Shown here: piece after piece, positions 1 through 64,000 of the stretch
How the letters are laid out: every line of letters starts with the position of its first letter
How positions within the stretch are numbered: position 1 is the first letter of the stretch
Assembly: GCA_947176965.1 (NCBI GenBank)
Contig: CAMWSU010000002.1
Span: forward strand, 1 to 64,000
Direction: 5' to 3'
Length of the DNA stretch: 64,000 bases
Source: an uncultured Lachnospiraceae bacterium
GTDB taxonomy: Bacteria; Bacillota; Clostridia; Lachnospirales; Lachnospiraceae
Notes under the pieces: generated by a model
What the model was told of the DNA's origin: nothing
The model's input: only the letters and a program-made list of their open reading frames with translations
The model's database searches: none
Made by a program: the position numbers and the translations under genes

Positions 1-86
1 GCACCATGGAAATGAGACTCAAAAATCGTGGAAGCCTCTGCTGAACACGATTTTCGTTTTAAGAGACTCATTGGAATGTTTGGTGC
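1..86. repeat. Imperfect inverted repeat / long hairpin at window edge
   Basis: 1-30 GCACCATGGAAATGAGACTCAAAAATCGTG versus reverse complement of 46-86 (GCACCAAACATTCCAATGAGTCTCTTAAAACGAAAATCGTG); 15-nt loop; downstream of the last eCIS gene on the minus strand. Confidence 0.55.
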
Positions 87-208
87 AATGGAGTGCGCAC
101 AAATTCTTTTGGGCAATTTGACATCGGAAACCTTCAATTAGAGCTTTTAACACCCTAACCCTCATTTTATTACTTCCAACATTTGCGAAACACGATCAGT
201 AACGTTCC

Positions 209-2374
209 TTACTGCCTCTCGCAGCTGCCCGCGTCCGACGAGATGCTTAAGACGCACTCCTTTAAGTACGGCAGTCCGTTGGGGGGCAGGATCAGATTGC
301 CGCTTTTGCTGCGCCTGATGCCCTTCCCCTGCGCGTCCAGACTAAGCGATGATACCTCCGTCACCACATCCAGCACTTGAATTTTTCCATAAACGGCACT
401 GACGCGTACCGACACGCCGAACACCGCCCGTATCTCTCGAAAAAAATCGACTGCCGCCTCCTCAATACGGCTTCTCGCCGTCCTCTCCTGTCCGGCGGCC
501 ACGATCTCCGCAAAGACAGAAATACCGAAATATTCCGGTGAAAGCACGTTCAGTCTTGTGCCGAGCATCCGCTTCGGCTCTAAGGCGCGCAGAATATTTC
601 TGCGGTATGCCTCGCTTAAGTATGCTGTCGTCTCCGCCGAACACGGCTTTACGACAAGCGTGACACACGCCTCCCGCGACCCGCTTTCCCGATGCCTCTC
701 CTCCGTTACCGTCGGCAAGATCACGCGGGCGCTCTCGATCATCAAGCCCGGTGTATTCAGCACAAGCCGTTCAAAATCCTCATTTGTCACGGCACGCGCC
801 GGCTGCATCCGTGTTTTGAGAAGCCGTTCCCTGCTCTCCGAAATCGTCTCCGCATTGCGCCCTCCCGCTGCGGGACATCTGTTTTCCACAGTGATTCCCC
901 GCTCCCCGTCCTCAAAACGGCGGATACTTCCCTCCTTCACATTTCCGCCTGAACCGAGACTGCTGCGCGCCGCCGCAAACAACAGATTCCCTTCCGGCGG
1001 AATCCCATGGTCGCAGTCTCCAAAATGAATGCTCCCGTGATCCTCCTCAAAAAAAAAGACTGCATCCAAAGCGCCCGCCTGCATCAGATCGTCACAATGC
1101 TCCGCGCTCAGATAGCGCCCGCTGCCTTTGACCGTCTCCATCATGAGACACATACCCTCCGCGCACAGGCCGGGGATGTCCGGCTCATAGGTCTGATCCG
1201 GCAGCCCGCTCCCCTCCCCGATGGTGAGCGCTTCCTTCCTGCCCGCCTCACAGCAGATCAAACGATATTCAAAATCCTCCTTCTCCTCCCGCTCCGGCAG
1301 AAAAAAGAATGCCGCCTCGTCGCTGATCTTTTTTACAACTCTCCCGTCATAGGGAATAAAAATAAGACCCTCACGCCGAAACAGAACAAAATCTCCCGTC
1401 ATCGCCAAATAAGTACAAATCCGGATCGGCTCCTTTCCGCACAGCCGCCCGTCATGATACTCCGCGATCGTCCTCTGCTGCACCACGGACTGCTCATGAA
1501 GACTGATTCCCGCAAGCATCGGCGGCATATCGTATTCACACCGTTCCAAAACCAATCGCAGATAGTTCTTTCCGCTCTCCGAATTCATCTCCTGCCCCAG
1601 GCGGAAACGCAGCGTGCCGCTCTCCAGCAATCCGTTCGTCGTATCCTCCACGATTTCGGCGCTGCAGAGGCCCCGCGCGCACGGATACCGCAAAGAAAGC
1701 TCCGAGAGCGGATAAAACGTATCGTTCTTTCCGATCGGGTTGCGCCGAAATTCCCCGTTTTCAGAAAGCCGGATGCGCAGCGTGTACGTTATATGCGGCT
1801 TGAGCGCTCCGTTTAGCTCCATCCACAGCGCGCATCCCTTTTCGGGATGCTCTCCGAATGCCGGAAAATGCATGTCATTCTCCCTGCGCACTGACATGTC
1901 GTACTCCCATGCCGACTGCGCATGAGGGTTGACATAGGCGGCCGGCTGCGCATGAGGGCGGACAAAGGCCGCCGTATGTCCTTTTTTACAGGCGGACAGC
2001 CGCGTGATCTCCTCTGCGCTCACAAAAATCGACGTGAGCGCCTCAAAGCAGATCTCCCCGGCGAAAAAGCGGCTGCCCTGCGGAAAAAAAACAGGATGCT
2101 TCACACCGTCCATCCGAACGACCGCCTCCGCCGCTTTCTTTTTCTGCGGCGTGATTCCCAGCAGCCGAAGATACGCTGCCCTATGCTGATCCCCGATCTG
2201 ATCCATGTGAAATTGCTGCATCTCCTTCATCCAGGCAAACAGCTCGAGAATGGTAATGCCCGGATCGTGGACATTGTGATCTGTCCAATGCGGCTCAATG
2301 TCCGTGATCTGCGCCCTTGCCCGCTCCGCAATCTCAACAAAGTACTCATCGTCCAACACGATTTCGGACAGCAT
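209..2374 (-). CDS. Baseplate J-like protein (second copy) of contractile injection system
   Basis: 721 aa; N-terminus ...EIAERARAQITDIEPHWTDHNVHDPGITILELFAWMKEMQQFHMDQI typical of eCIS baseplate wedge proteins; operon context. Confidence 0.85.
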   Translation of the reverse strand: MLSEIVLDDEYFVEIAERARAQITDIEPHWTDHNVHDPGITILELFAWMKEMQQFHMDQIGDQHRAAYLRLLGITPQKKKAAEAVVRMDGVKHPVFFPQGSRFFAGEICFEALTSIFVSAEEITRLSACKKGHTAAFVRPHAQPAAYVNPHAQSAWEYDMSVRRENDMHFPAFGEHPEKGCALWMELNGALKPHITYTLRIRLSENGEFRRNPIGKNDTFYPLSELSLRYPCARGLCSAEIVEDTTNGLLESGTLRFRLGQEMNSESGKNYLRLVLERCEYDMPPMLAGISLHEQSVVQQRTIAEYHDGRLCGKEPIRICTYLAMTGDFVLFRREGLIFIPYDGRVVKKISDEAAFFFLPEREEKEDFEYRLICCEAGRKEALTIGEGSGLPDQTYEPDIPGLCAEGMCLMMETVKGSGRYLSAEHCDDLMQAGALDAVFFFEEDHGSIHFGDCDHGIPPEGNLLFAAARSSLGSGGNVKEGSIRRFEDGERGITVENRCPAAGGRNAETISESRERLLKTRMQPARAVTNEDFERLVLNTPGLMIESARVILPTVTEERHRESGSREACVTLVVKPCSAETTAYLSEAYRRNILRALEPKRMLGTRLNVLSPEYFGISVFAEIVAAGQERTARSRIEEAAVDFFREIRAVFGVSVRVSAVYGKIQVLDVVTEVSSLSLDAQGKGIRRSKSGNLILPPNGLPYLKECVLSISSDAGSCERQ

Positions 2375-2437
2375 GCCATCCCCTCCTTTCCTCCCTTGTG
2401 CTTGTCAAATGCGCTTCGCATTTCGCCTGCCTCTCTT

Positions 2438-5104
2438 TTAATCCGAACAAACCAAAACCTGACACCTTCCCGGCAGCGGAACCACAAAGCGCTCCGGATT
2501 TCTGCCGGACGTTCCACGGACGCAGCTTAAGTCCCTTCCGCCGAGCGGCACGCGCACCCGCCCCCGTCCCGCATTCCGATAAGCGGTCAGCCGCAGGCTT
2601 TGGATATAACCCGAACATGAAACACCTTTTAGCGCATTTATCATCTGCGTTTCGTTCGGCACCGTTCCGATCTCCCATCCGTTCCCGTCATAATTTCCGC
2701 TCAGCGGATGCAAAAAACGCGCTGCGGCTTTCTTCATTTCCTCCTGCACCTCAAACTGATTTTCCCCATCCGGGATGACCGCCTCCACCTCACAGTCCAT
2801 CTCCAGAAACACCGGCTCCACCACAGAAAGCTTACCGGCAGCCGCAAGATTCCCGCTCATTCGCTCGCACAGGTACTGCGTCACCTGTGCGCGGACCGCA
2901 TCAAAATACATACTTCCGCTTTGAAATTCTTCTAATAACAGCACAACCGCCACCGCACCCGGTTCATAGGCTCCGTCAGCGCTGCAATTCGGATAACAGG
3001 TCACTTTTTTTACCGAATGGGACGCCTCGCGCGCAAGCGCTTCAAAATCCGATACGGTCACGGCGCGCCCTCCATGGCGCAGCGCCGCACTGCCGCGGCT
3101 TAGCGCCTCCTGCTCCCCCTCCTCGTCACAGCCGCCGTAAACGAGCAGCGGATTCATCACGCGGTTCACATACCCGTAGGAACCGATCACCTTTGTAATG
3201 CCTCCGGGCTTTTGATTTCCTGCGCTGCCCCCAAGCAGCACCGTCTGCTCTTCATGCGCCGAAATCCTTGCCGCATTGAGAAAAATCCCCATGATCTGAG
3301 GCAGGATGCCCCGTTTTTCCATGCTCCGGTACGCACCCTTTTCATCCTGCACGCGCAGCCAGTACGCCGTCTCTCCGCACACCGTCTCCTTCACAAAATC
3401 TTCTTTCCCCATAAAGGTCAGCGCACCGCTCTTTCTGAAATTTTCCGTTTCGTCCACAACGGAAAGCGGCGTAAAGCCCTGTGCGCCCAAATAAGAAAAT
3501 TGCAGATACGGGAGCGTTTCGGCAAGCTCCTCCCGCATCGCGCACAGCATACGGATCGGGCCGTTCTCAAGCGGTCTATGAAAGCCCAGATAAAGCGTGG
3601 GACAGCTCTCTTTTTGTCCGGCAAACAGCTCCCACACCGCCGCCGTGTTCTTTTTTGTCGTTTCGTAGATCCGCTCTTCACAGTTGTTGCGCGTAACGAT
3701 CAGCTCCGGCGGCTTTCCCCCGCTCCCGTAATCAAAAGAGAACTGCACATGACGGATGACCGGCACGATATAGGCGCCCTTTGTCTGATAGAGATTCGTC
3801 ATTTTCAAAACGCGCACGCGCAGGTAACGCGTCGGTGCCGCCTGCCACTCCAAAAGCGATGCATCCGCCGGACATCGAAATGCGATCCTCACCTGCTGCC
3901 CGGCTCTCGCCCCCGTCCCGTCAAACAGATTTTCCCACTTTTTCTCCGTCGCAAGCCTGCTCCAGCCCGCTCCGTTATAATATTCCCAGACAATCTGCTT
4001 CACCGTAATGTCATATTCTGCATCCGGCGCAAAATCCGCGCGCTTCATGACCATTTTCCACCGCCGGTCCACTTTCACGCTGTGATCGAACGGGATCCTC
4101 TCATAGTCGAGCTGAAAAGACAGCACCACGCGCGCATCCGTTTTGCCGAGCGCCTCCGCGGACGCGAAGTAACATTCCGTAAAAGGAGCCGGATTTTCGC
4201 CGAACGGCATGAAACACTCCTTTTCCTGCTCCCCCTCCTGATTCCAGATCAGGTCTGGCTCCAGTCTTTCCCTGCGGGATGCGATGCGGATGCCGTTCAC
4301 CGAAAGCGTCGCGCCCCGCCACGGCTTCTGACAGCGGCAGAAAAGCCAATAGCCCTCCTTTCCGAACAGCGTCCGCTGTCCGGCACGCTCCCCGTCCTTT
4401 TCCCGCGCAAGAATGATTCTGTGATCTTCCGCGCGCCGCCTGCCGTATTCCGCAAAGCCGTCCTCCGTACTATAAAAAAAAGAACACGCCTCCCCGTTAA
4501 GCAGCAGGGACGCCGGCTCCTCATCCTCCCTGCCCGCCATATCCATCTCAAGCGAAATCTCCGCATCGCCGGATACGGAAAGCACCTCGCTCTGACAGAG
4601 ATAAAAAATATGCTCCTGTCTGTTTTCCTCCTCCCGCGTAAAGGGCGCAAACCGCCCGGACACATCTTTTTTTGCGATATAATCCCGCTCACCGTCCACA
4701 AACAGCACAGTTTTAAGACGGGCAGGCGTCACATAGAGCGCCTCCGTCGTCTCATATACCATCTCCTCGTTCCGGTCTTCTGCCTGCTCCCCCGCTCTGC
4801 CGGATACCATGACGCCCTTCGGTAAGAACGTGCCGCCAAGCTCATCGCCGGATAACCCGAATGTGACATAGCCCTGCGCCGCGGATGCCGGTCTTGTCTG
4901 TAATCCGATCTCCTGAAAAAAAGCAAGCTTATGCTTTTCGGGAATCCGCTCAAAACGCCTGACCGTGCCCGCAAACATGTCCGCAAACAAAAGCGCCATC
5001 GCCGTACCCGCATCGGGATGCTCCCTGTCAAAACGCCACTCCGGTGTGTAGGCTTTTGCAAGGCGGGCTATTCTTTTCAGCACAATTTCCTCCTCGTTCC
5101 CCAT
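2438..5104 (-). CDS. Baseplate J-like protein (first copy) of contractile injection system
   Basis: ORF track 2438..5293; likely start at MGNEEEIVLKRIARLAKAYTPEWRFDREHPDAGTAMALLFADM (5104), because the upstream part overlaps the gp25 gene. Confidence 0.82.
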   Translation of the reverse strand: MGNEEEIVLKRIARLAKAYTPEWRFDREHPDAGTAMALLFADMFAGTVRRFERIPEKHKLAFFQEIGLQTRPASAAQGYVTFGLSGDELGGTFLPKGVMVSGRAGEQAEDRNEEMVYETTEALYVTPARLKTVLFVDGERDYIAKKDVSGRFAPFTREEENRQEHIFYLCQSEVLSVSGDAEISLEMDMAGREDEEPASLLLNGEACSFFYSTEDGFAEYGRRRAEDHRIILAREKDGERAGQRTLFGKEGYWLFCRCQKPWRGATLSVNGIRIASRRERLEPDLIWNQEGEQEKECFMPFGENPAPFTECYFASAEALGKTDARVVLSFQLDYERIPFDHSVKVDRRWKMVMKRADFAPDAEYDITVKQIVWEYYNGAGWSRLATEKKWENLFDGTGARAGQQVRIAFRCPADASLLEWQAAPTRYLRVRVLKMTNLYQTKGAYIVPVIRHVQFSFDYGSGGKPPELIVTRNNCEERIYETTKKNTAAVWELFAGQKESCPTLYLGFHRPLENGPIRMLCAMREELAETLPYLQFSYLGAQGFTPLSVVDETENFRKSGALTFMGKEDFVKETVCGETAYWLRVQDEKGAYRSMEKRGILPQIMGIFLNAARISAHEEQTVLLGGSAGNQKPGGITKVIGSYGYVNRVMNPLLVYGGCDEEGEQEALSRGSAALRHGGRAVTVSDFEALAREASHSVKKVTCYPNCSADGAYEPGAVAVVLLLEEFQSGSMYFDAVRAQVTQYLCERMSGNLAAAGKLSVVEPVFLEMDCEVEAVIPDGENQFEVQEEMKKAAARFLHPLSGNYDGNGWEIGTVPNETQMINALKGVSCSGYIQSLRLTAYRNAGRGRVRVPLGGRDLSCVRGTSGRNPERFVVPLPGRCQVLVCSD

Positions 5105-5135
5105 GTTCTTCCTGCACCTCACTCTAACATCTGCC

Positions 5136-5546
5136 CTACACACCCTCGTTGATATAGTAGGGAAATACCAAATTGTACGGATTATTCGTTGCGCGCACGA
5201 CATAGCCGATATGGATTTGGGCTGCTCCCTCATGGATACGCCCGCAGTCCACCTGAATCTCCACATCGGTAATGCGCGGCTCATAGCGGACAAGCGCCGT
5301 CCGTATCTCCTCCTCCATGCCCTTTTGATCGATCATGCTCATCGCGGAGAACGCATACTTGCGGATACCGCAGCCGAAATCGGGGCGCATGACCCGCTCA
5401 CCCTTTCCCGTAAAAAGAATGATCCTGACCGCCTCCTCGATATCCTCCTCCTGCGAACACATCCGCATCCGTCCCGTCACCGCGTCCACCCGCGGCGGAA
5501 AAGAAATGCCGCAGCCCAAAAACCCCGCTGCTCCCTGTTCTCTCAT
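5136..5546 (-). CDS. gp25-like baseplate wedge protein
   Basis: QEEDIEEAVRIILFTGKGERVMRPDFGCGIRKYAFSAM is a gp25/GPW signature; start at MREQGAAG preceded by GGGAGGACG. Confidence 0.9.
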   Translation of the reverse strand: MREQGAAGFLGCGISFPPRVDAVTGRMRMCSQEEDIEEAVRIILFTGKGERVMRPDFGCGIRKYAFSAMSMIDQKGMEEEIRTALVRYEPRITDVEIQVDCGRIHEGAAQIHIGYVVRATNNPYNLVFPYYINEGV

Positions 5547-5645
5547 CGTCCTCCCGCCTTTCTTTCGTCCTGTCCTTTCAGGCACCGGAGGGTTCCGCTT
5601 TTTTCCGATGTTCTCCCTGCCGGCACCTGATGATTCCGTCCTGCT

Positions 5646-6467
5646 TCAGTTCAGCTTCATGAGCGAACCCTTCGCCTCAAAGATTCCGCTGCTTACTGCC
5701 TTTAACGATGCCGTTCCTTTCAATTCCAGCGATGCCTGCGCCTCCGCCTTGACGTTCTGTCCCTTGATCTGTGTACTGCTTCCCTCCAGCGTCGTATTCT
5801 GCCCTTTGAGCTTTAATTTCTGTCCCGCTTTCAGGTCGATACTGTCCGCAGAGATCGAGACTTCTTTTTTTTGCCCGTCCAGCACAAGCATCTCTTTGTC
5901 CCCGACACGAAATACCGTCTTCTTCTCCGCCTTGAACGTCATAATACCGTCCTTTGTGTCCAGCACGACCGTGTTTTTTCCTTCCGGATCCTGCACGGAA
6001 ATCTTGTGCGCTTCATCATCAAGACCGACCGTATGCCCCGACTTCGTTTTGATCGTGATCGCACCGTTCTTCTCATCATCCCGGATCGTAATGCTGTTTC
6101 CGCCTTTTGTATAGAGCGTTTTGACCGTATTGTTTTCATCCGCCGCATCGGGCGGCAGCACATTGTCCCCGCTGTAGAGCGCGCCGATGACATACGGGCT
6201 TTGCGGCTGTCCCATGTAAAAAGCAACAATGACCTGCGCACCGATCTCGGGGAGCAGATACGCGCCGTGCCCGTTCCCGGCATAGGGCGATGCCACCGGC
6301 ATCCAATCCAGCTCATCCTTCGTATCCGCACCGACCAAAAGTTTCACTTTCACCATGCCCGGATGCTCACTGTCCCAGTTCTCCTTGACCTCTCCGAGCA
6401 GGATTCCCGTCACAAGCTCCTCGGACGTATCCTCCGGTCCTGCATGTAATTCCTCAAACAGACTCAT
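5646..6467 (-). CDS. gpV / VgrG OB-fold spike protein
   Basis: GILLGEVKENWDSEHPGMVKVKLLVG...WMPVASPYAGNGHGAYLLPEIGAQVIVAFYMGQPQSPYVIGALYSG, then a repetitive beta-helix-like C-terminus. Confidence 0.88.
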   Translation of the reverse strand: MSLFEELHAGPEDTSEELVTGILLGEVKENWDSEHPGMVKVKLLVGADTKDELDWMPVASPYAGNGHGAYLLPEIGAQVIVAFYMGQPQSPYVIGALYSGDNVLPPDAADENNTVKTLYTKGGNSITIRDDEKNGAITIKTKSGHTVGLDDEAHKISVQDPEGKNTVVLDTKDGIMTFKAEKKTVFRVGDKEMLVLDGQKKEVSISADSIDLKAGQKLKLKGQNTTLEGSSTQIKGQNVKAEAQASLELKGTASLKAVSSGIFEAKGSLMKLN

Positions 6468-6468
6468 G

Positions 6469-7587
6469 TTATTTCTTTTTTCCTCCGAGTGTAAAATCCG
6501 TCGTAAAGCCGTCCGTCCCGAATATGTGATTGACCGCTTTCAGGTAATATTCCCCGTCCACGCTCCCGTCGATCCCGTTGATGCCGAGATAGCGTCCCGG
6601 TATCAGAACCGGCATTCCGATACAGCTCCCCCGTCCGGAATCCATCGACTCCCTGACGTTCTCCGCCTCATCCGCAAGCCGGTTTGCCGCCTCATCCTCG
6701 GATTTCATGTTTGTCAGTTCAATCACTTTCACGGATTTGGGGATTCCTGCGCTTTTCGCTCCGTCGGACAAAACCGTTTCCCGCTTCTCGATCATGATGT
6801 TTTCCTGCGTGGCTTCTCTTAACGTTCCCCGCACCACAATTTCCTTATTCACAAAACTGCAGCTCTGGGAAAAAGAGATCAGATCCTTCCCCCACGACAG
6901 CGTCAAAACGGCTTTCTCCTCACTTTTTGCCGTCAGCTTTGCCTTTTTTCCATAAACAACAAATCGAAGATCGTGCTCCCTGCACAGCTTCCGCACAAGA
7001 CTTAAATCGCTGCCGCGCTGGATGAAGGTTTTCACTCCGCCCGCATCCCCTCCCGCTCCGCTTTTTTTGTTTTCCTCCACGGATGCGCTCAGCCCGAACA
7101 CATTGTATTTTCCCATCAAAGTCGAAAACAGGTTGGAAAGTGACTGCTCCTCCCACACCGTATCGATCTCCTCATTGTCCGCCATCAGCCGTTTTACATC
7201 CATGACCGTGACCTGCATGGACGGCATTTCCGAAAACTGTATGCCGGTCTCATAGATAAAACCGTGAAACACATCCACAAGCTCGGAGCCGTAGCCCAGC
7301 TCGATCTTAATCATCTCGCCGCATACAAGGCTGTTCTTTACCGACTGTTTCAGGGCTTTTTGCTGATCGTCCCAAATGTCCGTCACGCTGAAATCAGCGC
7401 TTGCGGCGGTGTCTAAACCAAGCGAAACGCGGATGCTCTCAATCCGCACCCCCGCCGCCTGCACGAGCTCCTGCGGCTGCCTACCGATCCAGATTTTTGC
7501 CGCTGGCGCCGCATATTGCTGATATTTCTCCCGCAGCTTGTCCGTCTCAAACACCGCGGTGAGCAGATCGATCTCTCCTCCTGCCAT
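6469..7587 (-). CDS. Phage late control gene D-like (gpD) baseplate hub protein
   Basis: 372 aa; ELGYGSELVDVFHGFIYE...MQVTVMDVKRLMADNEE; ends immediately before the gpV ORF. Confidence 0.82.
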   Translation of the reverse strand: MAGGEIDLLTAVFETDKLREKYQQYAAPAAKIWIGRQPQELVQAAGVRIESIRVSLGLDTAASADFSVTDIWDDQQKALKQSVKNSLVCGEMIKIELGYGSELVDVFHGFIYETGIQFSEMPSMQVTVMDVKRLMADNEEIDTVWEEQSLSNLFSTLMGKYNVFGLSASVEENKKSGAGGDAGGVKTFIQRGSDLSLVRKLCREHDLRFVVYGKKAKLTAKSEEKAVLTLSWGKDLISFSQSCSFVNKEIVVRGTLREATQENIMIEKRETVLSDGAKSAGIPKSVKVIELTNMKSEDEAANRLADEAENVRESMDSGRGSCIGMPVLIPGRYLGINGIDGSVDGEYYLKAVNHIFGTDGFTTDFTLGGKKK

Positions 7588-7766
7588 ATCGTCCCCCCAG
7601 CCTCCATGCTGCCGCTTCGCGGCAACCCTAATCTGTTAGGAGAATGCCCGTATCTTGGGCATTCTCTCGTGTGAGACTTAGAACTTCTTCACGAAGCAGC
7701 CTTTGCTGCGAGTGTTAAGGAAACACTGATTTAATCAGTGTTTCCTTAGAAGTTCTTCTCACACTA
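7588..7766 (-). other. Intercistronic branched RNA-structure candidate B
   Basis: Outer stem 7669-7676/7757-7764 (GTGTGAGA/TCTCACAC), inner stem 7680-7688/7748-7756 (9 bp), hairpins 7696-7709 and 7717-7747 (14 bp stem), plus flanking hairpins 7640-7666 (10 bp) and 7611-7623. Confidence 0.8.
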
Positions 7767-8399
7767 TAGAGCGGGCAGCGTCAGCGTCATCCCCGGCTCT
7801 GCGTCAAGCGGATTGGCAATCCCGTTTTGTATGGCGATCTCGCGCCAGCGTTCCACATCTCCGTATTCCTGCCACGCATAATGCCAGAGCTGTTCGTTTT
7901 CATGCAGCACGCGCACCTTTGTGCGGTCGGGCGATTCAAAAGGCGACTGCCGCCTGCTCTCATCCGCATTGAGAAGGGAGCGGAACGATATGTCGGCTTT
8001 TGCCCGCACGGGCGTACCGTCCGCCAGAAACATCGTGTAGCTCGCCTTGACACTTGTCACATACCCGTGAAATTTTAATTTTCCCCAGCAAAAGGAAACA
8101 TTTGGCGGCCGATGCAGCGAGCCGTCAATCTTCAACAGCTTTGTCAGCTCCCCCACCTTCGCCGCCACACTGCTTCCGCTCTCCCCCGCCTCTGCCGTAG
8201 GGGGCACATACGTATCAAAATAAAGCGTCATATCCAGTGTCATGCTCTCCCCGGCAATAAATTGGCTGACAGACCCATCCAGTCCGGGAATCTTCTTTTC
8301 ACTATAAGAGGCGCTCTGCGACAATTGATAGGATTCGGGATTAAACATGACCTCGATCTTGCTCCCGCCCTCAACCTCTATGACTGCTTTTTCCGTCAT
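7764..8399 (-). CDS. LysM-containing baseplate/tube-adaptor protein (gp53-like)
   Basis: VEGGSKIEVMFNPESYQLSQSASYSEKKIPGLDGSVSQFIAGE... and C-terminal LysM-like EQLWHYAWQEYGDVERWREIAIQNGIANPLDAEPGMTLTLPAL. Confidence 0.9.
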   Translation of the reverse strand: MTEKAVIEVEGGSKIEVMFNPESYQLSQSASYSEKKIPGLDGSVSQFIAGESMTLDMTLYFDTYVPPTAEAGESGSSVAAKVGELTKLLKIDGSLHRPPNVSFCWGKLKFHGYVTSVKASYTMFLADGTPVRAKADISFRSLLNADESRRQSPFESPDRTKVRVLHENEQLWHYAWQEYGDVERWREIAIQNGIANPLDAEPGMTLTLPAL

Positions 8400-8404
8400 T
8401 GTGA

Positions 8405-9223
8405 CTAACCTCTCCGCAAACGTTCCAAATGCATTTCCCGCTCCATGCGCTTCATGACCTCACCCGTGATCTTTCCCATATCAGGCTCCGGCCCCTGTAT
8501 GGCGGTCTCCACGTTCTTTTGCAGCTGAAAAAGGAGCGTGCTTTGCTTTTTTACCTGTTCTTCCAGATCGGCGACCGTGCGCTTTGTCATGACAAGCTCC
8601 TCATGCGTGATCTGCCGCTTAAAAATAGGATCTTCTTTTGCCTGCCTTTCCGGGTTATTTTCGTAATATGCTTTACTGAGAACCTTGACCAGATCGCGCT
8701 CTGCCTTCTTTGCCAGATCGGGACGGCTTCCGCGGTTGACGAAGATCGTCGCAATATCCCGAAACACCGTCAGCTCTTTGCCCACGCTAAGCTGTCCGCG
8801 CCATGCTTCCTTTGGTTTTAAGAAATGCTCCAGCCGCTTGACGATACTTAGGGCTAACGCATCCCGGTAAACGGCGCGCTCCTGCTTTGACACAATCCGA
8901 CTCTGCCAGGTCTGATTCAGGCGCAGCAGCAGCTGATAAAAATGTTGATCAGAGGAAGAGCTGGACTGCTGTTTTAAGAAAATAAGGATCGTACCCGGAA
9001 AACCACCCGTGCCAAACGAAACGCCGCGCGCCATCACCCGCTCCGCAAACGCACTGCCGCCGCGCTCTTTCCACCATTCCGCAGCTGCAATCTCTCTCCC
9101 GCTCCGCCTGCGGACACGCTCGGCGAACTTCTCCCCGCGCCCGAGCCGCCTGCTGCCCCTTCCCGCAAACCCGTCTTCACGCCGCTTTCGGACACGCTCC
9201 GCAAACTCGCCCTCCACGGACAT
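8405..9223 (-). CDS. eCIS-associated protein of unknown function with Arg-rich repetitive N-terminus and coiled-coil-like C-terminus
   Basis: 272 aa; three FAERV motifs in the first ~67 residues; C-terminal heptad-like EELVMTKRTVADLEEQVKKQSTLLFQLQKNVETAI. Confidence 0.65.
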   Translation of the reverse strand: MSVEGEFAERVRKRREDGFAGRGSRRLGRGEKFAERVRRRSGREIAAAEWWKERGGSAFAERVMARGVSFGTGGFPGTILIFLKQQSSSSSDQHFYQLLLRLNQTWQSRIVSKQERAVYRDALALSIVKRLEHFLKPKEAWRGQLSVGKELTVFRDIATIFVNRGSRPDLAKKAERDLVKVLSKAYYENNPERQAKEDPIFKRQITHEELVMTKRTVADLEEQVKKQSTLLFQLQKNVETAIQGPEPDMGKITGEVMKRMEREMHLERLRRG

Positions 9224-9250
9224 ACGCCCACTCCCTTCGCACCGTTTCGT

Positions 9251-9763
9251 CTACTCTGTATACAAAATCCCATCGTGCACAATCTCAAACCGCTCAACCA
9301 ATATGGAATTACCCAGCGCATCCAGATTGCCCACCTCCCGCTTTGTGACAATTCCGTCCGTGATCCAAAAAATCCCGGAGGTCAGCTGCCCTTTTGCATC
9401 CAACAGGATGACGGTCAGCCATGTGCCAAGCCGCATACCTGGTTTTAACTTGGCAAAACGGCTCTCAGCCGGGATGATTCCATGCTCCAACACAAGCGGC
9501 GCATGCTTTTTATGAGGCACCGTCAGGATATGCGGGGCATGATTCCTTCCTCCCTCCGCAAGCTCCTCATACTCCATCGTACACTCTAATCCGGACACTT
9601 TAGAAAAACGCATTTTCTTCTCTTCCGTGATTTGTGCCCTTGAAGCAGACGCCTGCCCCGCCATCACTAAAAAACGATAATCCACCGCATAGCTATTCTG
9701 TATGAAATCCTTCTTCGTTCCGTCCGCCACTCTGACACCCCCATGATTCCGCGAAGCAACCAT
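9251..9763 (-). CDS. Phage-tail-tube-like protein (gp19-like, second copy)
   Basis: YAVDYRFLVMAGQ...MRFSKVSGLECTMEYEELAEGGRNHAPHILTVPHKKHAPLVLEHGII. Confidence 0.85.
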   Translation of the reverse strand: MVASRNHGGVRVADGTKKDFIQNSYAVDYRFLVMAGQASASRAQITEEKKMRFSKVSGLECTMEYEELAEGGRNHAPHILTVPHKKHAPLVLEHGIIPAESRFAKLKPGMRLGTWLTVILLDAKGQLTSGIFWITDGIVTKREVGNLDALGNSILVERFEIVHDGILYTE

Positions 9764-9795
9764 TGCTGCAAGCTTGAGAAGTACTTCTCACACTA
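9764..9795 (-). other. Short intercistronic GTGTGAGAAG element C
   Basis: Stop TAG (9793-9795) followed by GTGTGAGAAGTACTTCTC; 14-nt palindrome GAGAAGTACTTCTC at 9776-9789. Confidence 0.6.
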
Positions 9796-10340
9796 GACCG
9801 AGAACACATTCTCCGGCTCGTCATTCAACGCCCTGTTGATCTTGGAAATCTCACTGCACCACCGTTTTCTGTCAAGATGACTCATCGCCATAATATCGTC
9901 GTGGCTCCAATGCATATAGTAGGCGATGAACGCCGCCTCCTCATAAATCTGCTCCGCCGGATAACTCGTTATTGACCGGCACTCATAAAATTTACGGGAA
10001 CCTCCGCTTCTTTCCCGCAATGCGGGCAGACCACGCGGTAACACGGCGTCTCCATCGTATTGATCCGCTCATAAAGATCCTGCAAATACGCCAGATCCAT
10101 CGTATAAAGCCCCTCGATCACCCGCGTGTCCACGGCAGGAAGCGTGCCGAGCGACGTGACGACGCGCGCGAGCAGGATCACGGTCAGATAGCTTGGATTC
10201 TGCTGCACTCTTGGATCCTTTAACGGCAGGATTTCGTCCGCCGCATTCGCCATCCGCATTGTTCCCGACTTATGCAGCATTCCGTCCCTGTCCAAATACC
10301 CTCTCGGTAATTCAAATTCATACTCTGTCTGAAATGCCAT
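9793..10340 (-). CDS. Predicted -1 frameshift fusion of the small tail-assembly-type ORF with the downstream DUF6760-like ORF
   Basis: 0-frame ORF 9969..10340; downstream ORF 9793..10044 in the -1 frame; in-phase heptamer A_AAT_TTT at minus 9993-9987; predicted junction ...EVPVNF|YECRSITSYPAEQIYEEAAFIAYYMHW..., about 182 aa. Confidence 0.75.
9956..9993 (-). promoter_or_regulatory. Candidate programmed -1 ribosomal frameshift signal
   Basis: Minus strand GT A_AAT_TTT ATGAGT GCCGGTCAATAACGAGTTATCCGGC: slippery heptamer, 6-nt spacer, hairpin GCCGG/CCGGC with inner ATAA/TTAT. Confidence 0.75.
9969..10340 (-). CDS. Small eCIS/tail-assembly protein (0-frame product)
   Basis: 123 aa MAFQTEYEFELPRGYLDRDGMLHKSGTMRMANAADEILPLKDPRVQQNPSYLTVILLARVV...CPHCGKEAEVPVNFMSAGQ, between the two tube genes. 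Confidence 0.85.
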   Translation of the reverse strand: MAFQTEYEFELPRGYLDRDGMLHKSGTMRMANAADEILPLKDPRVQQNPSYLTVILLARVVTSLGTLPAVDTRVIEGLYTMDLAYLQDLYERINTMETPCYRVVCPHCGKEAEVPVNFMSAGQ

Positions 10341-10480
10341 TGCTATTTTCCGCCTTTCCTCTCATAAAGAATGACCGCAAGGTCATTCTTTGGTGTGAGA
10401 AAGGTTCCGCTTTGCGGAACCGTAGAAAATCTTCGCGAAGCGCCCGCTGGCGTGAGCGTTAGATTTTCTTCTCACACTTA
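10341..10480 (-). other. Intercistronic branched RNA-structure candidate A
   Basis: Outer stem 10393-10401/10469-10477 (GTGTGAGAA/TTCTCACAC), inner stem 10424-10432/10461-10469, hairpin GGTTCCGC/GCGGAACC 10403-10421, hairpin 10366-10391 (11 bp stem, 4-nt loop). Confidence 0.8.
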
Positions 10481-10903
10481 TGATTCGCGCGTCATCCCCT
10501 CATGTGCGATCTCCAGCGTCTCCACCGCGACCTCGGAGGAAGTCGCGTTAAAATCCGGCGCCGTATACTTGATCGGCCACGCGTTGATGACGCGCCAGGA
10601 TGCGACCGGCTTTTCCGTAGCGTCAAGCAGCGTGATCGTGATTGTTTTACGCGTTACTTCCCCGGTCACGCCGTCGTTTAACCAGTCATAGAGTGCGCGC
10701 GAATCCGCCAGACCTTTTTTGAGCGTGATATTTCCATACTTCTTTAATCCCGGTATTTTCATGGGCGTCTGCACCATGTCGCCCTCCCGGTACTCCATCA
10801 CGTCAATGGAAGCGTCGAATCCCGTGACCTCGGAAAAACTGCACGCATCAATCCCATCGATCTCAACTTTATATCTGAATTTTCCGTATGGATAGGTTGC
10901 CAT
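10478..10903 (-). CDS. Phage tail tube protein (gp19-like, first copy)
   Basis: MATYPYGKFRYKVEIDGIDACSFSEVTGFDASIDVMEYREGDM...KYGNITLKKGLADSRALYDW. Confidence 0.93.
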   Translation of the reverse strand: MATYPYGKFRYKVEIDGIDACSFSEVTGFDASIDVMEYREGDMVQTPMKIPGLKKYGNITLKKGLADSRALYDWLNDGVTGEVTRKTITITLLDATEKPVASWRVINAWPIKYTAPDFNATSSEVAVETLEIAHEGMTRES

Positions 10904-10929
10904 ATCCTCTCATCCCCTTTCTTCTCACA

Positions 10930-12666
10930 CTATTGGGAATCGCCCGTTTTCTGGGAGATCCGGAAGATAACAAACTCGGCGGGCTTCACCGGCGCTACGC
11001 CGATCACACAGACCAGGCGCCCGTTATCAATGTCATCCTGACTCATGGTATCACGCCCGATATTCACGAAAAATGCCTCCTCGGGTGAGGTTCCCGCAAT
11101 GGAACCGTCCCGCCACATGCCGAGCAGGAATACCTCGATCGTGCGCTTCACACGCACCCAGAGCACCTCATCGTTCGGCTCAAATACCGCCCAATTCGTA
11201 TTTGCCCTAATGGATTCTTCAATATAAATGAACAGCCGGCGGACATTGATATATTTCCAGCTTGCATTGCTCGTCGCCGTCCGCGCGCCCCACACGCGGA
11301 TTCCCATACCCGGAAAGCTGCGGATCAGATTCACGCCCTTGGGATTTAAGATGTCCTGCTCCCCTTTGTTAAACGGGCAGTCCAATCCGACGCAGGCACG
11401 CACGACCTCGTTTGCGGGCGCTTTATGCACGCCCCTCGTGTTGTCCGTCCGCGCATAAATACCGATGACGGAACCGGAGGGCGGGATTGCAATATTTTTT
11501 TTATCCAAAGGATCAAACACCGTCAGCCACGGGTGATATAACGCCGCGTACTCCGAATCAAATATATCCCTGTGCGCGATGACATCGTCAATCTTCTTTG
11601 CATCACGCGGCAGATCGAGCACCGCGACGCGGCTCGCCGTGTTTTCGCAATGCGCAACGAGCATAAGCTGTACATTCGGATCCGTGATACCCGGCACCGC
11701 CATGATGGACACATTATCATTATCGAGAAACGCCTGAATCCCGCTGCGTTTTCCCGCGCCGTTGTCCGTTCCGATAAAATCCGCCGCCGTGAGCGACGCG
11801 ACGCTGCCGTTGCTTCCTCCGCTTAATGAAACCGAAAGCACCGCTTTTTCCTCATCCCCCTGCGCTAAAGAAAGAAACGGCGATGTGACCGCATCACCCT
11901 CCGGAATCTGACAGGAGACTGCGATCATATCGGATTTCGCCGTCTTTTTTTCAATATAATTGGGCGCATCGATATTAAAAGAAACATTCTCATACAGCTC
12001 CACCTGATCGTCCATGCGCACCTCAAGCGAGAGTTCACAGGTAGAGATGGTCCTTGCCGGAAGTAAATCCTGATCGACAACGCTCTCGTCAAACTCCGAC
12101 GCAAACTCTATGATATTGTCCTGACATTTGACGACACGGTTGTAGGTGACGGTCGTCTTGTCCGTATACATGACAATATCGCCCGCTGCAAATCCTACTC
12201 CGTTCTTGACATGATACCGTTTGCCGCCTGCTGTTTCCAAGATTTCCAGAATCTGTGTCTTTGCCTTGGATGCGGGTGCGATCACAATGTTTAGGTTATT
12301 TCCCCACACACCCGGATTTTTCGCCGTAAATGTTAAAACCGGCGTATCTGCGGGAAGATTTCCCTCCGCCGCCTTTGCGTCCTGTGGCGCAACCCTGGAA
12401 ATGTAGGCTCTCGCGCCCCCGTTGATAAAAAAGTGTTCCACTGCATAGGCAAGAAAGCGGTTCTCCCCGAATTCATTCTCCGAGAGATAACCGCCGTATT
12501 TCCTCTTAAAATCCGCAAAATTTGTGACAAGCTGCGGCACGCCCTCGATTGCTCCGCGTTCTGATAGCCCGACAAACCCCGCCGTGCTCGTTCCGACGCC
12601 CTCCATCGGTTTGCTCCCGGATTCAAATTCCTCTACGTAAACTCCCGGTGATAAGTATTCTGCCAT
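10930..12666 (-). CDS. Contractile tail sheath protein
   Basis: 578 aa; MAEYLSPGVYVEEFESGSKPMEGVGTSTAGFVGLSERG ... RRLFIYIEESIRANTNWAVFEPNDEVLWVRVKRTIEVFL. Confidence 0.97.
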   Translation of the reverse strand: MAEYLSPGVYVEEFESGSKPMEGVGTSTAGFVGLSERGAIEGVPQLVTNFADFKRKYGGYLSENEFGENRFLAYAVEHFFINGGARAYISRVAPQDAKAAEGNLPADTPVLTFTAKNPGVWGNNLNIVIAPASKAKTQILEILETAGGKRYHVKNGVGFAAGDIVMYTDKTTVTYNRVVKCQDNIIEFASEFDESVVDQDLLPARTISTCELSLEVRMDDQVELYENVSFNIDAPNYIEKKTAKSDMIAVSCQIPEGDAVTSPFLSLAQGDEEKAVLSVSLSGGSNGSVASLTAADFIGTDNGAGKRSGIQAFLDNDNVSIMAVPGITDPNVQLMLVAHCENTASRVAVLDLPRDAKKIDDVIAHRDIFDSEYAALYHPWLTVFDPLDKKNIAIPPSGSVIGIYARTDNTRGVHKAPANEVVRACVGLDCPFNKGEQDILNPKGVNLIRSFPGMGIRVWGARTATSNASWKYINVRRLFIYIEESIRANTNWAVFEPNDEVLWVRVKRTIEVFLLGMWRDGSIAGTSPEEAFFVNIGRDTMSQDDIDNGRLVCVIGVAPVKPAEFVIFRISQKTGDSQ

Positions 12667-12705
12667 ACCTTCCTCCCCTTTCTTTTTTTCTTACCGTTCG
12701 ACACA

Positions 12706-12739
12706 ATTCTACAAAAAGGGACTTAACAAATTCTTAACA
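12706..12739 (-). promoter_or_regulatory. Candidate activator-dependent eCIS promoter with 11-bp-period direct repeats
   Basis: Minus strand TGTTAAG AATT TGTTAAG (12739-12733 and 12728-12722), 10 bp, then TAGAAT (-10-like, 12711-12706); no good -35 hexamer. Confidence 0.55.
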
Positions 12740-12763
12740 ACCGCGGATCTTTTATAATTTTCT

Positions 12764-12799
12764 ATAAAAATAAGGCTCTGCCTTACGACAGAGCCTTAC
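12764..12799 (-). terminator. Rho-independent terminator of the regulator gene
   Basis: Plus-strand TAAGGCTCTG CCTTACGA CAGAGCCTTA; on the minus strand followed by a T tract; lies between the regulator stop and the eCIS promoter. Confidence 0.75.
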
Positions 12800-12814
12800 A
12801 AACGAAAAATAACG

Positions 12815-14677
12815 TCAGCTTTTCCCGAGATACTCCTCAAATCTCCTCTCCGGTGCCTCTCCAAGCACCTCGAGGGACGCATCCTGAAAGCGCTCATACA
12901 CCCTCTTTGCACCCGCAATATTCTGACATAAGATCAGACACTCCACCAGACGCTCCATTGTGGAAAGCGCATAGCCATCCACCTCCACCAATCTTTTCAG
13001 ATAACCAACGGCTTCCTCATACCGCCCGTCTGTATACGCCCCGTCCGCAAGCGTCTTCAATATCCAAAGATAACGCTGCTCCACTTCCTCCCTGTATGCG
13101 CCGAGCCATAAATAATCCTCTTCATACAGATATCCCTGCCGATACAGCGCGACAAACTGATCGGCGCGCTCATTTGTCAATGTTTTTCCGCTCTTTAACC
13201 ATGCATAGCAGTCGTCTAACTCTCCGATATCCGATCGCATCCGCGACATATCGAGCGCGTAGGATTGGTTTTTTACAAGCAGACATTCCGCCCCTCCTGC
13301 TGCGGCAAGCGCCCTCCTTAAATATGAGGTCGTCGTGTGGAACAGCACCGCCGCTTTCTGCGCCGGTTTTTCCGGCCACAGCCGCTCCGTCAGCACATCC
13401 CTCGTCACCCATCTGCCATGCTCGTAAAACAGACAGGCAAACAGCTCCTTTGTCTTTTTCGTCCGCCAGACAACTTCGCCCTCCTGACCGCGCACCGAGA
13501 GTGCGCCGAAACATTGCACAAAGAGAGGTGCATGCTTCTCCCTCGCCGCGTTCTCAAGCTTTCGTGCCGCGTTTTTCCTCTCCTCCGCCGTCTCCCCTCT
13601 CCCGCAGAGTTCCTCATACGCCGCAGCCTTCAGCAAAATTTCCATGCGCCGTCCCGCAGACAGCCTGCTCCTTAAAAATCCGCGAAAAAAGCTGTCGTAA
13701 CAATACACCTCCTCCTCGCCCTCCATGCGTGATAAAAACAGATTTTCCCGCATGAGATAGCGGAACATGTCCGCCGCGTCCTTCCGTCCCATCGCATGAT
13801 CGCACACGGAGGGTCTCATCGTTTCCAATACGGAGGATTCCAGCAAAAACTGCTGTGTATCATTTGCCAGCTTCCGGAATATTTCATAGAAAACATACTC
13901 ATAAAGATGTGTCCTGTCAAACAGCGCCGCGCCCGTCGGCTGCGTCCGCGCCTCTTTTAAGTCCATTCCGGCAAACGCGACTCCTGCCGGCCAGCCGCAC
14001 ATAGCCGCATGAATATCCCGCACAACCTGCTCCGACAATTCCCTGCCGGATATTTTTTGAAGCAGTCGCGCAGTCTCCCGTTCCTCAAGCTTTAGTTCGT
14101 CCGCTCTCACCGCCCGCGCCATGCCCCGCATCAGACATGCAGCAAGAAATCCTGGAAAACCGCCCCGTAACGAAAAAAAGAACCGTATTCTCCCCTCCCC
14201 GTACTCCATAAATCGCAGGAGAAAGTCCTGTACCATCTCATCATGAATCACCTGAAACTCATCCAGACAAATAAAAAAACCGTCAGCAGGAAGCGCCGGA
14301 ATGCATCGTGAAAAAAAGCATTCGCTCACCCGATCCGTTCTCCCACTCCCCATCAGCCTCATAATCTCCGCATCCCAAAGATCAGCCTTTATGACACCGG
14401 AAAGCGCCGTGGCGATGCCATATAAAAAACAATCAAATTGATTATCAGATTCGTGCAGCCGATACCAACAGCTCCGCGCCCGATGGCTCCGTGCCCACTC
14501 CGCCATTACAATTGTCTTTCCATAACCTGCACCTGCATGAAACACGACAGCACTTTCATCCCCGTTCTCTATGCTCGCAAGCAGCTTCTCGCGCTGAAGC
14601 CACCAATGCGTTTCTTTGGGGATCTGAAACTTTGACGCATTCCAAATGACAGGCTGCTCCCATGCCTGCTCGTCCAA
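12815..14677 (-). CDS. MalT/STAND-type ATPase with C-terminal SARP/BTAD-like transcriptional activator region
   Basis: Walker A GAGYGKT; FFICLDEFQ Walker B; C-terminal winged-helix LFVQCFGALSVRGQEGEVVWRTKKTKELFACLFYEHGRWVTRDVLTERLWP plus TPR/BTAD-like tail. Confidence 0.85.
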   Translation of the reverse strand: MDEQAWEQPVIWNASKFQIPKETHWWLQREKLLASIENGDESAVVFHAGAGYGKTIVMAEWARSHRARSCWYRLHESDNQFDCFLYGIATALSGVIKADLWDAEIMRLMGSGRTDRVSECFFSRCIPALPADGFFICLDEFQVIHDEMVQDFLLRFMEYGEGRIRFFFSLRGGFPGFLAACLMRGMARAVRADELKLEERETARLLQKISGRELSEQVVRDIHAAMCGWPAGVAFAGMDLKEARTQPTGAALFDRTHLYEYVFYEIFRKLANDTQQFLLESSVLETMRPSVCDHAMGRKDAADMFRYLMRENLFLSRMEGEEEVYCYDSFFRGFLRSRLSAGRRMEILLKAAAYEELCGRGETAEERKNAARKLENAAREKHAPLFVQCFGALSVRGQEGEVVWRTKKTKELFACLFYEHGRWVTRDVLTERLWPEKPAQKAAVLFHTTTSYLRRALAAAGGAECLLVKNQSYALDMSRMRSDIGELDDCYAWLKSGKTLTNERADQFVALYRQGYLYEEDYLWLGAYREEVEQRYLWILKTLADGAYTDGRYEEAVGYLKRLVEVDGYALSTMERLVECLILCQNIAGAKRVYERFQDASLEVLGEAPERRFEEYLGKS

Positions 14678-14855
14678 TGATCATTCTCCGCTATGTACTC
14701 TATTTACAGATATACAAGTATCGTCTCTTTATACGCAGTTTAATACAATAGAGCCGCACAGACAACCCTGCCATATTACAATTACGCCCGTGAGTCCATG
14801 CCTTTTTATTCCGTATAGAATTTTGTTTTCCCAAAACAGGCGAAGCAAAGAATGA

Positions 14856-14884
14856 TTGCTTTTTTTTCGGTTATCATGTAAGAT
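14856..14884 (+). promoter_or_regulatory. Candidate sigma-A-type promoter
   Basis: TTGCTT - 17 bp - TAAGAT, about 36 bp upstream of the likely ATG at 14920. Confidence 0.5.
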
Positions 14885-14919
14885 AGCCTTGAATCTGTAT
14901 GACGCTCATGAGGAAGATT

Positions 14920-16047
14920 ATGAAGATCGGTATTACTTCTCTCAATTTAGAACAAAGATCGGCATCCGCCTACTATAACTCTCAGGAAAACGGACTCGGC
15001 GCGGCTTTGGCTTCTCTTGGTCACACTGTGACAGTATATCACCTGATCTCTCAACAGGATGAATCTCCTTTAGAAGAGCATCCTGCAAAAAATCTTACGC
15101 TGAAATACATTGCCTGCAGACATTTGGGACTCCACGCTTTTCCGTCCGCCTCCATATGGGATGCGGAAACGGACTGCTTTATTTCCTTTTCCGATCATTA
15201 TGCAGGCTTTCCCATGCTTTACCGCTATTGCCGGAAACACAACATTTTATGCCTGCCCTATTTAGGCGTGATATCCAGCAATAATCCTTCCACATTAAAA
15301 AGACTGTTATCAAGTCTGCTGTCACGAAACATGCGATTTTATCGGAAGCTTCCCCTGCTGCTGACAAAAACCCCCCGCCTTGCAGATCAGCTGCTGGCAC
15401 AGGGTGCCCGGCAGGTACGCACCGTCCCCGTTTGTTTGGATGAACAAAAGCTCTGTGCCTCTTATCGGGAAGCTCGCAAAGAGGCGCTGCTGCTGAAATA
15501 CGGCTTTCAGCCCGCAGACCGGGTTATTCTGTTCATCGGCAGGCTTGTTCCTGAAAAGCAGCCCCTGCTGATGCTGAAAATTTTCTCAGAATTAACTCAT
15601 TGCAAAGCATACAAACTTCTTATGCTTGGTCAGGGACCGTTAAAGAGTGAGATAGACGAATATATAAAAGAACATGCTCTCTCCCATTCCGTGCGCCTGA
15701 TTTCCGCTTTGGAAAACAGCAGCATGTGGGAATTGTATTGTGCATCTGCGTGTTATGTAAACCTAAATGATCATGAAATATTCGGCATGTCGATTCTTGA
15801 GGCTCTGTATTATGAATGCCCTGTCATTGCCCTGCACGCCCCCGGTCCTGACAGCATTTTGGAAGCTTCCCCCTGTGGCAGCCTCTGTTCATCGCCGGAG
15901 GAACTGGCTCAAAAAATCATAGCTTCGGATACGGTTCCGGCGGACAAAACGCGCGCGGCACATGATTATATTACAGACAATTATCTCTGGTCCTGTTCCG
16001 CCGCTAAAATCCTCGACTCCATTTCATCCCTAAGAAAGGTAGATTGA
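14920..16047 (+). CDS. GT4-type glycosyltransferase
   Basis: MKIGITSLNLEQRSASAYYNSQENGLGAALASLGH...VILFIGRLVPEKQPLLMLKIFSEL...EIFGMSILEALYYECPVIAL; start preceded by GAGGAAG. Confidence 0.85.
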   Translation: MKIGITSLNLEQRSASAYYNSQENGLGAALASLGHTVTVYHLISQQDESPLEEHPAKNLTLKYIACRHLGLHAFPSASIWDAETDCFISFSDHYAGFPMLYRYCRKHNILCLPYLGVISSNNPSTLKRLLSSLLSRNMRFYRKLPLLLTKTPRLADQLLAQGARQVRTVPVCLDEQKLCASYREARKEALLLKYGFQPADRVILFIGRLVPEKQPLLMLKIFSELTHCKAYKLLMLGQGPLKSEIDEYIKEHALSHSVRLISALENSSMWELYCASACYVNLNDHEIFGMSILEALYYECPVIALHAPGPDSILEASPCGSLCSSPEELAQKIIASDTVPADKTRAAHDYITDNYLWSCSAAKILDSISSLRKVD

Positions 16048-16050
16048 ACA

Positions 16051-16995
16051 ATGTTCAAATTGAGCTACTATCTGAAACGCGCACGAACGATCGGCTTTCT
16101 TGATACTGTAAAAAAAATCGCAGGCTTTGAGGAGATCTTTACCTGCGCATTCCTAAAACACGGCGAGACCAATTTTCGACATCTTCCCTACTCGCACTCT
16201 TATTGGTATGCAGATCCCATACTGGTCAAATCCGGTCATTCCAATTATGTATTCATGGAGATTTTTGACAGAAAGAGGCAGAAAGGCCTGATCGGGTATA
16301 GCACAATTGAGGGCAGGCATATGACTCCTCCCCGCATCATTCTGGAAGAAAAGTGGCATCTGTCCTTTCCCATGATCTTTACCTATGACCACACGTTTTA
16401 TATGATACCGGAATCCAGTGAGATCAGCAGCCTCTGTCTTTATCGCTGCGTCCGATTTCCCGATCATTGGGAATTATGCGCAAAATTCCCAACCGAAGAT
16501 CCTCTTGTGGACACGATCGTATGGGAGCAAACCGAGGACAACATCCGCCTTCTCTCCTGTGCTAATCCCAAGGACGCTCCTCTTACTTGTAAATGGATCC
16601 AGTATGATCTTTCCTGTACTGACGGCAAATGGGATCTTCATCCCGTCTCTTCTTACAATGCCGGGACAAATTATGATTATCAATCCAGAAATGCCGGACC
16701 GCTCTGTATCGGAACAAACCCGGATATTGTGATCCATCCTGTTCAGGTCAGCACTTCCAGTACCTACGGAAAGGAACTCTATCTCTATCGCTATGATAAG
16801 GATGGGAAGGATCCGAAAAAAGAAGCGCTGCTGCAAAAACTTTCCGTACAGGATTATCGCATTCCTTCCTTAAAACATCACAAACTGTACGGCACTCACA
16901 CCTATGGCATTAATGAGCAGTATGAAGTGGTCGATATCAAGCTTTATTCGTGGCAGCCCCTAAAGTGGTTTTACCGGATCACTGCCAGACGTTAA
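16051..16995 (+). CDS. Glycan-cluster protein resembling the glucosamine inositolphosphorylceramide transferase N-terminal (GINT1_N-like) family
   Basis: SYWYADPILVKSGHSNYVFMEIFDRKRQKGLIGYSTIEGR...SFPMIFTYDHTFYMIPESSEISSLCLYRCVRFPDHWEL. Confidence 0.6.
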   Translation: MFKLSYYLKRARTIGFLDTVKKIAGFEEIFTCAFLKHGETNFRHLPYSHSYWYADPILVKSGHSNYVFMEIFDRKRQKGLIGYSTIEGRHMTPPRIILEEKWHLSFPMIFTYDHTFYMIPESSEISSLCLYRCVRFPDHWELCAKFPTEDPLVDTIVWEQTEDNIRLLSCANPKDAPLTCKWIQYDLSCTDGKWDLHPVSSYNAGTNYDYQSRNAGPLCIGTNPDIVIHPVQVSTSSTYGKELYLYRYDKDGKDPKKEALLQKLSVQDYRIPSLKHHKLYGTHTYGINEQYEVVDIKLYSWQPLKWFYRITARR

Positions 16996-17025
16996 AAGAG
17001 TTGCGCAAAGCGCAACTCTTTTAAC
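16991..17025. terminator. Bidirectional hairpin terminator between converging genes
   Basis: Perfect GTTAAAAGAGTTGCGC AAA GCGCAACTCTTTTAAC. Confidence 0.85.
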
Positions 17026-17070
17026 TATCGGATTGTTCTCGTTCCCGGAAGAACCCGCTTCGCTCCTTTT

Positions 17071-18225
17071 TTATCCATGATATGCCTTCATCAATTCCTG
17101 ATAAATGGTTTCTTCCGAATACTTACGCTCATATTCGGCGTATGCTTCTCTGCATAATGCGCCGTATTGCTCCTCCGTCAGCGCTCCGACCGCCGCAATC
17201 TTTTCTGCCAGATCTTTGCTGTCACCGACATGATACAAAAATCCCGTCTCACCATTTCTGACGATCGTACTCACATTGGGCGTGTCCGCAGCAATCACAG
17301 GACATCCTGCGGCATATGCCTCAAGGATTGTCATGGGCATCCCCTCATATAATCTGGATGAAAAGATGAGTCCCCTTGCCCGTGCAATATAGGACAACGT
17401 CTCCTCATGAGAAATCTTCCCCTTCATTTCCACATTGGTCATGCCGCGCTTACGGAGCACTTCCCGCAATTCAGCAAAATCTTCGCCCTCTCCGATCAAT
17501 ATCAGTTTTTCCCCAGACTGTTTTTCAAAGGCATCCAGTACCTCAAAGGTTCCCTTAATCCGCTCCGTGCGTCCGACACAGACAAAGAACGCTTCCTTTT
17601 CCGTGATTCCCTTTCCTTCGGACACATAATTCGCTTTCAGTATGATCTTATCAGCCGGAATCGCTTTTTTCAATTTTTCCTCACAGAATTTTGTCAGGAT
17701 CAGATAGCAATCCGGTTTCTGAAAGGTTCCGATTCTCCTGTGTATCCAAAACATGACATCTACAAGAATTGTCTGTACTTTGGAGTGACGGTAACAACCG
17801 TACTTGACCGAATGCAGGATCCCTTTTTGCAGACATTCCTCGCAGTTATGCCCATCCCTGTACAGCAGCCCGTTCGCGCATACAAAACGCATATTGTGAA
17901 GCGTCTGCACAAGCCGGCATCCTTGCTTTTTGGCGACGCCATACACAGAAAAACTAACCAGCGGGAGCGTATTATGCACATGCACCACCTCGATCTGATG
18001 CTCCCGTATCAGCCTGCATACCTCACGCCTGCTCTGAAAGGAATACAGCGTTCGAAATGGCAGCAGAAGTCTGCCCGCGATTCCGTTCTTTCCAATCTGC
18101 TGATTGGAAAGAATGTAGGTGATCACATGATGTCCGCGGTTTCGGAGAAGCTGCACCTCATTCTCAACAACGGTGTCTTCTCCGCCCGCAAATTTATATT
18201 TGTTGTGGATAATTAAAATATTCAT
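17071..18225 (-). CDS. GT4-type glycosyltransferase
   Basis: MNILIIHNKYKFAGGEDTVVENEVQLLRNRGH...VCVGRTERIKGTFEVLDAFEK...RLYEGMPMTILEAYAAGCPVIA. Confidence 0.9.
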   Translation of the reverse strand: MNILIIHNKYKFAGGEDTVVENEVQLLRNRGHHVITYILSNQQIGKNGIAGRLLLPFRTLYSFQSRREVCRLIREHQIEVVHVHNTLPLVSFSVYGVAKKQGCRLVQTLHNMRFVCANGLLYRDGHNCEECLQKGILHSVKYGCYRHSKVQTILVDVMFWIHRRIGTFQKPDCYLILTKFCEEKLKKAIPADKIILKANYVSEGKGITEKEAFFVCVGRTERIKGTFEVLDAFEKQSGEKLILIGEGEDFAELREVLRKRGMTNVEMKGKISHEETLSYIARARGLIFSSRLYEGMPMTILEAYAAGCPVIAADTPNVSTIVRNGETGFLYHVGDSKDLAEKIAAVGALTEEQYGALCREAYAEYERKYSEETIYQELMKAYHG

Positions 18226-18306
18226 AGTAATTTATCATATCATTTCGCCTATCACATTTCAAGAAGTTTGAACCATGCAATTTGAGTATGCCCCCCTGAT
18301 TTCCTG

Positions 18307-19251
18307 TTAGACAAATTTTTTCAAAAAAGAGCACCTCCGCATCAGCCACACCGATCCAAAACTTGCCGCTGCCGTAACAATCACCCTGCCGACACCCTCC
18401 CTAATCTCTACCCCACAGACATATCGTGTGACAAAGTCCCATATCGTCAAATAAAAATCATGAATGAGGTAAACCCCAAAACACATCTCTGCCCCTTTTG
18501 CTATGATCCGCGCATTCTTTTCCCCAATGTCATGATATTCCAAAAGCTTCCTGCACAGTAAAAAGATCATCACTACCGCACCGCACAGGAACACACCATG
18601 AAACATACCTCCTGCTTGCAGACACATAATCACATACGATAACATTCCAAACGCACATATGGCATATCCCCACATTTTCTGCCACTGTACTGTATGGAAA
18701 TAGTATCCTGCCGTAAAATAGAATGCATACCTCGCCCAGTTCCAGTTAATAATGTCGGTCATCCATGAAGTCCATTCCAGTTTGGGAATATTCTGCAGTC
18801 CCGGAACTGCTATTGAAAAAAAGTAAGAAACTCCCAAAAAATACTTTAACAAGATTCGATTTTCCGCAATTTTACTAAAAAAGGGCATTCCCATATAAAT
18901 ACCAACGATCAGATAGCAAAACCAAAGATGATACCTCCCCTGCGCCAGCATTACCAAGATTTCCTTTACAGAAAGTGCCTCATTTCTCATAAGCGGTAGA
19001 AATACCCCATAAAGTATCGTATAAAACACAGACCAAAAACAGAACGCCATACCAATCCGCAGTATATTTCGCGAATACAGTGTCTTGAGATCAATTTCTT
19101 CTTCCCTGGACAGCCACACCGCCCCACTGATCATTACAAACAACTCTACCGCCCAAGAAAAATATCTTCCCATCCCAGAATGAATACCGATCACACCGAC
19201 TATTGCGATGATCCTGAGAATATCACAGTAAACGATACGTTCTCTTCGCAT
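18307..19251 (-). CDS. Membrane acyltransferase (acyltransferase-3 family-like)
   Basis: RERIVYCDILRIIAIVGVIGIHSGMG, multi-TM. Confidence 0.8.
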   Translation of the reverse strand: MRRERIVYCDILRIIAIVGVIGIHSGMGRYFSWAVELFVMISGAVWLSREEEIDLKTLYSRNILRIGMAFCFWSVFYTILYGVFLPLMRNEALSVKEILVMLAQGRYHLWFCYLIVGIYMGMPFFSKIAENRILLKYFLGVSYFFSIAVPGLQNIPKLEWTSWMTDIINWNWARYAFYFTAGYYFHTVQWQKMWGYAICAFGMLSYVIMCLQAGGMFHGVFLCGAVVMIFLLCRKLLEYHDIGEKNARIIAKGAEMCFGVYLIHDFYLTIWDFVTRYVCGVEIREGVGRVIVTAAASFGSVWLMRRCSFLKKFV

Positions 19252-19287
19252 AACATGTACTCCTTGATCTGTCCTTTATGTTGTTTC

Positions 19288-19587
19288 CTAATCATTTTGC
19301 CTGATTGAGTCTATGAGATTTGAAATTGCCTGCACCTGACCGTCAGTTAATCCGCCAGCATCAATAGAAGGACAGATTATCTTGATTTCCCTTCCCAGCA
19401 GATAATCCGTGTTGCATTTATAAAGATATGAGAGTGAAAGCAATACCTCAACGCTGGGCGTACGCTCCCCTGTCTCATATCCTGATATAATGCTGGGTGA
19501 AATCTTTAAGATATCTGCAACCTGTTTTTGTGTCAGGTTATTTTCCATGCGCAATTCCTTTAATCGTTCTGCCAATCCACTTATCAT
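19288..19587 (-). CDS. XRE-family HTH regulator
   Basis: LAERLKELRMENNLTQKQVADILKISPSIISGYETGERTPSVEVLLSLS. Confidence 0.93.
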   Translation of the reverse strand: MISGLAERLKELRMENNLTQKQVADILKISPSIISGYETGERTPSVEVLLSLSYLYKCNTDYLLGREIKIICPSIDAGGLTDGQVQAISNLIDSIRQND

Positions 19588-19703
19588 TTCAAATATAATA
19601 CCCCTCTACACTTTTCACATTATTTTTAATTGTACATTTTTTTGCAACACATAGGGTGTTTCGCAAAAAATCAAAACTACGCCTAATGTGTTCGCTTATT
19701 GTG

Positions 19704-19731
19704 TTTACTTGTTCTCTTCAAATGGTATAAT
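19704..19731 (+). promoter_or_regulatory. Candidate extended -10 promoter
   Basis: TTTACT - 16 bp - TATAAT with upstream TGG; upstream of 19781 ORF. Confidence 0.5.
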
Positions 19732-19780
19732 TAATTAAAAGAATACTGCATAGAAAGATACGAAAATTCGGAGAATATAA

Positions 19781-21022
19781 ATGAAATATGCAAATCTCAA
19801 TTATCACTGGCGAAATGATGAAATAAATATAGGAGATGATATTCAATTATTGGCGATAGACTATCTGTATACTTTGATGGGCATTCCGGCAGAAGAAATT
19901 GTCAGAATTCCTTTTTATGAACTATGTGACTACAATGGTAAGGAAGTGATGTTACCCATTTGTTTTCCGTTTCATAATTATATAAAAGACGACTTCTATA
20001 CACAATTTTCAGAAAAGATCACTCCGGTTTTCTTACATTTAAGCATCGGCGGAATAAAGCTTTCTTCAAAAGATATCGAATACTTAAGAAAATATGAACC
20101 AATCGGCTGTCGGGATTTGAATACATTACGTGTTCTGCGGCGAGAAGGCATCACGGCTTATGCCAGCGGATGCATTACCCAGATTTTTCCCGCCAGAAAA
20201 AATGAATCTGCATCCCAAAGCGTCTTCTTAGTTGATGCAGACCGGATGTTGTTCGATCATATTCCAATTGAACTCAAACAGCACGTCAAAGTAAGAACAC
20301 ACGCTTTAAGATACTCCGAAATAGAGAAAACATCCCGGGAAATGGCCATCGCCCAATTAAAAGAATATGCAGCGGATGCAGCGTTCATTATTACGTCCAG
20401 ATTGCATTGCGCGCTCCCTGCTATTGCAATAGGGATTCCGACTATTTTTGCCGCGCCGAAAAGATCCCATAGATTTGAAGGGATCGACAGGATGGTTCCA
20501 TTTTACAGTGCAGAAGAATATTCCAATATTAACTGACATTCTGTTGCAGTTGATGATCGGCAGATAAAAAATAAGATGATTGATTTAGACATCAGACGGC
20601 TCAAGCAGGAACACGTTGATGAAACAGAACTGCAACAGATCAACCGGATTTTTGATACAGAGTCCACAAACCAATATCATATGGATTATATCACGGAATC
20701 TGTCCGCTTCATCAATGCTTTAATGAAAAAGCAGCACGGCGCAATCCGTTATTACTTATGGGGAATTACGCCAACGGCTTTAACCCTGTTTTGGCATATC
20801 AAAACGTATTATCCGAAATCTCTCCTATTGGGCGTCATTGATAAAAATAAAAAAATAGAGTTTTGCGAAACCGTTTCAGGCAGTAAGGATGAAATTATTA
20901 AAGAAAAAGATGCATGGGTGTTTGTCTGTACCCGAAACGCTCTCAATGAATCCAAAGATTTTTTTGCGCGTAATGGGATGAAACTTTATTATGAGTGTTG
21001 CGGAGACCAATATATCTATTAA
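19781..21022 (+). pseudogene. Polysaccharide pyruvyl transferase with C-terminal Rossmann-like region, interrupted by one in-frame TGA (20534-20536)
   Basis: ORFs 19781..20536 and 20576..21022 are in the same frame; joined translation ...YSNIN*HSVAVDDRQIKNKMID... is colinear with 49773..51035 and 51122..52453, which have W at the stop position. Confidence 0.8.
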
Positions 21023-21068
21023 GTTTCACTCCTTAATCTGTTCATCCCCAATTCAGATATTATGCCTC

Positions 21069-23150
21069 TTATTCAAACACAAGCCCATATAGCTTCCATC
21101 CTCTGTATGAATACACTTCCTCCTCCGCCACAGGGTGCCGCTCCTTGATGCCGTAAGCAGTCTCGGCCCCGGCACAATCAAGATAGAAATAAACATACCT
21201 CCCTGACGGATGCTCCTGTATCAGGCATTCCACGGCCTCCGCATCAGGAACCATGAACACTGCAAACGGAATATTGTCACCGGATGCCGTTATTTCTCTT
21301 CTGGAAACCTTTGGGTTCCAATATTCCACATATTCGCCATACTCTCCTTCCTGAAGGATTTCCACCTCCCTGAATCCGTCAAAATAGTAAGTACATTGAT
21401 CTACAGCCGGAAACAAGACAATATCCCTTTCAAAATCCACGACCGCGAGCGCCTCCCACAGAGCTTTTTCCAACCAAAGTGTCTGCTTGTTATAAATCAT
21501 GGCGTCTCCCGGTACCGTATTCACACTACCGGTAGAGATCATGGTTCCATCCCCGATCGGAAACGTATCAAATGCGTACTTCGACACCGGATCGATCGTC
21601 CGATAGCAGGCTGTCAGCAGCAGTGCCGACAAAACCGCCGGCACCACAGGAAGAAACCGCATTCTGGTCATCTTGATATCGTCAGACAGCTCTAGCACAA
21701 ACACGTCCGCTGTCAGATACAGACACATCGGAATGATGTTGGAATATCTGGCATGATTCACTGTCACAAAAAGACAACTAAAAACGGTAAATCCCATCTG
21801 CGCCGATAACAATGGAAAAAGCCAAAAAACATTGCGGCTTTTTCCACTCAGAAAAAGCCAGAACCCATTCCGGCTAATGCCGCCTCGTGCAAACAGAAAC
21901 ACGCCCAAAAGGAGCGCCAATAGGACAAAGATCCAGTTGAAATTAAAAAGATAAAGAACCTTCAGTTTTTCTGTGACATACTTCATATCCAGCGCAAAAC
22001 CGCCGGTTCCGCCCCATCCGCCCAGTATCAGGATCGTTCCGCCCCACAAAACGGCAGCAAGCGCCATTGCATAATACTGCGGTCTGCAAAACAGCCCTTT
22101 CACCCTGTCCGCAAAACGACCGGTTCCCTTCCCACACAATTCGACCGCCACAATACCGATGCACAAAAACCCATAGATCACAATGGCAGGCTCTTTGATA
22201 AAACAGAAAAATATCCCCGAAACAACCTGCAGTATCCATTGTTTTTTGACTGTAAAATACAGTACGACCGGAAACAGACAGATACAATAAAAATCCAGAC
22301 TATAGTAATTCACCATTCCAAGCATAAACGGCGACCACGCATAGACCGCTGTGCACACCGCATAAAAAATCTCTTTTTTCTCCGGTACGACCGCCCTTAA
22401 TATCCCATAATACGCACAGATACCGGTCAGGAAAACGATCACGTTCCCAAGGATCATTCCCTCTGCCACATTCTGACCCATAACAGCCGTACAAAACCGG
22501 ATCATCGCACTGACAGTCAGGGAAATATGCCCATATAAAGCCATACTGCTGAACGAATAGACCGATGCCTGGCGGCTTGTCATATAATAACCCCAGCCGT
22601 CCCACTTAAACTGGAACATCGCAGGATCATATACTAAGAGCAGCGAGATCAGACACAGCAGAAACAGAAATTTATGAGAAACAATGTTCTTTTTCCATAA
22701 CTCCCATCCGTTTCTGACCGCCTTCTTTTCTATACGGAACAGATACCAGCACGCGGCTGTCGCCACCGCTGCCACAAGGAACTGTGAACAGACTTTATAC
22801 CGCTCCTCATACAGACCTCCCGCTCTGATTAAGAAAACGAGGTTTGATACCAGAAACAGAATACTGCATATCCATAAAACCCCGCTGCAGACAAGAATCT
22901 GTCTGCGCAGCCCGCTTTGTCCGGAAACATTCCGGCACAAACCGATATATGCCGCTCCAGCCGCAGCGCAGGCAAGCAGATGAAGCAGCATCAGAACCTC
23001 ACTTTCATGGGATGCCGCCAATGTGGAAAAGCCAAATCCAAGATAAGCGCTGCTTACGGCAGACAGCCCCAGTATGGTTCCCTGCACCTTTTTATTTTTC
23101 AGGAATTTTTTCACAAACAATGGTTCATCGGGCAGAATCCATCTGCTCAT
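21069..23150 (-). CDS. Large multi-TM membrane protein (GT-C/GT39-like glycosyltransferase candidate)
   Basis: 693 aa with many hydrophobic segments; glycan cluster context. Confidence 0.55.
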   Translation of the reverse strand: MSRWILPDEPLFVKKFLKNKKVQGTILGLSAVSSAYLGFGFSTLAASHESEVLMLLHLLACAAAGAAYIGLCRNVSGQSGLRRQILVCSGVLWICSILFLVSNLVFLIRAGGLYEERYKVCSQFLVAAVATAACWYLFRIEKKAVRNGWELWKKNIVSHKFLFLLCLISLLLVYDPAMFQFKWDGWGYYMTSRQASVYSFSSMALYGHISLTVSAMIRFCTAVMGQNVAEGMILGNVIVFLTGICAYYGILRAVVPEKKEIFYAVCTAVYAWSPFMLGMVNYYSLDFYCICLFPVVLYFTVKKQWILQVVSGIFFCFIKEPAIVIYGFLCIGIVAVELCGKGTGRFADRVKGLFCRPQYYAMALAAVLWGGTILILGGWGGTGGFALDMKYVTEKLKVLYLFNFNWIFVLLALLLGVFLFARGGISRNGFWLFLSGKSRNVFWLFPLLSAQMGFTVFSCLFVTVNHARYSNIIPMCLYLTADVFVLELSDDIKMTRMRFLPVVPAVLSALLLTACYRTIDPVSKYAFDTFPIGDGTMISTGSVNTVPGDAMIYNKQTLWLEKALWEALAVVDFERDIVLFPAVDQCTYYFDGFREVEILQEGEYGEYVEYWNPKVSRREITASGDNIPFAVFMVPDAEAVECLIQEHPSGRYVYFYLDCAGAETAYGIKERHPVAEEEVYSYRGWKLYGLVFE

Positions 23151-23632
23151 AAATTCTCCTCCTCGAAGACCGGCTGCTCCACCCGATATTCAAACCGCGT
23201 CTTGTCCGAATCTCCCGCATACGGTCCCTGCTTGATCTCATACATCTCCACTTCCTCAAGCACCTCAAAGCCGTGCCCGCCTGTCGAGAGCAGGATAATA
23301 TCTCCCGCATTCAATATATAGCTTTTCAGATAGCGCTGATCCTGATCAAAAAAATCCACCCGCAGCCTGCCGCTTTTGATCACTAAAACCTCCTGCGTAT
23401 AATGAACCTCCCGATGAACAACATTATGCACATGAGGTTTTATCAATTTTCCTGTCGGATGATGCATATAGGCAAGCTGCTGGGAATAATCGTCGGGCGT
23501 AAAAAAATGAATGCCATCATCCCGCTCGTCTCCCTTAATGATGATCGCCAGTGTCTCTTCCCCATTCTTAATAAAAATCGGCTGCACGCAAATTTCCTCC
23601 CGTTCGCTTTTCTGCCGTCCTTGCAAGTCCAA
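23147..23632 (-). CDS. Cupin-like protein
   Basis: GKLIKPHVHNVVHREVHYTQEVLVIKSGRLRVDFFDQDQRYLKSYILNAGDIILLSTGGHGFEVL. Confidence 0.7.
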   Translation of the reverse strand: MDLQGRQKSEREEICVQPIFIKNGEETLAIIIKGDERDDGIHFFTPDDYSQQLAYMHHPTGKLIKPHVHNVVHREVHYTQEVLVIKSGRLRVDFFDQDQRYLKSYILNAGDIILLSTGGHGFEVLEEVEMYEIKQGPYAGDSDKTRFEYRVEQPVFEEENL

Positions 23633-23655
23633 ATCAAAGACAGCCTATACAACAC

Positions 23656-24657
23656 TTACCAATAACATCCTTCCTCAATTTCATGACTCCCTTTCGGTCT
23701 TTCTTCCTCTAACGGTCGGACCCAATAGGAATTCATGTATTGATTCATTGCTTTTCCATATCCACCGATCTCCCAGCGTTTTCCTTTTATACCGAATAAA
23801 ATCTGAGTCGCCCCTCCTAAATGAATGATGGTTTTTCCCATTCGCTTTATTTCTGCGGCCAAATTGAATCCATAGGCGCCGCATCCTATGATCGCCACAT
23901 CAAAATCCATCTTATGGCATTCCGATTTCATCCAATCAAGCGCTTCAAACCAATCCTTAAATCGATCATCCCTCTCTCCCGCGATTGTCTGGACAGCCTT
24001 TATCGTTTTTAACTCAAATTCCGGCAGGATTTCGTGCTGTTCCGGTTTATTGGAAAATAGTTTCTCTCTGTTTTCTTCATACTGCATTCTGATAGAACGC
24101 TCAAACGGATGAATAACCAATACCTTCTTTCCTTTGAGCTTCGCCGACCACGGTCCGGCTCCTTGCACACCGCACGCCGACCACGGTTTTAACCATTCAA
24201 TATGGGATATCATCGTATCCTTCTGATATACGTCATGCAGATAATCTTCCATATACAAATGCCAATACCCCTGCAGATCGATTGCAGAACAGTCATTCAG
24301 CACCATGTCAACATAGCGCTCCCCACACTCCAGATCATAAGGGAAAAAGCCGGCATTTTTGCATAGCTGCTTCAGCGCACTTTCTCTGTGGTCTATGTGC
24401 GGAATCATTCTGTGCTCAATGACCTGCCTGAGCATATTCATCTCAATAAAGCCCATCCTCCCTGCCCAAAAAGCAGCATGATCGCTGATTGCATCACCGA
24501 TGATTTTATTTGTTTCAACCGTATCCAGCACAGGCCTCCCGCAACAGATTCGTTCTTTTTTTTTCGAAAGCGGCTTTTGGGTAAATCTTGTCCTGCAATA
24601 ATTTTTCAATTCATATTTTAACCAGACAGCTTTGTTCCGCGCTGAAATATCGCTCAT
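23656..24657 (-). CDS. GT-D-fold-like glycosyltransferase/hypothetical glycan protein
   Basis: VQGAGPWSAKLKGKKVLVIHPFERSIRMQYEENREKLF...FDVAIIGCGAYGFNLAAEIKRMGKTIIHLGGATQILFGIKGKRW; start at MSDISARN after AAAGGAGATAGG. Confidence 0.6.
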   Translation of the reverse strand: MSDISARNKAVWLKYELKNYCRTRFTQKPLSKKKERICCGRPVLDTVETNKIIGDAISDHAAFWAGRMGFIEMNMLRQVIEHRMIPHIDHRESALKQLCKNAGFFPYDLECGERYVDMVLNDCSAIDLQGYWHLYMEDYLHDVYQKDTMISHIEWLKPWSACGVQGAGPWSAKLKGKKVLVIHPFERSIRMQYEENREKLFSNKPEQHEILPEFELKTIKAVQTIAGERDDRFKDWFEALDWMKSECHKMDFDVAIIGCGAYGFNLAAEIKRMGKTIIHLGGATQILFGIKGKRWEIGGYGKAMNQYMNSYWVRPLEEERPKGSHEIEEGCYW

Positions 24658-24704
24658 TCCTATCTCCTTTCCTGTGCATATTCTCCGGGCATATCTGATT
24701 GCAT

Positions 24705-25490
24705 TCACTCACTTTTTTTGAAAACAAAGCACTTTGAATAAACATTCCTATTATTTATCTGTTGTATTGCCGGATCAACCATACTGCTATAAGAGTCAAT
24801 CAACACATAACCCGCCGCTATAAAATATCCGACAAGCTCCTCTTCCTTAAAAATATAACGTGGATATTCTGCGTCATAGATCACTCTTTCTATTTGTTTA
24901 CAGATCCATTCCTTATCACTGACAGCCGTTCTTTCAATGATGATATACTCAAACTCTTTTTCAAACAGCGTGTCTAAAATGTTCTTGTAATCTCTGATAT
25001 ACTGCAAAACCCCTGAACAAAGCACACAGGTATTACTCGTGATCTTATCTATGGGATATGCAAAAGACAAATGCCCGTCTTCAAAATGCTCCTTCCCATA
25101 TTCGTAAAAATGCCGTTGTTCCACGACAACCCATCTTATATCTCTTGGAAGAATATCTTTATTCTGCCAATATGTACTGCCAAAAGAGCCTCCGAAATCC
25201 ACAACTTCTTTACATCCGCTTTTGGAGTCCGCCAACGCCTTATTAATATGCGCGACTAACCTGTAGTTATATGCTTTTTCATAAAACAAAAAGGTATCCC
25301 GCTCATAAACGGCCTCGCCTTTTCTCACTGCCCAGGCCGCATTAATCGCCTTTTGATATATCAGATCAGAATCATAGCCCCTGCACTCTGCTTCTGCGGC
25401 TTCCCAAGAGGAATATTCTCCTATCAGACCGGAAACGATCTCCCCTCCCCCAATAATTTTATCCTTTATCGCACGAAACAGTTTTCTCAT
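24705..25490 (-). CDS. TIGR04325-like methyltransferase
   Basis: GLIGEYSSWEAAEAECRGYDSDLIYQKAINAAWAVRKGEAVYERDTFLFYEKAYNYRLVAHINKAL...EVVDFGGSFGSTYWQNK. Confidence 0.75.
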   Translation of the reverse strand: MRKLFRAIKDKIIGGGEIVSGLIGEYSSWEAAEAECRGYDSDLIYQKAINAAWAVRKGEAVYERDTFLFYEKAYNYRLVAHINKALADSKSGCKEVVDFGGSFGSTYWQNKDILPRDIRWVVVEQRHFYEYGKEHFEDGHLSFAYPIDKITSNTCVLCSGVLQYIRDYKNILDTLFEKEFEYIIIERTAVSDKEWICKQIERVIYDAEYPRYIFKEEELVGYFIAAGYVLIDSYSSMVDPAIQQINNRNVYSKCFVFKKSE

Positions 25491-26797
25491 GGCTGCTTTT
25501 CTCCTCCTTCAGACACGCTTACTTCACACTGCCCACCATGCACTCCACTCAACAGGCTCTGATCTGACCACAGATAATCCCATTCCCCAAATCTGCCGAT
25601 CGTGTGAATTCCCTCTTTTTTTAGATAGTTCCTAACAATATCCCGATCATTTTCCATCCCGTTATAGAAAATCACATTCCCGAACGGAAGCAGTCTGTAA
25701 TCGACGAATTCAATATCATCTTTTTGGCAGAGCTTCATTTTTCTAAGCGCATACAATGTATTTTCAATCACTTCTTCCCGATTTATTTTCTCCCAATCTC
25801 CATGGTATATCTCAAACTGCAATGAGCTATATCCGGCGGGAACATTATTCGAAGACTTTATTCCCGGACTATTGACACGTGCCGCCATGATGTCCTCATC
25901 ATAAATATACATCCACAAATGCTTTGCAATATTCAGTTTATGAAAACCGATGGACACGATGCTGACCTTTGTATATTTAAGCCGCTTTGCCGCTTCTGTT
26001 ACATTTTCCGGCACATTCCTTACTATTTCCGGCATCCGGCAAAGCGGCAGAGAACTAACCAGCTTGTCATAATGGACGTGATCACCATCGTGAAAAAAGA
26101 CTTCCTTCTTTGCTGTATCTATCCCAACTACGTCTTTATTGTATATAATGTGATCCCTTTTTATTAATGGATCTAAAAATGCCTCATATCCCCCTTCAAC
26201 AGGATATCGCATTTCATTTGCGTAATAATCGATTCCGGTATCCGATGTAAATGAACCCATCAGAATCTTATGAAAATCGGGATTTTGCAGCCTTTTCCCA
26301 ATCCATGTTGTTGATAACTCATCGGCCTCCATTCTCCAGTACTTTCTTGTATAACAATCATAAAAATCCCTCTTAAACGCTCTCCCATAAGAACCTAAAA
26401 GCCAGTCTCCGTAATTTGCAATCTCTATCCCGGTACTTCGATCCAGAAATGATTCGATATATTCACACCTTTCCTCGGGCGAAAAGCAGGAAAGATTATT
26501 GATCACCGGATGCTTTATATATTTTCCGTTGTAAAAATTGTACGCAATTGGTTCATGCCTGGTAAATTGGGTTTTATCAAACAGTTCTCGTGCTGCTTCT
26601 GATTTCGTAAAGGACAGGTGCACTGCAGAATCAAATGTAAAGCCGTTTATTGTAAAAGATTTGCACAGTCCCCCCGGACGGCTGTCTTTTTCGTATACGC
26701 GAATATTCTCACACTCTGCATAACTGTTCAAATATCCTAAACCGGCAATTCCGGCACCCAGCACAACTGTATCCATAAAATGATTCTCCTTTGACAC
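25487..26797 (-). CDS. FAD/NAD(P)-dependent oxidoreductase/mutase (UDP-galactopyranose mutase/amine-oxidase-like)
   Basis: TVVLGAGIAGLGYLNSYAECENIRVYEKDSRPGGLCKSFTINGFTFDSAVH. Confidence 0.75.
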   Translation of the reverse strand: MSKENHFMDTVVLGAGIAGLGYLNSYAECENIRVYEKDSRPGGLCKSFTINGFTFDSAVHLSFTKSEAARELFDKTQFTRHEPIAYNFYNGKYIKHPVINNLSCFSPEERCEYIESFLDRSTGIEIANYGDWLLGSYGRAFKRDFYDCYTRKYWRMEADELSTTWIGKRLQNPDFHKILMGSFTSDTGIDYYANEMRYPVEGGYEAFLDPLIKRDHIIYNKDVVGIDTAKKEVFFHDGDHVHYDKLVSSLPLCRMPEIVRNVPENVTEAAKRLKYTKVSIVSIGFHKLNIAKHLWMYIYDEDIMAARVNSPGIKSSNNVPAGYSSLQFEIYHGDWEKINREEVIENTLYALRKMKLCQKDDIEFVDYRLLPFGNVIFYNGMENDRDIVRNYLKKEGIHTIGRFGEWDYLWSDQSLLSGVHGGQCEVSVSEGGEKQP

Positions 26798-26808
26798 CTT
26801 CAGTGCCC

Positions 26809-28245
26809 CTATAACTTACTTGCCAAAATACAAACTCTATTCGTCTCTATATTTTCCACTTTCACAATCTGAAACTTCTCCCGAAGCCCTTCAACAAACC
26901 AATCCAGCGTATACCATTCCGGAACATCAGGATTCGGATTCGCCCCCGACCATAAACCCAGGGGCATAAATTCAATGATCAAAAACCTCTTTGTATAATT
27001 TGAGAGTATCGTAACCAGCACAGATAACTTTATCTTCTGTGTCAAGATCAAATGATGGGATAATGCAAGCGCCATAACAACATCGCTTTTATACCGCTCG
27101 CAAGCCCGCCTGCCCAATTCTTTCTCCTGCAGCAGATCCATAACCGAAAACAGGATTCTTTCATTGATCCGTTGTATCTCTTTACACCTGACAAATCCTT
27201 TGCTGACTGCCGCAATATCATAATCTGTCGCACTTGCAAAATCTACTATATTTCTCTCTACCAATAACTGGGAGAGTGCCCCACTGTTTGCCCCAACCTC
27301 AAGCACATCACTTATTGCATAATCTTCTCTTAATTTTTGCATTAATTGAATATAATAACCAAACCGATCTCCTGCCGCCACCGTTGTGCCAAGTACCGCA
27401 AAGTTTTGATAGTCACTCCACACTCCCCTTTCCGACTGCAATTCTTTATGCACATACGTAACATACTTTTTGTATAACTTTCTTTTTCTCTTTTTCTTCT
27501 TCTCGTCATCAATCTGAAAAATTGTCTGCAATATAGCAGTTCCCCGGTTAATGATTTTTCTCTTTGACACTTCCTCGAAACCATATAATCTTGCTATCAC
27601 CGTCATGTATAATTGTCTGAATCTATATGCCCGGATAAACTCGCCTTTTATTAGTTTTGCACGATCTCTATCCGACACTCCCCCTCCGAAATATAACAGA
27701 TTTTGATTGATTGCGCCGCAAGTATCCCGCTTCTCATAAACCTTCAAAAGATTAATCCAATGATTGTTAAAAACACTATACCCCACCATTTTGCACTCTT
27801 CCATTCGCGCAATACTTCCAATATCCACATATACCGGTTTACATCCCATAAACATGATATTTCCAACATGCGGATCCATAAGCTCATAACCGTAATTCAG
27901 CAGATACACATTCAGTCGTGCGACCGTCGATCTGGCCGCCAACAGCATTTCATATGTCCATTCGTAAACATTAGACTTATGTTTGATCGCCTCATGTTCT
28001 ATAATGATTGCATTTTCCAATCCGACTATTTGAATCTCATCCGTTATCCAACTATTGATCAGCAGCCGTTCCCGAAATAAACTGCTCAGTATACCACTTG
28101 AAAACAACTCACGGACAAACTCCTCGCGTTCCTGCTTTACCAAACGAAAAATTCTTCCTTGATATTCAAATACATCTCCCATCAAATCCATATGATACCT
28201 TGTTATCCAGTTAATTTCACATTTCTGAATCACGATTTTATTCAT
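26809..28245 (-). CDS. Bifunctional protein: N-terminal kinase-like region plus C-terminal class I SAM methyltransferase
   Basis: N-terminal YELMDPHVGNIMFMGCKPVYVDIGSI (kinase-like catalytic-loop/DFG-like spacing); C-terminal SDVLEVGANSGALSQLLVERNIVDFASATDYD. Confidence 0.65.
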   Translation of the reverse strand: MNKIVIQKCEINWITRYHMDLMGDVFEYQGRIFRLVKQEREEFVRELFSSGILSSLFRERLLINSWITDEIQIVGLENAIIIEHEAIKHKSNVYEWTYEMLLAARSTVARLNVYLLNYGYELMDPHVGNIMFMGCKPVYVDIGSIARMEECKMVGYSVFNNHWINLLKVYEKRDTCGAINQNLLYFGGGVSDRDRAKLIKGEFIRAYRFRQLYMTVIARLYGFEEVSKRKIINRGTAILQTIFQIDDEKKKKRKRKLYKKYVTYVHKELQSERGVWSDYQNFAVLGTTVAAGDRFGYYIQLMQKLREDYAISDVLEVGANSGALSQLLVERNIVDFASATDYDIAAVSKGFVRCKEIQRINERILFSVMDLLQEKELGRRACERYKSDVVMALALSHHLILTQKIKLSVLVTILSNYTKRFLIIEFMPLGLWSGANPNPDVPEWYTLDWFVEGLREKFQIVKVENIETNRVCILASKL

Positions 28246-28246
28246 C

Positions 28247-29242
28247 TTATTTATCCCCATAGATATGTCTGATCGCATGAACAGCCTCTCTTTTTATCTT
28301 TAGCCGCATGACAATCCCATACCATTCATACTTTTTTATGCAAGCACAAATTTCTCTCTCCGCTTCCCTGATATTCCTTATCTGCTCGTTCACACTGACT
28401 TCTCTTTTCTCCAATCCATAATGCAATACATCCGTTTCATTATGCATCCATTCTTTCCATTGTTCGGACACTTGCATGAACGCTAAATAACAGCGGCTTA
28501 AAACCAATTTTTCTCTTTCTTTGGCAGTAAGCTTATGATCAGCTGTAATCAGATCAATCATATCTAAAATCTGTTTCACTCTTCTCTTCGGGAAGAAAAA
28601 TTGGTCTTTCCTCCCTATTTGCAGCTTAGACTTTACCAAACTTCTATCAATATAAGTCTCACTTGAAAAAACCCTGCAATCACAAATCGCACCTCTGGCA
28701 CGTCGAATTAACTCACACGCTATCCCGATTTCGGGGAAAATCTCATCTGTCTCAAAATAACTTTTTCTTTTTATAATATTTCGAAACGATTTTCTTTCAA
28801 AAATGATTCCTGTCGGATGATCCTGCATACAAAAAAAATAATAAGCATCATACCGACTCAGCTCACCCCTATGATCCGCTCTGTCCTTCATCAGCGCGAT
28901 CCCCTGCCGCTGCGCCCATAGCAGCTGTTCAATCAGATATGTGATACCGTTCGCCCGCAGCTTATCTCTCCCCATGACCAAATACAAATATCTGCCGTCA
29001 CCATTCTCTAACGCATTGTACCAGTTTAAGGTCGCCGCTGCCCCCTCTTGATTCACGCAGACCTTTAACCGCCTGTCTTTTATTTCCAATAATCTTAATA
29101 CGGTATCGTCTTTTGATTGACCATCCGACATAACCACTTGAAACCGTTCGTCCGGATTTTCTAACAAGTCACTTGCAATCCGATACGCCACCTCCGCGTT
29201 TTCGTATACCGGAACGCAAAAACTCACTATAAAATCGCTCAT
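28247..29242 (-). CDS. GT2-type glycosyltransferase
   Basis: MSDFIVSFCVPVYENAEVAYRIASDLLENPDERFQVVMSDGQSKDDT. Confidence 0.75.
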   Translation of the reverse strand: MSDFIVSFCVPVYENAEVAYRIASDLLENPDERFQVVMSDGQSKDDTVLRLLEIKDRRLKVCVNQEGAAATLNWYNALENGDGRYLYLVMGRDKLRANGITYLIEQLLWAQRQGIALMKDRADHRGELSRYDAYYFFCMQDHPTGIIFERKSFRNIIKRKSYFETDEIFPEIGIACELIRRARGAICDCRVFSSETYIDRSLVKSKLQIGRKDQFFFPKRRVKQILDMIDLITADHKLTAKEREKLVLSRCYLAFMQVSEQWKEWMHNETDVLHYGLEKREVSVNEQIRNIREAEREICACIKKYEWYGIVMRLKIKREAVHAIRHIYGDK

Positions 29243-29268
29243 TTCTCTATTCTCCTTCGTCAAAGAGG

Positions 29269-30129
29269 TCAGCCCCATATATGTCTGAAATGATGAACGC
29301 ATATATCATCGCATACCAAAAACACCGCATGATAAAACCATAACGCTCTCTTTGCTCCTCCCCGCCACTTATAATATGCCCAATTTCTCCATATCCTGAG
29401 CTGCCACAGAAGTACCCTGAATATGGATTTCTCCTTTAAGATGTCCCTCCTGTATAATTTCACAATACGCCGGACACCTTCATACAAATTCTTATAATTT
29501 GCAGTGATCCTTTCCTCTCCTTCTTTGATCTCGCTGACCGCTTCCCCGCAATGATACATTTTCTTCTTGTGCTTATCCAGCATCAGTACCAACGCGTCAT
29601 CCTGCCAGCTTTTCTGCTCTAAATCAAGCAATGGAACTTCCTGAAACACACTTTTTCGTACCATAATAGAATTTGTACAACACAGGGACAATTCTTCCAT
29701 TAAATATTGATGTTGATTCAGTTTCTGAATCCTGTCATACTCCGCACGTTCTCCGCCCACCATCACATCCCCATAAACCATATCCACCTCGGGGTGCTGT
29801 TCAAAAGCTTTCAATCGGGCCGTAATCCCATTCCGCAGCATCACATCGTCCGAATCCAAAAATGCAATATATTCCCCCCGCGCCGATTCAATTCCCAGAT
29901 TACGCGCGGCATTTGCCCCTTTCTTTTTGTCTTTTCTTGAAAGCAGCCGAACCCTGCTGTCCTTTGCTGCGAATCCCATTATCACGTCTTTTGTTCCATC
30001 TGTTGAAAAATCATCGCATATCAGAATTTCTACATTCGAGTATTCCTGCTCCAGCACGGATTCCAATGCTTTCACAACTGATTTTTCCCGATTATAGGTG
30101 GGAATCACGACCGAAACCAATTCATCCAT
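29269..30129 (-). CDS. GT2-type glycosyltransferase
   Basis: LVSVVIPTYNREKSVVKALESVLEQEYSNVEILICDDFSTDGT. Confidence 0.93.
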   Translation of the reverse strand: MDELVSVVIPTYNREKSVVKALESVLEQEYSNVEILICDDFSTDGTKDVIMGFAAKDSRVRLLSRKDKKKGANAARNLGIESARGEYIAFLDSDDVMLRNGITARLKAFEQHPEVDMVYGDVMVGGERAEYDRIQKLNQHQYLMEELSLCCTNSIMVRKSVFQEVPLLDLEQKSWQDDALVLMLDKHKKKMYHCGEAVSEIKEGEERITANYKNLYEGVRRIVKLYRRDILKEKSIFRVLLWQLRIWRNWAYYKWRGGAKRALWFYHAVFLVCDDICVHHFRHIWG

Positions 30130-30131
30130 TT

Positions 30132-31328
30132 CTATCTTTCCTCTCTTTCGAAATATTCATGAATGATCATTTCAAACTGAACATTAAACTGCGGCTGCCC
30201 CCATTTGTCTGCCCTTTCTCTTCCTTTTTTAACAAGCTCTGCACACAGCCCGTCATCCGTCCATAACCGCTCCATACAATCCGCAATTTCTTCCACCGAA
30301 TCCGGATCAAACAAAAGCGCCGCGTCCCCGACCTGTTCCGGTATCCCGTAAATTCCGGAGGTTGCCACCGGGCAGCCCAGCACAAAGGCTTCAAGCTGCG
30401 GGATATTTGTCGGTCCTAAGCAGGTCGGCATGACCATCGCTCTCGCATGCCGGTAAAGATACACCATCTCCTCATTCGATACATAGCCAAGGATCCGAAT
30501 ATCATCCTGCATTTCTTCCTGATGAATCAGGTTCAAAACATTCTCTTTATTATTCTGCTCAGAACCAACAAAAATCAGTTTTACCGGTATTCCCTTTTTC
30601 TTTAATCCGGATGCGGCAAGGATTAAATTCTTATGATTTTTATGTGTCCAGAATTGAGCAGGATAAAAAAAGAATTTATCAAATAATGGTTCTTTGACCG
30701 GGCTTTCTTTTGCCAGATAAATATAATCCGGAGGGATAAACGGCAAAACGCTCACATGCTTGTCCAAATCTTTCCTCAGCCAGCCATAGGACTCCACAAT
30801 ATGACGCTTTCCCACCTTAGAATCCGCCAATATGATCTCTGCGGTCTCACACTGATGCCGGTACATTCTTTCCCGCCATTGATATTCGGACGTTAATTCA
30901 GGAAATCTGTCATCATAACGGTGCATCAGATCAAAGATCGGGATCATCATGGGGATATGGACCAGATCGCCCGCAAGATCCACCTGCCCTGCAATACACA
31001 AATCCAACGGGATCTTCTTCGCAATTCTGATATTACAGTCTGTATGTTGATACAAAAAAGATAGGACACTTTTGATAACAGGAACATGCCGGTATCCCCA
31101 ATAGGAGTTTTCAATCCTTTGGTTTAACCGGCCTTTCACTCCGTTCAACTTTACACTGTCCAGCTCATATTGATCTGCTATGGCAATCCACTGATCATCA
31201 CTTGACAGCACTATCACATGATATTCAGCACGATTTAGCTCAGACACAGCTTTCACAATGGACAGCCAGAACTGATAAGAACCCCCGTTATGATTTTTTC
31301 CGTCCACCCAAACGCCGATTTCTTTCAT
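30132..31328 (-). CDS. GT4-type glycosyltransferase
   Basis: FFYPAQFWTHKNHKNLILAASGLKKKGIPVKLIFVGSEQNN...GPTNIPQLEAFVLGCPVATSGIYGIPEQVGDAALLFDP. Confidence 0.9.
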   Translation of the reverse strand: MKEIGVWVDGKNHNGGSYQFWLSIVKAVSELNRAEYHVIVLSSDDQWIAIADQYELDSVKLNGVKGRLNQRIENSYWGYRHVPVIKSVLSFLYQHTDCNIRIAKKIPLDLCIAGQVDLAGDLVHIPMMIPIFDLMHRYDDRFPELTSEYQWRERMYRHQCETAEIILADSKVGKRHIVESYGWLRKDLDKHVSVLPFIPPDYIYLAKESPVKEPLFDKFFFYPAQFWTHKNHKNLILAASGLKKKGIPVKLIFVGSEQNNKENVLNLIHQEEMQDDIRILGYVSNEEMVYLYRHARAMVMPTCLGPTNIPQLEAFVLGCPVATSGIYGIPEQVGDAALLFDPDSVEEIADCMERLWTDDGLCAELVKKGRERADKWGQPQFNVQFEMIIHEYFEREER

Positions 31329-33122
31329 TTATGCTTCTTTTATCCTTTCCTGCAGCACTGCTTTCCCGCCTTTTACCTCGTACACTTTATTACAGTTCTG
31401 TATCGTAGAAAGACGGTGCGCAATAATGATCAGCGTCTTTGTTCCCTTTAACGCATCAATCGACTGCATGACCGCACTTTCTGTCTCATTATCCAATGCC
31501 GATGTTGCTTCGTCAAGCACCAGTATATCCGGGTTATCATACAGCGCCCTCGCAATCGCAATCCTCTGACGCTGCCCTCCGGAAAACTTAATTCCGCCCT
31601 CGCCGACCATCGTGTCAATCCCATGCGGCAGCCCTTGTACAAAATCATAGATCTGCGCGCTCTTTAACGCACGAATGATCTTTTCTTCCTCTATTTCATC
31701 CTCGTAAATGCCGAAAGCAACATTATGTCTCACCGTATCATCAATCAAAAACACATTCTGCGGCACAAATCCAATCGTTTTCGCCCACTGCTTCGGTATG
31801 GAATAGATATCCACGCCATCCACCAAAACCTCGCCCTTCTGCGGACGGAGCAGACCCAAAATAATGTCCGCAAGCGTCGTTTTTCCCGCGCCGGACTCCC
31901 CGATCAACGCGACCGCTTCCCCTTTTCGGATGGTAAGTGAAGTATCTTCTAATACATGTTTCTCACTCTCCGGATATCTCCACCAAACATTCCGCACCGT
32001 CAGTTCGGTCTGAAATCCCTCATATCCCCTGTTCGGATGTTCTACTTTCTCTTTCTCCTTGCCGGTAAGTTCCGCCTCTCTCTCTCTCGCATGCAGAATA
32101 TTCTGATAGGCCTCTTCCAGCGACAACCGATTATATACCAATCCATTCATGTTCGTCGTAATACTGGAAATTGCAGGTAAAATTCTGACTGCAGCCACCG
32201 CAACCGCGCCAAGTACCATAACAAACTGAGCCGTAGCCTCCCCGCTTCCGAACATCGTGATCAGGCATACAAGAAGGACCAGTCCTGATATAAATACCGT
32301 CTCTATGACACGCGTGGGCAGTTTGCAGATAAACAGATACTGTGTATTAAAGCGACACGCCCTATCCGCCTCTTTGCGAAATTGATCAATAAAATACTGT
32401 TTCCTTTGACTAACGCTGATCTCTTTATAACCGTTGATCGGCTGATAAACATACTGATACCGCTTAGAAAACGCCTCCCTGCACTGGCGTCCGCATTCTG
32501 CTGTTTTTTTCTTAAACGCAAGAACCATGGTGAACGTCGTCAGCAGCGCCAAAAAGACAAGTCCGATCGCAAACAACGGATTCAAATAAACTAAAAACAC
32601 CCCCAGCAATACACAGGTCAGGGTTTCCGCAAAAAGCATTGAAAATGCGTCGATTACCTGCGCCACATTGCTAATGTCGCCGCTCACGCCGCGCATCATA
32701 TCACTGCTGTTCGTTTCAACAAAATACATATAGTCACGGTTTAAGTAGGAGTTCAACATCAACACCGATAAATCCCGCTCAATCCCATTCCGAAAACGCA
32801 GTTGAAAATAATTAACGAATAAAATCATGCCATCCTTAATAAGGTATACCAGGATCAATCCCGCACCCATCAGCAGCAGCAGCTCTTTCCCCGTTTCAAT
32901 ACCAAACCATGTCGATATTCTCTGAACGATCGAATAGGTCATTAGTTCATCCGGCGACATCAAAGCAATGATAAACGGTATCACCACACTGACACCTAAT
33001 GTCTCAAGCAGTGCACTGACGAAAAACAGCGCCAAAAGGAGAACACTCTTTTGCTGCTGCTTTCGATCTAAAATATAGGTTAGCTGCTGAAACATCCGAA
33101 TCAATGTTTTTACATTCTGCAT
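31329..33122 (-). CDS. ABC transporter/flippase (PglK/MsbA-like)
   Basis: TM domain plus GESGAGKTTLADIILGLLRPQKGEVLVDG and SGGQRQRIAIARALYDNPDILVLDEATSALD. Confidence 0.92.
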   Translation of the reverse strand: MQNVKTLIRMFQQLTYILDRKQQQKSVLLLALFFVSALLETLGVSVVIPFIIALMSPDELMTYSIVQRISTWFGIETGKELLLLMGAGLILVYLIKDGMILFVNYFQLRFRNGIERDLSVLMLNSYLNRDYMYFVETNSSDMMRGVSGDISNVAQVIDAFSMLFAETLTCVLLGVFLVYLNPLFAIGLVFLALLTTFTMVLAFKKKTAECGRQCREAFSKRYQYVYQPINGYKEISVSQRKQYFIDQFRKEADRACRFNTQYLFICKLPTRVIETVFISGLVLLVCLITMFGSGEATAQFVMVLGAVAVAAVRILPAISSITTNMNGLVYNRLSLEEAYQNILHAREREAELTGKEKEKVEHPNRGYEGFQTELTVRNVWWRYPESEKHVLEDTSLTIRKGEAVALIGESGAGKTTLADIILGLLRPQKGEVLVDGVDIYSIPKQWAKTIGFVPQNVFLIDDTVRHNVAFGIYEDEIEEEKIIRALKSAQIYDFVQGLPHGIDTMVGEGGIKFSGGQRQRIAIARALYDNPDILVLDEATSALDNETESAVMQSIDALKGTKTLIIIAHRLSTIQNCNKVYEVKGGKAVLQERIKEA

Positions 33123-33134
33123 CTCAATCCTCTT

Positions 33135-33866
33135 TCACCGGTGCATCAGGCCGCTCAATTTTGCCTTTATCTTTGCGATCCGGCACTGACCTTTCCCTAT
33201 CATACAATAATCTCGCTGAAGATTCAACAAATCAAAATATGCCTTCTGACTGCTGCACATGCCGCCGCTCCTAAAATTGGCAATGACCTCATAGACCGGA
33301 ACAAATTCCACGCTGCCGGAATTCCGGCAGCGCAGCATCAGATCATAGTCGGCGACACTGCAATACTTCGTATCATAGAGTCCGCATCTGTCGTAAGTGC
33401 TTTTGGTGATAAAGCAGGCAGGATGTCCGATCATCCGCCTGTCCAAAAATTCGTGTGAAAGAATGGACACGGATTCCTCTCTGTCATCCACCAGATTCCT
33501 GACCGCCCCATACAACACGGCGCACATGCCTTTTCGGTAGACATTTACCATCTTTTTCACCGCGTCATGCTCATAAAAATCATCGCTGTTGATAATTCCG
33601 ATCAATTCTCCCGACGCCATCCGGATGCCCTTATTCATCGCATCATAGATGCCGTTGTCCGGCTCGGATACCGCTTTCATACGTTCGCCGAATGCCGCCC
33701 GGTAATCTTCCACGATCTTCATGGTGTTGTCCGCGGATTTCCCGTCCACAATGATGTACTCAATATCCGGATATGTCTGGTACAATACACTCTCGATTGT
33801 CTGTGCAATTGTTTTTTCGCTATTATAACAGACGGTAATAACACTTACTAAGATATTTTCACTCAT
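33135..33866 (-). CDS. GT2-type glycosyltransferase (WcaA-like)
   Basis: LVSVITVCYNSEKTIAQTIESVLYQTYPDIEYIIVDGKSADNT. Confidence 0.92.
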   Translation of the reverse strand: MSENILVSVITVCYNSEKTIAQTIESVLYQTYPDIEYIIVDGKSADNTMKIVEDYRAAFGERMKAVSEPDNGIYDAMNKGIRMASGELIGIINSDDFYEHDAVKKMVNVYRKGMCAVLYGAVRNLVDDREESVSILSHEFLDRRMIGHPACFITKSTYDRCGLYDTKYCSVADYDLMLRCRNSGSVEFVPVYEVIANFRSGGMCSSQKAYFDLLNLQRDYCMIGKGQCRIAKIKAKLSGLMHR

Positions 33867-33875
33867 TCCGTATCC

Positions 33876-34904
33876 CTATTTTCTATATTTCGCTCTGATC
33901 AGACCATGAACAAAATATGGCTTTTTGATATCCCATATTTCATATCTTCCTGCCACAAGCATATAACGTTCTGAATATTCGGTATCATACTCCTCCAGAA
34001 AGTCTTTCACCCAGACCTCATCATCCAAACGGTGGTAGGTACATACCAACAGATTTTGAATCTTCCCTTCCCGAATACTGCTCCGCGCTCCCATCAAAAC
34101 GTCGCGCTCATATCCCTCCACATCCATTTTGATCAGATTGACCGTGGTCAGTCCCTGCTCTTTCATGAAAGTATCTATTGATACATTCATTTTATTGTCC
34201 TTATCAGAAACCAATCTGGGAACTATGGTCACTTTTGAGCGGTAATCCGCAAACGTCAGCTTTAAGGCTTCGATCCATTCCTCGTCGCATTCGAACAAAT
34301 AGATATGCTTTACCCTGTCAACAATTTCAAGCGAAAAATTTCCTTCGGCACATCCGATATCAAAAACAATATCATCCTCTTTCACCTGAAAACCTTCGGT
34401 CAAATATCTGTGCGGAGAATGTTCATACTGCTCATTTGTCAAATCATTTATCATTTTTATGGCGTCTTCCGCAGAAAGGCTGCGCTTAAAAAACAACTTC
34501 TTTCCCTGATAATCGATATAGTACAATCCCGAAAGTGTGTCCTTCCGTAGATCTGCTTCTGAATAATACGATTTGTGCATATCAGGATAGCAGAAGATAT
34601 CTTCTCCGTTTTCCTGCAGATACCGGATTTCCTGCCTGAACTTCGCTCTATCAAGTTCCGGATCGGTAAGAACCAGCATTTTGATATATTCCCTCTTTAT
34701 TTCCTCCAAAAACGGTTCATTCCGGTACTGATATTTCTCTGATCCATGAAATATCATATTCTTTATGATCTGTTTATACGCTTTCCGATATGCCCGATAA
34801 AAAATATGACGATCATACTTTTCAAATACCGAACTATATTTTTTTCTTAACCTGCTCTTAGATTCCTCACTGAAAATCTTGTTAAATGCCCTTTTTATTA
34901 CCAC
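33876..34904 (-). CDS. FkbM-family methyltransferase
   Basis: VKEDDIVFDIGCAEGNFSLEIVDRVKHIYLFECDEEWIEALK...VNLIKMDVEGYERDVLMGA. Confidence 0.85.
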   Translation of the reverse strand: MVIKRAFNKIFSEESKSRLRKKYSSVFEKYDRHIFYRAYRKAYKQIIKNMIFHGSEKYQYRNEPFLEEIKREYIKMLVLTDPELDRAKFRQEIRYLQENGEDIFCYPDMHKSYYSEADLRKDTLSGLYYIDYQGKKLFFKRSLSAEDAIKMINDLTNEQYEHSPHRYLTEGFQVKEDDIVFDIGCAEGNFSLEIVDRVKHIYLFECDEEWIEALKLTFADYRSKVTIVPRLVSDKDNKMNVSIDTFMKEQGLTTVNLIKMDVEGYERDVLMGARSSIREGKIQNLLVCTYHRLDDEVWVKDFLEEYDTEYSERYMLVAGRYEIWDIKKPYFVHGLIRAKYRK

Positions 34905-34925
34905 ATTATGCCCCCCGATTCCCTT

Positions 34926-35693
34926 TTACATTTCAAGCCACTGTTTATGATAATGATTCCAGTCCTCATTCTCCAGACCATTCCAAAATTTAGGCTGCCC
35001 ATACGCATGAATGATTTTTATGCCTTCGCCGTCATCCTTCGGATGCGTGCAATAAATCTTTTCATTCAGTTTGCTGTATGGTATCCGGTATTTTTGCACC
35101 ATCATTGTAAATATCGCCTGTTCGGGAAGATATAGATATTTTATATATCGCTGCATTGCACGGATACACCATTCATAATACTGCATAAACTTCTGATGAT
35201 CTCTGTGAAATACAAAAAGAGGCGTACAGATACATCCCCCATCTAAGTCAAACTCCCTCACGTCCGCCCGATCGATCGACTTATAAAACATATCCCTCAT
35301 CGTCTTATCGGGATCACAGACAAACGAAAATGCCTGCTCCTCCTCGAGCAGCTCCGAGATGTCCTCTTTAATAATGACATCATAATCCGACCAAATGACG
35401 GTATCGTATTCCTCCAACAGTTTCAAACATTCGATCTTGCAAAATACCATTGGTGAGAAATATCGGATGATCTTATTCTGCCAAAGCTTCCACTTTGGTA
35501 TCGGGCATCGATATCGGATAAAACGTGTGGGCAGGATTGTTTGAAACTTACGCTGCAGCTTCTCTGCTACACCATCATGAAAGACCACCATCTCATCAAT
35601 GAGATTCGGTGTCTTATCGCGCACGTTGAGCGCAAGCACCGCCATGGCATCAATATCCTTTTTTGTTCCGCCGGTTACCAGCACCCTGCTCAT
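34926..35693 (-). CDS. GT8-like/capsular glycosyltransferase
   Basis: FCKIECLKLLEEYDTVIWSDYDVIIKEDISELL. Confidence 0.6.
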   Translation of the reverse strand: MSRVLVTGGTKKDIDAMAVLALNVRDKTPNLIDEMVVFHDGVAEKLQRKFQTILPTRFIRYRCPIPKWKLWQNKIIRYFSPMVFCKIECLKLLEEYDTVIWSDYDVIIKEDISELLEEEQAFSFVCDPDKTMRDMFYKSIDRADVREFDLDGGCICTPLFVFHRDHQKFMQYYEWCIRAMQRYIKYLYLPEQAIFTMMVQKYRIPYSKLNEKIYCTHPKDDGEGIKIIHAYGQPKFWNGLENEDWNHYHKQWLEM

Positions 35694-36799
35694 AGCTGCC
35701 CTTCCTCCCGCATCACATCATGAATTGCTTCCAGATAAGCGCATTCATTCACCGTATCAGGCTCCAAATATGCCGACTCTCCCCACTCATTCCATGCGTT
35801 GATATACAAAAACTCATTTTCTGCCTGTACGGATTTTTGTATCTGCTTCCTTAACGCATCTTTGAACAGTTCTAGCGAATTACCGGCATATACGATACCG
35901 CGCTCCTGCCGTCTCGGTGTATCATCATAATCCGTAAACATTCCATAGTAAACTTTCTTCGGCGTCTGTACATCATCCCTGATAATGCACCGCCAAATGC
36001 CTTTCGCATTCCGCACATAGGGAAGAAACGATGTGTGAAACAATGCATTTAAGCGTTTTTTGATGCCACCTGCAAGGATACATGTTCTTCCGTACATTTT
36101 ATGAATATTCATATGATACGCGTGCTGCGGTTCAAAATTGTAATATGCATCAAGCGCATCCGTTCCTTTTACTTCCCCCCTGCTGTCCAGATCACCGGCG
36201 ATCACATATACCCCTTCAAAACCGTTTTCTCTTGCCAGACGATTCCAGCATGTAAGCATATCCGCCAAGCAGTCAATCTGATGTGCGCGATAAATATGAA
36301 ACACCGGCCTGTTACCGATCTTAATATATCGTTCATCCGAAAAATGCGGAAGCAGATCCATAAAATGCTGTGTCCATACAGCCTCATCGCCGTAATCCTG
36401 CCGGATTAAAATTTCCTGCTCATTCTTACTGGCATACCAGGTCCGCTTAAAGGTATTATTATCCCAGCAAAGACTGTAATGAAGCGCTATCTCTTTATGT
36501 TGACGAAAGATTTCTGCCGGTTTTTCCAAAATACGTCTTCCGCGGAACCAATAATGATACATGCAGAAGCCATAAATTCCATACTGCTTTGCCAAATCTG
36601 CCTGCCATTTCATCGCCGATGCGTTTTCGTCCGACAAATCATAGTAATTGTCATTCAACGGGACTCTCGGCTGCCGTTGCTTTCTGCTATACTGCTTCGC
36701 ATTTTTTGCCGCCTGCCAGTCGGTATACCCTTTTCCCCACCACTCGTTATTCTCGGGAATCTCATGAAACTGCGGAAGATAAAAACACATGATCTTCAT
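35690..36799 (-). CDS. WbsX-like (GH99-like) glycan protein
   Basis: MKIMCFYLPQFHEIPENNEWWGKGYTDWQAAKNAKQYSRKQRQPRVPL...YGIYGFCMYHYWFRGRRILEKPAE. Confidence 0.9.
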   Translation of the reverse strand: MKIMCFYLPQFHEIPENNEWWGKGYTDWQAAKNAKQYSRKQRQPRVPLNDNYYDLSDENASAMKWQADLAKQYGIYGFCMYHYWFRGRRILEKPAEIFRQHKEIALHYSLCWDNNTFKRTWYASKNEQEILIRQDYGDEAVWTQHFMDLLPHFSDERYIKIGNRPVFHIYRAHQIDCLADMLTCWNRLARENGFEGVYVIAGDLDSRGEVKGTDALDAYYNFEPQHAYHMNIHKMYGRTCILAGGIKKRLNALFHTSFLPYVRNAKGIWRCIIRDDVQTPKKVYYGMFTDYDDTPRRQERGIVYAGNSLELFKDALRKQIQKSVQAENEFLYINAWNEWGESAYLEPDTVNECAYLEAIHDVMREEGQL

Positions 36800-36837
36800 T
36801 TACGCTATCAATCTCCTTTTTCTTGCACACTCAGACG

Positions 36838-37776
36838 TCAGCGCTTTTTATCAAAAATGGAACGGTTAATATCATATCCCAAAAGTGACTTGATCTTCAC
36901 GACCAGACCATGCTTGTTCGTTCTCTTAAAATACGCCCGGTCAAATTCCTCATCCCACACAATTTCCTCTCTGTGGCGGATCGGAAATCTGCACGCCCCG
37001 GACTTTAGCTCCACACTTTTTACTTCTCCCGCTGTGTGCGTGGATTCCTCCTGAAAACCGATATTGCGCGTATAACTCAGCCGCGGCGCAATATTCAGCT
37101 TATCATGCAGCAGCGTCGCATACATGAGCTGATAATCCCATGTATCATAGGAATGCCGATATAATGCGTCAAATTCCCCGGTATAGACCCAATAAGATTT
37201 TAACGGCAGCACTCTGCGGAAAACAGGATTTTTCTTTTCCTTCTCCCATGTCTTCAGATCAAAATCATACAGCTTCCATGCGCGCCGCCAGGACGCCCAT
37301 CCCCAGATGAACGGCACCTTCGTAAATAAATAGTCGTGCGCTGTCTCATAATAGGCTGCCGGATTGCTGCCCCCGATCACCATGATCCGCTCATCATCAC
37401 GGTAATACGCAAGCATTTCCTGACAATAAATAAAAAAGGTCGGGTCAGGCAGACAGTCGTCCTCCAGTATGATCGCTTCCTCCTCGTTCTCAAACACCCA
37501 TGAAATGCCGCTCGAAACCCTTCTGCCGCAGCCCATATTCTGTTCGGCGTAGTTTTTGTGTACTTCACATTCCCAGTCAATATGCGACTCTAAATAGGCA
37601 CGCACCTCGGCTACTTTCTCTGCTTCTCCCGCAACATGCGGCCTTGCCCCGTCAGACACCAAATAAAGTCTTGACGGTTTCGCCTCCCTGATTGCCTCAA
37701 AGACCTGCTTTGTTGTTGTTAAACGGTTAAATGTAAAAAAAGCAACCGGCGTTGTTAATTGCTCCATTTTATTCAT
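36838..37776 (-). CDS. Nucleotide-diphospho-sugar transferase-like glycosyltransferase
   Basis: TPVAFFTFNRLTTTKQVFEAIREAKPSRLYLVSDGARP...EEAIILEDDCLPDPTFF. Confidence 0.8.
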   Translation of the reverse strand: MNKMEQLTTPVAFFTFNRLTTTKQVFEAIREAKPSRLYLVSDGARPHVAGEAEKVAEVRAYLESHIDWECEVHKNYAEQNMGCGRRVSSGISWVFENEEEAIILEDDCLPDPTFFIYCQEMLAYYRDDERIMVIGGSNPAAYYETAHDYLFTKVPFIWGWASWRRAWKLYDFDLKTWEKEKKNPVFRRVLPLKSYWVYTGEFDALYRHSYDTWDYQLMYATLLHDKLNIAPRLSYTRNIGFQEESTHTAGEVKSVELKSGACRFPIRHREEIVWDEEFDRAYFKRTNKHGLVVKIKSLLGYDINRSIFDKKR

Positions 37777-38977
37777 CCTCTTTTTCCCTCAGCAGTTCCT
37801 CAAAAAGCCTCCGATATTGCCTGCCAATTTCGCTCAGCGAATTTTCATTCCGAATATACTGCATCGGCCGCTCTGTACAAAAGCGGATGCCTTCGGCAAG
37901 CTGTTCATAGCTGCCGTACTCCGCCAAATATCCGTTCGCCTGATGCGTCACCTGTTCCGCGATCCCGCCGATTCGAAAAGCGACGACGGGCGTCCCGCAG
38001 GCAAGCGCCTCACCCACCGTATAACAGAAACTCTCCTGTTCGGACGGCGCTAAAAACACATCCGCAAGGTTATAGACCTCCGTCATTTCCTCCTCGGATC
38101 GGATATAGCCGAAATAATGGGTTTCCAGCGGGCAATCTGCCATCCGCTCCCCGTCCTTATTGCCGAACACCGCAAGCAGATAGGAATCCGTATCCAGCTT
38201 TTGCAGCGCTTTCAGAAGATTCTGCGCTCCCTTCGTCCGGTTGGACAACGCGCCGCAGGCGCCGAACAGGATGATTTTTTTATCCGTCGTAACGCCGTAT
38301 TTTGCACGCAGCGCTTCCTCTTTCTCCAATCTGCGGTACTGATCATAATCAATGGGATTATAAATCCATGTGATACGCCGTCCCTGCCAAATGCGGCTGC
38401 GCTCAGCACACTCCGCGCTCCATTTGCTCGGTCCGACAAGTGTGAGACTTCCCGACTGCTGAACTGCACGCGCTTTCCGATCAAAATTGCGGCAGGATCT
38501 GTCATTTTCTTTTTTTGATCCGATCAATGGGCACTTCCCGCAGCCCTGTTCATATCTGCCGCAGTAACGGTCGTAATGACATCCCCCCGTACAGTTCCAC
38601 ATATCATGCGCCACCCAGATAACCGGTTTCCCGAGTGCCAGAAGCTGCTCCACATTCCGATAACTGATAAACGAATTCACCCAGTGCAGGATGATAACAT
38701 CCGCGTCCCTTACAGCGGGATGCTTTGACATATTTGTCCCAAAGCAGTCCGAGATGATCTCTCCCTTAGACAACAGCAGATTCCCGACATTCTTTGCTTT
38801 TGACAGCAGGCTTTTTAACGGTGTGTCGATTACCTGCGTCCCCATGCTGTCCTCATGAAATTTTGTCCGCAGTAAAACTACCGAATCTACACTCTGCATA
38901 CAGAGCGCGCGGTGAATCCGCTCCACTGCCTTATAGGAACCGCCCAGATCGGTTGTCGCTAAATTTACGACTTTCAT
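37769..38977 (-). CDS. GT4-type glycosyltransferase
   Basis: MKVVNLATTDLGGSYKAVERIHRALCM...IILHWVNSFISYRNVEQLLALGKPVIWVAHDMWNCTGGCHY...LAPSEQESFCYTVGEALACGTPVVAF. Confidence 0.92.
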   Translation of the reverse strand: MKVVNLATTDLGGSYKAVERIHRALCMQSVDSVVLLRTKFHEDSMGTQVIDTPLKSLLSKAKNVGNLLLSKGEIISDCFGTNMSKHPAVRDADVIILHWVNSFISYRNVEQLLALGKPVIWVAHDMWNCTGGCHYDRYCGRYEQGCGKCPLIGSKKENDRSCRNFDRKARAVQQSGSLTLVGPSKWSAECAERSRIWQGRRITWIYNPIDYDQYRRLEKEEALRAKYGVTTDKKIILFGACGALSNRTKGAQNLLKALQKLDTDSYLLAVFGNKDGERMADCPLETHYFGYIRSEEEMTEVYNLADVFLAPSEQESFCYTVGEALACGTPVVAFRIGGIAEQVTHQANGYLAEYGSYEQLAEGIRFCTERPMQYIRNENSLSEIGRQYRRLFEELLREKEDE

Positions 38978-39083
38978 ATAAACGCCTGTCTCTTTCCATA
39001 GCCACTGTTATATCCGCGCGAGCTTTTACGCCTGTCCTCAGGGTGAGTGTGCCCTTCTTACCTAAACCTTGTTCCCGTGAAAA

Positions 39084-39899
39084 TCACCTGCGGATATACA
39101 GCACACGATACACGCCGTGCAGCAGTCTTGACAGCACACGGCTGTTTCTGCAAAATTCAAACAGTGCAAAAACAGGATACCCCCATGGCAGGTGCTTCCT
39201 GATACAGTACTTTGCCTCCCGCTGATAATCTGTCTTATTTTTGACGCTCGCACTGTTCTCATCAAGCGAATAATACGCGATCATCTCACCGATGGGCACA
39301 AACGGAACCTTTCTTTTTTTAAGCCGCAGCATCCAGTCCCTGTCCGCGCAGATCCGATAATGCTCCGTATCAAATTGCATAGCGTCAAAACACGCCCTAT
39401 GCGCTAAGACTGCCTGATGATTGATGCAGTCTCCTGTCAGATAATAAATCAATTTTCCGCAGGAACTCCCATACATCCGCTGCTCGGTGCGTCCATCCGG
39501 ATGCACATAGGTGATGTCACCGTAAAGAACTTCGGCGCGGGATGGTGTGCAGCGTGCTGCCATCCGCTCCATCACACCCGGATCAAAAAGCGTATCCCCT
39601 GCATTCAAAAAATACAGATAATCTCCGGCTGCCTTTTCTATCCCCTTATTCATTGCATCATAGATCCCCTGATCCGGTTCGGAATGCCATTGTAACACTC
39701 CCTGCCCGGCAAATGGACGCACCAATGCTTCCGTGCCATCCGTAGAGGCACCGTCTATGATCAGATACTCCAGCCATGGATAAGTCTGCGCCATCACGGA
39801 ACGTATCGTTTTTTCAATGACGCGCTCCGCGTTATAGCAGACCGTGATAATACTGATCATGACAGGCTTCTCTTCATGTCCTTTATTTATTGTCATCAT
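39084..39899 (-). CDS. GT2-type glycosyltransferase (WcaA-like)
   Basis: MISIITVCYNAERVIEKTIRSVMAQTYPWLEYLIIDGASTDGTEAL. Confidence 0.92.
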   Translation of the reverse strand: MMTINKGHEEKPVMISIITVCYNAERVIEKTIRSVMAQTYPWLEYLIIDGASTDGTEALVRPFAGQGVLQWHSEPDQGIYDAMNKGIEKAAGDYLYFLNAGDTLFDPGVMERMAARCTPSRAEVLYGDITYVHPDGRTEQRMYGSSCGKLIYYLTGDCINHQAVLAHRACFDAMQFDTEHYRICADRDWMLRLKKRKVPFVPIGEMIAYYSLDENSASVKNKTDYQREAKYCIRKHLPWGYPVFALFEFCRNSRVLSRLLHGVYRVLYIRR

Positions 39900-39944
39900 A
39901 TTTCCCTAATATTCTGTATCATTTTCCATATTGCCGCTTTCATT

Positions 39945-40955
39945 CTACATATTCTCATTGGTCTTCTTTTTTAACGAGTCCTTATTCGCCCGATCAATAA
40001 AGAGCATATGACACAGCTTAAACAGCATGATGAATACGCCGCGCGGCAATATGCGGTACAGACATTTCTCTACCTTTATTATCATCCCGGTCTGCGCTTT
40101 TTTCTTTTGATAATCATGCCACGGGGAAAGGGATAAATAATGATCAAACGCTGCACGGTCGGGATGCAATGTATCTTGATGCCATGGAAATTCCCCTACG
40201 AACCGGAAAAAATGCAGGATGCCCGGTGACTTTACTGCCCGCTCGATCTCTTCTTTCTCATAGTACGCGCTTTGACCGAAAAAACGATGATACTGCCGGT
40301 ACGAAAACGCAAGATGGATCGGCTGTAAATTATAGCGAACCGGCAGCCGATAAATAGCGCCCCTGCAGCACACGTTGAGTAAATCCTGATCCGGCGCCGG
40401 ATAATGGCTCCTCACGCGCAGAACGTGATCGATAATCTTCTGCGTACACCCCGCCATTCTCCATTTATTCATATCAAATAGAATAACGCCGGAATTATAG
40501 TATTCCTCATCGGGCATAAGACCGATATCCCGCTTATGTCGTTTCGTCAGGGAATCCAGCGCCATACCGATGACATGCTCTCCCATGTCCGCAGTGTATA
40601 TCCCGCCGAGCTGATCACACACGATCGTATCCGCGTCCAGATACAGCAGCCGCTCCACCGATTTCGGGAGAATATCCGTCAGAAACAGCCGTAAGTTCGC
40701 TGCATAAGAGCCGCGGTAAGTCGGCATATTCAGCTCCCTCATACGTTCCATTACCGCATCTGCATTCAGAAAAGTGACCGTTCTTTCATACTGCCCTGCA
40801 AGCTCCTCAAAGCGCCGGACGCTGTCCTTTGACAGTCCCTCACCAAGAATATAGACGGTGATTGCTTTCGCTTCCTTGTTATTTTCAAACAGGGATGTAA
40901 CGGAAGTTCCCGCAAACGGCGCATAGGCTTCATTAAATTGATACAGGATATTCAT
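39945..40955 (-). CDS. GT8-type glycosyltransferase
   Basis: MNILYQFNEAYAPFAGTSVTSLFENNKEAKAITVYILGEG...VERLLYLDADTIVCDQLGGIY. Confidence 0.92.
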   Translation of the reverse strand: MNILYQFNEAYAPFAGTSVTSLFENNKEAKAITVYILGEGLSKDSVRRFEELAGQYERTVTFLNADAVMERMRELNMPTYRGSYAANLRLFLTDILPKSVERLLYLDADTIVCDQLGGIYTADMGEHVIGMALDSLTKRHKRDIGLMPDEEYYNSGVILFDMNKWRMAGCTQKIIDHVLRVRSHYPAPDQDLLNVCCRGAIYRLPVRYNLQPIHLAFSYRQYHRFFGQSAYYEKEEIERAVKSPGILHFFRFVGEFPWHQDTLHPDRAAFDHYLSLSPWHDYQKKKAQTGMIIKVEKCLYRILPRGVFIMLFKLCHMLFIDRANKDSLKKKTNENM

Positions 40956-41909
40956 TTATTCTTCCTCATCCTCAAAATTCAGCCGTTTTTCTTCCACCAC
41001 CAATGGTCTGTGAATCACGCGCGTATTGATATTCAGAACATATTCGCCGATGAGACCGATAAAAAACAGCTGAAGCGAGCCAAGAATATAAATCCCCAGT
41101 ATCATCGGTACATTGCCCGCCTGAAAGCTGTCCCAATTGCACAGTTTCAGAACCAGGTAGATCAACGCGATCAGCATACTGATGCCGGAAGAAAAAAAGC
41201 CCAACATGGTCGCCAGGCGCAATCCCACCTTCGTATAGGATGTAATACTCAGCATAGCCGCATCATACAGGCTGAAAAAATTATTATGCGTCTTTCCCGC
41301 ACGGCGTTTTGCCTGCTCATAATCGATTTCTATCATCTGAAAGCCGGAACCATATTCCGCAACAATGCCTCTGAGAAAGGGAATCGGATCGTCAAGCTCT
41401 TTGAGAATTGCAATAAATGTTTTATCATATAAGCCAAATCCCGTAAAATGCTCGATCATCTTGACGTCGGACATATTTTTTATCAGCTTATAATAACATG
41501 TCCTCAAAAAATAGATAAATGCATTTTCCCTGCTGGAGGATTTGATCCCGCTGACGATCTTATGCCCCTTCTCCCACTCATGCACAAAAACAGGTATCAT
41601 TTCTATCGGATCCTGAAAGTCGCAGCACATACTGATCGTGCAGTCTCCCGTCGTCTGGCACAGGCCATGGAACGGAGAATTGAACTGTCCGAAATTCGTC
41701 ACATTAAAGATCGCTTTGATCCGTTTGTTATCCCCGCACAGTTTCTCTAGCTTGTCCCTTGTGCCATCCGTAGAGCAGTTGTCAATAAACAGCAGTTCAT
41801 AATCATATTCCGGCAGTGCCTCCGCCATCACATTCGTGACCGCCATCGCCATAAGATCGACATTTTCCACTTCGTTATAACATGGGATTAAAATGCTTAT
41901 TTTTTTCAT
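40956..41909 (-). CDS. GT2 polyprenyl-phosphate glycosyltransferase (GtrB/ArnC-like)
   Basis: KISILIPCYNEVENVDLMAMAVTNVMAEALPEYDYELLFIDNCSTDGT..., two C-terminal TM segments, FFIGLIGEYVLNINTRVIHRPLVVVEE-like end. Confidence 0.9.
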   Translation of the reverse strand: MKKISILIPCYNEVENVDLMAMAVTNVMAEALPEYDYELLFIDNCSTDGTRDKLEKLCGDNKRIKAIFNVTNFGQFNSPFHGLCQTTGDCTISMCCDFQDPIEMIPVFVHEWEKGHKIVSGIKSSSRENAFIYFLRTCYYKLIKNMSDVKMIEHFTGFGLYDKTFIAILKELDDPIPFLRGIVAEYGSGFQMIEIDYEQAKRRAGKTHNNFFSLYDAAMLSITSYTKVGLRLATMLGFFSSGISMLIALIYLVLKLCNWDSFQAGNVPMILGIYILGSLQLFFIGLIGEYVLNINTRVIHRPLVVEEKRLNFEDEEE

Positions 41910-41960
41910 GAGCCACCTTCACCCGCTGGATTGATCCATTCCAACTAACCATCAAATAAA

Positions 41961-41997
41961 AATAGCGCTATAGATAATCTATATCAACAGCGCTATT
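41961..41997. terminator. Hairpin terminator candidate
   Basis: AATAGCGCT ... AGCGCTATT with inner ATAGATAATCTAT; between 42020 ORF stop and the next gene. Confidence 0.5.
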
Positions 41998-42019
41998 ATA
42001 TACTATCCTTCGTTGTCCG

Positions 42020-43855
42020 TCAAATAAGAGCAGCATTCATCCGCCTTTTCACGCTCTCATATTCCTCCTTGGGAAGGAACGGGTACATATCGTCCGGTTC
42101 CGGCGATACCATCGTCCCATCCGGCAGCGCTTTGGACGCAAGCTTCGGTTCGAAATTCTGATTCGGATCTACGACGGCCTCCACGATCAACGGTCCCTCC
42201 TGCTTCAGAATTTCGTCCAACTTCCCAATCAGCCCGTCCGCATGATCAACCCGCCTGTAAGCGATCCCGTACGCATACGCAAGTTTTTCCATGTCTGGAA
42301 AACTGATGCCGTTATCCGCACACACTCCCACAAGCGGCGGCTCAAACAAATTGCTCTGGGTCTGTCTGATGGAATGATAGCCGTTATTATTGAGAATGAC
42401 AATGATCAGGTTTAAGTGATGATGCACCACGGTCTGAAGCTCCTGCAGATTCATCTGAAAGCTTCCGTCCCCGTCAATGCAGATCACTCGTTTCCCCGCC
42501 CTGGCAAAGCACACGCCCACTGCTGCCGGAAAACCGTAACCCATGGCGGCACAGCCCGAGTTTGTGAATAATCTCTGATCATCCTTTATGACCGCCGCCT
42601 GAAAGGTCATGACGCAGGCGCTGCCATTCCCACAAATAACAGCGTCTCCCTCAGACAGCATACCCGTAAACTCTTTCAGGAACACATACGGGTTTAACAG
42701 CCTGCTCTCATAATACTGCGGCCAAACAGCAGGATACTCCCGATCGATTTCCCTGCATAGGGACAGCCATCCTGTGTGATCACCTGTGATCGGCGCCCGT
42801 GCTTCTCCAACTGCCTTTGCGAGCGCTCTCATTACCTCCTTCACATCCGCATGAATCGGCATATCTGCCTTGACGGTTGGCTTGTGCAATTCCTTTTCAT
42901 CGATATCGACGATGATCTTATAAGCGTCTTTCGCAAAATTCTGATAATTATAACTGATCAGCCGGATGTTTAAGCGCGAGCCGAGCACCAGAAGCAGATC
43001 ACAGTTCTGTACGACAAAGTTGCCGCCCCTTGTTCCCACGGTTCCCGGTCTTCCGCAGTAAAGCGGATGCCCGTCGCAAAGAAGATCATGCGCATTCCAT
43101 GCCGTCACGACCGGTATCTGCAGCGCCTCGATACATTCTATAAATTCACGATAAGCATTTCCCAGTCTGATCCCGGTTCCCGCAAAGATCACGGGTCTTT
43201 TCGACTTTCTGATCTTTTCTATGATTTTTGCGGTCATTGCCTCGTCATAAACCGGATTTTCTTCCCGGACAACGGACGCATAACCTGAATCCCCCGCATC
43301 AAATCCAACGAGCTCGTCCGTCTCCACGACCGCTCCCTGAACGTCTACGGGAATATCGAGCCACACAGGACCTTTTCTTCCGTGATTGCACAAATACCAT
43401 GCCTTTTCCAAATGATAGCGGATCTTCTCCGGCTCTGTCACCATGACGGCATACTTTGTCATCGTTTTTGCGCAATCGACGATCTGAAATTCCTGATCTC
43501 CCAACTGTCTGACCGGTGTGCCGGTATACAGGGTCGTCGTTTCTCTTTTTACCTGCCCCGACACGATAAACATGGGAATCGAGTCCTGCCATCCCCCTAA
43601 GACCCCGGTTATGGCATTTGTCCCTCCCGGACCGCTTGTGACGCAGACTCCCGCCACCCTTCCGGTATACCTTGCATACCCTTCCGCCGCGATAGCGCAG
43701 GCCTGCTCATGATGGTTATAGATGCAGGAGAGCCCATCCTGATGGCCGAACGCGTCATTTAAGTGCATCGCCCCTCCTCCGGTCACGGTAAAGATATGGG
43801 TTACTCCCTGATCTCTTAAAAACTGCGAAATGTATTTGGCTGCTTTTATTTTCAT
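42020..43855 (-). CDS. ThDP-dependent enzyme (acetolactate-synthase-like fold)
   Basis: IFTVTGGGAMHLNDAFGHQDGLSCIYNHHEQACAIAAEGYARYTGRVAGVCVTSGPGGTNAITGV...GDGSFQMNLQELQTVVHHHLNLIIVILNNNGYHSI. Confidence 0.93.
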   Translation of the reverse strand: MKIKAAKYISQFLRDQGVTHIFTVTGGGAMHLNDAFGHQDGLSCIYNHHEQACAIAAEGYARYTGRVAGVCVTSGPGGTNAITGVLGGWQDSIPMFIVSGQVKRETTTLYTGTPVRQLGDQEFQIVDCAKTMTKYAVMVTEPEKIRYHLEKAWYLCNHGRKGPVWLDIPVDVQGAVVETDELVGFDAGDSGYASVVREENPVYDEAMTAKIIEKIRKSKRPVIFAGTGIRLGNAYREFIECIEALQIPVVTAWNAHDLLCDGHPLYCGRPGTVGTRGGNFVVQNCDLLLVLGSRLNIRLISYNYQNFAKDAYKIIVDIDEKELHKPTVKADMPIHADVKEVMRALAKAVGEARAPITGDHTGWLSLCREIDREYPAVWPQYYESRLLNPYVFLKEFTGMLSEGDAVICGNGSACVMTFQAAVIKDDQRLFTNSGCAAMGYGFPAAVGVCFARAGKRVICIDGDGSFQMNLQELQTVVHHHLNLIIVILNNNGYHSIRQTQSNLFEPPLVGVCADNGISFPDMEKLAYAYGIAYRRVDHADGLIGKLDEILKQEGPLIVEAVVDPNQNFEPKLASKALPDGTMVSPEPDDMYPFLPKEEYESVKRRMNAALI

Positions 43856-43865
43856 GTTTATCCCT

Positions 43866-45506
43866 TTATATTCCTATGTTTTGCGGCAGGCGGTAGCTGG
43901 TTGTCGTAATAAAGGAAAGCTTCGCAAGATTTCTGATCCTCATAAGACTGCTCTCCACATCCGCATTCAACTCCCGTGCCTTTTTTTCATCAAAAAAGTG
44001 ATCTCTGTTCGGATTCGCGTAATCAAAGGTTTTTGAGGTGACATATCCGTCAAATCCCGCCAGTGCAATTTCTTTGATGCCAAAACTACTGAGCAGACGT
44101 ATCATCATGATCATGGGATTATCCACGATCATCGCCTGCTCGTCTAACAGTCCGCTATACCCAAGGGTATAGTCAAAAGAACCGTTTGTCTTTGTCACGT
44201 TTGTCGTCGCTATGATCTTTGTCCCATCACGCATTCCGGCAATTACCGAGGACAACTGCACATATTTCTTGGCATTACTGATAAAAAGATAATCCACCGG
44301 GTAATCCTTCGGCATGAAATTGATCGCGATCGTGACAGGGCGGTTACGACCGATATATTCATAGACGTTTTCTTTTTCATCTAAGAGGTGTCCGCCGGGT
44401 CCGAGTAAAAGAATCTGCTTCCCGGTCAGCCGCCCCTTCAGCCGTTCTTCGGCATTCTCGTCAGACAGCATAAATCTCTTTTGATATGCCACATACAGTT
44501 CTTCAATATATGCTTCATCGTACAGCAGTTTCCGTTCCTCTTTGATCATGTCCAAAATCTCATGGACGGACTTCATAGAAAGCTTCTGCTTGTCCATCAG
44601 ATAGTTCACATAGTTCGGATGGCAGTCATGCGATGCCGAAAGAAAAAACTTAAAATTGTATCCCCACGAAATCTGACGATAAATATCAAGAATTGCGCCA
44701 TCGATCGCCTCCAGCAGCTGGCTGCTGTCATAATGTTTTTCCCCATACTCATTCATATACATGGCAAGCAGCTCCGTAGGCGCATTTCCCGCGCTTTTTC
44801 CCATACCGTACAGGCTGCCGTCCACAAGAAGCATTCTTCCCTTTGGCGGATTTTCCATAAGTTCTACACAGTTTGCATAGGCAAGCTGAAAATTATTATG
44901 CGCATGATAGCCAAGCCCGATGTCCGGACGCAGCACCTGATCCGCCACCGTATAATAATGCGTCAGTCTCTTTTTGTGTAAAAGACCATACGTGTCCACA
45001 ATTGAAAAAGCATACGGATTCAGCTCATTGACCAATCCCAGTAATTCTTCAAATTCCTGATCATCATAGCTTGTTATGGATACCGACTGTACAAACACCT
45101 TATATCCCAGCTCTTTGATCTGATGGCAGAATTCGATTGCCTCATGCATCTTCTGCTTTTTGAAAATAACCCTGATCCCATCCAGACAGCAGCAGGAAGC
45201 GGGGGCAATATGATCGATCCCGCATGTGCCGTAATCAATCATCCCAACCACCATAGAAGATCCTTGGTCCAGACTGCCGTAAATTTTCTGTACGGCATCC
45301 GTATCCGGCATGATGGAGCAATCCGGATCAAATGCTCTCCGCTCATCCAAAAAGCCAACTTCGATGATATCCATCCCCGCACTGACCAAACGTTCGAATA
45401 TATTCACAATATTGCTTGCCCCAAAACGCCAATCATTCACATACCCGCCATCACGCAGGGTGCAATCCAGCAGTCTGATCACGTGTTTGTCCATATCAAT
45501 AACCAT
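43866..45506 (-). CDS. DRE-TIM (HMGL-like) aldolase fused to a C-terminal DUF115/GT42-like region
   Basis: IRLLDCTLRDGGYVNDWRFG...GYHAHNNFQLAYANCVEL; C-terminal KQILLLGPGGHLLDEKENVYEYIGRNRPVTIAINFMPKDYPVDYLFISN...GIKEIALAGFDGYV. Confidence 0.8.
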   Translation of the reverse strand: MVIDMDKHVIRLLDCTLRDGGYVNDWRFGASNIVNIFERLVSAGMDIIEVGFLDERRAFDPDCSIMPDTDAVQKIYGSLDQGSSMVVGMIDYGTCGIDHIAPASCCCLDGIRVIFKKQKMHEAIEFCHQIKELGYKVFVQSVSITSYDDQEFEELLGLVNELNPYAFSIVDTYGLLHKKRLTHYYTVADQVLRPDIGLGYHAHNNFQLAYANCVELMENPPKGRMLLVDGSLYGMGKSAGNAPTELLAMYMNEYGEKHYDSSQLLEAIDGAILDIYRQISWGYNFKFFLSASHDCHPNYVNYLMDKQKLSMKSVHEILDMIKEERKLLYDEAYIEELYVAYQKRFMLSDENAEERLKGRLTGKQILLLGPGGHLLDEKENVYEYIGRNRPVTIAINFMPKDYPVDYLFISNAKKYVQLSSVIAGMRDGTKIIATTNVTKTNGSFDYTLGYSGLLDEQAMIVDNPMIMMIRLLSSFGIKEIALAGFDGYVTSKTFDYANPNRDHFFDEKKARELNADVESSLMRIRNLAKLSFITTTSYRLPQNIGI

Positions 45507-45572
45507 GCCTTTCTCGCAACCAGCAAACTTGAATGCGTATGAAATACGCTATGCCGCCGGCACAATATTTGC

Positions 45573-45612
45573 AAAGCGAACTTGTTCGCTTTTGAAAAAT
45601 CTTTGATTTTTC
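45573..45612. repeat. Tandem hairpins in intergenic region
   Basis: AAAGCGAAC TT GTTCGCTTT followed by GAAAAATC TTT GATTTTTC. Confidence 0.5.
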
Positions 45613-45624
45613 AGTCTACCCTCT

Positions 45625-47562
45625 TCAGAATCTAAAATAAATATAATCTCCACTATACATTTTGATCTCTCGATTCGGAATGATCGTGATACACTGCGCT
45701 TCTTCGTTAAAATATTCTTTTGGAATATAGCAGCTCGCATGGTTATAATCCATCACACCTACCTCATGCCCGTTTACGATCAACTGATAATTTACAGAAT
45801 TATCCATCAGAATCCCGACATCTTCAAAATATACATCCCGTTCTACCGCTGTGTCAAACTGTATTTGAAATCTCTCCGTCACAAGCGCGTTCGCCTCTAC
45901 GGAAAACTCAATGCCACTCAGACAGTAATCCTCCACCAAATACATATCCTTCGGATCAATTGCCTCAATCACAGTCAATTCCGACAAAACCTCGGGTTCT
46001 CTTTTTCGTGCAAGATATTTGAAAAAGAAATTATCCGTATTTCCTGAAAAGTTAAGCCCCGACAATATTGTCTGCGTGGTGTGTGCCAGTTGTTCATCTC
46101 CCTGCAGCTCCAGTTTGATCGAATCTGCTATCCAGTGAATTCCGGTCACACTGCCTATGCACAGACAGACAACAAGCGCCACATTCAAAATCTTTCGTTT
46201 TCCCCATTCTCCCAGCTGATCAATGATCAATAATACAAGGATCAACAGAGCCGGCATGGACGCCTTCAGACAGAAATCGCAGAATACGCCGATCTCGATC
46301 CACGGGCATACTAACAAAGTACCCACAGTGATCCAAAATACTGCACTTTTTTTATACTTTTTGTACAGCAGTGCAAAGTATATCCCCACCTCAAAGAAAA
46401 TAAATATCAAATACGTTCCTAATCTGTTCCAGATCACTTTATTCCAAATATCTGCCAAAGCGCCTGCTGTCTGTGACAGTAATACCGGAAAAGACTGTAC
46501 GGATGCGGATAACAGCATGGGAGGAATCCATCCCGTCTGATAAGTATTCGGACCGTGATACGCGCTCGCGGCATTTGATATTACATACAAAAAACTGATG
46601 ATCCCGATCAGTCCCCCTCCCGCTATGTTCTGCAGGCTGCAGGTCTCCCTGATCTTGTCCGTAAAGCTCTTCCCTTCCTCTTTTTTGAATATCACGTACA
46701 GAACATAGGGTATGATTCCCACAAAGGGAAAGGTCGCACTCAAAATCAGTGTGGACCACACCAGCACGATATTGCTTCTCCGGGGCTGATTGATCACCAG
46801 CATTGTCGTTAAAAAACAGGGAACTGTTGTATTATATGCGCCTCCTAACTGTGCGACATGGGACAGATAATTAAAATTATTAATGGCAAAGTCGAGATAT
46901 TTCGTTGAGAACAATGGAGAATCAATATAGATATTCTGCCGGATAATGTCAAGTCCGCTGAAAAAGATCACAATGAACATCGGCCATATCTCTATTTTTT
47001 TCCTATACATGCACAGCAGGCTGTACATCAGCATAAGACCTGCCCATGCCCATATGATCTGAAAAATATAACCTGCCTCAAGTGACAGGAGCTTTCCCAC
47101 AAGCGCGCTTGGAAACCAAAATCCGTTATAATAAACCAGCGCTCTCATGACAGAGTTTGTCCCTACAAATACGCCATGTTGCGCGGGCCATTTCAGATTT
47201 ACCATAATATTAAAAATGGCATCCCTGCATTGATGATCGTTATTCTGATAAAACACGTCGCCAATACCTGACAAGATGATCCATATGAAAACTACAATAC
47301 CGACCAATCCAATTTTTAATAAGTCTTTTTTATGAATGATCGGAAAATCAGATACGCTTTCTTCCCTAATTGCCTTGATCATAGAAAAACCTACAATCAG
47401 CACGACAGGTATTGCATACCCTATCTTCAGATATCCTCCAGCAAATATCAAAAAAGGGAGGATTAAATAGACATAGCTTGCCGCAATCATGAGTTTCGTT
47501 CTTAACGCCATCTTTCTTCTCCATTTCCGCGCTGCCATTTTGCTCGGTTTACCATTTATCAT
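45625..47562 (-). CDS. Large multi-TM membrane protein (Wzy/GT-C-like candidate)
   Basis: Many hydrophobic segments; likely start MINGKPSKMAARKWRRKMALRTKLM overlaps the stop of the upstream flippase ORF; the ORF track start at 47910 would overlap it heavily. Confidence 0.55.
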   Translation of the reverse strand: MINGKPSKMAARKWRRKMALRTKLMIAASYVYLILPFLIFAGGYLKIGYAIPVVLIVGFSMIKAIREESVSDFPIIHKKDLLKIGLVGIVVFIWIILSGIGDVFYQNNDHQCRDAIFNIMVNLKWPAQHGVFVGTNSVMRALVYYNGFWFPSALVGKLLSLEAGYIFQIIWAWAGLMLMYSLLCMYRKKIEIWPMFIVIFFSGLDIIRQNIYIDSPLFSTKYLDFAINNFNYLSHVAQLGGAYNTTVPCFLTTMLVINQPRRSNIVLVWSTLILSATFPFVGIIPYVLYVIFKKEEGKSFTDKIRETCSLQNIAGGGLIGIISFLYVISNAASAYHGPNTYQTGWIPPMLLSASVQSFPVLLSQTAGALADIWNKVIWNRLGTYLIFIFFEVGIYFALLYKKYKKSAVFWITVGTLLVCPWIEIGVFCDFCLKASMPALLILVLLIIDQLGEWGKRKILNVALVVCLCIGSVTGIHWIADSIKLELQGDEQLAHTTQTILSGLNFSGNTDNFFFKYLARKREPEVLSELTVIEAIDPKDMYLVEDYCLSGIEFSVEANALVTERFQIQFDTAVERDVYFEDVGILMDNSVNYQLIVNGHEVGVMDYNHASCYIPKEYFNEEAQCITIIPNREIKMYSGDYIYFRF

Positions 47563-48845
47563 ATCTTTTGTGCATGCATGTGAATGTTTTTTATTACAAT
47601 TGTCCCGAACATGACAGCCAGTAACAGCATGATGCCCCCATAACAGACGGCTGCTCCGAAGCTCCCCCATGTTCTCACAACAACCGGAAACATGCATAAT
47701 GACAAAATTGCCCCTGCACCGTAACCGATTATAATATACCGTTGGAGACGCATCACCGTCAGAATCACAACAAAGAAGCTTACACTCGCAAGTACCCCTC
47801 CGCCCCCTACCAGCAGCAATAATTCCGTCCGATATGCTGTCAGATCCGTATGATATAGTAAAGACAATACCGGAACTCCCAGCAGATAAGCCCCCATGAC
47901 ACACAGACATGTCAGGAGCAGGATGATGCCTGTCTGGGTTTTGATCTTCCTGACGATCTGCTCATATCTGCCTTCCCTCCATGCTGCTGCAATGGATACG
48001 ATGATGGGCTGATACAGAAAGCTGCTGAGCAGTCCTACCACAAAGACCGGCATGCTCACAAAGCCCCAGCATGCCGTATCCTGTTCCGTCATATAGACAT
48101 CAATCGAATATTTTGGCGCATTGCTGATATAGAAGGTCATAAACCCCATCAGACACAGCGGCAGACATTCCTTTCCCAAAGAAACGATATTCTTCGGATA
48201 CACCTTTTCGGATTCCTGCCGAAAGCGGGGATATGTCCGATATTTGCAGACGAGAAACAGGGTCAGCGAAACAAGCAGCGCCGCAGCCGTAGTCCGGAAC
48301 AGATTCCGTGTAAACGGCAGCAAAACCAAATATGTGAGCAGAATGCCGGACCATCTGAGTACAAACATCTTAGCCCCCGTATCCAGTCTCCCGTTTTTCT
48401 GATACAGCCCCCAGTATACATCCTCAAACGCTTCCACTGCAAAGATCATGCACATGAGCAGCACGGTCCCCATTTTATACACAGAATCGCCCCGCATGAA
48501 TACCCCATACAACGCACAGACAATACTGATCAGTATCATACTCACTACCGTAACGACCCTCAGGCGGAAATATACATGAAAAGAATAGTTTCCCTGATCC
48601 GTGATCTGATAATTCCTGACCCCGTATTTCCCGATCGCCGCAAGCAGATTCGCTGTTGCAAACGCGATCGTCAGAATGCCCGCATCTTCAAGTCCTGTAA
48701 CTCTTGTTACAAGCATGGACATTAATACAGCTTCAGACGCGTTTAATAAGCCCGCTGCCGTGTTCCATATATAATCCCGTTTTGAAACTGTCTCCTCACG
48801 GATTTTTTCTTTTTTCTCATTGTCTTTGTATGTCGTCTTCATCAA
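47559..48845 (-). CDS. Wzx/MATE-like polysaccharide flippase
   Basis: KRDYIWNTAAGLLNASEAVLMSMLVTRVTGLEDAGILTIAFATANLLAAIGKYGVRNYQ; multi-TM. Confidence 0.85.
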   Translation of the reverse strand: MMKTTYKDNEKKEKIREETVSKRDYIWNTAAGLLNASEAVLMSMLVTRVTGLEDAGILTIAFATANLLAAIGKYGVRNYQITDQGNYSFHVYFRLRVVTVVSMILISIVCALYGVFMRGDSVYKMGTVLLMCMIFAVEAFEDVYWGLYQKNGRLDTGAKMFVLRWSGILLTYLVLLPFTRNLFRTTAAALLVSLTLFLVCKYRTYPRFRQESEKVYPKNIVSLGKECLPLCLMGFMTFYISNAPKYSIDVYMTEQDTACWGFVSMPVFVVGLLSSFLYQPIIVSIAAAWREGRYEQIVRKIKTQTGIILLLTCLCVMGAYLLGVPVLSLLYHTDLTAYRTELLLLVGGGGVLASVSFFVVILTVMRLQRYIIIGYGAGAILSLCMFPVVVRTWGSFGAAVCYGGIMLLLAVMFGTIVIKNIHMHAQKI

Positions 48846-49767
48846 AATTAATCAATTCCTTTTCGATCACCGGAAGCTGCTTTGTGACTCTTTTCAGAAT
48901 CGTTCCGACATACTCGCCCACCAGACCGATAAACAGAATCTGCACCGATCCTATGAAAAATATTCCGATCAGCATCGGTGCGGTTCCTGCCGAAAACCGA
49001 TTCCAATAGATCAGCTTTAGTATCAGATAGACAATGCCGATGAGAAAACAGATCATCGACATCAAACAGCCCATTACCGTCACAGTCCTGAGCGGCGCAG
49101 TAGAAGTCGAGACCAGCGTGTCCAGCGCATAATCAAAATACCTGCCAATATTATAACTGGATTTCCCGCTTTTCCTCTTATTCTGTTTGTACGGAATCAG
49201 CTTGACAGGATATCCCATCTCAGCAATTAACGTTCGAAAGGAAATATCCGGATCAGATTCCAACATCTCTTTCAAAACCTTTCTGTCATGTAAGCAGATA
49301 CCGGATATGTGCTTATATTGGGGAATCGGCGAAAACATATTGATGATATTGTAGTATAAATCACGCAGTTTGTATTTGACAACCCCTTCCTCACTGGCAG
49401 TCTTCTGCCCGTAGACCAACAAATATCCTTCCTCCCATGCCCTGAGGAACTCGGGAATCAGCTCCGGCGGATCCTGCAAATCCGAAGCAAGGGCGATCAC
49501 AACCTCTCCTGTACAATGGCGCATCGCGTTTCTGGGCGATTTGCGCGGGCCGTAATTCCGATTATTTATGATCACTTTTATGCGTTTGTCCTCGCTCGCC
49601 AGCCGGCGCAGAACATCCTGCGTCCCATCCTCGGAAGCATTGTCCGAAAACACGATCTCATACCGGTATGACTCTTTTTCCATTACGGCTTCAATTCGTT
49701 TCACCAATTCTTCCACATTGTTTACTTCATTATAGCAGGCAATGCAGAAACTAATCTTTTTCTCCAA
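48817..49767 (-). CDS. GT2 polyprenyl-phosphate glycosyltransferase (GtrB-like)
   Basis: KISFCIACYNEVNNVEELVKRIEAVMEKESYRYEIVFSDNASEDGT...; C-terminal TMs. Confidence 0.9.
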   Translation of the reverse strand: MEKKISFCIACYNEVNNVEELVKRIEAVMEKESYRYEIVFSDNASEDGTQDVLRRLASEDKRIKVIINNRNYGPRKSPRNAMRHCTGEVVIALASDLQDPPELIPEFLRAWEEGYLLVYGQKTASEEGVVKYKLRDLYYNIINMFSPIPQYKHISGICLHDRKVLKEMLESDPDISFRTLIAEMGYPVKLIPYKQNKRKSGKSSYNIGRYFDYALDTLVSTSTAPLRTVTVMGCLMSMICFLIGIVYLILKLIYWNRFSAGTAPMLIGIFFIGSVQILFIGLVGEYVGTILKRVTKQLPVIEKELINFDEDDIQRQ

Positions 49768-49772
49768 CTCAC

Positions 49773-51035
49773 TTACCCCGCTGTTGTGGCCATGCTGAGA
49801 AAATCAACCGTTTCTCTCTTTCCCAGTTTCGCAAGCATCTCTTTGGCACATGCCTCGCCGGACCACGTCGTAATAAAAATGTATTCTTTCGTATATTCTT
49901 TGAGTGCTTCCGGCTTTAGAATCGGTACCCCAAAAAACTCTCCGGTACAATAGCTGTCTATCACGGCTCTACATCTGCTGTCCGGATATATCTCCTGTAT
50001 AACCTGATATACATTCATTCCAATCTGTCCGGCTCCCCATAAAACATAATCAAAAGAGCCTTTTCTCTCCTCCGGCAGTCTTTCAAGCACCTTTCGATAA
50101 TAGTTCCCATAGGGACTCCTGTCCCTGATCTCATAAAAATAGCCCAGATCGGCTGCTTCCCCAAATCTTTGCACGGTCTCCTTGATCTTTGCGATCGCAA
50201 TATCAAGCATCTGCGCTTTTCTGTCCTCATAAGAAACAGTCTGTCCTTCCCATTGTATCATAGAATATGTCTCCGGGGTAAAAATCCGTAAATAACGGTC
50301 AATCCATCCCATCCTCGGCGAAAGGTTGTCCGTCACGGGAATTACCGGAATTCCCGCAGACATACATGGCGACATACAATGCAGTCTTGAGGTAACGACC
50401 AGCTTTGCCTGCGTTTTGTACGTCTCCCAAAGCTCATTCACGATTTTCTCAACATAGTTCTTGTCCCTTACTTCCTTCTCATTACGAATATGGCTCACTC
50501 TGACGATTTCGCCGGAAAGTTCTCCTTCATGCCCGCGATAATACGCTTCAAACGATTCCGGAACATCCACGAAGAAAATCTTATTTCCCTTTCCGGCATG
50601 TTCCACGCGAGGCATTGTTGCGGTAACACATCCATATAAATAAGCCGGGATATGATTTGCTCTCATAATTTCCATCGTAAACTCGTCCCTGCATCCAATC
50701 GGCGCATAAAATCTGAAATAGTCCGCCAGCTCCTGCGGAAGCCGCTGCGCGGAAAAATAGGAAAGTCCCAAAAAGACCGGTATGATACGCGGAGGCAGCG
50801 GGATGATATCGATAATCCAGTTAAAAGACAGATTGATATTGATCGGGAGGAGCAGATATTCTCCGTCATATCGATGAATCTCTGTTAATTCAATCCTTAC
50901 AACGTCCTCCCTTTTAATCCCCATACGCTCATATATATACAGAACTGCCTCTGTCTGCATCCAGTCTCCCAAATTGATATAGGACCTATCTTCTTTGGAA
51001 CTGATCGGAGTGACTACCAAAACTCCATACTTCAT
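49773..51035 (-). CDS. Polysaccharide pyruvyl transferase with C-terminal Rossmann-like region
   Basis: SRLHCMSPCMSAGIPVIPVTDNLSPRMGWIDRYLRIFTPETYSMIQWEG...; C-terminal FDYVLWGAGQIGMNVYQVIQEIYPDSRCRAVIDS. Confidence 0.82.
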   Translation of the reverse strand: MKYGVLVVTPISSKEDRSYINLGDWMQTEAVLYIYERMGIKREDVVRIELTEIHRYDGEYLLLPININLSFNWIIDIIPLPPRIIPVFLGLSYFSAQRLPQELADYFRFYAPIGCRDEFTMEIMRANHIPAYLYGCVTATMPRVEHAGKGNKIFFVDVPESFEAYYRGHEGELSGEIVRVSHIRNEKEVRDKNYVEKIVNELWETYKTQAKLVVTSRLHCMSPCMSAGIPVIPVTDNLSPRMGWIDRYLRIFTPETYSMIQWEGQTVSYEDRKAQMLDIAIAKIKETVQRFGEAADLGYFYEIRDRSPYGNYYRKVLERLPEERKGSFDYVLWGAGQIGMNVYQVIQEIYPDSRCRAVIDSYCTGEFFGVPILKPEALKEYTKEYIFITTWSGEACAKEMLAKLGKRETVDFLSMATTAG

Positions 51036-51121
51036 AATCTGCCTCCCTTAGAATGATTTATTATGTTCGGAAGAAAACAGTGAGCGTATGGGTGATTAAA
51101 AACTACCATTCCCTCTTACCG

Positions 51122-52453
51122 TCACAGACAAACATTGGAAAAGGAATTTTGATACCCCGCCTCCTTTTCATGTTTTTTTCCATCCTCGCAGCATTGATAA
51201 AATCGGGTATGTCCGATTTTTTCAAAATAGCAATAGGACTCCAAAATAGCCGCTCCGGTACATACAAAACACCACGCGTCCTTGTGATCCTCCAAGATTT
51301 CCTTCGTATCCGTTTTTACGCCGTGAAAAATCAATCTTTTTTTCTTATCGATTACTCCTGCCAACCGTGCATTTGGATAGTGCTCTCGGATATAGGCATC
51401 CACGGATGATGCAGTTTGCGTAACTCCCCATAAAATATAAGAAAACGAATCATTTATATCGAAATTACGCTCTATATAATCCTCTGTATTCGTGTAAAAT
51501 TCTACATGGCATTCCTCTGCCGCATTTGTCTCATAAAATGCACTGATCCTAAAGATACTGCTGTATTTCTCATAGGACTCTCTGATGCGCTTAGCAGCAT
51601 TTTGTATCATAAGCGCTTTCAGTTCTTCGTACATAATCGGAGCCGGATTCCAGTCAATCGTGCTCCACTCCTGCCGTGTATACACATGAATCAGACTATT
51701 TATCCCCAAAAATCTGAACGACATTCTATCCTTTGCAAATATTACCGGTATCCCCATTGCAACACAGGGCAGCGCTCCATGAAGTCTTGATGTAATGATC
51801 AGTTTTGCGCTTTTGCAATAATTTCCGTATACTTCCTCCGCTTTTTTCTCGGCTCCCAAGGGGCAATCTTCCGGATAGTAGAGATGACTTACAAACACTG
51901 CCTGCTTCTTGATTTCCTCCGGGATATAGGGAAGCAGATCATCCTGAATATCAATACAATAAATGGTATCTCCCTGAATCGTTTTATCCCTTGCAGGCAA
52001 AGATGCACTCATACACCCGCCCAAGTAAGCTGTGATTCCATGGGCACGCATAATGCGCATCGTATACCCGTCCCTGCATCCGATTGGTTCAAATCGTCTC
52101 AAATACTGTACTTCTTCATCGGAAAGGTGTGTATCTAAAACAGACACTCCAAGAAACACCGGGATGATCTTCGGCGAGAACTGCGTGATCTTCATTTCCG
52201 CATGATACCCATATAGTGGAAAAGAAATCGGCAGTATCACATATTCCCCGTCCCAGTCGGCAAGCCTGTGAAAGGGAATACGCAAGATATCCTTCTCTTC
52301 TATCCCCATTGTTTTATATAAATACCGGATTGCCAAAAGCTGCACATCATCACCGATTGTCAATCTTTCGCTTCTGCTAAAGTCAAGGTTTCCAAATTTT
52401 ACCCCTCCCCCGCACATAACACTGTTTTCTTTGTCTCGCATCATTTTGATCAC
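51122..52453 (-). CDS. Polysaccharide pyruvyl transferase with C-terminal Rossmann-like region
   Basis: IITSRLHGALPCVAMGIPVIFAKDRMSFRFLGINSLIHVYTRQEWSTIDWNPAPI...; C-terminal FSYILWGVTQTASSVDAYIREHYPNARLAGVIDKKKRLIFHG. Confidence 0.82.
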   Translation of the reverse strand: MIKMMRDKENSVMCGGGVKFGNLDFSRSERLTIGDDVQLLAIRYLYKTMGIEEKDILRIPFHRLADWDGEYVILPISFPLYGYHAEMKITQFSPKIIPVFLGVSVLDTHLSDEEVQYLRRFEPIGCRDGYTMRIMRAHGITAYLGGCMSASLPARDKTIQGDTIYCIDIQDDLLPYIPEEIKKQAVFVSHLYYPEDCPLGAEKKAEEVYGNYCKSAKLIITSRLHGALPCVAMGIPVIFAKDRMSFRFLGINSLIHVYTRQEWSTIDWNPAPIMYEELKALMIQNAAKRIRESYEKYSSIFRISAFYETNAAEECHVEFYTNTEDYIERNFDINDSFSYILWGVTQTASSVDAYIREHYPNARLAGVIDKKKRLIFHGVKTDTKEILEDHKDAWCFVCTGAAILESYCYFEKIGHTRFYQCCEDGKKHEKEAGYQNSFSNVCL

Positions 52454-52509
52454 CTTCGCTATCAGTCAGATTCACTTGAACCCCATACTGTCCATATCAA
52501 AGCTATTCT

Positions 52510-54300
52510 CTATTTCAGAATATACCTCTCCAACTCTTCCTTTGATAAAAAGGGACTCATATCGTGGAGCGGAGGCGTAATAAATTCACCGTTCTCATTC
52601 ATTTTTGATTCGATCCTTGGTCCTCTGATCTCATCAATTCTTTCCAAAACCTCCAAGATACAGGGACCTTGTTCTTTCATAAGCCATTCTATCCCGTCTT
52701 CTAACTCTCCGACGGAATGACATCTGCGAAACGCGATTTCAAACGCGTCTGCCACCTTTGAAAAATTCGGGAAGCTTACCCCGCTCTTTTCGTCACATCC
52801 CGTATAAGTACCTCCGAAAAAATTGGAGCAGGTCTGCCTGATAGCGGCATACCCGTCATTACTGAATATGACAATCTTGATCGGAAAACGATGATAAGAG
52901 ATCGTCTGCAGCTCCTGCAGATTCATCATAACAGATCCGTCTCCCGTAACACAATAAATGGGACTTTGGGTTGCTGCTGCCGCGCCGACCGCCTGCGTAA
53001 TGTCGTCTCCCATGGAACCGCAGTTATAATTGACAAGCACCCTTTGATCCCTGTGACTGATCCCTTCCTGCAATATTCCAAGGACGCAATTGCTGTTTCC
53101 AAGCACGACGACCGCATCGGACTCCGCTTCTTTCATGAACTCCCGCCAAAAAAGAAGTGCCGGCACCCTTTCTTTTTCATCAAGCGCTCCGTGGCGCAAA
53201 AGCATCTCATACTTAGGAATACTGTCATACACATATCTGCAATGTTCTGTCCATGCCTCCTTTGCCGTCACCTTGATTCCCAATGCATTCCATTGACGGA
53301 AGAAGGATTTCAGATCCGTACAGATCAGCCGCTCGATTCGCAATCCCGGCTTTTTACTCTCATCTGCACACGCATCCACCATGATGATCTTTGCATTTTC
53401 AGCAAATCCCTCCTGATAAAAGCCTGTCTGCTTATAGGACAGACTGTTTCCCAACACCAGGATCAGATCCGCACTCTGCAGGATAAAATTGCCGCATCTG
53501 GGACCACTGCTTCCGGACATGCCATAGTAATTCTCTTCTCCATGATAATTGATATCCGCCTGGAGCGCACCGCCAACAATCGGTATTCTCACATTCTTCG
53601 TGAATTCCCTGTAGCCATCGATTGCATCTCCGGTCCGTATTCCTGATCCCGTAAGAATACACGGTCTCTCTGCCTCAGACAACATACGCCCTATCTCTCC
53701 AAGCTGTCCCGCATCCACCCCTTCACCGAATGTGGCAGACTCGTCCTCATACAGATCCTTTTCTTCCACCATCGCTCCCTGCACGTCCAACGGGATGTCC
53801 AGCCATACAGGACCTCTGCGTCCCTCCAATGCGATCATGATCGCTTTGTTCAACTCTCTTTTTATCGAAAGCGGATCTCTCACCAATACCGCATATTTTG
53901 TAATACTCTTTACCTGCGAAATGATATCATTTTCCTGTACACCGCGGGAGCGCAGCTTTAGTCCTGTTGCCGCTACCGTTGTTTCATATCGGGGCATCCC
54001 GGATATGACGAGCATCGGAACACTGTCAACCCATGCCCCCTGTACTCCATTGAGCGCATTGATTCCGCCCGGTCCGCTCGTAACACAGACAGCCGCAAGC
54101 TTCCCTGTCAGCCTTGCGTATCCCTCCGCCGCCATCGAACAAGCCTGCTCATGATGATTATAGATTGTTCTGATCCTGTCCTTTGCAAGTACAAAAGCAT
54201 TATTCAGATGCATGGCTCCTCCTCCGACCACACTGAAACAGTCGGTGATGCCTCTTTCGATCAATTCCTCTACCAGTATATCCGCAACACGCTTTTTCAT
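52510..54300 (-). CDS. ThDP-dependent enzyme (second paralog)
   Basis: CFSVVGGGAMHLNNAFVLAKDRIRTIYNHHEQACSMAAEGYARLTGKLAAVCVTSGPGGINALNGVQGAWVDSVPMLVISG...GDGSVMMNLQELQTISYH. Confidence 0.93.
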   Translation of the reverse strand: MKKRVADILVEELIERGITDCFSVVGGGAMHLNNAFVLAKDRIRTIYNHHEQACSMAAEGYARLTGKLAAVCVTSGPGGINALNGVQGAWVDSVPMLVISGMPRYETTVAATGLKLRSRGVQENDIISQVKSITKYAVLVRDPLSIKRELNKAIMIALEGRRGPVWLDIPLDVQGAMVEEKDLYEDESATFGEGVDAGQLGEIGRMLSEAERPCILTGSGIRTGDAIDGYREFTKNVRIPIVGGALQADINYHGEENYYGMSGSSGPRCGNFILQSADLILVLGNSLSYKQTGFYQEGFAENAKIIMVDACADESKKPGLRIERLICTDLKSFFRQWNALGIKVTAKEAWTEHCRYVYDSIPKYEMLLRHGALDEKERVPALLFWREFMKEAESDAVVVLGNSNCVLGILQEGISHRDQRVLVNYNCGSMGDDITQAVGAAAATQSPIYCVTGDGSVMMNLQELQTISYHRFPIKIVIFSNDGYAAIRQTCSNFFGGTYTGCDEKSGVSFPNFSKVADAFEIAFRRCHSVGELEDGIEWLMKEQGPCILEVLERIDEIRGPRIESKMNENGEFITPPLHDMSPFLSKEELERYILK

Positions 54301-54315
54301 GGATACCTCCGCAAT

Positions 54316-55200
54316 TTAATACAGCAATGACAACAGATCGATCTGCTGCTCATGCTCCGAATACCATCGGTACAACTTCCGAACGGCCTCCTCATACGAG
54401 ATCAGTTCGATTTTTCCGATCTCTGCCGCCAATCTGCTGTTATCCGCCGTATATTCATTTGCCAATCCCTCTTCACAAACAATAACAGGAACATCTTTTC
54501 CGCTCACTTTTTTTACCGTTTCTGCAAGCGATATGAGATCGATCCTTCTGCCGGATACGATATTGTAGGAGTGATACTGCGGCTTTTTCAATAGAAGAAA
54601 CCGCTCCACCATATGGCAGAAATCATCTATATAGAGATAGTCAAAATATACGTTTCTGCGTATCGTGATCGGCAGATTTTTTAATGCCTTGCAGCATGCT
54701 CCCGATATAAAAGTGGTCTTCCAGTTTTCATATTTCCCAAACAGACCAAAAATTCTCAGATTATAGATGTTTTCGCTCTTTTCAATCTGGCGCCCTATGA
54801 TATATTTTGCCAATCCGTAACTGCTATCCGGAATGCTGTTCTCCCACCGGTCTTCCGTTACAGAGCAAATCGGGAATCGCTTATCGTATTCTGCTCCTGA
54901 ACCGAAATAAACCATTTTCCCATACAGATCATGATATTTGGAAAAATTATAGAACATCCGCAGATCATATTCGAGTTCTTTTTCCGCCAGTCTCCCGTTA
55001 TGGGCCCTCGGATTATATATGGAAGCATGTATGATTATATCATACTTTGTTTCTTTTAACTGCTGATATATGGCTTTTTCATCCAAAAGGTCGAGTTCAC
55101 TGCTGGTTGCGGCCGTTACCTCATATTCTTTCTTGGAGGATAAATATTCATATAAATTGCGTCCTACAAATCCTCCGGCTCCCGTAATCAGTATTTTCAT
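54316..55200 (-). CDS. NAD-dependent epimerase/dehydratase (SDR)
   Basis: MKILITGAGGFVGRNLYEYLSSKKEYEVTAATSSELDLLD; YxxxK-like SSYGLAKYIIG. Confidence 0.92.
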   Translation of the reverse strand: MKILITGAGGFVGRNLYEYLSSKKEYEVTAATSSELDLLDEKAIYQQLKETKYDIIIHASIYNPRAHNGRLAEKELEYDLRMFYNFSKYHDLYGKMVYFGSGAEYDKRFPICSVTEDRWENSIPDSSYGLAKYIIGRQIEKSENIYNLRIFGLFGKYENWKTTFISGACCKALKNLPITIRRNVYFDYLYIDDFCHMVERFLLLKKPQYHSYNIVSGRRIDLISLAETVKKVSGKDVPVIVCEEGLANEYTADNSRLAAEIGKIELISYEEAVRKLYRWYSEHEQQIDLLSLLY

Positions 55201-56159
55201 CTGCTTCTCCCTCTGCCCTTTAATCTAATCAGCGATACCGCTTTCTTTGCCTTGCGTTTGATCGTATAGATCCACTCGGACAAATTCACCAATACGCTCA
55301 TCGGTAAAAGCTTGTACAGTCTCCGGCTTCTCTTCTGCCATTTCGTGTCCATACTCCATTCTTCCAGCGTTACGCACAAATAAGAGCGTCCCGCCCATTC
55401 CAGCATTGCCTTTTCGGGTCTCATCGTAAGAAAGGACGCCCCCGTCCGACACTGATCGATTTTCGTAACATGATACAGCTGCGGATAGTACTGCATGGTA
55501 TAATTTCCGTAAGTCTCAAACTCCGAGAATCCGGCCTGCGTAATATATTTCGGATTGACGGCATATAGAATCTTTTCCCACCAGACAGTTCCCTTTACCG
55601 CGGAATTTTCCATGATCCCTATCAGTTCTTTCATCACATCGGTTTTGAAGATCATAAACTGGTTTACAAATGATTTTACCTGTCGGCATTTCTTGATTTT
55701 GCCCGGACATAACGTATCCAGCGTAGCAAAATATTCTTCATGGTCTTCATCCCGTTCGAAAAACTGCGGCTTCCCGTCTTTCTCGGAGAAAAAGGGAATG
55801 TCCCGAAGCGGTACCGTATCCATATCCCACGATACATAATATTCTTCTTCACAGTGAAACGCATAACTCATTTTGATAAACTGCTGGAAATACCATCCCG
55901 CTCTGTCAGCAAACGGAACTCCGTTCTCCCTGCAAACCTTCTCAATAATGTCTGACACCGTCTCCCTGCTCATACCCTGCAGCAAGGTATTTCCATCCAG
56001 AAACTCAACGCCTTTCATGGCCGGCAGCTTTTCCCGCATGGATGCCGGACCGATCAATACGATCTTCTTTCCGCCCAGATGCTTTTTGATATAGGGTATA
56101 TGAGATTCAATCAAAGGATAGGTTCCCCAATAAACCGGAATGATCACCTGATAGGTCAT
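55197..56159 (-). CDS. DUF6492-like glycan-cluster protein
   Basis: MTYQVIIPVYWGTYPLIESHIPYIKKHLGGKKIVLIGP...GWYFQQFIKMSYAFHCEEEYYVSWDMDTVPLRDIPFF. Confidence 0.7.
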   Translation of the reverse strand: MTYQVIIPVYWGTYPLIESHIPYIKKHLGGKKIVLIGPASMREKLPAMKGVEFLDGNTLLQGMSRETVSDIIEKVCRENGVPFADRAGWYFQQFIKMSYAFHCEEEYYVSWDMDTVPLRDIPFFSEKDGKPQFFERDEDHEEYFATLDTLCPGKIKKCRQVKSFVNQFMIFKTDVMKELIGIMENSAVKGTVWWEKILYAVNPKYITQAGFSEFETYGNYTMQYYPQLYHVTKIDQCRTGASFLTMRPEKAMLEWAGRSYLCVTLEEWSMDTKWQKRSRRLYKLLPMSVLVNLSEWIYTIKRKAKKAVSLIRLKGRGRSR

Positions 56160-56256
56160 ACACTGGCTCCTCCTACATTTTTACTGTTTCGATAATTGCA
56201 GACACATACACTTTATTCTATCGTCCTGCGAAATATCTCATTGGCCACCGGTGTGC

Positions 56257-57987
56257 TTACCGGACCAACATGACTACCTGATCCGCCACCGCCTGCACCT
56301 GATACCCCTGCTCCAAAAAGTACGCCGCCGTCTTTTCTTCCTCACCGGAATATCCGCCGTTTTCACAATCGGTAATGACAATCTTTGTCGGCATCTTATC
56401 CGGGTGAGATTCATAATATTCGACCAGCTCCGCACTGTCCACCGCAAAACGGGTCACATAGGGAACTGCGATCTCTCCGTCGGAATGCACGAGCGGCAGC
56501 GCAGAAATCGGAAGAAACAATACTTTATCCTGCGATGTGATCCCACACAGATCGATAGCGGATAAGAGCTCCTGATACCCCTGCGCTGTCTCCGCAGTCG
56601 TATAGATCCCCCGGCAGGGTCCCTGTGTCATTTTGGTATCCAACTCCCTTAACGGTTCGTCAAACCAGGTAAAGAACAGTCTCAGCCAAAGAACACAGAA
56701 GGCAAATACCACGATCGGAGCATACGAGAGAATGCTTTGGATATACGGCTTCTTCTCCGCCCCGGTCAATCTCCGGTATTCACAAAGCATCAGGACCGTG
56801 ATGCCGGACGGGATCACAAACATGGCGGACATGGACAGGATCTCCGTGTTGGTTCCCAGAAAATTGCACACCGCAAACAGATAGCCGAAAGCCAGCGCCC
56901 AAAAATAAGTTTTGATCCGCAGCGATGCCTCAGCAGCATCCTCCGCGCTCTCACCATCCTTTTTTCCGCATACAGTCAGCAGAAAAACCGCAACACCCAG
57001 AAAGAACGGCGGTACCATCGTCAGATTATTCGCAATACTGCCATAAATAAATGCAAATCGAAGAACGGCATATACCGTAAAGATGACTGATACGCCGAAT
57101 AAATAGTTCTTCCATTTCCCATTCAGCGTCTTCCTCTTGAAGATCGTAACAGCATATACGCAGACGAGCGCCGCCGAGCATCGCCAATACACCCTGAACA
57201 CCTGCCACTGGCTTTGTATCAGTTTCACAAGCGGATTTGCCTTATGCTCCGCGTCACCCAATATCATCTTCACATTATACAGATATTCGCCGAAGCTCCC
57301 TTTCCCGATCAGGGAGATCAGAAAAATCCCTCCAAGGATCAGTGCGCCGCATGTTACCCACAAGATCCCCCCACAGGAAAAAAGGCCCTCCTGCTCCTTT
57401 TTTCTGTACCGCATGATCACGCACACCGCCAGGTAGACCGGATAAACAAGAAACAGATACGGATTGCTGAACATCGATAAGCATAACAGAAATCCGCCAA
57501 GAAGGTAGTCTCTCCGTCTCCACTGCCTTCTGCTCAGGCAGAAAGCGATCAGAATGAAAAAGACGGCGATCGACATGGTATTATAGCTCAATGCCGTGAT
57601 ATTGTATGGCGTAAAACACAAATAAACAAATACCATCCACAGGATGCCTTTCCTGTCTTTCAGCAGCCGCCAAATGATCATTCCCGACGCAAAATGAACA
57701 CAGAGATAGACAATCCGCGCCTGCAGGATATTGATCTGAAAACCCGGTATCCAGCGTACAAGCTGAAAGATCGGCCAGGTGTTTAACTGGGTCGGCGGAT
57801 GCCAGTCATCCAACAGGAAACGATCCCCCTGAAGATACCGTTTTAAGGAAGCAATGTAGCATAGCTCATCATCCAGCGGCATGCTGAAAAACGCGCGCGC
57901 GATCAGTACCGCAAACAGCACCACCACAACCGCCGCAAACAATATCTGTTCTTTTTCTATTTTGGCCTTTTTCTTGCTTGTTTCCAT
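56257..57987 (-). CDS. Large multi-TM membrane protein (GT39/GT-C-like candidate)
   Basis: 576 aa; FFSMPLDDELCYIASLKRYLQGDRFLLDDWHPPTQLNTWPIFQLVRW (acidic pair after TM1, GT-C-like). Confidence 0.6.
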   Translation of the reverse strand: METSKKKAKIEKEQILFAAVVVVLFAVLIARAFFSMPLDDELCYIASLKRYLQGDRFLLDDWHPPTQLNTWPIFQLVRWIPGFQINILQARIVYLCVHFASGMIIWRLLKDRKGILWMVFVYLCFTPYNITALSYNTMSIAVFFILIAFCLSRRQWRRRDYLLGGFLLCLSMFSNPYLFLVYPVYLAVCVIMRYRKKEQEGLFSCGGILWVTCGALILGGIFLISLIGKGSFGEYLYNVKMILGDAEHKANPLVKLIQSQWQVFRVYWRCSAALVCVYAVTIFKRKTLNGKWKNYLFGVSVIFTVYAVLRFAFIYGSIANNLTMVPPFFLGVAVFLLTVCGKKDGESAEDAAEASLRIKTYFWALAFGYLFAVCNFLGTNTEILSMSAMFVIPSGITVLMLCEYRRLTGAEKKPYIQSILSYAPIVVFAFCVLWLRLFFTWFDEPLRELDTKMTQGPCRGIYTTAETAQGYQELLSAIDLCGITSQDKVLFLPISALPLVHSDGEIAVPYVTRFAVDSAELVEYYESHPDKMPTKIVITDCENGGYSGEEEKTAAYFLEQGYQVQAVADQVVMLVR

Positions 57988-58014
57988 TCCGTTTATGCCT
58001 CATTCTCTTTTGGC

Positions 58015-59763
58015 TTACCGTACCTGCTCTATATGCTGATTTTCCACTTTATATACATGATCGCAGTTTTCTATCGTGGACAGTCGGTGCGCGATCATGA
58101 TCATGGTCTTTGTCCCATGCAGACTGTCGATGGCGCTCATGACCTCCTTCTCCGTCTCGTTATCTAACGCCGAAGTCGCTTCATCAAATACCAGTATCTC
58201 CGGATCGTTATACAGAGCCCTGGCAATGCCGATACGCTGTCTCTGTCCGCCGGATAATCTGGCGCCCCGCTCTCCGACCTCTGTGTCAAGACCGCCCGGC
58301 AGACTTTCCACAAATTCCTTCATCTGCGCCTTTGTGAGCGCATCCCACACTTTCTCGTCATCAATTTCCTTCTCCGGTACGCCGAATGCCACATTTTTGC
58401 GGATACTGTCATCATACAGGTAAATGAACTGCGGAATATAACCGAACAGCCCCAGCCATCCGAAATAATTGTCCTCGATCGTTCTGCCGTCCAGCAGAAT
58501 TTCTCCCTGCTGCGGCTTTAGCAGTCCCAGCATGACATCCACGGTCGTGGTCTTGCCCCCGCCGGACTGACCGATAAACGCTGTGGACTCACCTTTCCGA
58601 ATGGTCACACTGCCGTTTTGAATTACATCCGTATCCGAATTCTCATAGCGGAAGAATATCCCGCGCATTTCAATCTTATCAGCAAAATGCATGGATTCCG
58701 CATGCTGCTGCTTTACTGTCACATTCTGCAGCAGTTCCTCCGCCTCTTTCAAGTCATGATAGACTAAATCTACCGAAGCTTTATTATACATCATTGTATT
58801 GGAATATGCATAGATAGAATTGACATTCGGTAGCAGCTTAAAGAATGCCGCGGCAAATACTGCAAGCTGCGCCACCAGCTTTCCGAGATCTCCTCCGGTG
58901 AGCAGGGAAAATGCCAGTACCCCTAAAATCGCACCGACCGTCAGCGTCTCCAACAGATATTTGGGCAGTCCCGACAGCAGGTTCGCCTTTCTTGCCACGT
59001 CCACGGAATATTGATAAATATACCGGAATTCATCTAAAAAATAATCCTCTTTATGATAGATCTTGATTTCCTTGATGCCGTCAAAGGACTGCTGAAGGCT
59101 TTGAATAATCTTGGCGTCGGCCTCCTGTGTTAACTTCCCCAAAACCTTGGATTTTTTCTGAAAAGATCTTAACAGCGTCAGCGCACACAAGGCCACGACC
59201 AAGACTACCACAACAGTAATGACCAGATTGGTGACCGCAAGATAGACGATCAGACACAGTGAGATCAGTCCGCTGGAAATGATCATCATAAAATTATATA
59301 CCGCCTGATAAAATCCGATCGTATCCGTTTTAACGCTCCTGATCAGCTCGGACGTATTTTTTCTTAGAAAGAACGCATAGGGCTGTACCAGATACGTATT
59401 GATCAGGCGACCTGCAATTTTATTATGCACCTGGCCCGAAAAACGGTAGATCAAATTATACATGACCGCCAAAAACGCATTTTTGCATACATATACGGCT
59501 AACATCGCACATATCAGGATTAGCAATATATCCCGATAATCCGTTACGTGAAACGTACTTGAGATGAGCCTGCAATAGAGATTGTCCATGATCCGGTCCG
59601 GTAAGACCGCCAGATCGATGATCGGCAACAATATGGAAACGCCGACCAGCTCTAACAGCGCCCCGATCACACTCATGATCATCAATCCGCACATCTGCAA
59701 TTTCACATTTCTGTCAAAAATATAAGCAATTTTTTTAAGTAATGACATGTCTATACACCCCAC
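58015..59763 (-). CDS. ABC transporter/flippase (PglK/MsbA-like, second copy)
   Basis: GQSGGGKTTTVDVMLGLLKPQQGEILLDG; SGGQRQRIGIARALYNDPEILVFDEATSALD. Confidence 0.92.
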   Translation of the reverse strand: MGCIDMSLLKKIAYIFDRNVKLQMCGLMIMSVIGALLELVGVSILLPIIDLAVLPDRIMDNLYCRLISSTFHVTDYRDILLILICAMLAVYVCKNAFLAVMYNLIYRFSGQVHNKIAGRLINTYLVQPYAFFLRKNTSELIRSVKTDTIGFYQAVYNFMMIISSGLISLCLIVYLAVTNLVITVVVVLVVALCALTLLRSFQKKSKVLGKLTQEADAKIIQSLQQSFDGIKEIKIYHKEDYFLDEFRYIYQYSVDVARKANLLSGLPKYLLETLTVGAILGVLAFSLLTGGDLGKLVAQLAVFAAAFFKLLPNVNSIYAYSNTMMYNKASVDLVYHDLKEAEELLQNVTVKQQHAESMHFADKIEMRGIFFRYENSDTDVIQNGSVTIRKGESTAFIGQSGGGKTTTVDVMLGLLKPQQGEILLDGRTIEDNYFGWLGLFGYIPQFIYLYDDSIRKNVAFGVPEKEIDDEKVWDALTKAQMKEFVESLPGGLDTEVGERGARLSGGQRQRIGIARALYNDPEILVFDEATSALDNETEKEVMSAIDSLHGTKTMIMIAHRLSTIENCDHVYKVENQHIEQVR

Positions 59764-60762
59764 CTAACTGTCTGCACCTTCGGGTTTGCTTTTTCCCCGG
59801 CGCAATAGCAGCCTGCTGAACCTTTTCTCCACCAACTGATACGCAAACCATGTAACAATGAGGGTAGCTGCGGTAAATATCAAGACATACAACACATCAG
59901 AATCCGGTCTATGTGTTGTCATGACTTCCACCACACACGCATGGATTAAATACGCCGAATAGGAATATGCGCTGATCACATTCGCAGTTTTTGTGATAAA
60001 CGGCCATTCCATACGTACCGTAGATGAAGCGGCAATAAAAATTGCAGCTAAAAAAGCAGATAATATCCCGGAATCGGAACCTTTTACGGATAGCAGCAGA
60101 AGAATCGGGATGACCAGCGCCGTAAAATTCCATTCTTTCTTTTCTTTGACCGCAAGGTAAACCGTAATCCCGATGGCAAATAAATACAGAAACTGCAGCG
60201 GCCGCAGCCAGTCCGTGCTGCGCTCCACAAGCCTTGCCAAAATATACAGTACCGCAATGCCCGCCAACGAGCCGCGATAACTCCGGATAAACCGGTGATA
60301 CACCGGCACGATCAGGTAAAAGAACACGAATACGCTGATCGTCCACACCGCTCCCAAATTCACCCAAAAATTTTCTGCGGAAGGAATCCATTGATTCAGC
60401 AGCAGCACATATCTGATCCATCCGAGCCCCGTTTCATCCACCGGCACATTGCCCATGCCGGAAAAATACACTGCATAAAAAAGAATCACAACATAATAAA
60501 GCGGCAGAATCCGCACAGCACGCTTCTTCCACCAGTTTATCGCCCCGCGCTTCCTGTCCTGTTCACAAATCCGGTCAAGAGACTGATAAGCCAGATACCC
60601 GCTCAGAATAAAAAAGAATTCCACCCCGGTAGACCCCGCTCTGCAAAATTGTTGCAAAAATCCCGGCATTGCAACATTTTGTTCCAAATGAACCGCAATG
60701 ACCCAAAGACAGGCAAATGCCCGAAGCATATTCAGTGCTGCATTTTCTTTTTTTTCTGTCAT
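59764..60762 (-). CDS. Acyltransferase-3 family membrane protein (OafA-like)
   Basis: LNMLRAFACLWVIAVHLEQN...GVEFFFILSGYLAYQSLD. Confidence 0.92.
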   Translation of the reverse strand: MTEKKENAALNMLRAFACLWVIAVHLEQNVAMPGFLQQFCRAGSTGVEFFFILSGYLAYQSLDRICEQDRKRGAINWWKKRAVRILPLYYVVILFYAVYFSGMGNVPVDETGLGWIRYVLLLNQWIPSAENFWVNLGAVWTISVFVFFYLIVPVYHRFIRSYRGSLAGIAVLYILARLVERSTDWLRPLQFLYLFAIGITVYLAVKEKKEWNFTALVIPILLLLSVKGSDSGILSAFLAAIFIAASSTVRMEWPFITKTANVISAYSYSAYLIHACVVEVMTTHRPDSDVLYVLIFTAATLIVTWFAYQLVEKRFSRLLLRRGKSKPEGADS

Positions 60763-60790
60763 TTCTGCCCCAATCTCTGTCCGTGTTTTC

Positions 60791-61756
60791 TCAGAATTTC
60801 CGAATTCCCATCCTGTTTAGGATGCTCTTGATCCTCCATTTCAGGCAATGCCGTCTGGATCCCGAATATGCTCTGTATATCTTTCTGTCAAGCTTCCTCC
60901 CGGGAAGCGTCTCTCCCCAGTTATAGCCTTCTCTGTTTCCCAAGTCCTTTTGTTTAGAATGGCTGCTCGTGGCACTCTTCAGATTCTCTCTCTCGTCATG
61001 GCAGTTTGTACCGCTTCCGTCCCGCCCGCAGTTTACGACCCTAGTCTCTCTCGGAAAGACCGTCAGCTTGTCGTTCATGCTCTCGGCATAGGCAAAACGG
61101 ATAGCCCAGGAATGGATCTTTCCCTGCATCTGCATGTCCAGCATATCTGCCATATCCGCTCCGCCTCGGTTCATCTTCCGTCTTTTTCTTACAGAAAAAC
61201 GGAACTTCGGATATTCTTTCATCGACCAGTCGATCATCTGCCATCTGTCAAGCCATGTCGCCCACCCCCAGCTGCTGCTGCGGTACCACAGAAACGTATC
61301 GGTTGAAAGCGCCCCGATCTCCGGCACATCCGGGCTCCACCCGCTGACCGCCCATGCATCCGGATGGTCCTCATAATGATCAAGTGCCGCGTTCATATAG
61401 TTCAAAAAGTCATCCGACACCACGAGATCATCCTCCACAACGATGACTCTGCCATATTTGCCTATCACGCTGCCGACTCCGTCGATCACGGATTCGGCAA
61501 GCCCCCGGTTCCTCTCACTGTAGACAGCATGCACGCCGGCAAAAAGGCTGCGTTTCTCGTATTCCCTTAAATAGTCATGGACTGCAAGAACCTGCTGCCT
61601 GTCCTTTTCTCCCTTATATCCGTCGGCAAACAGATAGAGCTCACTGATGTCCGCGCCCTCAGCATGCTCCAACGCCTCCAGCGTCTTTTTCAGATGATCC
61701 GGTCTGTTATACGTAAATACGATTACCGGTGCGTTCATATGATTTCTTTTTTCCAT
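60791..61756 (-). CDS. Nucleotide-diphospho-sugar transferase-like glycosyltransferase
   Basis: APVIVFTYNRPDHLKKTLEALEHAEGADISELYLFADGYKGEKD...VIVVEDDLVVSDDFLNYM. Confidence 0.82.
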   Translation of the reverse strand: MEKRNHMNAPVIVFTYNRPDHLKKTLEALEHAEGADISELYLFADGYKGEKDRQQVLAVHDYLREYEKRSLFAGVHAVYSERNRGLAESVIDGVGSVIGKYGRVIVVEDDLVVSDDFLNYMNAALDHYEDHPDAWAVSGWSPDVPEIGALSTDTFLWYRSSSWGWATWLDRWQMIDWSMKEYPKFRFSVRKRRKMNRGGADMADMLDMQMQGKIHSWAIRFAYAESMNDKLTVFPRETRVVNCGRDGSGTNCHDERENLKSATSSHSKQKDLGNREGYNWGETLPGRKLDRKIYRAYSGSRRHCLKWRIKSILNRMGIRKF

Positions 61757-61782
61757 ACTCTCATCAAATCTCTGTTTCCTTT

Positions 61783-62583
61783 TTACAGTTCAGCAGGAAT
61801 AAATATGTAATTTTCCCCGCTATGTCGTGTCTTTTTATAATTCCATTCCTTCATCATGCTTTTAACCTTTTCTATATTAGCATCTGCAATTTCCGCCAAA
61901 ATAACCGGTCTGTTCTTTACGATTGTAGCCTCTGCTCCCTGCAATACCTTTAATTCATAGCCCTCCGTATCAATTTTCATTAGAGAGACATCCGATAAAT
62001 GATAACTATCGATCGTTTTTACCACAAAAGTGCCAGCACTGTCTTCCTCTATCGACGTTCCTCCCCGATTATCCTTGATCTCTTCCTTGACGGAGGCATG
62101 ATATTCTTTCTCTCCGACTCCCACGTTCTCCAGAACAACCCTTTCTTCCAGACCGTTTATTTCAACATTTTTCCGAAGAATGGCAAACGTAGACGGAACC
62201 GGCTCAAACGACCAAACCTTCTTTATTCCCCACTTTTTCATAAAATACAGGGTATGAGAACCGATATTCGCGCCAATATCAAGCGCATTTACCAGATTTC
62301 CTTTTTTCTTCACATACTCTTCTGCCTTTTTCAGACCATCCGCCTCATAATAATCCGCATTGAGCACAATGTCTTTCTGTACGACATCCCTTTTATATTC
62401 CGGCAGATAGAATTTCACTCCATGTACGCCTGTAAAAACACAATCACGGTCATTCAGATGATATTTTCTTTCTTGCTCCTTTATCTTCCTGCTCTGCTCC
62501 TTCTTTCCTCTGATCGCAGTAAAGCTCCATCCCCTTTTGATCATGTACTGCGCAAGCTTATTTTTCTTTAAGCTCTCCTTCAT
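61783..62583 (-). CDS. FkbM-family methyltransferase
   Basis: NALDIGANIGSHTLYFMKKWGIKKVWSFEPVPSTFAILRKNVEINGL...SLMKIDTEGYELKVLQGA. Confidence 0.9.
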   Translation of the reverse strand: MKESLKKNKLAQYMIKRGWSFTAIRGKKEQSRKIKEQERKYHLNDRDCVFTGVHGVKFYLPEYKRDVVQKDIVLNADYYEADGLKKAEEYVKKKGNLVNALDIGANIGSHTLYFMKKWGIKKVWSFEPVPSTFAILRKNVEINGLEERVVLENVGVGEKEYHASVKEEIKDNRGGTSIEEDSAGTFVVKTIDSYHLSDVSLMKIDTEGYELKVLQGAEATIVKNRPVILAEIADANIEKVKSMMKEWNYKKTRHSGENYIFIPAEL

Positions 62584-62619
62584 CCTATTTCCCCCTTACG
62601 TATTTTGAAGTGTCCGATA

Positions 62620-63930
62620 TCAGACTTGTTTCCTTGCCCGATAATCTTTGATGACTTCCTCCATCATGTCCACATAAAACACGCCCAGTTTGTCCGCATT
62701 ATGCCGGTTATGCTCCCTGATCTCTTGCACAGATACCGCTCTCTGTTTTCTTTTCAGCGCATCCTTCATGCACGACGCCAAACTGTCCGGATTTTCCGCT
62801 TCAAACAGCGTGATCCCGTCTTCCCCCTCCGCTTCCCTGTTTACCCGGATATCCGACATGATCACCGGAATCAGCAGGGATGCGGCATTGTACGCCGAAC
62901 AGCCTCCCGGATCCCCCTCAAACAAAGAGGGCTGCAGCAGGGCAACCGCCCGTTTCATGATCTCGATCTGATCCAATTTGGGGATATATCCCAGAAAATG
63001 AATGAATGCTTCCATTCCCATTTCCCGAATGCTTTCCCTTAATTCATCACAGTAAGAAGCATTTCTGAAATCATCGTCCATCTTTCCAGTGCAGACGATA
63101 TGCACGTCCGTCAGCCCCTGTTCATGGAGCAGCTTCAGCGCACGAAACGCCGTGCCATGAGATTTATGCGTCCAAAACTGATTGGAGATCAAAAAATAGG
63201 TCTCCGGCAGTCTGTACTTTTCCAGTTCCGCGCCGGACGTATCGAGAAAGCTGTCCGCCGCCATGGGTGCAAAGGGCTGTGCAAATACCTTATATCCATC
63301 CGGATAAAATTCTTCCAGATCCTCTTTGACCGATTCCGAAGTTGCAATAAAATACTGGGTATTCCGTGCCTGCCGGATACTATTATTTTCCCGATAAGTG
63401 AGCGTCTGTTCATCAAAGAGTTCCGGAAGATACTTTTCCTGAAAATCGGCGATATATCCGATCCACGGTGTCTCAAGTTCCGGATAATAATCTCTTAGAA
63501 CCGGAAAACAGATGTCCGCTCTGATCTTTTTTAATGTTTTCTGCAGGCTCCTGCCCTTATCATCATGCAGTTTCTTGATATGCTTTCTGTAATAGACAAC
63601 CTGAACATCCTGGCAGGCGCTTTCAAACACTTTTATTATATAAGAAAAACGTGCAACATCATCCCGCTTCCCTTTGGACAGAAGCTTTCTTGCAAGTCGG
63701 ACAGGCGGATATTCCATGGGCAGCACCAAATACAGCCTGATCGCATAATCTTTCCGGTTTCTGTCCACATACTCCAAAATCCCCGCAATATTGGAAAGAT
63801 AATCCACACCGCCGTCCCAAGTGTACAAACCGTCTCCCAATAAGGCAACCGTCCTCGTTATCATCGTACTCATCCTCTCGCAGCTTTGCCTTCCCTGCCT
63901 CCCCAGATCATCCGCAGATGTAAGCCCCAT
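62620..63930 (-). CDS. GT4-type glycosyltransferase
   Basis: YFLISNQFWTHKSHGTAFRALKLLHEQGLTDVHIVCTGKM...ALLQPSLFEGDPGGCSAYNAASLLIPVIMSDI. Confidence 0.88.
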   Translation of the reverse strand: MGLTSADDLGRQGRQSCERMSTMITRTVALLGDGLYTWDGGVDYLSNIAGILEYVDRNRKDYAIRLYLVLPMEYPPVRLARKLLSKGKRDDVARFSYIIKVFESACQDVQVVYYRKHIKKLHDDKGRSLQKTLKKIRADICFPVLRDYYPELETPWIGYIADFQEKYLPELFDEQTLTYRENNSIRQARNTQYFIATSESVKEDLEEFYPDGYKVFAQPFAPMAADSFLDTSGAELEKYRLPETYFLISNQFWTHKSHGTAFRALKLLHEQGLTDVHIVCTGKMDDDFRNASYCDELRESIREMGMEAFIHFLGYIPKLDQIEIMKRAVALLQPSLFEGDPGGCSAYNAASLLIPVIMSDIRVNREAEGEDGITLFEAENPDSLASCMKDALKRKQRAVSVQEIREHNRHNADKLGVFYVDMMEEVIKDYRARKQV

Positions 63931-64000
63931 ACGCAGAGCAAGGGAAACCGTGTCATGTGCCGGACCTCATAAAATACTCCCGTATCGTATCGCAGATATA

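Follow-up and report, generated by a model that had tools for sequence, protein, structure and literature searches.

The eCIS operon in the window, by which we mean the whole stretch of 64,000 nucleotides that was analysed, lies on the minus strand, and Pfam identifies its genes as sheath (PF04984/PF17482), tube (PF06841), DUF6760, a second gp19-like tube protein and CIS_tube (PF19266). The sheath, tube-1, DUF6760 and CIS_tube/LysM genes all end in TA(G/A)GTGTGAGAAG, with stop codons on the minus strand at 10932-10930, 10480-10478, 9795-9793 and 7766-7764, respectively; a first-pass annotation of this DNA had listed these four stop-linked motifs, and all were recovered. It had also described two intercistronic gaps as folding into large branched structures, and both folds held up (copy A, -57 kcal/mol, z -7.7; copy B, -86 kcal/mol, z -9.1). 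The two copies share a common plan of an outer stem (GTGTGAGA/TCTCACAC), a 9-bp inner stem, more hairpins and a flanking hairpin, and the stems vary between copies in fully complementary ways, in agreement with the earlier view that the architecture is conserved while the stem sequence differs.

The core of copy A (10393 to 10477, minus strand) lies between tube-1 and the next gene and scores 80.1 bits with R1, a covariance model of the 55-nt core. The outer stem surrounds the 9-bp stem (AGAAAATCT/AGATTTTCT), and the core also holds an inner hairpin and a third hairpin (GGTTCCGC/GCGGAACC). Its flanking hairpin, AAAGAATGACC-TTGC-GGTCATTCTTT, recognised from sequence and fold at 10366 to 10391 (minus strand), is followed by no T-run other than its own TTT. 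The core of copy B, located by its fold at 7669 to 7764 (minus strand; 36.8 bits with R1), begins with a G that supplies the last base of the CIS_tube/LysM stop, TAG. Here the earlier description of the fold needed one correction, namely that the core also carries, nested at 7717 to 7747, a 31-bp palindrome, AAGGAAACACTGATTAAATCAGTGTTTCCTT, that belongs to another dispersed repeat family. Sequence and fold place the flanking hairpin of copy B, GAGAATGCCC-AAGATAC-GGGCATTCTC, at 7640 to 7666 (minus strand), and at 7601 to 7630 on the same strand the sequence contains a 3′ module made of a short hairpin, GTTGCCGC-GAA-GCGGCAGC, and then ATGGAGG, the Shine-Dalgarno-like tail of the full-length element. 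The insertion extends approximately from 7598 to 7763 (minus strand) and is missing at the orthologous site of locus L031, from a relative.

The copy at the end of the DUF6760 gene had been described as collapsed to a palindrome at 9764-9795; it is instead a partly deleted element spanning 9744 to 9793 (minus strand; 27.8 bits, E 0.0084), and its ortholog in locus L031 has decayed in another way. The sheath/tube gap does contain the motif alone, as reported, in the form of a solo GTGTGAGAAG at the sheath stop (10921 to 10930, minus strand), which has a one-base variant in L031 and is absent from loci L032 and L033. The eCIS operon holds two intact copies, one decayed copy and one scar, this last being the probable remnant of a deleted copy.

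We found the 10-mer GTGTGAGAAG 28 times in the host genome, compared to 2 occurrences of a reversed control, and R1 recovered 22 host copies, 18 of them with scores of 71-86 bits and E below 1e-11. All five genomes searched in the genus contain copies (9-22 each), and matches were obtained in 13 of 299 genomes of a family sample and in 10 of 392 genomes of an order-wide draw, the latter all Lachnospiraceae. At least 15 genera carry the element, patchily, all within this family. The genes upstream of the host copies are unrelated, including MnmA, MraY, OTCase, peptidase M24, ABC and BPD transport components, an aminotransferase, OAD gamma, SpoVAC/EB, MscS and CoaBC. Twenty of the 22 host copies lie outside the eCIS operon, and among 80 related eCIS loci only two, L031 and L085, have the element; eCIS-specific regulation was rejected on this distribution. 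The proposal that these are devices that tune eCIS stoichiometry was therefore abandoned, the genome search suggested along with it having found elements that are dispersed and unrelated to eCIS genes, and the entry of the element into the eCIS operon was probably incidental. What survived was the fallback offered in the same annotation, a small mobile repeat family, to which the dispersed host copies, the empty sites in close relatives and a recent expansion in another genus all conform. Neither this region of the window (E <= 1) nor 12 further loci (E <= 0.1) matched any covariance model of Rfam 15, so that a known RNA family was rejected, and a literature search yielded no account of a repeat of this kind in Lachnospiraceae.

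In its full-length form (~140-175 bp) the element has a palindromic core that is branched, next to it a flanking hairpin that varies, and then a short hairpin on the 3′ side and the ATGGAGG tail. Around the 10-mer the plan is the same throughout, with the outer stem, 9-bp stem and inner hairpin followed by the flanking hairpin; the third hairpin is optional and, when present, makes a three-way junction. As in the composite BOX elements, the modules combine variably, with the third hairpin present or absent, a variable flanking hairpin, alternative 3′ modules and internal deletions. Searched alone, the 3′ module GATTTGAGATTCCGC occurs at 20 places with up to 2 mismatches, some of them within known copies, compared to 2 for the control.

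The position of the element relative to genes is narrowly defined. With open reading frames called mechanically, many of them encoding upstream proteins with full Pfam domains, the stop codon of a long sense-strand frame begins between -6 and +4 nt from the first base of the element in 78 of 102 copies, the commonest offsets being -2 (TA|G), +3 (GTG TGA), -4 and -5; in 5 further copies the stop lies at +16 and is the TAA of TTCTAA. The start of the element completes or supplies the upstream stop, either as TAG/TAA (TAG with the first G of the element) or as the TGA in GTGTGAG. Among the 77 copies with a well-paired outer stem, 63 abut a sense stop, and the 12 antisense cases share the +3 offset, where the TGA built into the arm cuts a chance antisense frame. 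The same mechanical effect could account for part of the sense +3 class, but not for the -2 to -5 classes. Most copies have a co-directional gene close downstream, and full-length copies terminate in ATGGAGG, a Shine-Dalgarno sequence for that gene, in several cases 5-13 nt before its start. With a stop at the 5′ end and a Shine-Dalgarno sequence at the tail, an insertion in the junction spares both genes.

We searched for empty sites with a query of joined flanks and checked the reading frames. Five host copies (copy B, L113, L117, L119 and L123) have an empty site in one or both of the close relatives G002 and G003. The copy B site is empty in G002 (locus L031), where the sequence reads TTTAG GAGGACGATATGG; that of L113 is empty in G003 and holds a deletion derivative in G002, and those of L117, L119 and L123 are empty in both genomes. 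At L115, both relatives have deletion derivatives. In the relatives, the gene upstream of the L117 site ends in ...DVEEV(F/I)SDVS* and overlaps the next ATG, and in the host it ends in ...DVEEV*, followed by the element, GGAGG and the same ATG. Similarly, the TAG stop overlaps the GTG start at the empty L123 site, and the element separates the two in the host. Short direct repeats are present at L119 and L123, and none are evident at copy B, L113 or L117; no consistent target-site duplication was found among the empty sites, and the actual 3′ end of the insertion has no consistent terminal inverted repeat. A terminal TA target duplication and a fixed target site were both discarded as inconsistent among these sites. 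In a genome of another genus (G471), several cores are near-identical and tandem copies occur, indicating that the spread there is recent. The family as a whole thus shows insertion polymorphism at stop-start junctions and is unrelated to eCIS function.

To assess whether the stems behave as an RNA fold or as a DNA palindrome, we compared their G-U and A-C pairs. In the first 13 copies, the positions that varied and stayed paired had changed on both sides, and none had changed on one side only (for example, to G-U). Across 91 distinct copies there were 1412 Watson-Crick, 28 G-U and 33 A-C pairs, and the 50 best copies (46 distinct) gave 771, 4 and 4, respectively, with 16 perfectly paired versions of the 9-bp stem. 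The outer stem pairs perfectly over 8 nt in 63 of 100 copies compared to 0.1% of shuffles, and its 24 different arms have 15 G-U and 9 A-C pairs. The host tRNAs used as a control had 47 G-U and no A-C pairs, a one-sided comparison, being scored with ARAGORN, which itself favours G-U. Selection on a sense-strand RNA should favour G-U over A-C, and the lack of such a bias suggests that pairing is probably kept on the DNA. From these pair counts, the stems are probably kept up as a DNA palindrome and not by an RNA fold alone, probably through hairpin copying, correction or structure-dependent movement.

Half of the host copies (11 of 22) have an orthologous copy at the same place in a congener, and in orthologous copies the core differs by ~0.05 substitutions per site compared to ~0.12 in the rest of the element, figures that leave out one replaced copy by subtraction and count only copies still recognised by the model. 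Judged from these sequence comparisons, the slower change of the core could reflect selection for function. Both observations would fit a conserved intercistronic RNA element under selection at the stop codon, for ribosome release, mRNA processing or 3′-end protection, whose copies spread and were lost over time, as would the very stable folds of copies A and B and the recurrence of the stop-codon position across many genera. Nevertheless, we regard this explanation as unlikely: the G-U excess seen in tRNAs is missing, orthologous sites are empty or deleted, in two orthologous gene pairs (L165/L199 and L170/L196) the same site is occupied by different sub-variants, the upstream genes have no common function and Rfam has no match.

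Perfectly paired stems of differing sequence directly after stop codons, in a fixed orientation and with no strand-specific tolerance of G-U, also recall an attC-like site working in folded single-stranded form, its structure being recognised by a recombinase that exchanges material beside stop codons. This is highly improbable, as the neighbouring genes are not cassettes but normal members of operons whose order is conserved, and the ends are GTGTGAG-like; the GTTRRRY/RYYYAAC core sites of integron attC are absent, and the 24 different 5′ arms are mostly GTGTGAGA-like. That the copies are ordinary intrinsic terminators or chance palindromes, alike by coincidence, can practically be dismissed and is refuted for the core, given a branched 55-nt unit with E below 1e-11 in 18 copies and a co-directional gene just downstream of most copies. 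Unlike intrinsic terminators, copies A and B also have flanking hairpins that no T-run follows. A terminator origin could apply to the flanking hairpin only, and some flanking hairpins are terminator-like (L114 has a T-run after its hairpin). A link to group II introns, considered from the GTGTG start, was dropped, as ATGTG, GCGTG and GTGAG variants occur and no Rfam intron matched.

We consider it likely that the copies belong to a Lachnospiraceae family of modular DNA repeats, dispersed and palindromic, which are non-autonomous, probably mobile and similar to BOX, MITE and REP elements, and which insert at the junction between one gene's stop and the next gene's start. The element would be inserted in trans by a transposase or recombinase that recognises structure, and its stems would remain perfectly paired by being copied or repaired as DNA hairpins. 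No Y1 transposase (PF01797) was found in the host, G002 or G003, which are incomplete MAGs, and a REP/RAYT origin was rejected on its absence from the host; the Y1 transposases of G001, G004 and G471 have no core copy beside them in the loci fetched. These Y1 results, the lack of consistent target-site duplications and terminal inverted repeats, and the slower change of the core weigh against the mobile-repeat explanation. In mRNA, each copy would form a strong hairpin at the stop codon, separating the translation of the neighbouring genes, and might slow termination or shield the upstream mRNA in the way of REPs. Because of the exact position at stop codons, an RNA effect of this repeat on neighbouring genes is possible.

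A narrower version of the repeat explanation, offered tentatively and with some doubt, is a mobile element specialised for the stop-start junctions of operons, inserting in sense precisely at stops, bringing its own stop at the 5′ end and a Shine-Dalgarno sequence at the 3′ end, which would keep both genes expressed, and moving via a folded DNA hairpin recognised by structure. Such movement would explain why the stems change only in complementary pairs, without a preference for G-U. If this is correct, a small repeat family targets gene junctions in operons and separates overlapping genes while leaving both intact, providing a possible route for the evolution of translational coupling and operon spacing. 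The pair counts also carry a warning that paired changes across a stem need not imply a conserved RNA; the frequencies of G-U and A-C separate palindromic DNA repeats from RNA folds, which should be useful in searches for structured RNAs in Lachnospiraceae.

Among known systems, MITEs (Correia/NEMIS and RUP; reviewed in PMC2229807) are likewise short and non-autonomous, with inverted-repeat core ends, internal stop codons and turnover between close relatives. The element described here differs in that target duplications do not occur regularly, short direct repeats being seen at some sites only, and in that the inverted repeat GTGTGAGA/TCTCACAC bounds the core only, with a further hairpin and the ATGGAGG tail outside it. 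The REP/BIME palindromes of Escherichia coli also follow genes and lie near the upstream stop; however, a genome usually holds more than 100 REPs, and these are associated with Y1 (RAYT) transposases (PMC2817692), compared to 22 copies in the host, where the unit is larger and branched and no Y1 gene is present. Ribosome stalling and lowered translation are reported for REPs that lie within 15 nt of a stop codon (Liang, Rudd and Deutscher 2015, as cited in the RepRanger paper, PMC12306157), which makes a similar effect plausible here, so that by analogy a copy that follows tube-1 or CIS_tube could change how strongly its neighbours are expressed. The nearest analogues, by build, are BOX (boxA-boxB-boxC) and SPRITE, which with RUP are modular, strongly folded, dispersed small intergenic repeats of Streptococcus pneumoniae (Croucher et al. 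2011, PMC3049150) and, like the element here, likely to affect co-transcribed genes. Compared to BOX, the Lachnospiraceae element lies exactly at stop codons in the sense orientation, supplies both the stop and a Shine-Dalgarno sequence, and is present in ~20 copies per genome.

Two pairs of orthologous genes carry markedly unlike sub-variants of the element at an identical stop codon position, namely L165 in genome G001 against L199 in G004, and L170 in G002 against L196 in G001; these differences represent replacement or separate insertion events.

The copy that follows the CIS_tube/LysM gene of the eCIS operon (copy B) contains a nested 31-bp palindrome, AAGGAAACACTGATTAAATCAGTGTTTCCTT, at window positions 7717-7747. 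A search of the host genome with GGAAACACTGATT returned 12 matches compared to 0 for the reversed control, indicating a second dispersed palindrome family. At locus L223 (G268:C41), a different hairpin, TTGCCTTTGGCAA, was seen inserted within the element core at about 900-972. Its insertion point is the same as that of the nested palindrome in copy B, as if this point of the core were open to additional hairpins. Elsewhere in the window, a large ORF at 12815-14677 resembles a regulator and carries a BTAD domain; it lies upstream of the sheath gene and on the same strand.

Hairpins of the GAAGAATnnn..nnnATTCTTC type, observed 3′ of the element at locus L124, are also found as solitary units, some of them followed by T-runs, which suggests that the flanking hairpin of the element is part of a broader hairpin or terminator family.

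Follow-up and report, generated by a model that had tools for sequence, protein, structure and literature searches.

Does an in-frame TGA codon within a polysaccharide pyruvyl transferase-like gene of an uncultured Lachnospiraceae bacterium reflect a gene that has lost its function, or a codon that the cell reads as tryptophan? The gene lies in a window of 64,000 nucleotides (the whole stretch of DNA that was analysed), and the genome to which the window belongs is a 3.4 Mb draft in 172 contigs, 93% complete. The coordinates of the interrupted gene, its neighbours and its intact paralogs are collected in Table 1.

A single stop at a tryptophan position

On translation, the frame at 19781-21022 has one internal stop, a TGA followed by C, and is otherwise open. 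Re-translation agrees with the sequence-only reading that ORFs 19781..20536 and 20576..21022 are one frame, split by the TGA and by the 13 sense codons that lie between it and the next ATG (20576). Such a layout by itself is weak evidence, because the window holds 28 same-frame pairs parted by one stop with at least 100 codons on each side, and it is homology that counts. The part before the stop is 42% identical to the paralog at 51122-52453 over 251 amino acids (E 2e-71). Beyond the stop the alignment continues collinearly, with 30% identity over 149 amino acids (E 3e-24). Across the junction, both intact paralogs align without gaps and have W opposite the stop.

The placement of the TGA at a W of both paralogs had been claimed beforehand, and it can now be extended to 13 near homologs, drawn from the genome itself, from Pseudobutyrivibrio ruminis (L002) and from further genomes within the family and order. 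Twelve of the 13 carry W at the stop column and one (L012) carries F, with the column being absent from three remote homologs. Neither a stop at this column nor a split gene was seen in the relatives found, and all near relatives with a complete frame extend beyond the position of the TGA. In a tree in which most forks are weak, the interrupted copy groups with 51122-52453 and with the homolog L008, on a longer branch (1.23 vs 0.58 and 0.72). Among 60 relatives, a DNA-level search yielded no further copy and a protein-level search only the three copies of the genome itself, while a search of genome contigs found one relative carrying two adjacent copies, and a search of plasmids two remote, partial relatives. 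Searches of phages and viral contigs gave no relatives, such that a phage origin is not indicated.

Table 1. Positions in the window of the interrupted gene, its immediate surroundings and its intact paralogs
Feature	Position	Strand	Evidence
Acyltransferase (Acyl_transf_3), same slot as interrupted gene	18307..19251	-	PF01757 E 3e-28
Divergent HTH regulator adjoining interrupted gene, same low-GC slot	19288..19587	-	PF01381 E 4e-15
Sigma-70-like promoter-like site, TTTACT, 16 nt, TGnTATAAT	19704..19731	+	Consensus scan
N-terminal 251 codons of interrupted gene	19781..20533	+	PF04230 E 9e-10; 42% to paralog 51122..52453; Pvg1p 5ax7 Z 14.0
In-frame TGA at family Trp position	20534..20536	+	Sequence and alignments
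Frame after TGA: last GT-B helix, linker helices, Rossmann-like C-domain (predicted)	20537..21019	+	30% to paralog, E 3e-24; structure model
TAA, original full-length stop	21020..21022	+	Sequence
Intact paralog 1	49773..51035	-	PF04230 E 2e-12; W at stop column
Intact paralog 2, closest in genome, 37% overall	51122..52453	-	PF04230 E 3e-13; W at stop column

These alignments bear on the possibility of two separate genes, the second of which would start at ATG 20576. The ATG lies conveniently 13 codons past the stop, but a ribosome-binding-site-like (Shine-Dalgarno-like) sequence was looked for upstream of it and none was found. Moreover, an ORF from 20576 would begin with the last helix of the GT-B domain, thus within that domain, and none of the relatives found shows such a split, making two genes a scarcely credible arrangement. 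For the first ATG (19781), GGAG is present upstream. The promoter-like site farther upstream has 10 of 12 consensus matches and an extended -10, with the count of such sites in the region being no higher than in shuffles.

Decoding of TGA in this genome

TGA is an ordinary stop codon in this genome. It is the commonest stop among the gene ends in the window (18 of 42), and prfB, encoding RF2, is present and complete; the in-frame TGA flagged in prfB sits in the frameshift region, consistent with the programmed frameshift that is usual for RF2. None of the 130 ABC_tran matches in the genome has an internal stop, and of the tRNAs recovered from the draft (93% complete), the sole tRNA-Trp has a CCA anticodon and a five-pair anticodon stem topped by a G-U pair. 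These results strengthen the earlier argument that general recoding of TGA is unlikely given that other genes here end in TGA, and the suppressor tRNA-Trp(UCA) that the sequence-only reading had thought worth looking for did not turn up among the tRNAs found. A code in which UGA specifies tryptophan was rejected on the same grounds, neither a tRNA-Trp(UCA) nor a tRNA-Trp(CCA) with a 4-bp stem having been found. A selenoprotein was likewise rejected, in that a search of the 93% complete draft did not find selA, and the homologs carry Trp or Phe, not Cys. As a separate observation, the G-U pair of the tRNA-Trp(CCA) (L041:1500-1572) is at the top of the anticodon stem, where unpairing promotes stop reading elsewhere.

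UGA is the leakiest bacterial stop; in E. coli and Salmonella its basal readthrough is 10^-2 to 10^-3 (PMC4989110). Stress raises stop-codon readthrough (PMC10057733), so that a trace of full-length protein would be expected here without a special mechanism. A more particular proposal is functional readthrough by tRNA-Trp(CCA), which would yield full-length enzyme in a small, regulated quantity. Decoding by tRNA-Trp would restore the family residue, and the anticodon stem of the sole tRNA-Trp is closed by a weak G-U; in E. coli, a tRNA-Trp(CCA) with a 4-bp anticodon stem reads UGA, and an unpaired stem top promotes stop-codon reading (PMC13092985). However, the G-U is still a pair, and the stem is therefore not a 4-bp stem. 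The TGA-C context noted from the sequence is confirmed, but five other genes in the window also end in TGAC. In addition, no relative found has the same stop, and the downstream codons lack excess conservation, being somewhat worse conserved than expected. Functional readthrough is thus quite improbable, and of the earlier suggestion of readthrough inserting Trp only the generic UGA-C context remains in its favour.

More doubtful still is a variant in which the UGA would act as a low-level switch, with the near-cognate tRNA-Trp(CCA) restoring Trp in a small fraction of the products that depends on conditions, giving mainly an enzyme without the C-domain and a little of the two-domain form. Here, decoding of UGA would be helped by the weak G-U at the top of the tRNA-Trp anticodon stem. 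A programmed readthrough gene, in which the stop is conserved in orthologs, was rejected; the relatives found, which are the paralogs of this genome and homologs from other species, have Trp or Phe in its place or lack the column. The sequence-only reading had also raised an ON/OFF allele, a suggestion that did not survive. No repeat tract or clear invertible element is found at the TGA, the stretch 18200-21200 holds weak, short repeat pairs only, and a phase switch is something other than a point nonsense change, for which reasons a phase-variable gene was rejected.

What the stop would remove, and its age

The PF04230 (polysaccharide pyruvyl transferase) profile matches the N-terminal part with 39.3 bits, against a curated cut-off of 25.3, and the encoded enzyme would presumably attach pyruvate to surface sugars; no match for the pyruvyl transferase-like proteins was found in NCBIfam. 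An AlphaFold2 model of the read-through frame was built from a five-sequence alignment (mean pLDDT 74.9), and its top structural match is the pyruvyltransferase Pvg1p (5ax7; Z 14.0, rmsd 3.9, 239 residues within residues 1-256). Many GT-B glycosyltransferases follow, matching residues 1 to about 278, and residues 321-413 match a Rossmann domain of Rex over 93 residues (Z 10.1). As judged from the model, the TGA (codon 252) removes the last GT-B core helix (260-275) and the C-terminal Rossmann domain. The locus is a PF04230 gene by descent, with a product that, as terminated, is predicted to be without a complete GT-B core and not to be a complete member of the family.

The conserved motifs GDD (18-20), GCRD (109-112) and TSRLH (205-209) are all present and all upstream of the TGA. 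They are the likely counterparts of the catalytic residues of Pvg1p, for which D106, R217 and R337 have been proposed (PMC4872226), and TSRLH is the one motif of the three that aligns by sequence, to the ITDRLH region of Pvg1p. With every putative catalytic motif before the stop, and with the C-terminal part forming a separate Rossmann-like domain in the model, the truncated 251-residue product may be a working or altered enzyme for which the C-terminal domain is dispensable. The conservation of the two parts is consistent with this possibility. Conserved residues of the N-terminal part are kept normally (56/65 vs 685/819 in relatives, p 0.73), whereas in the C-terminal part, 9 of the 18 columns conserved in relatives are kept, as compared to 149/190 for the other sequences (Fisher p 0.017), in a small test that counts related sequences as independent. 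On the other hand, the stop falls before the last GT-B core helix, the GT-B matches align through about residue 278, and the near relatives with a complete frame all run past the stop position; a functional truncated form is improbable.

The 161 codons after the TGA contain no second stop and no frameshift, indicating that the stop is recent if the C-terminal part is unconstrained. Under neutral drift, with 0.1 indel assumed per substitution, the probability of 161 intact codons is 0.26 for 0.02 substitutions per site and 0.03 for 0.05, making drift beyond about 0.05 unlikely; without indels the latter probability is 0.38, and so the bound on age hangs on this assumption. An open C-terminal frame is also expected under function by readthrough. 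The drop in conservation of the C-terminal part is too big for drift in the time that the absence of stops allows. It is a hint, from sequence comparison, that the C-domain had probably diverged before the stop arose, or that a form without the C-domain is favoured.

The probable explanation, and the best supported of those offered earlier, is that a nonsense mutation has recently struck an accessory pyruvyl transferase-like gene, whose UGA would be read through no more than UGA usually is. The gene is the third of its polysaccharide pyruvyl transferase-like kind in the genome, an accessory copy within a variable slot of a glycan locus, and would have been hit at the codon for a conserved Trp, the simplest change being TGG to TGA. 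RF2 would end translation after 251 residues, leaving a product that would keep the putative catalytic motifs. Because the GT-B-closing helix and the C-terminal Rossmann domain would be lost, this product is most likely unstable or inactive. A few ribosomes may decode the UGA as Trp, as at bacterial UGAs generally.

A rival explanation is a sequencing, assembly or strain-mixture artefact, where the organism or most of the population has a sense codon. The assembly is a draft of many contigs, and one substitution accounts for everything, with no second stop or indel. Yet single-base substitution errors are uncommon in a contig consensus and no positive sign of error was seen, making an artefact unlikely. 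In likelihood, an artefact or strain mixture ranks roughly above a functional truncated form, which in turn ranks above functional readthrough.

A variable glycan slot and its known counterparts

The slot that holds the interrupted gene has a GC content of 35-42%, as compared to 44-49% for the greater part of the flanks examined. The interrupted gene was not found in four congeners, and nothing matches the acyltransferase in the equivalent regions of three congeners. In the best-conserved congener (G004), the flanking genes are kept on one side (84%, 77% and 73%), and other sugar genes, a nucleotidyl transferase and an epimerase, are found in place of the interrupted gene; a second congener (G001) has a similar nucleotidyl transferase/epimerase pair, and a third (G003) the nucleotidyl transferase. 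The other flank (21069-23150, minus strand) encodes a 693-aa protein with no Pfam match that is present in all four congeners at 41-54% identity; for this gene as a flank in G004, the figure is about 40%. The slot is an accessory, variable position in a surface-glycan locus.

Other genes of the window were noted in passing. A phage tail-sheath-like gene (PF04984, PF17482) at 10930-12666 on the minus strand lies beside the glycan locus, and may belong to a contractile injection system or a prophage. At 16051-16995 on the plus strand, a match to GINT1_N (glucosamine inositolphosphorylceramide transferase 1, N-terminal) is kept in G004 beside a GT1 gene.

Both intact paralogs are 30 kb away from the interrupted gene, clustered with a TPP enzyme and a GT2 gene. 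The TPP enzyme may share a sugar modification with the neighbouring pyruvyl transferases. The cluster (48817-54300, minus strand) is mirrored in Pseudobutyrivibrio ruminis (L002:4-8245), where a TPP enzyme, two pyruvyl transferase-like genes and GT2 genes are found.

The interrupted gene has the look of an ordinary accessory gene that was inactivated recently, and not of a new reading of the genetic code. As an ordinary recent pseudogene it would document gene turnover in a surface-glycan locus, and serve as a warning against taking a lone stop at a Trp position as evidence of recoding. Were readthrough to prove functional, the gene would offer an example, rare in nature, of glycan modification regulated through UGA.

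Among known systems, one close likeness is to nonsense-inactivated accessory genes of surface polysaccharide loci, which share the single stop, the intact rest of the frame and the variable glycan slot; in the one genome considered here, nothing notable differs. The system with a 4-bp-stem tRNA-Trp(CCA) (PMC13092985) has in common with the present case a UGA at a Trp position, and the weak G-U top pair recalls its shortened stem, but here the stem has five pairs, RF2 is present, TGA is a regular stop and one gene only is concerned. With Pvg1p (5ax7) and PF04230 the gene shares the profile match, the GT-B fold and the Arg/His motif, TSRLH resembling the ITDRLH region. Unlike Pvg1p, the present gene is interrupted by a stop, and the intact members of its subfamily, for which pyruvyl transfer from PEP is putative, carry in addition a Rossmann-like domain at the C-terminus, beyond the Pvg1p-matching part.
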